Assembly: GCA_003554945.1 (NCBI GenBank)
Contig: PWHN01000024.1
Coordinates: forward strand, 1 to 36,894
DNA from: a bacterium
GTDB taxonomy: Bacteria > T1Sed10-126
DNA length: 36,894 nucleotides
Direction: 5' to 3'
Below the pieces are notes generated by a model. The model did no database searches and was not told the origin of the DNA. It worked only from the letters and a program-made list of their open reading frames with translations. Below are positions 1-36,894 of this stretch, one piece after another (the first letter of the stretch is position 1; every line of letters starts with the position of its first letter). The translations under genes and the position numbers were made by a program.

Positions 1-108
1 CGGCTGATAAACGAACCCTATGTTCCGATTCCACCGGAGGCAGATTGGGACTGTTCTATTACCCACGACGGCGGTATTGCCGTGGCAACGGCCGCTTGTG
101 TGTGGGGG

Positions 109-270
109 GTGTAGCGCGGGGCGTATGGCGCGGGGCGCGGGGCGCAGAGCGCTTGGCGTCCACGTCAAGGTCGAACGCGGGGCGTATGGAGCGGGGCGCG
201 GGGAGCTTGGCGCGGGGCGCAGAGTGCTGAGCGTAAAAAACCGCCGAGCGCGGGGCGTTAACGTCAAAAT
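109..270. repeat. GC-rich 7-bp-period repeat array, left flank of the four-helix-bundle gene
   Basis: The stretch reads as successive degenerate heptamers of the form GGCGCNN (for example GGCGCGG, GGCGTAT, GGCGCAG, GGCGCTT) and ends in a GTTAACGTCAA motif. The same words recur at 746-960, 3939-4000, 6141-6160 and 6298-6340. Open frames cross this segment in several frames and on both strands only because the repeat lacks stop codons; they have no family resemblance and are not called as genes. Bases 1-108 hold nothing I can assign. Bases 271-369 are AT-richer and carry the ribosome-binding site of the next gene. Confidence 0.8.
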
Positions 271-369
271 CCGGAATAGTTTTAAGTTCAGAAATCAAAG
301 CCATGATCGTGAAACGATGTGATTAGAGAACAGATCAGGATTAAACAAAACTTTTTAGGGAGATCTCAA

Positions 370-732
370 ATGCAAGATAAGCCGTTTCGGTTTATGAAAT
401 TAGAGATTTGGGAAATGGCAATAAGCATAGGCGACAATCTATATGACATAGCTGAGAAACTTGAACAAAAGAAAAAGTATAAATTTGCCGAACAGCTCAA
501 CGGAGCATCCCTGTCCATATCAAACAATATCGCAGAAGGGGCTGGCTGTAGCAGTGACAGAGAATTCAGTCGCTTTTTAGGTATTGCCAGACGTTCTATT
601 TTTGAAAACGTAAATATGCTTACAGTTTTCCATAGACGCGGATTAATAGACACTGATACATGTGATGAACTTATAGAAGAACTTGATCACTTATCACGAC
701 AAATTTCAAATTTTCAAAAAAGTTTGCGATAA
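370..732 (+). CDS. four helix bundle protein (23S rRNA intervening-sequence protein family)
   Basis: This 120-residue protein has the usual length of the 23S-IVP/four-helix-bundle family. Members are encoded inside intervening sequences of 23S rRNA genes in some bacteria and as free-standing genes in many others; their molecular role is not established. Family features visible are an N-terminal LEIWEMAISIGDNLYDI helix, the central SISNNIAEGAG motif (around residues 48-60) and the EFSRFLGIARRSIFE helix. I chose the ATG at 370 because AGGGAG lies 6-8 bases upstream and the family starts there; an in-frame extension to 319 is unlikely. The gene is clearly AT-richer than the GC repeats on both sides, which suggests that gene and repeats have different origins. 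It stands alone with no operon partner. Confidence 0.85.
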   Translation: MQDKPFRFMKLEIWEMAISIGDNLYDIAEKLEQKKKYKFAEQLNGASLSISNNIAEGAGCSSDREFSRFLGIARRSIFENVNMLTVFHRRGLIDTDTCDELIEELDHLSRQISNFQKSLR

Positions 733-745
733 GGATGAACTATAG

Positions 746-960
746 TGGGGCGCGGGGTGCTGAGCGCGGAGCGCGGGGCGCAGAGCGCAGGGCGTTAACG
801 TCAAGGTCAAGGTGGGGCGCTTGGCGCGGGGCGTATGGCGCGGGGCGCTTGGTGCTGGGCGCAGAGTGCTGGGCGTAAAAAATCGCAGGGCGCGGGGTGC
901 TGAGCGCGGAGCGCGGGGCGCAGAGCGCAGGGCGTTAACGTCAAGTTCAAGCGCTTGACA
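746..960. repeat. GC-rich 7-bp-period repeat array containing a 58-bp exact direct repeat
   Basis: GGCGCNN-type heptamers continue on the right of the four-helix-bundle gene. Bases 748-805 and 888-945 are identical over 58 positions (140-bp offset), each ending in GGCGTTAACGTCAAG. A TCAAGG hexamer follows each copy. Bases 961-1048 are AT-richer and hold nothing I recognise. A reverse-strand piece of the same GC repeat lies at 1118-1152. Confidence 0.85.
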
Positions 961-1048
961 TCAACGTCAAGGTCAAAAGCGAAAACCAAATGAATCAAGA
1001 GCGAAAAGTAGTTTAAAACCGAGAAATGCAATTGAACTGGAGAGGTTG

Positions 1049-1168
1049 ATGATGAGCGAAGATGGATATCTTAAGGCGAGGCAAGATGAGCAAGTGTTTT
1101 CACAGGGGTTTACGGGCTTGTCGCTCTGCGCCCGGCGCCCTGCTCCCCGCTTAAAAAAGGTGATATGA
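1049..1168 (+). CDS. possible 39-residue ORF abutting nnr
   Basis: An ATG at 1049 (GAGAGG 3-8 bases upstream) opens a 39-codon frame whose TGA (1166-1168) directly abuts the nnr ATG at 1169. The first 20 residues are ordinary and hydrophilic. The last third is translated from a reverse-oriented piece of the GC heptamer repeat (1118-1152), giving an Arg/Pro/Ala-rich tail. I recognise no family. It may be a repeat-damaged gene remnant, a short coupling ORF for nnr, or chance. Confidence 0.25.
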   Translation: MMSEDGYLKARQDEQVFSQGFTGLSLCARRPAPRLKKVI

Positions 1169-2773
1169 ATGAGATTTACTACTGCTGAGCGGATGGCTAA
1201 GATAGACCGTGAAGCTATTGACGGTCATCAGATAGCAGAAGCAGCTCTGATGGAGACCGCGGGTCAATTAACCGCCCGCCACGCTCGCAACTGGTTTTTG
1301 GCCGAGGAGCGACGCGACGGCGTGGTTGTTCTCTGCGGTAAAGGACACAACGGTGCTGACGGCATGGTTGCCGCCCGCTGGTTGGCCAAATGGGGCTATC
1401 ACCTGCACGTGGTACTCGTGGCTGACGAAGAAGAACTGAGTGAGATGGGCCAGAAACAGCTCGTCTCGCTACACAAGGATAAATCCATACAGGTGACCAA
1501 ATACGAATCCGGCGAGGTTTTGCCCGGCGCCGACCTTTATATCGATGCTCTGCTGGGCACCGGACTAAACGGTGACCCCCGCGAACCGTATACTGAGATA
1601 ATAGACCGGCTGAATCGCAAGCCTCAACCGGTGGTCAGCGTCGATATTCCAAGCGGCCTCTGCGGTGACTACCACATGCCCTACTCTCCCTGCGTCGATG
1701 CCGATTTAACCGTTACTTTTGGCTTACCAAAATTAGGTTCCCTGCTTGAACCGGGCTATACACGGGCGGGCAAGCTGGTTGTCCAGGAGTTAGGTTTTCC
1801 CGAAGAAACCTACCGCAAACTGGCCGGACCCTGTCACCTCATCACTCCTTTCGACGCTTTTGAGTTTTTACCGCAGCGGCGGGCGACCGACCACAAGGGG
1901 ACCTCGGGACGCGTGATGCTGGTGGCTGGCAGTAAAAATTACCCGGGGGCGGCTTTTCTCACTGCTAATGCGGCCTCGCGTGCCGGCGCAGGTTTAGTAA
2001 GCATCATTGGACCGGAAAAGCTATCCGAAAACCAGACCGCCGGGGAACGTGACCTTATCTTTTCCGAAACACAGCAAGAGCTTTTAGAAGAAAAATTAGA
2101 AAGTGAAGATTTTCTCAACTTTTTAAACAAACAGCACGCCCTGATTATTGGTCCGGGTCTGGGACGGTCGCCAAAAAAGGCAAAACTACTGAAACAACTT
2201 CTCCCCCGTATCAGTCAACCGGCCGTTATCGACGCCGACGGTTTGAACAACCTCAAAGGGCAACTTGAGCTGCTCAAACAGCTCGACAGATCGGTATTGA
2301 CACCGCATCCGGGCGAGCTGGCCCGACTGCTTGACCGCGGTATAAATTACGTGCTCAGCAAGCCGCTGGAGAGCGCCCAAAAACTGGTTGATTTAAGTGG
2401 CCAGACAGTGGTGCTAAAAACCTCGCGGCCTATCGTTGTGCACCCCGACGAGAGCTACAGTATCAACGTCAGCGGCTCAGCGGCACTGGCCAAGGCGGGC
2501 AGCGGTGACGTTTTGAGCGGTTTCATTGGTGCATTACTTGGTGCAGGTCTCAATCCCGGGCCAGCGGCAACCCTGGCCTGCTACCTGCACGGAGCCGCCG
2601 GACGCCACGCTGCCAGCAAATCAACCGAGCTGGCCGTGCGAGCAGAAGACGTTATCAACGGGCTGCCGGCGGTGCTTAAAAAACTGCATACGGGACAGAT
2701 GCCCGACTGGTTTCCAATTCAGTTTGAATCCCACTCCCCGGAGACTCTACGTTGGCATCCGTTCGCGAGTTAA
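1169..2773 (+). CDS. nnr: bifunctional NAD(P)H-hydrate epimerase / ADP-dependent NAD(P)H-hydrate dehydratase
   Basis: This 534-residue cytosolic enzyme repairs hydrated NADH and NADPH. The N-terminal YjeF_N domain (about 1-215) epimerises the R and S hydrates. The C-terminal carbohydrate-kinase-like domain (about 225-515) dehydrates S-NAD(P)HX using ADP. Visible motifs are GKGHNGADG (57-65), DALLGTGLNG (126-135) and SVDIPSGLCGD (157-167) in the epimerase half. The dehydratase half shows HKGTSGRVMLVAGS (242-255), IIGPGLGR (326-333), IDADGLNNL (354-362), TPHPGE (378-383) and the GSGD nucleotide motif (444-447). The length is normal for the fused form. The start is the ATG at 1169, with AAGGTGAT just upstream. 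The 3' end overlaps alr by 22 bases, so the two are probably co-translated. Confidence 0.95.
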   Translation: MRFTTAERMAKIDREAIDGHQIAEAALMETAGQLTARHARNWFLAEERRDGVVVLCGKGHNGADGMVAARWLAKWGYHLHVVLVADEEELSEMGQKQLVSLHKDKSIQVTKYESGEVLPGADLYIDALLGTGLNGDPREPYTEIIDRLNRKPQPVVSVDIPSGLCGDYHMPYSPCVDADLTVTFGLPKLGSLLEPGYTRAGKLVVQELGFPEETYRKLAGPCHLITPFDAFEFLPQRRATDHKGTSGRVMLVAGSKNYPGAAFLTANAASRAGAGLVSIIGPEKLSENQTAGERDLIFSETQQELLEEKLESEDFLNFLNKQHALIIGPGLGRSPKKAKLLKQLLPRISQPAVIDADGLNNLKGQLELLKQLDRSVLTPHPGELARLLDRGINYVLSKPLESAQKLVDLSGQTVVLKTSRPIVVHPDESYSINVSGSAALAKAGSGDVLSGFIGALLGAGLNPGPAATLACYLHGAAGRHAASKSTELAVRAEDVINGLPAVLKKLHTGQMPDWFPIQFESHSPETLRWHPFAS

Positions 2774-3939
2774 CTGACCCCCGCCCACGTTCCTGCTGGG
2801 TCGAGGTGGACCTGGAGGCCCTGGAACACAACTGCCGCGAAATGCAAAAGCAGATCCCGACCGGGGGAGAAATGCTGGCGGTTGTAAAAGCCGAAGCCTA
2901 CGGCCACGGCGCCGCTATGGTCAGCCGGACGCTGAGTAAACTTGGTGTTAGTTATTTTGGTGTGGCGACGCTCGAAGAGGCATTAAAACTACGGGAGTTC
3001 GGAATTGACGACCGCCTGCTGATTATGGGTCATACGACGACATTTAACGCCGAAGAGATGGTCCGGGCGGATTTAACTCCGATGATCTTTTCCTACCGGA
3101 TGCTAAATGCACTTAACGAAGCCGGAGAAAAATTGAACCGGAAAGCAAACATCCATCTAAAAATTGACACGGGAATGGGCCGGCTGGGATTACGACCGGA
3201 AGCGGTGGAAGACTATATTGGCGAACTGAAGAAAAGAGCTCATGTTAACCTTGAGGGAGTGGCTACACACTTCGCCTGCGCCGGTGAGGACGAGAGCTAC
3301 ACTGAGCAACAACGCAAAGAATTTTTACAGGTTAAAAAAATCATTGAAGCGACGGGAGTTGAACCCTATTACTGGCACAGCAGCAACTCGGCGGCAATAC
3401 TCTCTGACAACCTCGTATGTGAAGAGGATAACCTCTTTCGCCCCGGGATAACGCTCTATGGCTACCCACCCAACGATAAAGTTAAAATACCGGATTTGAA
3501 GCCGGTTATGTCACTTAAAAGTATGCTGGCCGACTACAAGAAACTGCCGGCCGGTGTGGGCATAAGTTATGGCCGAACCTTCACGCCGGAAGAGCCGACG
3601 TATATTGGCGTAATCCCACTGGGCTATGCGGACGGCTATCCGCGCGAATACAGCGACCTGGCTTACGTTTTAAAAGGTGGCCAAAGGAAACCGGTCCGGG
3701 GCCGGGTCTGTATGGATATGACTGTGATTGAATTGGATGAGGACGACGATCCTGAGGAGCCGGTAACGCTACTTGGCGCCGAAGGTGGGGAAGAGCTCTG
3801 GGCCGGCAAACTGGCCGAATGGAGCGATACTATAACCTACGAAGTCCTCTCGCGGTTGAGCCGGCGACTGCCGCGAGTCTACCGGCGGAAGGGGGAGCTG
3901 GTGGCGATCAAGACGGAGCGGAAGGTGCATTTGTTGTAG
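2752..3939 (+). CDS. alr: alanine racemase
   Basis: A 395-residue PLP-dependent racemase that converts L-alanine to D-alanine for peptidoglycan. The PLP lysine is K46 in VVKAEAYGHG; the opposing catalytic tyrosine is Y273 in GISYGRTF. The C-terminal domain shows RPGITLYGY (230-238) and GRVCMDMTVIEL (317-328), both typical of Alr. The only plausible start is a TTG at 2752 inside the end of nnr, placing the conserved WVEVDLEALEHN strand at residues 16-27, as in other family members. The nnr-alr pairing is common in bacteria. The gene runs directly into a GC-repeat region at 3940. Confidence 0.96.
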   Translation: MASVRELTDPRPRSCWVEVDLEALEHNCREMQKQIPTGGEMLAVVKAEAYGHGAAMVSRTLSKLGVSYFGVATLEEALKLREFGIDDRLLIMGHTTTFNAEEMVRADLTPMIFSYRMLNALNEAGEKLNRKANIHLKIDTGMGRLGLRPEAVEDYIGELKKRAHVNLEGVATHFACAGEDESYTEQQRKEFLQVKKIIEATGVEPYYWHSSNSAAILSDNLVCEEDNLFRPGITLYGYPPNDKVKIPDLKPVMSLKSMLADYKKLPAGVGISYGRTFTPEEPTYIGVIPLGYADGYPREYSDLAYVLKGGQRKPVRGRVCMDMTVIELDEDDDPEEPVTLLGAEGGEELWAGKLAEWSDTITYEVLSRLSRRLPRVYRRKGELVAIKTERKVHLL

Positions 3940-4382
3940 CGGGGCGTATGGCGCGGAGCGCTGGAGGCAGGGCGCGGGGAGCTGGGCGCTTGGCGTTAAC
4001 TTCAAGTGCAAGATCCAAGTCAAGGTCAAAGTCGCTGGATTGCCCGGTTAAGCCGGGCAATGACGAGCGGGAGGTCAAAAACAAAAAACACGGAGGTCAA
4101 AATCATAAACATGGATTGCGGATCGTGGTCCGCAATGACGAGCGAGAGGTCAAGAGCGAGAAACGCAAAGGCGCAAAAGAAAGTGCGGGGAGCGAAACGT
4201 CGATGGGGCGGTGGGGCGATATTGCGAGGAACGAAGATGCGAGAAGCGAGGTTGCGAGGAGTGAAAGTGCTAAAAGAGCCTCGGGGGTTGGCAGTTTGAC
4301 AGTGGAAAGAGAGACCGTGTGATGGAGAGACGTTTTTTGCGTTTTTGACGCGGCGAACATTTATTTCGGAAGGAGAAGCAAA
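3940..4382. repeat. mosaic intergenic repeat block
   Basis: This 443-bp gap contains several repeats in order. GC heptamers lie at 3940-3995. An ~80-bp unit at 3991-4070 recurs at 6327-6408. Two GGATTG..CAATGACGAG hairpins sit at 4039-4061 and 4115-4136. A GCGA-rich tract follows at about 4190-4265, where GCGAAACGTCGA (4192-4203) and GCGAGAAGCGAGG (4239-4251) recur at 6155-6166 and 6202-6214. ORFs across the block on both strands are repeat translations. The last 60 bases hold the ribosome-binding site of the next gene (GGAAGGAG). Confidence 0.85.
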
Positions 4383-4853
4383 ATGAACAGACGAACAAAA
4401 ACATGGCTGATTATTGGAGTCGACATCATGCTCGTTTTAGCCGTGTACATGTTGTATGTCTACCATCTGCAGCCTCTTCTGGAAAGACCGACCGGACCGG
4501 TGGAAATGACCACGAGACACGAAGGAATTTACTACCGGCTTGAAGCACAACCTCATCCGGAAACCCGGCGGATGTTAATTAAATTTGAAATTAGCAACCC
4601 GCGCGGTGACACGGCCACCGTAGATATACCAGAAGGTGTGCGTATCATGCTTTACGACGGAGCTGAATATATTTTTGCCCAGGAATTAATAGTTCCGCCC
4701 ACAAGCTTTGATCTCGGGCGCGGCGACAAAAAAGACTGGTCCCATCACCTGCGTTATCCACAGCTTGACGTGGCTCAGATTTTTGTCGGCTATTTTATAG
4801 ACGACCGGCGGCAGAAGCAGACGGCCGTGGAATTACCACCACCTGCTGACTGA
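4383..4853 (+). CDS. membrane-anchored protein of unknown function, BsuPI-like extracytoplasmic domain possible
   Basis: A 156-residue protein with a positively charged N-terminus and one hydrophobic segment (about residues 8-28), followed by a soluble, probably extracytoplasmic, domain. The region from about 55 to 125 is rich in beta-strand pattern. Its alternation (a strand, a short NPRGD turn, then an aromatic-containing strand near a DLGRGDKKDW segment) resembles BsuPI-type immunoglobulin-like domains. That is inference from pattern, not a firm match. GGAAGGAG lies 7-9 bases before the ATG. The stop and the thiL start share one base (TGATG), so the two are almost certainly co-transcribed and coupled. 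Confidence 0.7.
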   Translation: MNRRTKTWLIIGVDIMLVLAVYMLYVYHLQPLLERPTGPVEMTTRHEGIYYRLEAQPHPETRRMLIKFEISNPRGDTATVDIPEGVRIMLYDGAEYIFAQELIVPPTSFDLGRGDKKDWSHHLRYPQLDVAQIFVGYFIDDRRQKQTAVELPPPAD

Positions 4854-5797
4854 TGAGTGATTACAGCGAGGAAGAGTTTGTCGATTTTTTGTGCAAGCAT
4901 ACGGTTAAAAACCGGCTGGCCCGGCCGGGCGATGACTGTGCTGTATTCAGTGAGGAGTCGGAGATAAATCTTGTGACGACGGACGCCCTGGTCCGCGAAA
5001 TCCATTACAGCGAAGATTTTACGGCGGAAGAAATTGCAACGAAGCTGGTCGGTGTGAATGTCAGCGACATCGCCGCCATGGGCGGGCAACCGCAAGCCGC
5101 TGTCGTATCCTACAGCGGTCGGAGACGCGCTACAGAGCTGGAAGATATAAGCCGATTTATTCAAGAAGAATTAGCTGAATTTGGAGCTGAGTTGGTTGGT
5201 GGTGACATAACGAAAACACCGAACGACGAAGTTTTCTGTATGACCCTGTTTGGCAGAGCGGGCGAGCATCTCCTGCGCCGAAGTGGTGGACAACCGGGCG
5301 ATTTGCTGGCAGTGAGCGGTCCGTTGGGGGGGGCCCGAGCAGTGCTGGAAAAGAACCCGGAGTCAAAATGGCGGAAGTTGCTTTATTCTATCAAACCAGA
5401 AGTAGAGCTGGGCAGACAGCTTGTTGATGCGGGCGGGCGCTGTGCTATTGACGTAAGCGACGGCCTGATCAAGGATCTGAAACGAATTATGAAGGCCAGT
5501 AGCGTTGGAGCAAAAATTAATCCTGAGTCCATTCCCCTGCATCCGGCAGTCAGCTCACTCTCTGAGACGAAGCAAGAAGCGCTGATTTACGGGTTGACCG
5601 GAGGCGAGGAATACATTCTTTTGAGCGCCATCCCGCCGGCGTTAAAAGACTGGGCTGATGAAGCAGGTTTGAAGATTATCGGAGAGTTAAACGCTGAAAC
5701 AGAAGAGCTAACCTTTGCTCCCCCACTACCGTTTGAGAATGACTTAATTTCTAACGGATGGGATCACTTTAAAACGGGTGAAAATAGAGATGACTGA
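4853..5797 (+). CDS. thiL: thiamine-monophosphate kinase
   Basis: A 314-residue enzyme of the PurM/ThiL ATP-grasp-like fold that phosphorylates thiamine monophosphate to the cofactor thiamine diphosphate. Family motifs seen are GDDCAVF (26-32), TTDALVREIHY (42-52), NVSDIAAMGG (69-78), VGGDITK (115-121) and IDVSDGLIKDL (199-209), including the aspartates that bind magnesium and ATP. The length is typical. It starts one base inside the previous gene's stop and overlaps the following regulator gene by 8 bases. Together with thiI at 29099 it is one of two thiamine-related genes in the window, though thiI also serves tRNA thiolation. Confidence 0.95.
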   Translation: MSDYSEEEFVDFLCKHTVKNRLARPGDDCAVFSEESEINLVTTDALVREIHYSEDFTAEEIATKLVGVNVSDIAAMGGQPQAAVVSYSGRRRATELEDISRFIQEELAEFGAELVGGDITKTPNDEVFCMTLFGRAGEHLLRRSGGQPGDLLAVSGPLGGARAVLEKNPESKWRKLLYSIKPEVELGRQLVDAGGRCAIDVSDGLIKDLKRIMKASSVGAKINPESIPLHPAVSSLSETKQEALIYGLTGGEEYILLSAIPPALKDWADEAGLKIIGELNAETEELTFAPPLPFENDLISNGWDHFKTGENRDD

Positions 5798-6140
5798 GAA
5801 AAATGAGCTGTCAGAACTGCTGAAACAATTCAGAGAAACGGTTGGAGAACCACAAAAAGAGGTGGCGCAGGCGTTGGACATTCCCCCTTCCTCCCTCTCA
5901 TTCTACGAAAGTGGTGAACGGACCCCCCCTTACTCGACACTGATTAAGCTGTTAGATTATTATGGTGGGCGGTTGGCTATAGAGTCAGATTTTGGCAAAT
6001 GGATATTTTCTCACCAAAACGACGGAATCACTCTTGAAAAATTACCTGAAAAAGAAGAATTAGATCTGCTCGCCGGATTAGATAGCGATGAGCGAGAAGA
6101 TCTGATAGCTTATATTCGTCGCCGAAAGCATCGGAGGTAA
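5790..6140 (+). CDS. XRE-family helix-turn-helix regulator
   Basis: A 116-residue protein (counted from the ATG at 5790) with a Cro/CI-type HTH over about residues 8-62. The frame EVAQALDIPPSSLSFYESGER shows the recognition-helix pattern and the conserved YE.G.R ending of the domain. A second part (about 63-116) has a mixed acidic linker and a basic C-terminal helix ending in RRRKHRR. A GTG at 5778 would add four residues; ATG 5790 has a GGGTG about 10 bases upstream and is preferred, but the choice is not certain. It overlaps thiL by 8 bases. The target is unknown. Confidence 0.85.
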   Translation: MTEKNELSELLKQFRETVGEPQKEVAQALDIPPSSLSFYESGERTPPYSTLIKLLDYYGGRLAIESDFGKWIFSHQNDGITLEKLPEKEELDLLAGLDSDEREDLIAYIRRRKHRR

Positions 6141-6660
6141 GCGCAGGGCGCGGGGCGAAACGTCGAGGGGGCGAAAGGGCGAGGAGCGAAGGAGCGACAT
6201 AGCGAGAAGCGAGGGGTCGGAGTTCTCGAAGAGGCGAGCATGCGAACAGGCGAAAGTTCGTGGAAATCAAGGTCAAGAGCAGAGGTGATGGGGCGAAATG
6301 GGGCGGAGCGCGGGGCGCAAGGCGTATGGCGTTAACTTCAAGTGCGCAAGAGCAAAGTCAAGGTCAAAGTCGCTGGATTGCCCGGTCAAGCCGGGCAATG
6401 ACGAACGGAAGTTCAAGAGCAAGTCCCCCCTCACCTGTCTCCTCTCCCCCGGGGGGGAGAGGAGATGATCCGGGAGCGGATCGGTGTCCGCGATGACAAC
6501 CGGTGGGGCGGGCCCGCAAAAGCGAGCGATAGATCAGACTCATAATGACGAGAGTTAGGGCAAACCTACAGTGTCAGTGAAAGCGTTGGGCGATTTCCTT
6601 GTTATTAAGCCAAAAGTACACACCAATACGCCTGAGTTTTCTATCTAATTTCTAAATTAT
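6141..6660. repeat. mosaic intergenic repeat block
   Basis: This 520-bp gap between convergent genes repeats the organisation of 3940-4382: GC heptamers, a GCGA-rich tract (6150-6215), the ~80-bp unit (6327-6408) with its ATTGCCCGG hairpin at 6377-6399, a perfect 12-bp-arm palindrome CTCCTCTCCCCC (6439-6450, partner 6453-6464), and a degenerate hairpin GCGGA..TCCGC at 6476-6491 followed by GATGAC. Bases 6520-6660 are AT-richer and hold nothing I recognise. Confidence 0.85.
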
Positions 6661-6661
6661 T

Positions 6662-6693
6662 CCAGGCTAACGATCAGAAATCGTCAGGCCTGG
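6662..6693 (-). terminator. hairpin overlapping the yjfB-like stop codon
   Basis: CCAGGC (6662-6667) pairs with GCCTGG (6688-6693), and inside it ACGAT pairs with ATCGT across a five-base loop. On the minus strand it is followed by an AT-rich stretch rather than a clean T-run, so termination is plausible but not certain. Confidence 0.5.
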
Positions 6694-6896
6694 ATATCTA
6701 CGTTCTGACCTATACCAAGACTCTCTAAAAGCTGGGTGGCTTGTTCTTCCTGCTGATTAAGTGAATCAGCAAGAACACTAACCCCAACTTCAGTCTGGAG
6801 TGAGCCTCCAGAACTCTCGGCCGAATCAGCAGCGTTGTTTGCAAGAAGCTGCTGCTGAACACCTGAAGTCTGAGAGCCTACGCCCTCGATGGCCAT
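6684..6896 (-). CDS. YjfB-like putative motility protein
   Basis: A 70-residue protein resembling the YjfB family, short proteins annotated as putative motility proteins and found in flagellated bacteria. The pattern is a Gln-rich first helix (SGVQQQLLAN), a variable Ser/Ala-rich linker, then VSVLADSLNQQEEQATQLLESLG, matching the family's second helix and its conserved LL..L. No TM segment or signal peptide is visible. AGGAGG lies 8 bases before the ATG at 6896; a GTG one codon earlier is also possible. It is transcribed alone and ends in a hairpin. If the call is right, the organism is probably flagellated, although no other flagellar gene lies here. Confidence 0.65.
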   Translation of the reverse strand: MAIEGVGSQTSGVQQQLLANNAADSAESSGGSLQTEVGVSVLADSLNQQEEQATQLLESLGIGQNVDIQA

Positions 6897-6952
6897 CACT
6901 CATCCCTCCTTGGGAGATGTTGTGGGTGAAAATCCTTTTTCTGCTTATACAT

Positions 6953-6981
6953 AGTCTAAGGGATCAGAAGCTAAAAATCAA
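6953..6981 (-). promoter_or_regulatory. candidate sigma-70-type promoter of the yjfB-like gene
   Basis: On the minus strand TTGATT (6976-6981) and TAGACT (6953-6958) are separated by 17 bases, about 60 bases upstream of the gene. Each box matches consensus at four of six positions. Confidence 0.4.
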
Positions 6982-7017
6982 GTTTTGATTTTTTGGTCAA
7001 GGTCAAGTTCAAGATGG

Positions 7018-7039
7018 ATTCCGGCTCGGAGGCCGGAAT
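7018..7039. repeat. dispersed hairpin repeat copy (ATTCCGGC arm)
   Basis: ATTCCGGC (7018-7025) pairs with GCCGGAAT (7032-7039), flanked by GG on the left and GAC on the right as in the copies at 4039, 4115, 6377 and 19321. A TCAAGG-type stretch precedes it at about 6995-7010. Confidence 0.75.
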
Positions 7040-7075
7040 GACGTCAAGTTCAAAGTTTGTTTTTTTCAGTTGAAA

Positions 7076-8284
7076 TCAGTTGGGGAAATTTGATTTCTCG
7101 ACCAGCTGACGCAGTTTTTCAGCCTGTTCGTGAAACATTTCCTCACAACGAGCTGGGGGCAGATCGCGCGTTTTACGAATAAAAGATATCTGACGGAGAA
7201 AATAGACGGGCAGCAGACCCTGAATTATTTTCTTATCACGATTTTCGAGATAAGACTTCATTGCTGCCAGTAAAATTTCAACCCAGATGTCACTGTGAAG
7301 CTCGTAGTTTTGTTTCTCAATCATAGTGATAACTTTCTTTGCCAGCGCCGGCTCAAGGAAGAGCGAAAGATAGTCTCCATAATCATCATAGGTGTCTTCT
7401 ATCCGGAGGGCGATCGCTTCAGTATCCACCGTCAGATCCGGAAATTCTGCATCGTTGCCAACTGGCGGGAAATAGCGGTCTGGTTCCCGAATCTCACCAG
7501 AAAATTTAGCCCATATGTGCCGGTCATCGTCAAGCAGATTGAAGAGACTTTCACAGACTTCCTGAAACATAGGTAACAAATTGGGAGCGCTGGGTTTGTG
7601 AGCCTTTTTGCCCAGGTGGGTAATACCTATCTTACCGCCTTTATAGATACTGGTGGTGGTCTGGAAGATATCGATGCCGTATTGCATCGTACACTCATAC
7701 CAGTTTTCCTGCAGCCAGTATTTGCCCATTTCACCGGCAAAGGCAAAATCGCCTCCAATCGGCTGGCGAACATTGTATTTGTTCACAGCGTAGGTTATGG
7801 GATAACAGAGGTTGTTGGTGATTGTGCCGTCGTAGGGATGACGTTTGTAATAAGGGGTGACAAAGTCACAACCAGCCTCCAGGATTGGATTGAAAAACTT
7901 AATCATCCATTCCGGCCGTATGCTTGTCAAATCAGCGTCGACAACGACCACGGCCTCCGGTTCCTCCAGAGAGACGTACTCGAAGAGGTTATGAAAGTTA
8001 CGCCCCTTCCCTTTCTTACCTTCCTCGGTTGAAATATAGACCTTGGAACAGTGTAAGGATTCGGCGTTTAGAAACTCAGAGCGAGTGTTGTCGGTCGAAG
8101 CATTGTCAACATTTACAATTACAGCTCTCCGCTCAGGATAATATTTTTCCAGACCACCGGCCACCTGTTCAACAACGTTAGCTATTGTCTCCTCCTCGTT
8201 TAGAGAAGGAATCCCCACCATCAATTCGGGATCCTCAACCCGTTCGGGTTCAAACGTAACTTCTGCCGCTTCTTGCAAATCCAT
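7076..8284 (-). CDS. gpgS: glucosyl-3-phosphoglycerate synthase-like glycosyltransferase
   Basis: A 402-residue cytosolic GT-A glycosyltransferase. The motifs GIPSLNEEET (24-33), VDNASTDNT (59-67), GKKGKGRN (89-96), the metal-binding VVDADLTSI (114-122) and RQPIGGDFAF (173-182) match the GpgS/GT81 type. That enzyme transfers glucose from a nucleotide sugar to 3-phosphoglycerate, the first step to glucosylglycerate, a compatible solute. Donor and acceptor are inferred from family, and a mannosyl or other alpha-glycosyl transfer cannot be excluded. The C-terminal 130 residues are helical and acidic. The start ATG has AGGAGGT 7 bases upstream. No phosphatase gene for the second step is adjacent. 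It is separated from rpe by a 253-bp gap holding a nested palindrome. Confidence 0.8.
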   Translation of the reverse strand: MDLQEAAEVTFEPERVEDPELMVGIPSLNEEETIANVVEQVAGGLEKYYPERRAVIVNVDNASTDNTRSEFLNAESLHCSKVYISTEEGKKGKGRNFHNLFEYVSLEEPEAVVVVDADLTSIRPEWMIKFFNPILEAGCDFVTPYYKRHPYDGTITNNLCYPITYAVNKYNVRQPIGGDFAFAGEMGKYWLQENWYECTMQYGIDIFQTTTSIYKGGKIGITHLGKKAHKPSAPNLLPMFQEVCESLFNLLDDDRHIWAKFSGEIREPDRYFPPVGNDAEFPDLTVDTEAIALRIEDTYDDYGDYLSLFLEPALAKKVITMIEKQNYELHSDIWVEILLAAMKSYLENRDKKIIQGLLPVYFLRQISFIRKTRDLPPARCEEMFHEQAEKLRQLVEKSNFPN

Positions 8285-8316
8285 CCTAAAACCTCCTAAA
8301 AAAAGATAATCTATTT

Positions 8317-8446
8317 CTCAATCCACTCCAAAAACCTCCCCCTTGAAGGGGGGACACAAAGAGGGGGAAATTGGCGATTAAGAGCCATCCCCCTCCCCTT
8401 AATCCCCTCCCTCCAGGGGAGGGGAGACTTTTTAAAGTGGATTGAG
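8317..8446. repeat. 130-bp nested palindromic element
   Basis: CTCAATCCACT (8317-8327) pairs perfectly with AGTGGATTGAG (8436-8446), and AAAAA (8330-8334) with TTTTT (8429-8433). Inside are three more hairpins: CCCCCTT/AAGGGGG at about 8338-8352, GAGGGGGA (8361-8368) with TCCCCCTC (8388-8395), and CCCCTCCC (8404-8411) with GGGAGGGG near 8417-8424. The folded shape is a four-way junction. It fills the gap between rpe and gpgS. CCCTTAATCCCCTCCC-type sequences are recurrent intergenic repeats in many bacteria. Confidence 0.75.
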
Positions 8447-8537
8447 TTCTTTTGAAAAATCTATTTATCTTAGCTGTTTTTTCTTTAAACCTTTTACTTT
8501 ATCCGCCCTGTGAAAAGTATTTTTGTACAAATCAATG

Positions 8538-9188
8538 TTAAGGAGCCGGTTGATCAACAGCAGCGAGCAGCTCCCGCACAGCCGCTGTCGGAACAGCCTG
8601 ACCAAAGACAGAGGAGCCGGCCACCACCCAGTCAACACCGGCCGAGACAACTTTTTCCACGTTGTTGGGGCCAAGTCCACCATCCATCTGTATTGGGCCG
8701 TTAAAATATTTTTTTAATTTTTTCACCTTGTCCAGTGTTTCCTCATTGAAGGACTGGCCACCGAAGCCGGGTTCAACCGACATAAGCAGGACAAAATCGG
8801 CCGCGGGCAACAGCTTCTTTCCCCGCTCAATTTCAGTGCCGGGATTAAAGACAAGACCAAATCCGGTATCGTATTGTCTGCATAAACGGCTGATTTTATC
8901 AACATCAGGTTCAACTTCGACGTGAACTGAGAGCCACTCGACACCAATTTTTAAAATAGGCTCCAGCACAACAAAAGGGTCTTTAACCATCAGGTGGGCA
9001 TCAAGTTCAATCTGGGGGTATGCTTTGCGAAGCGAACGGATCACCGGCGGACCAAACGATATGTTCGGGACAAAATTACCGTCCATAACGTCGAGATGGT
9101 AACTCTCCACTCCTTCCTCAACCAAAGGATTGAGATCTCGTTCCAGATTGGCAAAGTTGGCGGAAAGTAATGAGGGAAAGATTTTCAT
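8538..9188 (-). CDS. rpe: ribulose-phosphate 3-epimerase
   Basis: A 216-residue TIM-barrel enzyme that interconverts ribulose 5-phosphate and xylulose 5-phosphate in the pentose phosphate pathway. Metal ligands and catalytic residues sit in HLDVMDGNFVPN (31-42; H31, D33), DAHLMV (63-68; H65) and IQMDGGL (about 166-172). The MSVEPGFGGQSF motif and the C-terminal phosphate-binding VVAGSSVFG are intact. The length is typical. The ATG overlaps the stop of the upstream PASTA gene by four bases, making rpe the last gene of the tRNA-PHP-barrel-TPR-PASTA unit. Confidence 0.96.
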   Translation of the reverse strand: MKIFPSLLSANFANLERDLNPLVEEGVESYHLDVMDGNFVPNISFGPPVIRSLRKAYPQIELDAHLMVKDPFVVLEPILKIGVEWLSVHVEVEPDVDKISRLCRQYDTGFGLVFNPGTEIERGKKLLPAADFVLLMSVEPGFGGQSFNEETLDKVKKLKKYFNGPIQMDGGLGPNNVEKVVSAGVDWVVAGSSVFGQAVPTAAVRELLAAVDQPAP

Positions 9189-10183
9189 CCGGAAGATTCA
9201 ACCTCCCTTACCTTTTGCAGCTCTCCGTCCCAGTAAAACATTAGTCTTGTAGTCCCGCTGTAGGAAGCAAGAAACTCAATTCGCTGGCCGGGACTAATAT
9301 CATCTTCAAACACCGTCCTGGTTCCTCGTTCGTCAACCAGGTCAACGCGCGCTTTGCGAGGGACAAGCGATCTTGGCGGTGTAAATCGGAAGAGTGAGTA
9401 TCGTTCATCCCGGGCCCGTGGTTGGGGGTCATCAAGGTTAACAGTCAGTGCAACCTCCTCGCCCGGAGTAGCGACTATCCGCGCCGCCGGCGACTGTTCC
9501 AGGACCATGGAGGGATCAGCTTCCGGATCAAGGACATGTCTGACCCGTCCTACTTCCAACCCCTGTTCTTCCAGCAACCGGCGGGCCGCTTCGATATCCT
9601 GATCGATTACCGGGGGAACCACTGTAGTCTCAGGCCAGGAGCCGCGGCTAATCAACAGATCAAGCTGAGACCCCTGTAGAACCACAGCGCCCGGTTCAGG
9701 ATCCTGGTGGATTATTTCCCCCTCGGCGACGCTATTGGAGTAGACACGAGCAACGTTGCCAATATTAACCAGAGGCCCTTCAAGATCACCGGCTTCGCCA
9801 CGGGCGGACAGCTCACTCTGAGCGCTCATAAGTGATTCACCGCGCAAGTCTGGAACTCGGACCTCCTCGGCGCCTCGGCTAACATATAAACGGAGAGTAC
9901 GATTAAGACGGGCTTCCCTTCCGGGGGACGGACGCTGGCGAATAATTTCCCCTTCGGGAGTGCGCAGGCTACTGCGCCACTCAACATCGTAATCTATATT
10001 TTCCTCCGCTAAGATTTGCTGTACTTCAGTCAACTCGGCACCAACCAGCCCGGGCACAGTATAGGTATCCACCGGTCGAGTAAAATAGAGCCAGCTCAAC
10101 AAAAGAACCAGCACCACAAGTTCAACAAAAAGCAGGGGATAACTAACCCAGTTCGGGAGACGGTAACTGTTCTTAGCCGACAA
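9185..10183 (-). CDS. membrane-anchored PASTA-domain protein
   Basis: A 332-residue protein with one TM segment (about residues 15-35) and then three PASTA repeats (about 40-107, 108-182, 187-250). Each repeat has the family's start (TVPGLVG; RVPDLRG; VVPPVID) and a QRPSPG / QDPEPG / QSPAAR signature. PASTA domains bind peptidoglycan fragments or beta-lactams and usually occur on Ser/Thr kinases or PBPs. Here no kinase or transpeptidase domain is attached, and the last 80 residues are a beta-rich tail of unknown role. The start is a TTG at 10183, overlapping the TPR gene by 11 bases. A free-standing PASTA protein next to rpe is a sensible cell-wall sensing or scaffolding candidate (inference). 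Confidence 0.85.
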   Translation of the reverse strand: MSAKNSYRLPNWVSYPLLFVELVVLVLLLSWLYFTRPVDTYTVPGLVGAELTEVQQILAEENIDYDVEWRSSLRTPEGEIIRQRPSPGREARLNRTLRLYVSRGAEEVRVPDLRGESLMSAQSELSARGEAGDLEGPLVNIGNVARVYSNSVAEGEIIHQDPEPGAVVLQGSQLDLLISRGSWPETTVVPPVIDQDIEAARRLLEEQGLEVGRVRHVLDPEADPSMVLEQSPAARIVATPGEEVALTVNLDDPQPRARDERYSLFRFTPPRSLVPRKARVDLVDERGTRTVFEDDISPGQRIEFLASYSGTTRLMFYWDGELQKVREVESSG

Positions 10184-10808
10184 GTTCGATTAGCTCCTCA
10201 CGGGCACGACGACGCCAGTATTCCTGGCCGGCTTCCGCTGTTTCAAGAAGCTGTTCAAGAACCCGTTTCTGTTCCTCGCTTTCACCCTGATCGGCATAAA
10301 TACGTGCTTTTTGCCAGAGAACCTCAACCCGTAAAGGATGGTTTTCTTCCAGATGGTAAAGCGCACCTTCAAGCTGGCTCAACGCGTGATCATAATTTTC
10401 CAGATAATACTGAGCATAAGCAGCGTGTAAATAACTGGACCCGGCGAAAAAGCTGTCTGGAAATTGACTGGCCAGCCGGCCAAACTGTTCGACGGCGGCC
10501 TCATAATCCTGCGCTTCAAGCAGACTGCGGCCGAGATAAAACAAAATTTTATCAGCAACCTCGGTCTCCTCATACATGCTAAACATCTGTTGAAACTGAC
10601 CGGCCAGCTCCTCGTAGTCTTCGGTCGTTTCCGCCATCATGTAGCCCTGTAATATGGCTGAAAAATGCTGGGTGGCTTCCGTTTCTTCCTGCCGAATGGA
10701 ATGATAGTAGTAGGCTCCGCCGCCAACCAGGATGAAAAATACCAGCAGGCCAAGCACAACCCATTCCGGGTCGTTTTTTATTCGATAAATTAATTGTTCT
10801 ACGTCCAA
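10173..10808 (-). CDS. membrane-anchored tetratricopeptide-repeat protein
   Basis: A 211-residue protein with one TM segment at about 18-36 and then helical repeats. DKILFYLGRSLLEAQDYEAA and SSYLHAAYAQYYLENYDHAL show the A/B-helix pattern of TPRs (small residue at 8, Y/F at 11, A at 20); three to four units fit. The topology resembles YfgM-type ancillary proteins, with a short cytoplasmic tip, a TM and an extracytoplasmic TPR domain. The TTG start has GAGGTG 6-9 bases upstream. It lies between the outer-membrane barrel and the PASTA protein, consistent with an envelope role; the partner is unknown. Confidence 0.75.
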   Translation of the reverse strand: MDVEQLIYRIKNDPEWVVLGLLVFFILVGGGAYYYHSIRQEETEATQHFSAILQGYMMAETTEDYEELAGQFQQMFSMYEETEVADKILFYLGRSLLEAQDYEAAVEQFGRLASQFPDSFFAGSSYLHAAYAQYYLENYDHALSQLEGALYHLEENHPLRVEVLWQKARIYADQGESEEQKRVLEQLLETAEAGQEYWRRRAREELIELVG

Positions 10809-10818
10809 TTAAATCACC

Positions 10819-11589
10819 TCAAAAATCTACTGCAAACTGGATAAGTGCACGGTAGTCGGCCGACTCACTGTTTAAGCCTATGGGCGACGATATGTTAAGT
10901 GACAGGTTGTCCTGGGGCTGAAGCAACAGACCGGGTGAAGCGTAATACTCGGATTCATCACGAACTCCGCCGCGCCAGCCGTTTATTTCCAGAACCATTT
11001 TTGAACGTTCACCGGTCTGCACATTAAGAGCGGCGTTGTAGGACATTTTATCATCAAAATCATTGTCGCCCACGTACCGGTAGGCGGCATTTAGAAGCCA
11101 GCTAACCTCCTCGGCAAAGTCCTGCCCAATTGTAGCATAAAATCGTCCGTCGAGGTCAGAAGTACCCATAAAGGGTCCCCCTTCTGACTCAGCGGTCGGT
11201 AATATCAGGGCAAAACCACCGCTCATCTCAGGCAAACCCTCTTCAGCCTCCATAAACTTGAACTTCTGGAATATTTCCAAATCCCCGATACCCTGGTCGT
11301 CTCCGACATTTTCCTCTGCAAATATCACCGGTAATTTTATTCCAGCTTCAAATCCCGGCATAACTCCGTAAGTTAGCTTGTAACTGAGTCGCGTATGATT
11401 GTAAATATCGCTGTCATAATCGGTAATTTTTTGATAGCGGTGCAGCAGCTCCATGCTGTCCATTTCAGCGAAAGTATTGTCAGGAAAATTTAACGCATCT
11501 CTGAATTTAGCTTCAGCGGTTGAAACGTGAATTAATGCAACGGTTAGTATCATCAGCAGAATAATCGTCGGGAACAAAACTTTTTTCAA
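10819..11589 (-). CDS. outer-membrane beta-barrel protein, phenol-MetA-like
   Basis: A 256-residue protein with a Sec signal peptide (basic KK, hydrophobic core, probable cleavage after AEA near residue 27). A series of amphipathic beta-strands rich in aromatic girdle residues follows, ending in the terminal phenylalanine of a BAM-dependent barrel (FAVDF). The segments KLPVIFAEENVGDDQGIGDLEI and GFALILPTAESEGG resemble the GDL and PT.. motifs of the MetA-pathway/transporter-like barrel family, whose substrates are mostly unknown. It is the clearest sign here of a diderm envelope. The TTG start has AGGAGG 9 bases upstream, inside the end of the PHP gene; there is a one-base gap between the two. 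Confidence 0.75.
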   Translation of the reverse strand: MKKVLFPTIILLMILTVALIHVSTAEAKFRDALNFPDNTFAEMDSMELLHRYQKITDYDSDIYNHTRLSYKLTYGVMPGFEAGIKLPVIFAEENVGDDQGIGDLEIFQKFKFMEAEEGLPEMSGGFALILPTAESEGGPFMGTSDLDGRFYATIGQDFAEEVSWLLNAAYRYVGDNDFDDKMSYNAALNVQTGERSKMVLEINGWRGGVRDESEYYASPGLLLQPQDNLSLNISSPIGLNSESADYRALIQFAVDF

Positions 11590-11590
11590 A

Positions 11591-12271
11591 TTAACCAGCC
11601 TCCTGGAAGATTTTTTGATTGTTTAGCAGTATTGATTCGGGACTACGACAGCCGGCTCCTCTAAGAATTTCAGCAGCTCGGGCAGAGCTTATAAAGTCAC
11701 CCGGGGCGTGAGCATCTGTACAGATAACCAGCCGCGGCGAGGTCTCCAACCGGCGAACGAGATTAACAAGGTAACCGTTGGTTAGCGAGTGTCCGCGCCG
11801 GGCCGATATTTCCAGAGCGACTTCATTTTCTGCCGCCAGTTTTGCATCGGCCGCACTGATTTCACCGGGGTGAGCCAGCAGATCGACGTCGGCAGAGGAA
11901 ACGGCGGCACGGTTTGTGCCGGGCTCGACCGGTTCAACTGGTGTCTCCCCGTGAACAGTGACAAATTCAGCCCCGATTTCGCGAGCCTGACGAGCCAGAC
12001 CGGCAATATCGGCCGGGGGAACGTGGGTCAACTCGCAGCCAAACTTGACCTCCACCTCCCGATGCCGGCGGAAATCAGAGGCAACCTGCAAAAACTTATC
12101 TAATGTCGGCTCCAGTGTTACCACATCAACATGGTCGGAAAATACTATCCCGGTAGCTCCTGCAGTCGCCGCCCGGCGCACAACCTCACCCGGCCCCAGG
12201 AGACCATCAGATAAAAAAGTGTGCACGTGCAGGTCATAAAACTCAATATCGCTGCTTTGGTTTTTGGACAT
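11591..12271 (-). CDS. PHP-domain phosphoesterase, histidinol-phosphatase type
   Basis: A 226-residue metal-dependent hydrolase of the PHP superfamily. All the metal-binding motifs are visible: YDLHVHTFLSDG (12-23; H15, H17), VFSDHVD, GCELTH, TVHGE, LLAHPGE and ICTDAHAPGD. It resembles the short histidinol-phosphatase-like branch; the substrate cannot be told and no his genes are near. The frame stays open upstream through the tRNA gene, but I place the start at the ATG at 12271, because anything longer would translate tRNA-Arg. That ATG lies only five bases from the tRNA 3' end and has no Shine-Dalgarno outside the tRNA. Confidence 0.85.
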   Translation of the reverse strand: MSKNQSSDIEFYDLHVHTFLSDGLLGPGEVVRRAATAGATGIVFSDHVDVVTLEPTLDKFLQVASDFRRHREVEVKFGCELTHVPPADIAGLARQAREIGAEFVTVHGETPVEPVEPGTNRAAVSSADVDLLAHPGEISAADAKLAAENEVALEISARRGHSLTNGYLVNLVRRLETSPRLVICTDAHAPGDFISSARAAEILRGAGCRSPESILLNNQKIFQEAG

Positions 12272-12276
12272 AAAGG

Positions 12277-12351
12277 CGCGTCCGGGAGGATTTGAACCTC
12301 CGGCCTGCGGCTTAGGAGGCCGCTGCTCTATCCGAACTGAGCTACGGACGC
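12277..12351 (-). tRNA. tRNA-Arg (anticodon CCU)
   Basis: On the minus strand a 75-base cloverleaf folds. The acceptor pairs GCGTCCG with CGGACGC and has G as discriminator. The D stem is GCTC/GAGC with GG in its loop. The anticodon stem GCGGC/GCCGC encloses CTCCTAA, giving anticodon CCT. The T stem is GGAGG/CCTCC with TTCAAAT. CCA is not encoded (the discriminator is followed by CCTTT). It reads AGG codons. The gene is the first element of the minus-strand unit, and the PHP gene starts immediately after it. Confidence 0.97.
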
Positions 12352-12394
12352 TTCTCTCCTCTCTACATGCTATAAAATACCAACAGAATAAAAT

Positions 12395-12423
12395 ATTATA
12401 TCCAATCGAACCTAATTGCACAA
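12395..12423 (-). promoter_or_regulatory. sigma-70-type promoter of the tRNA-Arg / PHP unit
   Basis: On the minus strand TTGTGC (12418-12423) and a perfect TATAAT (12395-12400) are 17 bases apart. The start of transcription would fall near 12388, about 37 bases before the tRNA. It is divergent from the ATPase promoter 27 bases away. Confidence 0.75.
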
Positions 12424-12449
12424 CTTTTCAGCGGGGGGGAAGAAAATCC

Positions 12450-12478
12450 TTGTCAGATGGATTTTAGGTTTATATACT
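12450..12478 (+). promoter_or_regulatory. sigma-70-type promoter of the V-type ATPase operon
   Basis: TTGTCA (12450-12455) and TATACT (12473-12478) are separated by 17 bases, each with five of six consensus positions. Transcription would begin near 12485, leaving a leader of about 58 bases before atpE. Confidence 0.75.
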
Positions 12479-12542
12479 TGAGCAAATAAAAAATTGAGGG
12501 TTTGACCCGACTCCAATATTTTTCAAGGTAAGGTAGATAAAA

Positions 12543-13145
12543 ATGGAAGCTAACCTGGAGAATTTAATCGACAAAATCAAAGCAGATGGGATTCAAGAGG
12601 CGGAAAAAGAAGCGGAAGAAAAAATTGAGCGAGCTGAAAAGCGTGCTCAGGAAATAATCGGAGAGGCAGAACAAGAGGCGGAAGAGATCGTGAAGAAAGC
12701 CGAGCGTGAGGTCGAACAGCTCCGTGAAAGCGGCGAGGAAGCTCTTAAACAGGCCCAGCGGGACACCATCCTTGTTACTAAAGAACGAATTACCGACCTG
12801 CTGGATAAGATATTCAAAGCAGAAATTAGCGAAACGCTCACACCGGAATTTACCCAGGAACTCATCCTTAAAGTTGTTGAGGCGCTCGGAGAAGGAGAAA
12901 ACTACGAAATTTCCGTCTCCGAAGAAGATAGGGACAAACTTGTTGAAATGCTATTTGGAGAGGCACAGGCAGAAGTAGACGACGAGCGTATAGACCTGCT
13001 TCCCGAACGTGAGGTATCTCAGGGCATCCGGGTAAGCGTAAAAGGTGAAGACGTCTACTACGACTTAACGGACGAAGGCCTGGCCAATTACCTGAACGAA
13101 TTCTTGAACCCGGCCATACAGAAAGTCCTGGAAAGTAAAGACTAA
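12543..13145 (+). CDS. atpE: V-type ATP synthase subunit E
   Basis: A 200-residue peripheral-stalk subunit. The first 80 residues are a continuous charged helix rich in Glu, Lys and Ala (EAEEKIERAEKRAQEIIGEA), the coiled coil that pairs with subunit G/H in better-known enzymes. A mixed alpha/beta globular end follows (about 85-200), which contacts subunits A and B. Length and composition fit bacterial V/A-type E subunits. AAGGT lies about 10 bases upstream of the ATG. It is the first gene of the operon and its TAA directly abuts the next ATG. Confidence 0.88.
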   Translation: MEANLENLIDKIKADGIQEAEKEAEEKIERAEKRAQEIIGEAEQEAEEIVKKAEREVEQLRESGEEALKQAQRDTILVTKERITDLLDKIFKAEISETLTPEFTQELILKVVEALGEGENYEISVSEEDRDKLVEMLFGEAQAEVDDERIDLLPEREVSQGIRVSVKGEDVYYDLTDEGLANYLNEFLNPAIQKVLESKD

Positions 13146-13643
13146 ATGGGTAGCTATTATTACCTCGTCGCTCAGTTACCTTATTTACAATTTGGTGAGG
13201 AATCACCCATTTCGGTTGATGAATTGTTGGATGAGGCGCAAAAATGGGTGACAAAGTCAGAACTTGCGCTGTTGAGATCAATTGATCTCGAAGAGACCAA
13301 AATTTATGGTAATGAACCAGAAGTTATAAAACAATACAAGCGATTTGAAAAGAAATTACGGCAGGAACTTGTCGCCTGGCGCGAAGCCCGCGACCAGGGA
13401 ACTGAACACAAGCCGAACCTATTTCGGATTGGCCTGCTAAAAGAGGGCACTCCGCTTGACGTTGAGGAAAATCTCCTGCGCTTGCGCTGGGAGTTCATTA
13501 AAGAGCTGGAAACCGGGTTACACTTCCAATTTCCAGTGGTTGCCCTCTACGTTCTTAAACTGCAGATACTTAAACGAATGGACACATTTGACCGTGAAGT
13601 TGGCGAAGAGAAATTCAAACACTACACCGAAGTGAGTCTGTGA
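13146..13643 (+). CDS. DUF2764 protein of the V-type ATPase operon
   Basis: A 165-residue, mostly helical protein opening with GSYYYLVAQLPYL, the hallmark of the DUF2764 family. The family is always found between the E and A genes of V-type ATPase operons in spirochaetes, Chlamydiae and Bacteroidetes. Those operons lack recognisable C (d), F and G/H genes, as this one does. It is therefore suspected to replace one of the missing stalk subunits (inference from context; the biochemistry is not known to me). There is zero spacing from atpE and 7 bases to atpA. Confidence 0.85.
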   Translation: MGSYYYLVAQLPYLQFGEESPISVDELLDEAQKWVTKSELALLRSIDLEETKIYGNEPEVIKQYKRFEKKLRQELVAWREARDQGTEHKPNLFRIGLLKEGTPLDVEENLLRLRWEFIKELETGLHFQFPVVALYVLKLQILKRMDTFDREVGEEKFKHYTEVSL

Positions 13644-13650
13644 ATAAATT

Positions 13651-15420
13651 ATGAGTAAAACTACAGGTAAAATTACAAGCATCAGCGGTAATATGATTAC
13701 AGTTGATGTGGACGGCGAAGTAATCCAGAACGAAATTGGCTACGTACAGGCCGGTGAAGAGCACCTTAAGTCGGAGATTGTGCGTATCGACCGCAACACA
13801 GTCTTTATGCAGGTGTTTGAAGATACCAAGGGAGTCCGGGTCGGAGACGAAGTTGAGTTTACCGATCGGATGCTTTCGGTCGAACTCGGTCCAGGGCTTC
13901 TGAGCATGGTCTATGACGGACTACAAAACCCACTAAACGAACTGGCTGAAAATTACGGTTTTTTTATGGAACGGGGTGCAATTGTCGACTCGCTGGACCG
14001 CAGCGAAAAATGGGAGTTCACGCCAACGGCGGAAGTTGGTGACACTGTTGAAGCCGCCGACAAGCTGGGGCATGTGCCCGAGGGGATTTTCGAGCATCCC
14101 ATATTTGTACCCTTTCGTATGAGCGGTGAATATACAGTAGAATCAATAGCTGACCCCGGTGAATACACCATTGAAGAGACGATTGCAGAGGTTTCTGACG
14201 AACATGGTCAAACCCACGAACTCAACATGTATTTTCGCTGGCCTGTTAAGGAGGCAATTGACCTCTACGATCAGCAGCAGGTCCCACATGAACCTATGAT
14301 TACACAGACACGAATAATTGACTCCTTCTTCCCGGTTGCCAAAGGAGGCACCTACTGCATTCCCGGACCGTTTGGTTCAGGGAAAACAGTTCTCCAGCAG
14401 GTAACCAGCCGGTTTGCCGAAGTTGATGTCGTCGTGATTGCCGCCTGTGGAGAGCGGGCCGGTGAAGTTGTTGAGACGATACAGGAGTTTCCTGAACTTG
14501 AAGACCCGCGCACCGGCAAGTCTTTGATGGAACGGACAATAATTATCTGTAACACAAGCTCAATGCCGGTTGCGGCGCGAGAGTCTTCGGTCTACACTGC
14601 AGTAACACTTGGCGAATACTACCGCCAGCTTGGTCTTGATGTGCTGCTGTTAGCCGATTCAACTTCACGTTGGGCACAGGCGATGCGAGAACTTTCCGGC
14701 CGCCTGGAAGAAATCCCCGGCGAAGAGGCCTTCCCTGCTTACCTGGAGTCACGAATTGCTCAATTCTACGAACGGGCCGGCTACGTCGAGCTGGGCAACG
14801 GTGAAAATGGCAGTTTAACAATCGGCGGCACGGTCAGTCCTGCCGGTGGTAACTTTGAGGAGCCGGTCACACAATCAACACTGAAGGTTGTCGGGGCTTT
14901 CCACGGACTCTCCCGAGACCGCGCCAACCAGCGCCGCTATCCGGCAATTCATCCGCTCGATAGCTGGACTAAATACAGCGGTATGATTGATGATGAAAAA
15001 ATACAGGTTGGCCGAGATATTCTTGAAAAAGGTGACGAAGTCAACCAGATGATGAAGGTGGTTGGAGAAGAAGGAACAACTCTCGAAGACTATATTATCT
15101 ACCTGAAGTCTGAATTTTTAGACAACGTTTATCTGCAGCAGGACTCTTTTGACAACATAGAAGGGCGAACCTCCCTGCAACGACAGAAATATGTTTACGG
15201 GTTAATAGTTGAAATTCTGGAAGCTGATTTCGATCTTGAAGACAAAGCGAACGCCCGGGACTTTTTCAACCGCCTGCGACAGATGTTTACCGACTTAAAC
15301 TATACACGAATGGAACCCGAAGAGGAACGAGATAGCGACGAGATCATCAAAACCAAAGAATTCCAAGAACAGGAAGATGAGATCATGTCATTTATAGAGG
15401 AACATCTCGCCGATGCGTAA
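13651..15420 (+). CDS. atpA: V-type ATP synthase catalytic subunit A
   Basis: A 589-residue catalytic subunit. Walker A is GPFGSGKT (239-246) and the catalytic-glutamate motif GERAGE follows about 25 residues later. The [27 protein letters not shown] block and the non-homologous insertion of A/V-type alpha subunits (about 115-205) are present, so this is V-type and not F-type. With subunit B it forms the hexameric ATPase head. Its 3' end overlaps atpB by eight bases. Confidence 0.97.
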
Positions 15421-16711
15421 AGTATATAACAAAGTCTTAAACGTCTCCGGTAACGTTGTAACCGTAAGAGCGGAGGGAATCGCCTACGAAGAGCTGGCCG
15501 AGATAGAAGCCAGCCGTGGCACTTCCCTGGCTCAGGTAATCAAAATCGACGGCGAACTGGTCTCACTACAGGTGTTCGCCGGTAGTAAAGGAATCTCCAC
15601 CGACGCAGAGGTAAGGTTCCTGGGTCGGCCAATGCAGGTTAACTTCTCCGAAAATATGATCGGCCGGATTTTTAACGGCAGTGGTGAGCCGCGAGACGAA
15701 GGACCACGCCTGACCGAAAATATGATCGAAGTCGCCGGTCCCTCTGTAAACCCGGCGCGAAGAATCATTCCCAGCGAAATGATTCGGACAAACATCCCCA
15801 TGATTGACATCTTCAACTCGCTGGTTAAATCACAAAAACTACCAATATTTTCCGTCTCAGGTGAGCCTTATAACGAACTGCTCGCCCGTATCGCCCTGCA
15901 GGCGGAAGCTGATTTGATTATCCTCGGAAAAATTGGACTAAAATACGACGAATACATGTTTTTCCGCAACAGGCTGGAGGCCGGCGGCGCTCTCAGCCGC
16001 ACGATCTTTTTCGTTCACACTGCCGCTGATCCAATCGTTGAGAGCTTAATGGTTCCCGACCTCTCGCTTGCAGTTGCCGAGAACTTCGCCCTGCACGAGG
16101 ATCTCGACGTCCTGGTGCTGCTGTCGGACATGACCAACTTTGCCGACGCTCTTAAAGAGATTTCAATTACCATGGAAAAGGTTCCCTCAAACCGCGGCTA
16201 TCCCGGCGACCTCTACAGTCAACTGGCCTCACGCTACGAAAAAGCCGTTGACTTTGCAGATGCCGGGTCGGTAACTGTTCTGGCCGCCACAACTATGCCT
16301 GGTGATGATGTTACCCATCCGATTCCTGACAACACCGGCTATATTACTGAAGGGCAGTTTTACCTGCACGACGGTTATATTGACCCCTTTGGTTCACTGA
16401 GCCGCCTGAAGCAACTGGTAAACGAAGATTCACGTGACGACCACAGGGCTATCATGGACAACATGATTCAGCTCTACGCCGACTTTCGGGAAACCGAGGA
16501 GAAAAAGTCGATGGGTTTCCGGATGAGTGAGTGGGATAAAAAACTGCTCCACTACGGCGACCTGTTTGTGGACCAAATGATGGACCTGGAGGTAAACATT
16601 CCACTGGAAGAAGGTCTTGACCGGGGCTGGGACATCCTGGGACAATGTTTTGAGCCTGAAGAGACGGGAATTAAGACCGACTTGCTGGATAAATACTGGC
16701 CCGAGGATTAA
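15413..16711 (+). CDS. atpB: V-type ATP synthase subunit B
   Basis: A 432-residue non-catalytic nucleotide-binding subunit that alternates with A in the head. The degenerate phosphate-binding region [16 protein letters not shown] replaces a Walker A motif, as expected. [40 protein letters not shown] and [25 protein letters not shown] match the family closely. The ATG lies inside the end of atpA, so translation is probably coupled. Confidence 0.97.
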
Positions 16712-16717
16712 AGACCA

Positions 16718-17350
16718 TTGGCCAAAGTTCGTAAGACTAAGACCGAGTTAAAAAAGCAAAAGGAAGATCTGGAACGTTTTGAACGTTTCCTCCCCACCCT
16801 TGAACTGAAAAAGAAACAGTTGCTTGCCGTTATTAGAAGTCTGGAAAAGGAAATAGAGGAGATACGTTCCCAAATCCAACGCCGCCAGCAGGAAGTATCT
16901 AAATGGGCCGGAGTAATGGCCGAAGATATAGACCTGACCGAGTTTATAGAGCTTGATGAAATTAAAACCTACCCCGACAATGTGGCCGGCGTTGACACCG
17001 AATCTTTTGAAGAAGTAACCTTCAACGAAAATGACTACGATTACTTTGCAACCCCACTCTGGATAGATACAGCAGTCAAAGAAATTAAAACTCAGCTTGA
17101 ACTGCGGGGCAAAATTGTTGTATTTGAACGTCAAATTGAGGCCCTGCAGGAGGAGCTGCGGATTACTATTCAACGAATCAACCTGTTTGAAAAGGTTAAA
17201 ATTCCAGAAGCCAAAGAAAATATCAGGCAAATTCAGATCTACCTTGATGATTTACAAACGGCTGAAGTTGTGCGTGGGAAGATAGCCAAGGACAAAATCA
17301 AAGCCAAAAAAGAGGCCAAGCAGGCCGCGGCGGCGGGGGAAACAACATGA
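16718..17350 (+). CDS. atpD: V-type ATP synthase subunit D
   Basis: A 210-residue central-stalk (rotor) subunit. It is two long antiparallel helices (about 5-70 and 120-195) joined by a short variable section, the usual antiparallel coiled coil. TKTELKKQKEDLERFERFLPTL near the N-terminus and INLFEKVKIPEAKENIRQIQIYL near the C-terminus are characteristic. The start is a TTG at 16718, six bases after atpB. The stop overlaps the atpI start (ATGA). Confidence 0.92.
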   Translation: MAKVRKTKTELKKQKEDLERFERFLPTLELKKKQLLAVIRSLEKEIEEIRSQIQRRQQEVSKWAGVMAEDIDLTEFIELDEIKTYPDNVAGVDTESFEEVTFNENDYDYFATPLWIDTAVKEIKTQLELRGKIVVFERQIEALQEELRITIQRINLFEKVKIPEAKENIRQIQIYLDDLQTAEVVRGKIAKDKIKAKKEAKQAAAAGETT

Positions 17351-19170
17351 TAGTCGATATGAAAGAAGTTACCATCTTTGTCGCTGCTAACAACAGAGAT
17401 GCTGCGCTTGAGGAACTACGAGAACTTGGCATTTTACACGTTGAAAATATCCAACCGCCCGAATCTCGCCAGGTCAGCGGGTTAGAAGAAAAAATCCGGC
17501 AGGCAAACAGCGCTCTCCACATTTTGAGCGATCTTGAAGATCAGGAACAGCCTGAAGAGTCGAGTTTCGATATAGACGACGAGGAGCTTGTTGATAAGGT
17601 CCTTGACCTGCAAAAAGAAAAGCTTGACCTTCAGGATCAACTCAAACAGAAGCGTGAGCTGCTGGAATGGTATGACACCTGGGGGAAAATTCATAGTGAA
17701 GACCTGCGGACTCTTGAGCGACGCGGCGTTTACGTTCGCCTCTATAAGGCCGGCAAAAGTTACTACGAAGATCTTCCCGCCGACCTTCCCGTTTATAAGG
17801 TTAACGAAAGCGCCAGCCGGGTCTACCTGGCACTGGTTACTGAAGACAAAGACCAGGAGCTTGATTTAAAAGAAGAAAAACCGCCGGACAGTGAGTTTAA
17901 TGTAGTTGAGGGTGAATATAAACAGATCCAGGAGCGAATTGAAGGTATAAAATCAGAACTACTTAAATTAAGCAGCAGTATTGAAAAAATAGAGGTTTAC
18001 AGGAAAAAACTTCAAGAAGAGCTGGAGTTTGCCCGGGTGCGCAGTGGTATGGGGGCCGATACCGAAATCAGCTACCTGCGCGGCTTCTGTCCGGTAGAAG
18101 AGCTTGACTCCCTGAAAGAGGCCGCGGCAAGCGGCGGCTGGGGATATCTTATAAAAGACCCTGAGGACCCGCGTGAAGTTCCAACACTGCTCTCGGATTC
18201 ACTGTTCAGCCGGCTGGTTGACCCCATCTACCAATTTATGGGGACCCTGCCGGGCTACGACGAATTTGACGTTAGTACCGCATTCCTCGCCTTCTTTGCC
18301 GTTTTTGTGGCCCTGATAGTTGGTGACGCCGCCTACGGTCTCATTTATTTAGGTCTGACCGCCTTTGCTCACAAAAAATTCAGTGATAAGGTGCCCGGCG
18401 AAACTTTTACGCTCTTTTACATACTCAGTATTTCTACAGTAATCTGGGGGCTGCTAACCGGGACTATTTTTGGAGTTGAACAGCTCCAGGAAGTGCCGGT
18501 CCTGCGCTCAATTATTGTCGAACCAATCCGCACCTTTGCCGACAACGACTCGCTGCTCATGTTTATCACCTTTGCTATCGGCTGCGCCCAGCTGATGCTC
18601 GGTCACCTGATGCAGCTAATCAAGGCGCTGTTTAAACCACAGGCGCTGGCAGAAGCCGGCTGGATCGTAATCGTCGGCTCGATGCTGTTTGTTTCCGACG
18701 AGTTGGTATTGGGCGGTGAGATGGTTGGAGATTATGTCACATACGGTCATCTCGGGACTGCAATTGGCAGCGGTGGAATACTTGTTCTGCTTTTTGAAAA
18801 CTTCAAACCCGGAGAATTCTGGTCAGGAATTGCCTTCACGCTGGGCAACCTGCCAATGGACATAATCAGCGCCTTTGCTGATATCGTCTCTTATATTCGC
18901 CTCTTTGCAGTCGGACTGGCTACCGTGGTGATTATGGAGAGTTTTAACGAAATAGCAATGGAGGCGGCCGGAGGCGTTGAAAATATAATTGCCGCAATTA
19001 TCATTGCCGCAGTAATACTGGTCCTGGGACACGGACTGAATTTGATCCTCTGTTTGATGTCAATTGTAGTGCACGGGATTCGACTAAATATGCTGGAATT
19101 TTCCAATCACGTTGGTATGCAGTGGACGGGAAGCAGATATAATCCGTTTGCTAAAAAGAGTGATATGTAG
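17347..19170 (+). CDS. atpI: V-type ATP synthase subunit I
   Basis: A 607-residue membrane subunit (subunit a). Residues 1 to about 300 are a cytosolic, coiled-coil-rich arm. The rest is about seven TM helices forming the ion half-channels. The essential arginine is R518 in SYIRLFAVGLA (codon 18898-18900), and GDAAYG and HGLNLILCLMSIVVHGIRLNMLEF are conserved family blocks. It starts by ATGA overlap with atpD. A 309-bp gap, not a coupled junction, separates it from atpK. Confidence 0.95.
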   Translation: MIVDMKEVTIFVAANNRDAALEELRELGILHVENIQPPESRQVSGLEEKIRQANSALHILSDLEDQEQPEESSFDIDDEELVDKVLDLQKEKLDLQDQLKQKRELLEWYDTWGKIHSEDLRTLERRGVYVRLYKAGKSYYEDLPADLPVYKVNESASRVYLALVTEDKDQELDLKEEKPPDSEFNVVEGEYKQIQERIEGIKSELLKLSSSIEKIEVYRKKLQEELEFARVRSGMGADTEISYLRGFCPVEELDSLKEAAASGGWGYLIKDPEDPREVPTLLSDSLFSRLVDPIYQFMGTLPGYDEFDVSTAFLAFFAVFVALIVGDAAYGLIYLGLTAFAHKKFSDKVPGETFTLFYILSISTVIWGLLTGTIFGVEQLQEVPVLRSIIVEPIRTFADNDSLLMFITFAIGCAQLMLGHLMQLIKALFKPQALAEAGWIVIVGSMLFVSDELVLGGEMVGDYVTYGHLGTAIGSGGILVLLFENFKPGEFWSGIAFTLGNLPMDIISAFADIVSYIRLFAVGLATVVIMESFNEIAMEAAGGVENIIAAIIIAAVILVLGHGLNLILCLMSIVVHGIRLNMLEFSNHVGMQWTGSRYNPFAKKSDM

Positions 19171-19479
19171 GAGACTAATGAACAGAAATAGTTACGGCCA
19201 AACAAATTTTAGGCTCTTTTTAAATTTTTGCTGGAGACAGGCTACTCAAAGGTGTTGGTAGTTATTTAAGTAGCCTGATTAAATCCTCTCCTAAAAGAAG
19301 AAAGGGGAGTAAAAAAATGGATTGCGGGTCAGGGCCCGCAATGACAAACCCTGGAACATTATACGTTCCCACAATTACGCGGGGAAATACTAAACAGTTA
19401 CTAAATGCTTTTAAAATTCTGTTTGATTTTGTGAAAAATTTTTAGAAAATCAACTAATTTGTAGAAAGGAGAAGTTGTT
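19171..19479. repeat. repeat-bearing gap between atpI and atpK
   Basis: CAGGCTACT (19238-19246) pairs with AGTAGCCTG (19269-19277) across 22 bases. A purine-rich tract follows (about 19288-19318), then a dispersed hairpin ATTGCGGG (19321-19328) with CCCGCAAT (19335-19342), then a CCCTGGAAC..ACGTTCC palindrome at 19348-19372 shared with 23861-23888. The last 40 bases are AT-rich and end in AGAAAGGAG, the atpK ribosome-binding site. I see no convincing promoter for atpK. Confidence 0.75.
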
Positions 19480-19908
19480 ATGTTAGGTGATTTAGGTTTG
19501 TCGTTGACACTCGCGGCTATCGGTTCCGCGATCGGTACGGGGGTGGCGGGAATGTCCGCAATCGGCGCCTGGAAGAAAGCATACGCCGAAAATCGGGCCG
19601 CTCCCTTCATTATTATAGCTTTTGTTGGTGCCCCTCTGACCCAGACAATTTATGGCATGATTCTGCGTGACGCTATACTGGACGCTTCCTGGGCTGAAAT
19701 GCCGGTCTGGTTCCCGTTAATCCTTGGTGGCGTTGCAGGAATAGCAATGGGCTTTTCCGCCTTTTTCCAGGGTAAGGCTGGCGCACGGGCTTCCGACGCC
19801 CTTGGTGAAACAGGCGAAGGTTTCGGTAACTATATTATGGTCGTTGGTATTGTTGAGACCGTAGCCCTGTTTGTGATGGTCTTCAGTATGATTGCTCTGC
19901 CGGGGTAA
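19480..19908 (+). CDS. atpK: V-type ATP synthase proteolipid subunit K
   Basis: A 142-residue four-TM ring subunit made of two tandem hairpins, the duplicated V-type form. Only the second hairpin has the ion-binding carboxylate, E126 in GIVETVALF; the first has Q55 at the matching place. T54 and Q55 (PLTQTIYG), Q97 (FFQGKAG) and E126 correspond to T64, Q65, Q110 and E139 of Enterococcus hirae NtpK, which coordinate Na+. A Na+-translocating enzyme is therefore predicted (inference from the ligand set). AGAAAGGAG precedes the ATG. Confidence 0.95.
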   Translation: MLGDLGLSLTLAAIGSAIGTGVAGMSAIGAWKKAYAENRAAPFIIIAFVGAPLTQTIYGMILRDAILDASWAEMPVWFPLILGGVAGIAMGFSAFFQGKAGARASDALGETGEGFGNYIMVVGIVETVALFVMVFSMIALPG

Positions 19909-19984
19909 ATCATAGCGAGGGGGAGAAAAGCGAAGGGGCGATCAGCGAGGTAATTCGTGTACAAGAGTGAGCAAAGGCACGGTA

Positions 19985-20104
19985 AAACGTATTAAGCAAA
20001 CGGTAATCGGTGGTTGGTAATGAAATTATGAATACTGAACACCGATTACCGAATACCGGGCTTTACGACCCGCTCTCGGCGCAACGTCCCCCCCGCACTT
20101 ACTG
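19985..20104. repeat. inverted repeat shared with 23925-24050
   Basis: CGGTAATCGGTG (19999-20010 region) pairs with CACCGATTACCG (about 20040-20052). The right arm runs into GGCTTTACGACCCGC, almost the same text that follows the second copy near 24010. It lies between the convergent atpK and sat genes; 19909-19984 is a GCGA-rich tract like those at 4190 and 6150. Confidence 0.65.
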
Positions 20105-21265
20105 TTACTGATAGGCTTTCTTCAGCACCGCGGCCACTTCGGGACGGCTGAACTCCTCCGGCAGTCCCTTCCCTTCTCTAAGCATCTCTCTTACCTTTGT
20201 TCCGCTCAGATAAATCTGATCTTCCGAGCCATGTGGACAGGTCTTGGAGGAGGCTATGTTACCGCAGACCTCACACCAGAAGGCATATTCAAAGAAAAAT
20301 GGTTTAATACCCAGCTCTCCCGCTTCAAACTCGTCAAATATCTCCTGGGCTTCGTAAGTCCCGTAATAATCGCCCACACCGGCGTGATCTCGGCCGACAA
20401 TGAAATGTGAACAGCCGTAATTTTTACGGATCAAAGCGTGCAGAATCGCCTCACGTGGTCCGGCGTAGTTCATTTTTGCCGGCATCACTGAGAGCAGCAC
20501 CCGATCCTCGGGAAAATAATTTTCCAGCACCGTCTCGTAACATTCCATCCGCACTTCCGCCGGAACATCACCGCTTTTTGTATCTCCAACCAGCGGATGG
20601 AGCAGTAAACCGTCAACTATTTCCAGGCCACATTTCAACAGATACTCGTGGGCCCGGTGAACTGGATTACGGGTTTGAAAACCGACCACGCTTTTCCAGT
20701 CTTTCTCAGCAAAATAGTCACGAGTTTCACGCGGCGTTAACCGGTATTCGAGAAAACGGTCGCTAGACTGCGGTAAAACCTCGACCGGGCCGGCCAGACA
20801 GACCTCCCCCATCTCCAGAGTTTTTTCGACACCGGGGTGTCCCGGATCCGTTGTTCCGAAGACAGCTTCGGCTCGTTTTTCCTTGTCTACTGTGTATTTT
20901 TCCTCTAATGTCAGCAGCCCAAGCAAATCCTCCGCCTGGTTGTAAAGACCAATTTTCTCGCCAATTGCTAAATAATCCGCCTGTTCTGAACTGACCGACA
21001 GAGTTATTGGTATGGGCCAGACAGTGCCGTCGCTCAGTCTCATGTCTTCCACGACTGCTTCATGATCTGCGCTGTCCATGAAACCCTTAAGGGGACTGAA
21101 GCCACCAATACCAAGCATCTCCAGGTCGGAGGCCTGACGGCCGTCCAGTTCCAAGCTGGTTAGTTCCTCTGCCTGCTGACGTGCTTCTCTCGCTTCTTCA
21201 TCAGTTAAAATTTTCTCGATCAACTCGCCGCCGTGTGGTTCTATTAAGCCTTCTGTATTACTCAT
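20105..21265 (-). CDS. sat: sulfate adenylyltransferase
   Basis: A 386-residue homo-oligomeric ATP sulfurylase that forms adenosine 5'-phosphosulfate from ATP and sulfate, or runs in reverse in dissimilatory sulfur oxidation. The active-site QTRNPVHRAHE (197-207) contains both catalytic histidines. GRDHAG (291-296) and SGTKVREML (354-362) are intact. A zinc-type cluster C331, C334, C343, H345 is present, as in many anaerobe and archaeal Sat proteins. There is no APS-kinase domain. No APS reductase, sulfite reductase or pyrophosphatase gene is nearby, so the direction in vivo is not told by context. The ATG at 21265 is preceded by GAGGG. Confidence 0.96.
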   Translation of the reverse strand: MSNTEGLIEPHGGELIEKILTDEEAREARQQAEELTSLELDGRQASDLEMLGIGGFSPLKGFMDSADHEAVVEDMRLSDGTVWPIPITLSVSSEQADYLAIGEKIGLYNQAEDLLGLLTLEEKYTVDKEKRAEAVFGTTDPGHPGVEKTLEMGEVCLAGPVEVLPQSSDRFLEYRLTPRETRDYFAEKDWKSVVGFQTRNPVHRAHEYLLKCGLEIVDGLLLHPLVGDTKSGDVPAEVRMECYETVLENYFPEDRVLLSVMPAKMNYAGPREAILHALIRKNYGCSHFIVGRDHAGVGDYYGTYEAQEIFDEFEAGELGIKPFFFEYAFWCEVCGNIASSKTCPHGSEDQIYLSGTKVREMLREGKGLPEEFSRPEVAAVLKKAYQ

Positions 21266-21611
21266 GGTTATACCCTCACTGTTTGATAAGATTTAGTTGT
21301 ACTATTTGCACTATCTCTGAATTATGGTTACAAACGCCTGTAAATGAACTGGTAGAAAAAGACCATATAGTAAACACCTAAAGTTCAAATAATTGATTCC
21401 AGAATAAAGCCGTGGAGAATAACATACTTTGCGAAGAAATAAAATTAACAATTTTCCTTTGCTTTTTGACCGACAAAATAATATAGTTTATATTCGGCAA
21501 GAAATAAATAATGATTTACTCAACTCAAACCCTTCTAACGATCACCTCTTCCCGGTAGGAAGATGGGGAATGATGTATTGGAATGGTTTAAGATTGAACT
21601 GGTGACAGAAA
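21266..21611. other. divergent intergenic region between sat and the tail-anchored protein gene
   Basis: This AT-rich region of 346 bp holds the promoter at 21466-21494 for the rightward genes. It also has a small hairpin CTTCC/GGAAG at about 21547-21561 and an 18-codon frame (ATG near 21562 to TGA 21617-21619) that overlaps the TTG start of the next gene. I found no clear promoter for sat. Confidence 0.5.
21466..21494 (+). promoter_or_regulatory. sigma-70-type promoter of the tail-anchored / HAMP-like gene pair
   Basis: TTGACC (21466-21471) and TATATT (21489-21494) are 17 bases apart with an AT-rich spacer. Each box matches consensus at five of six positions. The predicted transcript start is near 21501, leaving a leader of about 110 bases. 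Confidence 0.75.
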
Positions 21612-22517
21612 TTGGCTGACGAAAAGAATAATCAAGGACGCTGTCAAATATTCATTTACTGTAAGGACCCAAAAAAAGAGCTCCACTATATAGCTTTTGT
21701 CGGGCTCGACCTCGTCCAGACACAGATGGAGTTTCTAACCACTCTTGCAGCCAACGATATCAGCGACCTGCACCTGACAAAACCACACGATGAACCCGCC
21801 ATTTTACGAAAAGAATTGATCAACAATAAAATTGCTCTTCGGGAAGAAAAAGGCGGATTTTTGGTCAAACAGGCGGAGCAGCTCTTCCGGCCTATTTTCC
21901 AGAGACACCACCCGGCCTTCATACAACTATTAAAAGCCGGCGAGGAAAATAAGATGGAACAGGTAGTTACAAAAAAAGTCCAAGAAGAACTAAACTCTCC
22001 AGGAGCCGAACTAAATTTTTATTTCTTCTGGCCCACTAAGGAGCAGCAAACCGCTGAAACATCTGCTCAGGCTCCCGCTGAAAAAAATCAGCAGACCATA
22101 GCGAAAAAACCACACGGCTACGGTGGAAAAACTATTCCCGTCTCACCCCTTGTCGGAGTGGGCGACGGACTGCCCGCTCGTGAGGCACGCTACGGGGATG
22201 AAATTATGGTAAAGCTTGCTCCAGAAGCAATTGAAGCACTTGAAACAAAAGTCAAAACAGAAAAACAGCGCCAGGAGCTGACACAGCCAAGACCGGCCAG
22301 AATTGTCGAATACAACCCGCTGTCTGAAGATTCGGGCCGGCTGAAATTAGAACTACAGGAAGGCTTGCCCTGCACCTGTGTTATTACTCCAGACACCCTG
22401 TTAAAACCAGCTCCGGCTCAGAGATCTGGCGATCCTTTTGAAGGCAACATTCAGACGATAATTTTACTGCTGGTTCTTATTATTGTTATCTTTACTCTTT
22501 TTGTGCTAACCTTATAG
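21612..22517 (+). CDS. tail-anchored protein of unknown function
   Basis: A 301-residue protein that I do not recognise. Residues 1 to about 135 look like a compact alpha/beta domain (strand CQIFIYC, then YIAFVGLD, several helices, then LNFYFFWP). A Gln/Ala-rich linker (about 140-165) follows, and then a second small domain (about 170-260) that includes a helix of charged residues. The very C-terminus (about 280-301) is one hydrophobic segment of Ile, Leu and Val, with no signal peptide at the front, so the protein is probably tail-anchored with its bulk in the cytoplasm. The start is a TTG at 21612 with GGTGA about 8 bases upstream. It precedes a membrane protein by 122 bases on the same strand. 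Confidence 0.75.
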   Translation: MADEKNNQGRCQIFIYCKDPKKELHYIAFVGLDLVQTQMEFLTTLAANDISDLHLTKPHDEPAILRKELINNKIALREEKGGFLVKQAEQLFRPIFQRHHPAFIQLLKAGEENKMEQVVTKKVQEELNSPGAELNFYFFWPTKEQQTAETSAQAPAEKNQQTIAKKPHGYGGKTIPVSPLVGVGDGLPAREARYGDEIMVKLAPEAIEALETKVKTEKQRQELTQPRPARIVEYNPLSEDSGRLKLELQEGLPCTCVITPDTLLKPAPAQRSGDPFEGNIQTIILLLVLIIVIFTLFVLTL

Positions 22518-22639
22518 TAAACTTAAAGCTTGATTACTCTCGTAAAATTCCTTTTTTCTAGAGAAAGTATCCCGGGGGAGGATAAAGAGAAAATGGCTGC
22601 TGCCTTAATGATAAATCAGTAAAGAAAGGTGGGATAAAG

Positions 22640-23086
22640 ATGGGAGAACGTTCCTGGATAAGATTGTTTGTTCAGCCGCAACTTCAGGTAAGATTCCTCA
22701 TTTTGATAGTGCTGGCGGGCCTTTTGGGGGCAATAGTGTTTGGAGCTTACATAAATTTACAGAGCCAGATAATTGTGGAGCTTTCTGGAGAAATTGAAGA
22801 AAGTCAGCGGGTAGAGGAGCTTCAAAGCTGGCTGCAGGCTTACGCTATAATAAGCATCATTGTATTTTTATTGGGAATAGCCCTGTTATTTTTCGTTGGC
22901 CTGCTTTATACCCATAGGTTGATTGGTCCCCTTAACCGATTGAAAAGAGAACTGGAGGGCATGGAAAAAGATCGTGAGGTGCGCCTATGTCGGGTTCGCA
23001 CCAGCGACTACCTCTACCCGTTTTTTAAACGGCTGAACCGGGTGCTGATTAACGCCACCTGGGAAGAATTGGACGAAGAAAATTAA
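22640..23086 (+). CDS. two-TM HAMP-like membrane protein
   Basis: A 148-residue protein with TM1 at about 17-39, a short predicted extracytoplasmic helix (about 40-66), TM2 at about 69-91, and a cytoplasmic tail. The tail begins HRLIGPLNRLKREL, the pattern of a HAMP first helix with its conserved proline, then a connector and a second helix. This is the input half of a receptor or chemoreceptor without an output domain. It may pair with a separate effector, or be a truncated sensor; the good start site (GAAAGGTGGG) and clean stop argue for a complete small protein. The preceding tail-anchored protein is a candidate partner by position only. Confidence 0.75.
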   Translation: MGERSWIRLFVQPQLQVRFLILIVLAGLLGAIVFGAYINLQSQIIVELSGEIEESQRVEELQSWLQAYAIISIIVFLLGIALLFFVGLLYTHRLIGPLNRLKRELEGMEKDREVRLCRVRTSDYLYPFFKRLNRVLINATWEELDEEN

Positions 23087-23087
23087 A

Positions 23088-23137
23088 AGTCCTGCCTCTC
23101 CCCCCTTACAGGGGGAAGAGGACTGAAAGACTTTTTT
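23088..23137. terminator. probable bidirectional terminator between convergent genes
   Basis: AGTCCT (23088-23093) pairs with AGGACT (23119-23124), and CCCCC (23101-23105) with GGGGG (23111-23115) across a TTACA loop. A six-T run follows on the plus strand at 23132-23137, and on the minus strand the stem is followed at once by TTTTAATTTT. It sits between genes that end at 23086 (+) and 23155 (-). Confidence 0.6.
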
Positions 23138-23154
23138 AGCCTGGATAACCGTTT

Positions 23155-23784
23155 TTAAGAGAAAGAAAACTCGTTCTTTATGTGCTCCATAACCTCGTCG
23201 ATCTGACTGTCCAGACGACTGAGATCATTCACGGAGTTATCTACGATATGAACGGGTAGATCGAGCTTTTCATCCAACTCTTCGTGATCGTCGGTGGCAT
23301 AAGTCTCTTCCATTTCATCACGGGACACGAGGTGATCATCGTCGCCCTCCGCCAGCGCCTCCTCATGTCGTTTCACGTTACGCTCCCAGCAGACGTCAAA
23401 GGGTGCGTAGATATAAATCGCCATCGATGAATCGAGCACCAGATCGCTAAAATTTTCACTGATCGAATGAACGTAGTTGGGGCGTGAGAACTCGATGAAG
23501 AGAACGTCACACTCCTTCTGTAAATCTTCTACGTCCTCATTCAGTTCTTTAAGAATGTCGTCCCAGACGGTAGGGTCGGTCACTTTGTAACCGCCGTCAT
23601 CAGTTTCACGACTGCGTTCACGTTCTGTGTCCTCTTGAAAAAGATTCCATAATTTCGGAAAATCATCGACTCGCTGAATGGTCTCAGCCATTCCTTCCTC
23701 GTGAAAACGATCGTCCAGACGGCGAAAAATTTCTGATTTACCGCATCCGGGCGTTCCTAACAAAAAAACATTTAAACAGTCCAT
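23155..23784 (-). CDS. P-loop nucleotide kinase-like protein
   Basis: A 209-residue, very acidic protein. A strand VFLLGTPGCGKSEIF near the N-terminus holds a Walker A of the GxPGxGKS kind. It is followed by a VDDFPKLWNLF segment, a DVLFIEFSRPNY strand that could carry the Walker-B role, and an IYIYAPFDVCWERNVKR section like the LID/base-binding part of adenylate-kinase-fold enzymes. The substrate cannot be told. I start at the ATG at 23784, 8 bases after AAGGAG; GTG and ATG codons at 23793 and 23790 are too close to that site. The TIM-barrel gene upstream on this strand is separated by a 270-bp repeat-bearing gap. Confidence 0.7.
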   Translation of the reverse strand: MDCLNVFLLGTPGCGKSEIFRRLDDRFHEEGMAETIQRVDDFPKLWNLFQEDTERERSRETDDGGYKVTDPTVWDDILKELNEDVEDLQKECDVLFIEFSRPNYVHSISENFSDLVLDSSMAIYIYAPFDVCWERNVKRHEEALAEGDDDHLVSRDEMEETYATDDHEELDEKLDLPVHIVDNSVNDLSRLDSQIDEVMEHIKNEFSFS

Positions 23785-23819
23785 GTACATCACTCCTTAT
23801 AGATTTGGTGTCATTGTTT

Positions 23820-24052
23820 AGCGTCCCGGCATCATTGCCGGACTTGATCTTACGTTTGTCATTGCGGAAACGTACAACGTCCCAGGGTTCCAATCCCAAT
23901 CCATTTGAAGTTCAGTTAATCAGTAATCGGTGGAGAGCGTGAAACCGGATAATTCGGGAATTGGGCTCGGTTTTGATGTTACTGATTACCGAATAGAGAA
24001 TACCGATTACTGAGCTTTACGCCCCGCGCGACGCTCCCTGCGCCCTGCGATC
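23820..24052. repeat. repeat cluster: hairpin fragments, inverted repeat and reverse GC heptamers
   Basis: A CCGGC/GCCGG hairpin lies at 23826-23841. A reversed copy of the GTTTGTCATTGCGG..ACGTACAACGTCCCAGGG palindrome is at 23856-23888. The CAGTAATCGGT/ACCGATTACTG pair (about 23927-23937 and 24002-24012) encloses a further AAACCG/CGGTTT hairpin. Reverse-oriented GC heptamers (CGCCCCGCGCGACGC and following) are at 24014-24048. The second and fourth parts match the block at 19985-20104. Confidence 0.7.
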
Positions 24053-24054
24053 TA

Positions 24055-25026
24055 TCACCGATTGAAAATATCAGCGAGAAAAGCGGTTTCCTCAGCCATA
24101 ATGTCATAACCGTTAATCAGGTCTTCACGGTCCCGCACGGCTGTTTCAATGATAACTACCTCAACGCCTTTTTCTTCAAATATCTTTGCCATGTTGACAA
24201 AATTTTCTCGCTTCATTTTTCCTCTTTCCTGGTGAATAGGCGGGTGAAAAAGCTGTTCCTCGGGAACGTAGTCGCCAACATGAAGTGCGTATAGCAGATC
24301 TTCGGGCAGATCGCGGTAAGCTTTTTCGGGCGGGTCAGGAATTTCGTCGCTTGTCTCAACCTGCGTAAAAGTGTGAGCAAGATCAAAACAGAGCCGAACG
24401 TCAATACCTTCCTCTCGCACCTCGTCCATGACCGGATAGATCTCTTCTACGGTCACAAAACCAACGTCGAAAGCCGTGTTGTTCTCAAGATGCAGAAGCA
24501 TGTCTCGTTCCTGCGAGTAAGCACCAAGCTCTTTGAGCGACCGGGTCAGCATCTCTTCCATCCGGTCGAGGTATTTTCCTTCGGCCTGATAGAACGGCAC
24601 TGTACCCGGATGCATAACACAGTAGTCACAACCCAGTTTTTCGGCTACATCAAGATAGTCGCGGATATAGTCGCAGGCGATTTGACGGTCCTCCTCCTGA
24701 AAGGAACAGGTGCTGTCTGCAACGAATGTATAGGGCAGATGCAGGGAGAGCGTCACGTCATGATCAAGAGCCGCCTTGCGGGCTTTCTCAAGCTCTTCAT
24801 CGCTCATCTGCAGATAGGGGTTGGGAATACCACCATCTATCTCAATGTGGCGCAAATCAACTTCGTCGGCGACTTCAATCTGACGGACCAGGTCACGCTT
24901 GAAACGTCCCTGGGCCAGGGCATCCATGTCGGCAACCTTAAGATCGCCGGCATCAAATTTTTCCTTCTCATCGTCAGTTAAATACTCATACTCCAACAAA
25001 TTGGTAAAATTTCTTCCTAAACGCAT
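24055..25026 (-). CDS. xylose-isomerase-like TIM-barrel protein
   Basis: A 323-residue protein of the sugar isomerase / AP endonuclease IV-like barrel superfamily. The pattern of strands ending in metal ligands is visible: RHIEIDGG (E near 61), LSLHLPYTF, YCVMHPGT (H near 148), LLHLENNT (E near 190), LCFDLAHTF (D and H near 226-229), YALHVGD and VVIIETA (E near 304). The ligand set suggests an active metalloenzyme, but the family covers isomerases, epimerases and nucleases and I cannot choose. The ATG has GAGGTG about 6 bases upstream. No sugar genes flank it. Confidence 0.75.
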   Translation of the reverse strand: MRLGRNFTNLLEYEYLTDDEKEKFDAGDLKVADMDALAQGRFKRDLVRQIEVADEVDLRHIEIDGGIPNPYLQMSDEELEKARKAALDHDVTLSLHLPYTFVADSTCSFQEEDRQIACDYIRDYLDVAEKLGCDYCVMHPGTVPFYQAEGKYLDRMEEMLTRSLKELGAYSQERDMLLHLENNTAFDVGFVTVEEIYPVMDEVREEGIDVRLCFDLAHTFTQVETSDEIPDPPEKAYRDLPEDLLYALHVGDYVPEEQLFHPPIHQERGKMKRENFVNMAKIFEEKGVEVVIIETAVRDREDLINGYDIMAEETAFLADIFNR

Positions 25027-25122
25027 ACTTTCACCTCAGTAAAAAATAGTGATGATTTTCATCGAATGGGCTTTATAATCTATCTAATTATGGGTAATTA
25101 AGCAAGTAAATTGTTTTTGAAG

Positions 25123-27477
<2,355 letters not shown>

Positions 27478-27485
27478 TCACCGGT

Positions 27486-28103
27486 TCAGGGGTTCTCTAT
27501 TGATTCAGCAGGAACGCTTAATATTGACTCTCGCAACTCATCATAAGTTTCTGCAACAGGAAAATCGCTGCACTTCTCACGCAGCTCCTGGGGAGGATTG
27601 AAAAAAATAGGATGATGAGCTTCCTCAAGCATGGAAAGATCGTTGTGTGAGTCACCAATCGCCACGATAAAAAAACCTATGTCGCGAAGTTTTTCCAGCG
27701 CCCGCCATTTCATTCCCCGGATACGAAGCTTATAACCGGTTATACGCCCCTTGGAATCGGTGCTGAATTGGTTGGCAAAGAGGTTATAACCGCCAAACTC
27801 CCAGACAAGTGGATCGGAGAGTTCGTGGAAGGTATCTGAAATGATCATTATCTGACCACGGCGCCGACCCCAGTTTAAAAACTCAGTGCTTCCCGGAAAC
27901 GCCATCACGTCTTGCGCCACTTTCTGCAGGTCCTGAAGCCGCAAATCCTCACGGTTTAAGACATTAACACGGTGTTCCATTAACTCCTCAAAATCTGGTA
28001 TGTCCCGCGTAGTTAAATGCAATTCGTCTATCCCATACTCTGACGCTATAGCGTCCCAGATTTCAGGAATTAAGACTCCTTCAAGATCAGTCGCAATAAT
28101 CAA
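27486..28103 (-). CDS. thrH: ThrH-type phosphoserine/homoserine phosphotransferase (HAD family)
   Basis: A 205-residue HAD phosphatase. The first motif is TDLEGVLIPEIW, with the variant DLEG in place of DxDG that is peculiar to ThrH. HLTTRDIPDFEELM, SDTFHELSDPL and the last motif AIGDSHNDLSMLEEAH follow the Pseudomonas ThrH order. That enzyme removes phosphate from phosphoserine and can pass it to homoserine. In vivo use here is unproven; serine synthesis is the simplest reading. The start is a TTG at 28103 with a poor ribosome-binding site. It lies 14 bases upstream of ligA. Confidence 0.9.
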   Translation of the reverse strand: MIIATDLEGVLIPEIWDAIASEYGIDELHLTTRDIPDFEELMEHRVNVLNREDLRLQDLQKVAQDVMAFPGSTEFLNWGRRRGQIMIISDTFHELSDPLVWEFGGYNLFANQFSTDSKGRITGYKLRIRGMKWRALEKLRDIGFFIVAIGDSHNDLSMLEEAHHPIFFNPPQELREKCSDFPVAETYDELRESILSVPAESIENP

Positions 28104-28273
28104 TCAAACCTACGCCCCTTTCAGCGCTTATGTTAAAATAATTAATACTTACGCAACATATTTTATCTTTCTACCATACTAAAGTTTTGCGAGCAAGATA
28201 GGCTATATCTTATTTTCTCATGCTCCCGAGCACTTAATCGAGAGTGTGATGATGAGTGAGTTTACGCTATTCT

Positions 28274-28404
28274 GGAGCCACCTGCAAATGTTTTTCTCAT
28301 TCTCGGTTGTCTTCCAGACAACCTCCGAGGTATAGCCGGTTGCAAACCAGGCCCTCATGGCCTGCAACCGGCTATAATTCCGAAAAACACCTGCAGGTAG
28401 CTCC
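28274..28404 (+). other. three-helix structured element, copy A
   Basis: P1: 28274-28286 pairs with 28392-28404 (12 of 13 pairs), continued by TGTTTTT (28289-28295) with AAAAACA (28383-28389). P2: GGTTGTC (28305-28311) with GACAACC (28317-28323), loop TTCCA, closed by CTC (28302-28304) and GAG (28327-28329) with a TCC bulge. P3: TATAGCCGGTTGCA (28331-28344) with its 14-base complement at 28363-28376, then a five-base 5' bulge, GGCC/GGCC and loop CTCAT. Unpaired scaffold words CATTCTCG, TCCGAGGTATA and TATAATTCCG are shared with copy B on the opposite strand. No ORF explains it. The thrH-side spacer 28104-28273 holds nothing else I recognise. Confidence 0.85.
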
Positions 28405-28426
28405 CTGTGTTGTTAAAAAAACGGTA

Positions 28427-28564
28427 GTTCTGAGAGCCGATGTGTTTCCGACGGATTTATAAAGACCTCAAACCCCAGGATGGGGTTGTTTTGAGGTCTT
28501 TATACCTCGGAAGTGGCCACGAGGGCCACGAGAATGATGTCAGAAATATATCGGTTCTCAGAAC
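28427..28564 (-). other. three-helix structured element, copy B (inverted relative to A)
   Basis: P1: 28427-28441 pairs with 28550-28564 (14 of 15, the odd one G-T). P2: GTGGCC (28513-28518) with GGCCAC (28524-28529), five-base loop. P3: TATAAAGACCTCAAA (28458-28472) with 28490-28504, 15 perfect pairs, then CCCC/GGGG (28473-28476, 28482-28485), a five-base loop and a four-base bulge. Read on the minus strand, arm order, bulge side, loop sizes and the words CATTCTCG, TTCCGAGGTATA and TATAAATCCG match copy A, while the stems differ in nearly every base. The 22 bases between copies are AT-rich. Confidence 0.85.
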
Positions 28565-28620
28565 AAGGAAACTGCAAATCTTTAGCTATTGTAACAATTC
28601 TATTAAAAATGTGACCTAAA

Positions 28621-29106
28621 TTGAATTGTTCCTTGTCTCCCATTTTTGTGGCTGACGTTATGCTGGGAAAACTAAGTCGTTATCTGCTCATCTGTGGTTA
28701 CGACTGTGAGTATCGAAAAAACTTTCCCGATCGGAAGCTGGTCGAGTTTGCCCGCTCAGAGCAACGGATTATACTGAGCCGCGACCACGAGCTCTGTTTA
28801 GAGCTGGCCGCCGATCTGCCGACAACTCTAATTCGCTCAACCAAACTGCGCAAGCAGTTAAGACAGCTTAAAGAAGAATATGAATTGACATTTACCCGTG
28901 AACAACTTTTTCAACGCTGCCTTAAGTGTAACCAAAAAGTTGTTCCGGTAGAAAGAAAAACGGTATCTGGTAAAGTACCTGCAAAAACTTACAACTGGAT
29001 TGACGATTATTACCGCTGTTCTGACTGTGCCAGCATATACTGGCACGGTACCCATTTTGAAGCAATCGAAAAAAGACTGAACAGGTGGAATCTACTCGAT
29101 GATTGA
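28621..29106 (+). CDS. Mut7-C RNase-domain zinc-ribbon protein
   Basis: A 161-residue protein of the Mut7-C family, a PIN-like fold predicted to be an RNase. It opens with FVADVMLGKLSRYLLICGYD (D12 is the expected catalytic acid), followed by RIILSRDHEL (D55). A C-terminal zinc ribbon has RCLKCN (C100, C103) and YRCSDCASIYWHGTH (C133, C136). The length is typical. The only start that keeps D12 is the TTG at 28621; no good Shine-Dalgarno is visible, so a weak or leaderless start is possible. The stop overlaps thiI by eight bases. The RNA target is unknown. Confidence 0.85.
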   Translation: MNCSLSPIFVADVMLGKLSRYLLICGYDCEYRKNFPDRKLVEFARSEQRIILSRDHELCLELAADLPTTLIRSTKLRKQLRQLKEEYELTFTREQLFQRCLKCNQKVVPVERKTVSGKVPAKTYNWIDDYYRCSDCASIYWHGTHFEAIEKRLNRWNLLDD

Positions 29107-30337
29107 CAAAAATTTTGATCTAACCTCCGACTACAATTCCAACCCGGACACTATTCTCATCCGTTTTGGTGAACTTTATCTAAAAAAAGGTAATAGACCA
29201 CTTTTTATCGAGCAACTTAAAAAAAATATAGTAGCGAGATTAGCAAAATTTGAACACGGGGGTTTGCAAAAGTTAAGAAATGGGTTTCTATTAAATTTAT
29301 ACCCGCAAAGCAACCTTAAGGCAATTCTGAACCATTTGCAGACAGTTTCCGGTATCGCCTGGTTTGCTCCCGCCTGGAAGCTTCCCCGGAATCTTGAGAC
29401 CATTTCGGACGCCGCCTTAAAAGCGGGCGCTTCGCTAATCGAAAAAAGTAAAAAATTTGCCGTCTGCTGCAGTCGAGCAGACAAGGAATTCTCAAAAAAA
29501 TCCGTTCAGTGTAATACTGAAATAGGAGCAGTAATAGATGAGGCGACGGACCTGACAGTTGATCTGGAAGAGCCGGACCTGGAAGTTCACGTCAGAATTT
29601 TACATAAACAGGCTCTACTCTTTTTCCATAAGTTTGACGGTTTCCGCGGGCTACCGGTAGAAACCTCTGGTTCGGTCCTGACACTGCTTTCTGGTGGGAT
29701 TGATTCCCCGGTTGCCGCCTTGAGAATCTTGAGCCGCGGCTGCCGGACGGATTTTCTCCATTTTTACAACTATTCGAGTCCCCGGGCGGCTCTTGAAAAC
29801 AAAATACGCGAGCTCGTCAATCACCTGGCCGGTTTTGGCACCAGGGGCAAACTTTACCTTGTCCCCGATCTTCCTTTCGAGCTGGTCAGCCGCAAATTCC
29901 CTGATAACTTTAAAATGGTTCTTTTTCGCCGCCACGTTACTCGTCTGGCGGATAAAATTTGCCGGCAAAATAACCTGGGAGCAATAGTCACCGGAGAAAG
30001 TCTCGGCCAGGTTGCCTCGCAGACGCTGGAAAACCTGACCACAATCAGCGCCCCGACTAAACGACCCGTCTTGCGACCACTTATTGGAATGGACAAAGAA
30101 GAAATAATAAATTATGCCCGTAGCTGGGGCAGCTATGATATTTCCATCGACGATTACAAGGACTGCTGTTCCATTCTCGCCCGACATCCACGCACGAAAA
30201 CTTCCGCCGCGGAAGCCTCTAAACTTGAGAAAAATATTGAGCTTGATGTGCTGGACAACGAAGCTCTAAGCCAGCTAACCACTCTCAGTTACGACGTGAA
30301 CGGTCTTGAACCACTACCCGCCGGTGAAAAAGCATGA
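29099..30337 (+). CDS. thiI: tRNA 4-thiouridine synthase ThiI
   Basis: A 412-residue enzyme that adenylates U8 of tRNA for sulfur transfer, and in some bacteria takes part in making the thiamine thiazole. Order: N-terminal ferredoxin-like part with ILIRFGELYLKKGNR (19-33), THUMP domain (about 70-185), then the PP-loop ATPase with LLSGGIDSPVA (196-206). GAIVTGESLGQVASQTLENL and the DCCSILARHPRTKT end are typical. There is no C-terminal rhodanese domain, as in Bacillus-type ThiI that relies on a partner desulfurase. It overlaps the Mut7-C gene by eight bases and the permease by four. Confidence 0.95.
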   Translation: MIDKNFDLTSDYNSNPDTILIRFGELYLKKGNRPLFIEQLKKNIVARLAKFEHGGLQKLRNGFLLNLYPQSNLKAILNHLQTVSGIAWFAPAWKLPRNLETISDAALKAGASLIEKSKKFAVCCSRADKEFSKKSVQCNTEIGAVIDEATDLTVDLEEPDLEVHVRILHKQALLFFHKFDGFRGLPVETSGSVLTLLSGGIDSPVAALRILSRGCRTDFLHFYNYSSPRAALENKIRELVNHLAGFGTRGKLYLVPDLPFELVSRKFPDNFKMVLFRRHVTRLADKICRQNNLGAIVTGESLGQVASQTLENLTTISAPTKRPVLRPLIGMDKEEIINYARSWGSYDISIDDYKDCCSILARHPRTKTSAAEASKLEKNIELDVLDNEALSQLTTLSYDVNGLEPLPAGEKA

Positions 30338-31725
30338 GAAAAAAATATTGGGTCATTATTGCAATCATGTTTGTCTCCGGCCTCTTCTTCTGGCTGCCGG
30401 GACTAACGGCGCTGGATTTTGAACTGCGGGCCGGTCTCGCCACTTTAGTTTTCGCCGGCTCACTATTTGTTTTGGAACCGATAGCAATTCAGGTCACAGC
30501 GCTATTAATTCCAATTGCTCTTGTAGCCACTAACTTGCTTACTGTTGAGGAGGCCTTCGCACCTTTTGCGGACCCGGTTGTCTTTCTTATCCTGGGGTCC
30601 TTGTTCATTGCCGAGGCACTGCGGAAACACAACCTTACGCGCAAACTGGCGACTCAGTTGCTATTTTATTCCCGCGGGCGGCCTCGATTAATTTTGCTCA
30701 GCATCATGGTAGTTGGTGCTTTGACCTCGATGTGGGTATTTTCCACAGCCGTTGTTGCTATGCTTATACCAGTCTGTTTAACAATTGGGGGCCGGGTTCA
30801 AGAACCAGAACACCGTGATGACTTTACACGGGTTCTTTTAATGGCTCTCGCCCTGGCGACCACTCTCGGCGGCTTAAGCACAATCCTCGGCGCCGCCTCA
30901 AATGCTGTCGCCAGTGGTGTATTGGCTGATGAAATTACCTGGACCTTCCTCGACTGGATGTTTTACGGAACTCCTCTCTCCTTTGTTTTAATCTCATTTT
31001 CATGGTTTATACTTGCTTCGACAGTTTTGCCCACCGACGTTACTATTGAAACAGAACACCTTTATCCCCGCGATGACGACAAACCCATTTTCACACAAAA
31101 ACAGCTAATTACACTTGCAACTTTCCTGGGAGCGATTTTACTCTGGCTCACTTCGCCTATTTTAACCAGAACGCTCCCCCTGACCAGAGGCCTGTTAGAA
31201 AGCTCCGTGATAAGCTTAATAGCCGCTAATTTTTTATTCACCTTTGAAGTTATTTCCTGGAAGGACGCCCGGCGCGTCAACTGGGGGGTCTATTTAATTA
31301 TCGGCGGCGGGCTGGCGCTGGGAAATGGATTGGTCGTCAGCGGTGTAGCTCGAGAGTTTGCTTTATTAACTAAAGATCTGCTCGCTTTTTTTCCCTATCC
31401 AATTGTTGCAGCGCTGTTGGTTTTCTTCTCTTCCCTGGCCAGCAACAGCGTCAACAACACTACAGTCGTCGCTATCTTTGCCCCCCTACTGCTCGGGCTT
31501 TCTGCTGATCTACCTTACTCTGCACTACAACTGGTACTTCCTATGGCCTTTGGGGCCACTTTTGGTTTTCTTCTCCCCTGTGCTTCTTCTCGCATGGCTC
31601 TGATTTATACCACCAACGTTATCTCCTCTAAAACTATGTTAAAAATAGGTTCCCTGGTAACCATACCTCTGATCATCTTAACAATTGTTTATTTTTACCT
31701 ACTCTTCTATTTGGGGTGGTTGTAA
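30334..31725 (+). CDS. DASS/SLC13-family anion permease
   Basis: A 463-residue inner-membrane protein of about 11 TM helices from the divalent anion:Na+ symporter family. The two substrate-binding hairpins are seen as TLGGLSTILGAASNAVA (about 182-198) and SLASNSVNNTTVVAIFAP (about 367-384), the repeated SN-type motif. Family members move dicarboxylates, sulfate, phosphate or similar anions, usually with sodium; the sequence does not tell which. The ATG overlaps the thiI stop (ATGA), an unusual partner. The stop shares one base with the next start. Confidence 0.88.
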   Translation: MRKKYWVIIAIMFVSGLFFWLPGLTALDFELRAGLATLVFAGSLFVLEPIAIQVTALLIPIALVATNLLTVEEAFAPFADPVVFLILGSLFIAEALRKHNLTRKLATQLLFYSRGRPRLILLSIMVVGALTSMWVFSTAVVAMLIPVCLTIGGRVQEPEHRDDFTRVLLMALALATTLGGLSTILGAASNAVASGVLADEITWTFLDWMFYGTPLSFVLISFSWFILASTVLPTDVTIETEHLYPRDDDKPIFTQKQLITLATFLGAILLWLTSPILTRTLPLTRGLLESSVISLIAANFLFTFEVISWKDARRVNWGVYLIIGGGLALGNGLVVSGVAREFALLTKDLLAFFPYPIVAALLVFFSSLASNSVNNTTVVAIFAPLLLGLSADLPYSALQLVLPMAFGATFGFLLPCASSRMALIYTTNVISSKTMLKIGSLVTIPLIILTIVYFYLLFYLGWL

Positions 31726-32114
31726 TGCACAATCTTTCGCCAAGCGGAACTCCTATTCAGGCCCTGGTTATTGGCGACGGGAACGTCTCGGTCGACGTCG
31801 TTAACCAGCTTGGTAAAAATCAAAGATTTAACGTAACCTGGGTGGGAGACGATATTGATGGGGCTGATTTTGTAGAAAAGGATAGTGCCTGTGTAGTAAA
31901 AGTGGCAGATTTGAAGTCGAAGATATCGTCTATGACAATCAATGAGCTGGTGGAAGAACACAAGCCAGACATTATATTTCTATGTCAACGGGGTTCACGA
32001 GCCGGAACCGGAGATACACTGGGCAGCGAAACGTTGGAAAGGGAAATGCTGGGCTCAATCGCCGACAGCGAGATAGGACGCGCTCCGGTGATCACTGTAT
32101 CTCTGGAACAATAA
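31725..32114 (+). CDS. small protein of unknown function, possibly Rossmann-like
   Basis: A 129-residue protein that I do not recognise. A strand QALVIGDGNVSVDVVNQLG near the N-terminus, then FNVTWVGDD, and later DIIFLCQRGSRAG suggest a small alpha/beta nucleotide-binding-like fold similar to TrkA-N modules. The glycine pattern is not a full GxGxxG, so this is a weak inference. I prefer the ATG at 31725 (TAATG overlap with the permease stop, GGGGTGG about 6 bases upstream) over a GTG at 31716. By position it may serve the permease. Confidence 0.65.
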   Translation: MHNLSPSGTPIQALVIGDGNVSVDVVNQLGKNQRFNVTWVGDDIDGADFVEKDSACVVKVADLKSKISSMTINELVEEHKPDIIFLCQRGSRAGTGDTLGSETLEREMLGSIADSEIGRAPVITVSLEQ

Positions 32115-32123
32115 CCAGCTTAC

Positions 32124-32447
32124 TTAATACTTACTGCCAACCCAGCACTTACGATCAACAAGTTCGGGGTCCTTAGGCTCATATTCTTCAAGTCGCGGCT
32201 CAAAATGCCTGTCCGTGATCTTTAACTTCTTCATTTCAGCAAGCCGAAAAAGCCTCCAATCCGGCAAGCCGCCCGATTTGCTCTCTCCAGCCACCTGGAC
32301 TGCTCGCAGCATCAGCTCATCCTCGTCCTCATGAACACCTATAAGGTATGGCTCTACCACACGTTTCCTCCACTGATAGTTAAATTCTACAATTAGACGA
32401 TTGTTTATCGCCTCACAGATTGTCGAAACTACTTCTTCTATTTTCAT
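32124..32447 (-). CDS. stand-alone WYL-domain protein
   Basis: A 107-residue protein that is almost only a WYL domain: AINNRLIVEFNYQWRKRVVEPYLIGVH, then LMLRAVQV and PDWRLFRLAEMKKLKITDRHF, matching the domain's strand order and its R.FRL ending. WYL domains bind ligands or nucleic acid in transcription regulators and phage-defence proteins. Here there is no HTH, so it cannot bind DNA by the usual route. It ends nine bases from the convergent gene at 32114 and follows the SDR gene by 29 bases on the same strand. Confidence 0.75.
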   Translation of the reverse strand: MKIEEVVSTICEAINNRLIVEFNYQWRKRVVEPYLIGVHEDEDELMLRAVQVAGESKSGGLPDWRLFRLAEMKKLKITDRHFEPRLEEYEPKDPELVDRKCWVGSKY

Positions 32448-32476
32448 CGTATTGCCCCGCTTTCGTAGTTATTTTC

Positions 32477-33175
32477 TTACCAGAGTCGCATTTCACCATC
32501 ATAAGCGTAAAACTTACCGCTCATCTCCAGATCCATCTGTGAAATTACTTTGCGCATTCCAGTAACAGAAGTTTCCACGTCAATTTTAGCGTTTTCCCCG
32601 CCCATGCGGGTTTTTACCCAACCCGGGTGAAGAAGCAGTGTATAAACACCCTCTGTTTTGAAATCTTCACTTAATGTCTTTCCCAGCATATTCAAGGCCG
32701 CCTTTGAAATCCTGTAGGGATAAGCACCTCCACTCCTGTTGTCATCTATAGACCCCATCAGTGAAGTGATAAAGACAACATCCCCCTTAACATCACGGAT
32801 CAGGGGAAATAAACGCTGCGTCAGACGAAAAGAACCGACACAATTAACGTCAAAAATCTCATTTAGCTGCTCCGGCGAAAGATTCTCAAAACTATCTTTC
32901 GAACCATAGGCGCCGGCGTTATTTATTAATAATTCAATCCCGTCTTCAAGTCTTTCCGCCGTTCGACCAACAGCCTCAACAGACTCGGCGCTGCTGATAT
33001 CAAGTCGTAAAATTTTTAAATTTTCTTCAAATTTATCCTGCAGCGAGTGCAACTCCTCAGACTCCTCCGGTTTCCTGGCGGTTGCATAGACTTTCCAACC
33101 AGCATTTAAATACTGACGAACAAATCCCAGCCCTATCCCACGATTGGCTCCTGTAATAAAAACACGCTCAGTCAT
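32477..33175 (-). CDS. short-chain dehydrogenase/reductase, CsgA/C-factor-like
   Basis: A 232-residue classical SDR. The cofactor motif is TGANRGIG (8-15) near the N-terminus; LLINNAGAYG, the serine in VVFITSLMGSI and the YPYRISKAAL pair (Tyr and Lys of YxxxK) complete the active site. The short length and the HPGWVKTRMGG segment resemble the C-factor / sniffer-type SDRs. ATARKP after the second strand suggests preference for NADP(H), by the basic residue there. The substrate is unknown. AAGGATG lies about 7 bases before the ATG. WYL follows in the same unit. Confidence 0.88.
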   Translation of the reverse strand: MTERVFITGANRGIGLGFVRQYLNAGWKVYATARKPEESEELHSLQDKFEENLKILRLDISSAESVEAVGRTAERLEDGIELLINNAGAYGSKDSFENLSPEQLNEIFDVNCVGSFRLTQRLFPLIRDVKGDVVFITSLMGSIDDNRSGGAYPYRISKAALNMLGKTLSEDFKTEGVYTLLLHPGWVKTRMGGENAKIDVETSVTGMRKVISQMDLEMSGKFYAYDGEMRLW

Positions 33176-33561
33176 TTTAATTCATCCTTTCCCTTTAATT
33201 ATTTCAGCAAGCTAAACTTAATGTGACAGCTTGATTATAACAAAGCACGTTTCTTTTTAACATAACGACATCTTCCGTCACAAAACCTTCCAACAACCCT
33301 GTCATTGCGGGCCCCGACCCGCAATTCATTTTTTCACCCCCCTTTGTCTTTTCCCGCTTCAAGGGGGAAAAGAAAAGGGAGAATGGTCTTGAACGCAAAG
33401 TATCTGAATTATTTCCCCTGTAGGAGCTGACATAGGGGCTTCGCGCCGCTAACAGAGCTCCCTGTTAAATTAGCTTTTTATGCGTTATAATTCATAATCA
33501 TATTTGCGTGTATCCAGATTAAAATTCCTTTATCAAAACATTTTTTGGAGGTGCGTTTTCT
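33176..33561. repeat. intergenic region with hairpin repeats and a carD promoter
   Basis: It contains a reversed dispersed hairpin ATTGCGGG..CCCGCAAT (33304-33325), then a long purine/pyrimidine hairpin in which TTTTCCC (around 33349) pairs with GGGGAAAAG (around 33365). GGAGCT (33423-33428) pairs with AGCTCC (33456-33461). A consensus TATAAT at 33486-33491 is a probable -10 box for the CarD gene, with only a weak -35 (TGTTAA) 17 bases before. Confidence 0.6.
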
Positions 33562-34086
33562 TTGGAAGTCGGTGACGCTGTAATTTATCCTCATCATGGG
33601 GCCGGGAAAATTATTGAGCAGGAGAAAATAGATTTAGACGAAAAGGAAGCCCAAGAATACTTTGTTATCGAGATGTGTCTGAATCAAAAAACAGTGAAAA
33701 TACCAACCACCAGCCTGGAAGAAGTAGGGGTGCGGAAGTTAACACCACGGGCAGATTTTTACGATAAGCTGGAAGAAGCGCAGGAGTTTATCGAAGAAAA
33801 CTATGATCCCGAGGAGAATGAACACCCCGAAAAAATTCATCAGCAGACTTTGAAATCACTTCTTGCCGACGTCAAAACCGGTGATCTTGAATCGTCCATT
33901 GAGGGGCTGAAAAAACTTCATACAAGATTCCTGGATCAAAACCTTAATATAACTGAAAAACGGGTTTATGACACTGTATCCCAGTTTTTAATGGGAGAGC
34001 TGATGTGTATAGAAGATTGTTCCCGAGCGGAAGCTGAAGAGAAACTTAACCAGTATCTACCGTGCAGCCTCGAAGAGCTTAGCTAA
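33562..34086 (+). CDS. CarD-like transcription regulator
   Basis: A 174-residue protein with an N-terminal CarD/TRCF RNA-polymerase-interacting domain (about 1-65): GDAVIYPHHGAGKIIEQEK, then YFVIEM and the VKIPTTSLEEVGVRKL end. A helical C-terminal domain (about 70-174) follows. CarD proteins bind the polymerase beta subunit and stabilise open complexes at many promoters. The usual DNA-contacting tryptophan of mycobacterial CarD is not obvious here. The start is TTG at 33562, 9 bases after GGAGGT. It converges on topA with a six-base gap. Confidence 0.88.
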   Translation: MEVGDAVIYPHHGAGKIIEQEKIDLDEKEAQEYFVIEMCLNQKTVKIPTTSLEEVGVRKLTPRADFYDKLEEAQEFIEENYDPEENEHPEKIHQQTLKSLLADVKTGDLESSIEGLKKLHTRFLDQNLNITEKRVYDTVSQFLMGELMCIEDCSRAEAEEKLNQYLPCSLEELS

Positions 34087-34092
34087 GAACGA

Positions 34093-36210
34093 TTACGCTA
34101 CTTCTACAGTCGCCTCAAGGGGCGAATTTTTTGAACTGTAACGTTCAATCAGCTCATTACGAAAATCTTCTACTGTTTTATAATCCTGGCGCTGGAATCT
34201 AAATCCAGGAAAACGCTCGACGTTACCCGGGCTATATTTCATGTTCTTTTCTTTCAGATACTCTCGTTCTTCTTCAGGCAGCCTTTTATTAAACCGGAGT
34301 TCAAACCGGTGACACATGACCCCGCTCACATCCACCTTCTCAATTCCAGTTATCTGAACTACGGCTTTCTCCTCCTCCTGCAGCCGATCAATCCACTCGC
34401 TTGTCATTTCCTTCGATTCGTAAACTTCAGGCGGGACCTCCCGCTCGGCCCGTTTTTCCAGTTGTTTTAAAAATTTAACTTGAGCCGGAGTAGGACGGTT
34501 CCCACTCAGCCAGCCGCTTTTATTTGCTTTTTCGTAAGGCTCGCGCAGCCACTTAAACTCTTGCTGCAAAAACTCTTCGTAACTGCTTTCGGCTCGTTCA
34601 ATTCTGTCCAGCTCTTCCTCCATTCCACTCGTATATTCATAAGAAATTACCTGCTCGTATTTTTCTCTCAAATATTCACAAAGCCTTTCTCCTTTTTCCG
34701 TCGGTCTCAACTTTCCCCCTTGTTTGCGAACATAGCCAAAACCACCGCGACCGCGCTTTATCTTGCCTAAAATATCTCCGTACGTGGAGGGGCGTCCTAT
34801 TCCTTTCTCCTTCAACGCCCGGACAAGACTTCCCTCTCTGTAGCGCGCCGGCGGATAGGTCTGCATGGCCTCGGGCCAGGAGCGCTTTAAATTCAGTTCG
34901 GCTCTCGCCTTAATCTCAGGCAGTTTAACCTCTTCACGACCATAATCCGGACGAATTTTTCTATAAATTTCCAGGAACCCGGAACTCAACAGTTCATCAC
35001 CGCGCGCCTGTGCGGTTACATCTTCTACGCTTAAATTTATCTCTGTTGTTTTATAAACTGCCGGACGGGACTGTGAAGCTAAAAACCGATAGTAAATCAG
35101 ACGATAAAGTTCCCAGAGATCGGGTCTAATTTGTTCCTCCAACACCTCCGGACGCAAGTCGGAGTCCTCGGGCGAGGCTGGTCGTATTGCTTCGTGAGCA
35201 TCCTGCTCTGCCCCCCCGGGGCGCCAGGGACGGCCTTTGTATAAGTCTTCAGAATAAAAATTTTCAAGAGCTTCGCGGGCCTGATTGAGTGCCTGAGGCG
35301 AAACGCGAGTTGAATCCGTACGCATGTAAGTTATCAAAGCCTGTGGCTTGCCGTCTATCTCCACCCCCTGGTAAAGCTCCTGGGCCAGCGCCATAGTTTT
35401 TTCCGGCGAAAAATTCAATAGTGTGTCAGCCGCATCCTGCAACGCATCTGTAGTGTAGGGCGGACGGGGATTTTGTTTGTCCTCCGGGACCAGATCAACA
35501 CTATCAACTTTCATGCTTCCTATTTCGTTTAATTTCAGAACCTGTTCCTTAATTTGCTCAAATTCTTCCCATTCATCATTGACCACAGCTTCAATTTCTT
35601 CATCTCCTGCTTCGAGAAGCGCGTGTAGCTTCCAGTAATGACGTACGGTAAAACTCTCAATTTCACGCTCGCGATCAACCACCAGTGCCACAGCGGGACA
35701 CATAACTCTACCGGCTGCCGGCAGGCCGGGTCCATCCGGGTCAAATTGGGTAATTGAAGAAATAATAAATCCAATTAGACGATCGAGCACCCGTCTTGCC
35801 CGTTGGGCTTCTACACGATTTGAATCTATCTGCCGCGGCGCCTCCAGAGCCTCACGAACCGCCCGATAAACAATTGCGTTAAACTCAATCCTTTTTACTT
35901 CTGCCCCGTAAGGAGTACAATGTTCTCGCAGGTCCGCCGCGATGGCTTCCCCTTCCCTGTCGGGGTCGGTGGCCAGATATATCTCATCCGCGTCAGCAAG
36001 CCGCTCGCGCACCTTTTTTACTTTGTCATTCCCACGAAAGTATATTGGCTCCCAGTGCGCCCGGTATCCCTGGTCAACATCGATCCCAAGCTCATCAGCA
36101 GGAAGGTCCACTATATGCCCGCCACACGCTATTACGTCATACTCTCCCGCCAAAAATCTACGAATAGTTTTAGTTTTGGCTGCGGACTCAACAACAATTA
36201 CCTTTTTCAC
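34093..36210 (-). CDS. topA: type IA DNA topoisomerase with an atypical C-terminus
   Basis: A 705-residue type IA topoisomerase that relaxes negative supercoils. The Toprim domain has E8 and TDPDREGEAIA (81-91; D82, D84, E86). The nucleophile is Y295 in LITYMRTDSTR. DAHEAIRP (337-344) and GIGRPSTYGDIL (470-481) complete the core. AAGRVMCPAVALVVDRE replaces the more usual SAGRVQSVAL, so this is a divergent member. No cysteine zinc ribbons follow. Instead there is RPTPAQVKFLKQLEKRA (572-588) with a downstream ESKEMTSEWIDRL, like DUF3072-type helical motifs, and then a beta-rich tail. The start is a GTG at 36210 with GAGGT about 10 bases upstream. Confidence 0.93.
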   Translation of the reverse strand: MKKVIVVESAAKTKTIRRFLAGEYDVIACGGHIVDLPADELGIDVDQGYRAHWEPIYFRGNDKVKKVRERLADADEIYLATDPDREGEAIAADLREHCTPYGAEVKRIEFNAIVYRAVREALEAPRQIDSNRVEAQRARRVLDRLIGFIISSITQFDPDGPGLPAAGRVMCPAVALVVDREREIESFTVRHYWKLHALLEAGDEEIEAVVNDEWEEFEQIKEQVLKLNEIGSMKVDSVDLVPEDKQNPRPPYTTDALQDAADTLLNFSPEKTMALAQELYQGVEIDGKPQALITYMRTDSTRVSPQALNQAREALENFYSEDLYKGRPWRPGGAEQDAHEAIRPASPEDSDLRPEVLEEQIRPDLWELYRLIYYRFLASQSRPAVYKTTEINLSVEDVTAQARGDELLSSGFLEIYRKIRPDYGREEVKLPEIKARAELNLKRSWPEAMQTYPPARYREGSLVRALKEKGIGRPSTYGDILGKIKRGRGGFGYVRKQGGKLRPTEKGERLCEYLREKYEQVISYEYTSGMEEELDRIERAESSYEEFLQQEFKWLREPYEKANKSGWLSGNRPTPAQVKFLKQLEKRAEREVPPEVYESKEMTSEWIDRLQEEEKAVVQITGIEKVDVSGVMCHRFELRFNKRLPEEEREYLKEKNMKYSPGNVERFPGFRFQRQDYKTVEDFRNELIERYSSKNSPLEATVEVA

Positions 36211-36401
36211 CTGAATCTACCTCGTTTACTCTGTTTTATTTTCTTGCCCCCCACATATTTCGGGTGGTTTCCACAACGACACTTCTCCACAACACTCCCC
36301 GGCCAATTTCCAAGAACAGTTTTAGTTACCCGGGGAATATCTATAAACCACTGCGCTGGTGGTAATAACTGAAATTAAGGAAGGGATAATTGGTGGTTCA
36401 A

Positions 36402-36593
36402 CTAATCTAAACCCTTTAGTTCGCGCGGCGTTGCCTCCCCCATCAACATCTTACAGATGTTTTTGTAACCGACCGAACGGTTTTTTTTGAATAATCCTGA
36501 AAAATCTGAGTAAGCGTCCGGATATTTCATTTCAAGACTCTCCAGTTCGTTGCTCACCCGTTCCAGCTCTTCAAGTGGTGCCTCGGCTGCCAT
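36402..36593 (-). CDS. 63-residue protein of unknown function
   Basis: A small protein with an acidic N-terminal helix (about 5-25, LEELERVSNELESLEMKY) and a basic C-terminal part with FKKNRSVGYKNICKMLMG. No TM segment, signal or zinc motif is visible. GAGGTG lies 7 bases before the ATG and codon use looks normal. It precedes topA on the same strand by about 190 bases, so co-transcription is possible. I do not recognise a family. Confidence 0.6.
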   Translation of the reverse strand: MAAEAPLEELERVSNELESLEMKYPDAYSDFSGLFKKNRSVGYKNICKMLMGEATPRELKGLD

Positions 36594-36894
36594 ATTTTCA
36601 CCTCGCTCTCAAATTTATTTACAATTGAATAGACAACCATAATAAATTTTTCCCCGCTTTGCAACTATTTTTCTGAGCCCCACAAAATCCCGCGGTGGCA
36701 TTCGACACAAGAAAAAGTAGTGACCGCAGACCCGAAATCTATAGTTTTTTAAAGAAAAAAGATGTGGAAGGTCCTAACCTGATTAATTCATCAGCTGATG
36801 AATTAATCACCCGTAGGGCCGCCCATTCGTAGGAATGGGCGGGGTTAGCCCAGCTGTTTACATAAAAACTGGAAAATTACATTATGTAGAAATA
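36594..36894. other. terminal intergenic region with a three-armed palindrome
   Basis: CTAACC (36774-36779) pairs with GGTTAG (36843-36848). Inside are a perfect 28-bp loop-less palindrome, whose half is GATTAATTCATCAG (36781-36794), and a hairpin CCGCCCATTC (36819-36828) with GAATGGGCGG (36833-36842) over a GTAG loop. Bases 36594-36770 are AT-rich and hold nothing else I can assign; no gene starts after it within the window. Confidence 0.7.

Follow-up and report, generated by a model that had tools for sequence, protein, structure and literature searches.

In this stretch of DNA, the tandem heptamer arrays probably form the terminal arms of a minimal mobile element or persist from it as solo remnants, and its spread is presumably served by the IVP gene (four-helix-bundle/S23 family) lying between the arms; from sequence comparison, we put the probability of this reading at about 0.7. 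The element consists of a heptamer array, the IVP gene and an inverted heptamer array, spanning about 0.4-0.5 kb. Sequence comparison shows that it enters intergenic DNA together with its arms and that its copies occupy unrelated places. Gene-less versions bearing these arms exist too and have inserted in their turn, in one case within an IVP gene. Every IVP gene carries a motif of its own, and related IVPs have related motifs. The protein, a homolog of the pentameric ring Xcc0516, would recognise its cognate arms, probably in single-stranded or hairpin form, and together with host replication or recombination enzymes would let IVP-bearing and gene-less copies spread, as RAYT does for REPINs.

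The window, meaning the whole 36,894-nucleotide stretch analysed, is one entire contig (C101) of a 2.2-Mb genome in 121 contigs (93.5% complete). It probably holds a single IVP element joined into a compound with a gene-less one from its own family; the remaining arrays would be solo remnants (Table 1). The IVP gene sits in the middle of the interval 109-960, for which an earlier note on this DNA had described the repeats and no such gene. The upstream arm begins immediately 3′ of the stop codon of the preceding gene (111-113), and its unit is best given as GNGCNNN (e.g., GCGCGGG, GCGCAGA, GCGCTTG, GTGCTGA). Two features of the window and its genome count against our reading: the window arms are partly direct and not simply inverted, with inversion confined to the outer pair (114-260 and 1116-1153), and close inverted pairs are few in the window's own genome. 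The IVP loci that lack arrays, the missing catalytic motif and clean target-site duplication, and sites that stay stable over a genus, all described below, weigh against it as well.

Table 1. Array, gene and spacer features of the window
Feature	Position	Strand	Remarks
Upstream heptamer arm, GCGCGGG-type units	114-260	+	Strict core 114-159 and 191-220; arrays scored at 114-159 and ~176-234
IVP/four-helix-bundle gene, intact, 120 aa	370-732	+	PF05635, TIGR02436
Heptamer array, direct orientation	745-796	+	Terminates in GGGCGTTAACGTCAAGG
Heptamer array, direct orientation	812-877	+	
Heptamer array repeating 745-796	884-936	+	Left arm of adjoining gene-less element
Spacer of gene-less element	993-1115 (copy match 993-1150)	+	Two more genome copies
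Closing arm of the compound element, inverted heptamers	1116-1153	-	Before NAD(P)H-hydrate dehydratase gene (1169)
Solo heptamer array	3942-3998	+	3′ of alanine racemase gene
Solo heptamer array	6301-6333	+	
Weak solo heptamer array	24019-24046	-	G-rich strand on minus; seen in sequence, under strict lag threshold
Octamer relatives (GGGCGATG type)	4199-4227, 6169-6197, 6226-6255		

Within the arrays, lag-7 identity was 0.51-0.53 and lag-14 identity 0.51-0.56, against a background of 0.25. Fifty shuffles produced not a single four-unit run. Genome-wide, the four-unit pattern produced 44 matches versus 5 for the reversed control, confirming that the heptamer arrays are real. All three exact occurrences of GGGCGTTAACGTCAA in the genome lie inside this stretch. 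The earlier note had placed arrays at five or more sites in both orientations, which is borne out by the inverted arm, the solo arrays and the weak minus-strand array listed in Table 1, and had described them as staying out of genes, in agreement with the 10 of 14 lag-7 arrays that fall outside ORFs in a 378-kb sample of the genome (84% ORF). The 7-bp peak that it had expected is absent from the whole-window spectrum (0.25) because the arrays make up a small fraction of the window, and emerges in local lag scans (11 segments at lag 7 versus 0-3 at lags 5, 6, 8, 9, 10 and 11). An octamer pattern search returned 20 genome-wide matches versus 0 for its control, indicating a second array class in this genome.

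Other short repeats accompany the arrays. Hexamer runs of the CAAGGT/CAAGTT type come after several heptamer arrays in the window (958-984 and 6344-6372) and are frequent beside arrays elsewhere in the genome. At 20024-20059 and 23979-24006, heptamer-like arrays of another motif (TACCGAA) lie beside GCGC arrays of the minus strand, an arrangement that looks like nesting or compounding of elements.

Copies of the gene-less spacer were recovered at C102:94176-94315 and C102:95733-95888 with 73-78% identity. An automatic close-pair scan of 378 kb of the genome found no inverted and one direct pair, and pattern matches placed opposite-strand arrays 100-130 bp apart on contigs C26 and C102. Arrays of this kind are absent from a single same-family genome that lacks IVP.

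Profile searches assigned the gene between the arms to the 23S_rRNA_IVP/four helix bundle family above the curated cut-offs of both PF05635 (E = 1.6e-26; 93 bits, cut-off 33.8) and TIGR02436 (E = 7.8e-26; 90 bits, cut-off 24), and the Pfam scan detected IVP and no further domain. Its sole PDB relative is 2gsc (Xcc0516; E = 2.8e-10), which forms a homopentameric ring (PMC4990558). The family has no recognised catalytic motif; its role as a mobility factor is one that we infer. The window's genome encodes three more full-length-type IVP copies, one with an internal stop. Two are flanked by arms of other motifs (GTGAAA-type; GGGGGAGT-type octamers), inverted across the two sides, and the third, of the window's motif class, shares 78.6% DNA identity with the window copy over 352-729; beyond the IVP gene, the window and third-copy regions are alike only in the arrays and the gene-less spacer. 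A longer IVP-like protein of ~249 aa (L005, G000:C117:55137-55349) has flanks without heptamer arms. Phage records gave no match to the one IVP searched.

The association between IVP genes and arrays extends across phyla. We analysed 121 IVP loci (4 from the window's genome, 40 from further genomes, and 77 from Bacteroidota, Verrucomicrobiota, Planctomycetota, Omnitrophota, Nitrospirota and others), calling an array wherever a 28-bp segment in the 200-bp flanks had at least 20 identities at lag 7. Such arrays occurred in 43.6% of IVP flanks versus 9.5% of 273 other intergenic segments from the same loci, and in 2.0% of 2,504 farther segments. At lag 8 the rates were 7.4% of IVP flanks versus 0.8%, and lags 4-6 and 9-13 all remained at or below 0.8%. 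Of 119 loci, 32, roughly a quarter, lacked an array above the strict threshold. The reverse-complemented downstream flank matched the upstream flank above the 99% null from mismatched pairs at 38 of 121 loci, compared with 16 in direct orientation, and the G-rich strand pointed inward in 81 of 90. Insertion of IVP genes into pre-existing arrays predicts direct flanks and was therefore dropped as a general rule.

Array motif and IVP sequence also covary. One genome (G017) carries seven IVP genes with seven distinct motifs, including TAATGGC, CAAGGCT, TCCTGAG and TGATTGC. Across loci, IVP identity correlated with same-strand heptamer similarity (rho = 0.33, 0 of 500 permutations; opposite strand, rho = 0.01), and the correlation persisted among different-phylum pairs alone (rho = 0.37, 0 of 1,000 permutations; opposite strand, 0.11), also when labels were shuffled within phyla (0 of 1,000). 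In this Mantel test the window motif was entered with the wrong polarity, its downstream arrays being direct, which acts against the correlation. On visual comparison, the GNGC motif of the window is similar to the motifs of the nearest IVP relatives, namely GGCGNNN in Pedobacter and GCGCAAAGAGC in a deltaproteobacterial one. In Pedobacter (L098-L116) and Mucilaginibacter (L099), IVP occupies one kept site before a clpP-like gene (tig-clpP in Pedobacter), where GGCGNNN arms are retained across many Pedobacter species with differing variable bases; this IVP appears stable over the genus and is perhaps domesticated.

Occupied and empty sites in Nostocales plasmids bear directly on mobility. At site B, a gene junction that measures 3 bp in four plasmids contains arm, IVP gene and inverted arm in three others. 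At site A, two plasmids are empty, two carry the IVP element and a fifth carries a gene-less inverted-array element. Site C is the junction of nrdB and nrdA, where Calothrix has no insert and Nostoc edaphicum has an IVP element. The arms always lie within the inserted segment. These comparisons show that arm, IVP gene and inverted arm insert as one unit at all three sites. The site-B element alone (~419 bp, 78-81% identity) was also found at unrelated sites in Aulosira, Trichormus and Scytonema. The nrdB-nrdA element of Nostoc edaphicum (L342) is on a plasmid, and another IVP element lies between cas6 and cas4 on a Pseudanabaena plasmid (L344).

In one plasmid, the IVP gene itself is interrupted by a 182-bp gene-less element with TTCTGAC-type arms, the rest of the gene being nearly identical to intact copies. 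This 182-bp family occupies 101 places in 43 plasmid records with ends in common, and its predicted folding is far stronger than that of shuffles (z = -9.6). The plasmid comparisons thus show mobility, as read from sequence, for the gene-bearing and the gene-less unit alike, the IVP being its presumed mobility factor. No clean target-site duplication was established at the compared sites: TTCTA flanks site B as an apparent duplication found only there and is also similar to the arm unit, and the insertion into the IVP gene has none.

Gene-less inverted pairs also occur in G017, where 797 kb contained 18 inverted close array pairs and one direct pair. By gap length, 12 of the inverted pairs are gene-less (48-128 bp), five span 423-477 bp (four enclosing an IVP gene, the fifth a GxxExxY gene), and one spans 251 bp. 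For ten of the 12 gene-less pairs, one of them weak (L281), a motif of an IVP gene resident in G017 fits in matching polarity; none of 200 randomly drawn sets of foreign motifs did as well. TAATGGC arrays occupy more than a dozen G017 sites and are found in none of three same-family genomes, a comparison that yielded no empty site, synteny being broken. Hairpins of some G017 elements pair heptamer with heptamer, with a mismatch about every seven bases. Variation was clustered in particular heptamer columns (957 versus 841 ± 18), a figure that the choice of segments may inflate and to which we attach little weight.

Two further repeat types were seen. A separate dispersed repeat of ~70 bp (query 1726-1794) occurs at L292:9625-9693 and about 18 other places in G017. 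At L217, L219, L220, L222, L224, L227, L229 and L231, GxxExxY (PDDEXK_3, PF13366) genes lie between inverted short-repeat arms with 8-9-bp units such as CACAGAGA or GCAAAGAC, an arrangement suggesting that elements of this type also carry another protein family.

An RNA-level selfish insert is an unlikely alternative: the arms would pair in the transcript as RNA stems rather than serve as DNA ends, and RNase III or a similar enzyme would excise or insulate the IVP segment. Its model is the rRNA intervening sequence (IVS), which likewise carries a protein of this family and has inverted repeats at its ends (a 28-bp stem) cut by RNase III (PMC4990558), and it accommodates both complementary arms of fixed polarity relative to the gene and inserts within gene clusters (nrdB/nrdA, cas6/cas4). 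However, it leaves unexplained the tandem heptamers with element-specific motifs and the many gene-less copies, and the nrdB/nrdA IVP lies on the strand opposite to those genes. Insertion also occurs outside rRNA: 20 IVP loci contained only tRNAs and no rRNA, and an Rfam search of window 1-6600, arrays included, gave no match.

It is quite unlikely that the IVP is a passenger, riding along or regulating while another transposase or recombinase recognises the arms and moves the elements in trans. The lack of a known catalytic site in IVP would suit such a role, and PDDEXK_3 (GxxExxY) genes in a similar inverted-array layout with other repeats imply that different genes can fill the slot. Against it, motif and IVP identity vary together, and a single enzyme serving all elements would not give each of the seven G017 IVP genes a motif of its own.

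Ordinary replication-slippage microsatellites lying near IVP genes by chance would fit the tandem structure, degenerate units and intergenic bias, and are nevertheless very improbable, being already contradicted by the occupied and empty sites. The earlier note had offered a DNA-level role or a slippage product; the former gains support because the arrays avoid genes and form the ends of inserted DNA units, whereas slippage alone does not, as it leaves unexplained the inverted pairing (18:1 in G017) around one protein family, the motif particular to each IVP gene, the cross-phylum covariation and the site comparisons. Slippage may set copy number within an arm.

A mobile unit with IVP as its cognate partner resembles REPIN/RAYT (TnpA-REP) systems, in which a small protein gene is likewise flanked by inverted short repeats, protein and repeat covary, and gene-less inverted pairs with the cognate motif are scattered between genes, as seen here in G017 and in the gene-less copies of the window's genome. 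However, the partner is a four-helix-bundle IVP and not an HUH/Y1 (IS200/IS605-like) transposase, and the repeats are tandem degenerate heptamers, whereas REPs are single palindromes. With rRNA IVSs bearing S23/IVP ORFs, the elements share the protein family and an insert with complementary ends (PMC4990558), found here above the null in the 38 loci noted above; unlike IVSs, they lie between protein genes, end in heptamer arrays and are multi-copy with gene-less derivatives. The element thus falls outside REPIN/RAYT, having no HUH transposase, and outside IVSs, not being in rRNA; it would work like the former and share protein and complementary ends with the latter.

MITEs are comparable in being short and gene-less, with inverted repeats at their termini and an autonomous partner that is presumed. 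The 182-bp family is likewise short, non-coding and multi-copy, with inverted ends and empty sites, as seen from the IVP-gene insertion against uninterrupted copies; the present elements differ in their tandem heptamer ends, in a partner that is not a known transposase and in the lack of clean target duplication. Avd proteins of diversity-generating retroelements form a related four-helix-bundle family. The window's genome (93.5% complete) differs from such retroelements in having no match to the reverse transcriptase profile PF00078, and reverse-transcriptase-based copying encoded by it was dropped on that ground.

Degenerate intergenic heptamers have been described in Xanthomonas (GGGAATC) and Nostoc (GGGGATT), with 70-75 convergent inverted pairs in Xanthomonas, and were read as G-quadruplex sequences (PMC4692102). 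They resemble the present arrays, and Xcc0516 is itself an IVP of X. campestris; searching the text of the heptamer paper gave no mention of IVP (PMC4692102). Heptamer repeats of this kind and IVP-bearing IVSs with inverted ends were thus known separately; no paper connecting IVP genes with heptamer arrays was found in the open-access literature, most subscription papers lying outside the search.

Whether IVP (four-helix-bundle/S23) proteins act generally as mobility or maintenance factors of phylum-spanning minimal transposable elements with tandem-heptamer ends is, in our judgement, evenly balanced. The cyanobacterial, Xanthomonas and many metagenome-genome heptamer repeats would then be ends and gene-less derivatives of such elements, and rRNA intervening sequences would be the special case of insertion in rRNA. 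If true, this would give context and function to a very common "hypothetical" family, account for short repeats that are widespread between genes in several phyla, and define a type of transposable element that lacks a recognised transposase and ends in tandem arrays matched to a single protein. The model also renders the old question of the role of the IVS protein testable by binding and mobility assays.

Follow-up and report, generated by a model that had tools for sequence, protein, structure and literature searches.

We identified a family of about 60 interspersed copies of a three-helix element in a single bacterial genome, divided by stem sequence into about nine subfamilies (T1-T9). These copies are probably MITE-like non-autonomous transposable elements that carry an orphan structured RNA, the latter being predicted from sequence covariation and G.U bias. 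The junction words are common to the nine subfamilies, and the stems between them are unrelated in sequence yet still paired: one fold is preserved, with its joining segments and loops fixed. Miniature transposons are usually seen as passive hairpins. So many stem-divergent copies built around the same junction and loops open a way to ask if the RNA aboard a selfish element is functional. The subfamilies represent a natural mutagenesis series of one RNA within one cell, and their nested, module-swapping architecture shows how hairpins get inserted, exchanged and lost.

The element was first noticed in the window, i.e., the whole stretch of 36,894 nucleotides that was analysed, in a 517-bp intergenic gap between a gene for a HAD-type hydrolase (27486-28103, minus strand) and a Mut7-C RNase gene (28621-29106, plus strand). 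A first-pass annotation made from the sequence had described there an inverted pair of three-helix elements, copy A (28274-28404) and copy B (28427-28564, reverse). Both copies lie at these positions and fold as it described, copy A with -71.1 kcal/mol (z -10.0) and copy B with -69.6 kcal/mol (z -9.5); in each case none of 200 dinucleotide shuffles folded as well. The two-sequence alignment of A and B places common words between otherwise differing stems, and alignment and folds agree with the annotation on these words, on the order of the arms and on the bulge of 4-5 nt below the tip of P3. The cores are where it placed them, but the real unit is larger (28179-28585) and is bounded by inverted repeats. 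Its parts are the following.

28179..28585 (407 bp), no strand assigned: whole element, MITE-like, with inverted terminal repeats at both bounds (TIR pattern search, alignment with other copies, fold)
28179..28195, plus: left terminal inverted repeat CTAAAGTTTTGCGAGCA (TIR pattern search)
28195..28225, plus: remnant of the left core slot, corresponding to the 5' arm of a T4-type core, AAGATAGGCTATATCTTATTTTCTCATGCTC, with the decayed junction word CATGCTC (compared with the T4 copies C34, C69 and C106)
28226..28273, plus: 5' flank of the nested T2 unit (CCGAGCACTTAATCGAG...GCTATTCT), shared with C69, C17 and C105:13745-14050
28274..28404, minus (probable RNA sense): copy A, subfamily T2, three-helix core with P1 (core model match 28394-28285)
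28298..28304, plus: junction word CATTCTC of copy A, joining P1 and P2
28305..28323, minus: P2 hairpin of copy A, RNA-sense loop CTGGAAG, which fits C-NNGAN-G
28331..28376, minus: long P3 arm of copy A, with a 5-nt bulge, a 4-bp tip and the RNA-sense loop CATGAGG
28405..28426, no strand assigned: linker between both cores, where both RNAs would start and run outwards (sequence; order in C114 and C106)
28427..28564, plus (probable RNA sense): copy B, subfamily T1, three-helix core with P1 (core model match 28440-28550)
28458..28504, plus: P3 arm of copy B, with perfect 15-bp arms and the loop CAGGATG
28569..28585, minus: right terminal inverted repeat CTAAAGATTTGCAGTTT (TIR pattern search)

This copy belongs to the CTAAAGTTTTGCG (CTAAAG) class of terminal repeats and has no convincing target duplication at its ends. 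Elsewhere in the window, positions 13651-19908 hold a V/A-type ATP synthase cluster (A, B, D and c subunits), here in a bacterial draft genome.

We searched for further copies in the genome of origin (G000), a draft assembly of 2.2 Mb in 121 contigs that is 93.5% complete. The scaffold pattern occurred 17 times, and the reversed-pattern control did not occur at all. A covariance model built from copies A and B only (R1), the search that the annotation had advised, matched 57 separate loci. For a second model (R2) we took 18 representatives, written in RNA sense; it gave 61 matches to whole and partial copies, among which a few may be two sides of one collapsed repeat because some copies lie at contig ends.

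The core has the same order in all subfamilies: P1, a joining segment of about 8 nt, P2, a joining segment, P3, and a joining segment of 6 nt. In RNA sense it reads P1-C-GGAUUU-AUA(P3)UAU-ACCUCGGAR-(P2)-RAGAAUGA-G-P1. P2 has 6-8 bp, P3 has about 13 bp followed by the 4-5 nt bulge and a 4-bp tip, and both are near-perfect Watson-Crick palindromes. Terminal loops of the form C-NNGAN-G were found in 39 of 41 P2 and 40 of 41 P3 hairpins (79/82 in all). In a MAFFT alignment of the 18 representatives, which was not fitted to the structure, 27 columns were invariant, nearly all of them in the joining segments, the base of P3 and the P2 loop. In the same alignment, 86.2% of the cells of the stems were paired (58.1 ± 1.4 in shuffles), 183 cells carried double changes (59 ± 6 in shuffles), and the covariation score was 0.716 (0.200 ± 0.018 in shuffles), these changes being mainly among nine subfamilies of one genome and therefore not fully independent events. 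Sliding the partners by 1-3 columns gave a covariation of at most 0.26. When all copies were aligned to the model, 88.2% of the cells were paired (62% in shuffles), covariation was 0.662 (0.19 in shuffles), and 348 cells had changes on both sides. The annotation had called the stems of A and B fully covarying, and this is true of the family well beyond that pair, with covariation above the shuffled and the slid controls. P2 and P3 are the best-supported helices; P1 has weaker support owing to internal loops that are subfamily-specific. RNAalifold adds the pairs 13-71, 15-69 and 16-68, in columns that vary never or hardly.

Both strands of the core fold well, so energy cannot tell which of them acts. 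We compared G.U with A.C pairs, counting each distinct state of subfamily, position and pair once. On the strand opposite to the one in which the annotation had written the cores, there were 36 distinct G.U against 9 A.C (p=6.6e-5), with ratios of 28:4 in P1, a modest 6:1 in P3, and 2:4, i.e., no excess, in P2. An RNA strand tolerates G.U pairs, and a DNA hairpin would give no such strand bias. The one-sided excess thus suggests that the functional molecule is probably an RNA of the opposite strand, and the counts speak against the original orientation. Strand-biased mutation could in principle mimic such an excess, which is evidence and not proof.

We worked on the genome stretches around the matches, and alignments of the flanks showed the cores to be parts of longer units that have inverted ends. 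These elements span about 200-410 bp, from complete GGCTCT-class elements of 200-292 bp to the 407 bp of the window copy, and are thus below the limit of about 600 bp used for MITEs. There are two main classes of terminal repeats. One ends in CTAAAGTTTTGCG (CTAAAG), and the other (GGCTCT) ends in GGCTCTRTTGAAATCCTT, which was found at 72 sites (7 in controls); the T3 and T5 elements have the terminal repeat GGCTCTRTTGAAATCC. We found six exact 8-bp target duplications in the GGCTCT class, and 14 of its 29 candidate end pairs matched at 6 or more of the 8 bp, against 2.6% of mismatched pairings. This is also the best-preserved class of elements. It has moved through its ends, and we regard the mobility of the element class as an observation.

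The elements have no coding capacity: there was no transposase gene among the ORFs of any element examined, and no long TIR pair enclosing an ORF was found. The ISL3 transposase (PF01610) was absent from the draft assembly G000, and the IS6 transposase (PF13610) was absent from both genomes of the phylum that were examined, G000 being a draft. Given inverted ends, lack of coding capacity and, in one class, 8-bp duplications, the elements were most likely moved by a DDE-type transposase acting in trans, of which the searches for ISL3 and IS6 in the assembly gave no example. We considered whether some hybrid copies (L060-L062, L067 and L069-L074) could be ends of ORF-containing transposons, and rejected this: they have the same cores with longer inserts in P2. 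Some core-less copies have exact target duplications (L163, L175), so that the core may not be needed for movement.

The mobility of the elements raises the question of whether the fold acts as DNA. It would then be a cruciform or a single-strand hairpin recognised by a transposase or recombinase, there would be no functional RNA, and the stems would serve as spacers for an enzyme that reads the junction. Such a role would suit cores that lie in mobile elements and are nested in each other's hairpins, the occurrence of one core with different terminal repeats, and the Watson-Crick perfection of P2 and P3. Yet it gives no reason why G.U should outnumber A.C on one strand, and the core-less elements with exact 8-bp duplications indicate that the ends alone mark the transposon, even if the deletion of the core may postdate the insertion. 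We find this explanation unlikely. The annotation had left open a structured RNA, a mobile DNA element or a recombination site. Of these, the first two are best combined: inverted terminal repeats and 8-bp target duplications make the unit a transposable element, covariation and the one-sided G.U excess favour a structured RNA within it, and we saw no sign of a recombination site.

Elements are nested in one another. A T5 element sits inside T6 elements, a CTAAAG-class element (T1/T2) is found within a T3 linker, flanked left and right by GATATTTA (L193/L192), and the place of P2 in T4 cores is taken by T2 units in C69, in C102 and, in decayed form, in the window copy. P2 has also been exchanged between subfamilies: the T1 core of C62 has the P2 of T3, and the cores at C14:49862 (T1) and in C5 (T3) have a T2-like P2. 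One and the same core is found with more than one kind of terminal repeat. The majority of copies have only one core, so that the inverted pair of the annotation does not describe the family at large, but it is found at three loci. Besides the window, head-to-head cores occur in C114 (2-112 and 197-306) and C106 (35791-35900 and 36043-36147), in the same order and with the RNA 5' ends facing across the linker. This layout recurs in the CTAAAGTTTTGCG class as one of its architectures. A number of copies with one core or none seem to be products of internal deletion, which is clear for the core-less copies L149, L175 and L176, and some cores were lost by deletion between short repeats. We did not keep the idea that cores jump into the tips of hairpins, as the "empty" T4 hairpin in T1 can equally be a deletion between two TATCTT repeats.

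Two subfamilies have unusual P2 arms. In the T2 cores L060, L061, L062 and L067 (C81, C24, C102 and C95), the P2 loop has grown to about 100 nt and contains the conserved AGGAGGTTAC...ATAGATATCGTGG...GGAAAAAGCCTCCATTGC. In L062 the expanded loop could encode a peptide of 19 aa (ATGAGTACAGGAGG...), and L060 has a stop. In the T3 cores L069, L070, L072, L073 and L179 (C98, C38, C47, C102 and C97), P2 is a long hairpin, CCGAGCACTCAAT...ATTGAGTGCTCGG, whose stem recurs as the outer one of the nested T2 unit and whose loop is different.

This plasticity bears on a second explanation, in which the elements are ordinary MITEs lacking RNA function, template switching during replication and gene conversion repair their palindromes, which keeps the stems paired, and the junction words are ancestral and shared by recombination. 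Palindromes are indeed unstable in this genome, P2 having been swapped between subfamilies and cores deleted, and P2 and P3 have little G.U excess. But repair of palindromes would not hold 27 columns invariant while the flanking stems are unrelated between subfamilies, nor would it maintain the C-NNGAN-G loops in 79 of 82 cases, and the 28:4 bias of P1 is left over. The related proposal of the annotation, that the element rebuilds its own palindromes, was not borne out as such, although nesting and P2 exchange show swapping and insertion of hairpins. Neither repair nor a fold acting as DNA accounts for the strand bias or for the invariance of the loops, and we give repair a low probability.

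How might a structured RNA carried by a transposable element work? The core would be transcribed from the strand favoured by the G.U counts and act as a folded RNA, in which the joining segments and the two like-shaped loops may form a binding or active surface. The stems would be only spacers, free to drift with compensation while the surface stays fixed. Such a payload might help the element to persist by acting, via a host protein or a ligand, on neighbouring or other transcripts. A stronger version is that the payload is an undescribed class of RNA with an activity of its own, e.g., a protein-binding decoy or a catalytic three-way junction, and that the fold is kept by selection acting on this RNA rather than on the DNA ends, with complete turnover of the stems inside one genome. 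We put this version forward tentatively, as possible but somewhat doubtful.

A special case of the RNA-carrying element is a decoy for CsrA, in which paired GGA-type loops on two hairpins would sequester CsrA dimers in the manner of CsrB. The genome encodes CsrA in a single gene (G000:C104:42878-43036, L194, 89 bits). In three subfamilies the P3 loop reads CAGGAUG, an exact fit to the CsrB repeat CAGGA(U/A/C)G (PMC7652899). Each RNA has two loops and two junction GGA, and GGA is present in 65 of the 79 loops that fit the consensus. The other 14 have GA without GGA, and GGA is not enriched relative to dinucleotide shuffles (3.92 vs 3.71 ± 0.22); for these two reasons we consider a CsrA decoy quite improbable. 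SELEX preferred ACA-containing hexaloops on short stems, whereas the loops found here are mostly pentaloops on stable stems. The other genome of the phylum (G001) also has one CsrA gene, yet has no element.

The genes around the elements show a pattern that is suggestive only. On the RNA-upstream side, 36 of 49 copies have a divergent neighbouring gene, one oriented away from the element; on the RNA-downstream side, the start of the gene faces the element in 22 of 45, which is no bias. A candidate promoter-like sequence, TTGATT-17-TATCTA, lies in the T3 linker (e.g., L054:1322-1557), immediately before the 5' end of the RNA. Two other repeats were noticed in these regions. A second, unrelated interspersed repeat (CTCTCCGAAAAGTCCCCTCTCCCCTGGAGGGAGAGGG...GTGAGGGGG) adjoins or sits within the truncated T3 elements L072, L170 and L182 (C47, C62 and C8), and the short dispersed repeat AAGATGGATTCCGGCTCGNGGGCCGGAATGACG is found near several elements, in the flanks of C13:9696, C14:3526 and C104:73522.

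Among the genomes examined, only one has the family, and it comes from a phylum that has been sampled very sparsely. The annotation had recommended a search of relatives, and this gave no copies: R2 had no match in G001, the only other genome of the phylum examined. The core pattern was absent from 385 further genomes, and there were no copies in viral contigs, phages or plasmids. Among 84,980 GTDB species, the exact scaffold pattern had four matches, none of them in a Bacillus. These are chance-like: L050 alone reached a score with the model (21.8 bits), and its sequence does not fold (z -0.26). Rfam returned nothing credible at gathering or permissive thresholds, the best sub-threshold models being miRNA and STAXI. 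Hence, the outcomes that the annotation had named as contrary to its view did not occur: more copies exist, their stems covary, and an Rfam match is absent.

The ends of some elements may resemble those of a known family of insertion sequences. IS6/IS26 elements end in GGTTCTGTTGCAAA and make 8-bp duplications; duplications of this length occur here too, and the T3/T5 terminal repeat may be IS6-like. The family differs from IS6/IS26 in that neither of the two genomes of the phylum examined has the corresponding transposase domain, and the CTAAAGTTTTGCG class is unlike IS6 ends. RNAs of the CsrB/RsmZ type also have GGA hairpin loops, and the host has CsrA; here, in contrast, GGA is missing from some loops and shows no enrichment, and the RNA would be borne by a transposable element. 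REP/REPIN repeats, linked to RAYT transposases, are likewise intergenic palindromic repeats that are mobilised in trans and inherited within one lineage. REPs are described as palindromes of 20-40 bp (PMC3733652). They differ from this family, whose TIRs and target duplications point to ordinary DNA transposition.

MITEs derived from insertion sequences, such as the QMITEs of Coxiella, are short, non-coding elements of AT-rich intergenic regions with TIRs, target duplications and stem-loop transcripts (PMC10969869). Copies of ordinary MITEs share primary sequence, whereas the subfamilies here have only joining segments and loops in common, and their unrelated stems covary. The bcr repeats of the Bacillus cereus group (bcr1-bcr18) are intergenic, multi-copy, group-specific repeats of 100-400 bp. 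Among them, bcr1-3 are MITE-like, bcr10 and bcr18 have a conserved RNA secondary structure, about half of the copies are transcribed, and mobility is tied to a TTTAT motif and a mechanism resembling site-specific recombination (PMC3446304, PMC6542083). They resemble this family in their intergenic location, copy number and size, and in that some are MITE-like and some have RNA structure. Judged from these descriptions, our family is set apart by long TIRs, 8-bp duplications in one class, nesting and two-core elements, and by several TIR classes around one covarying core, with CTAAAG and GGCTCT ends instead of TTTAT. By analogy, MITEs and bcr repeats are the nearest described systems, and this family shares their life-style.
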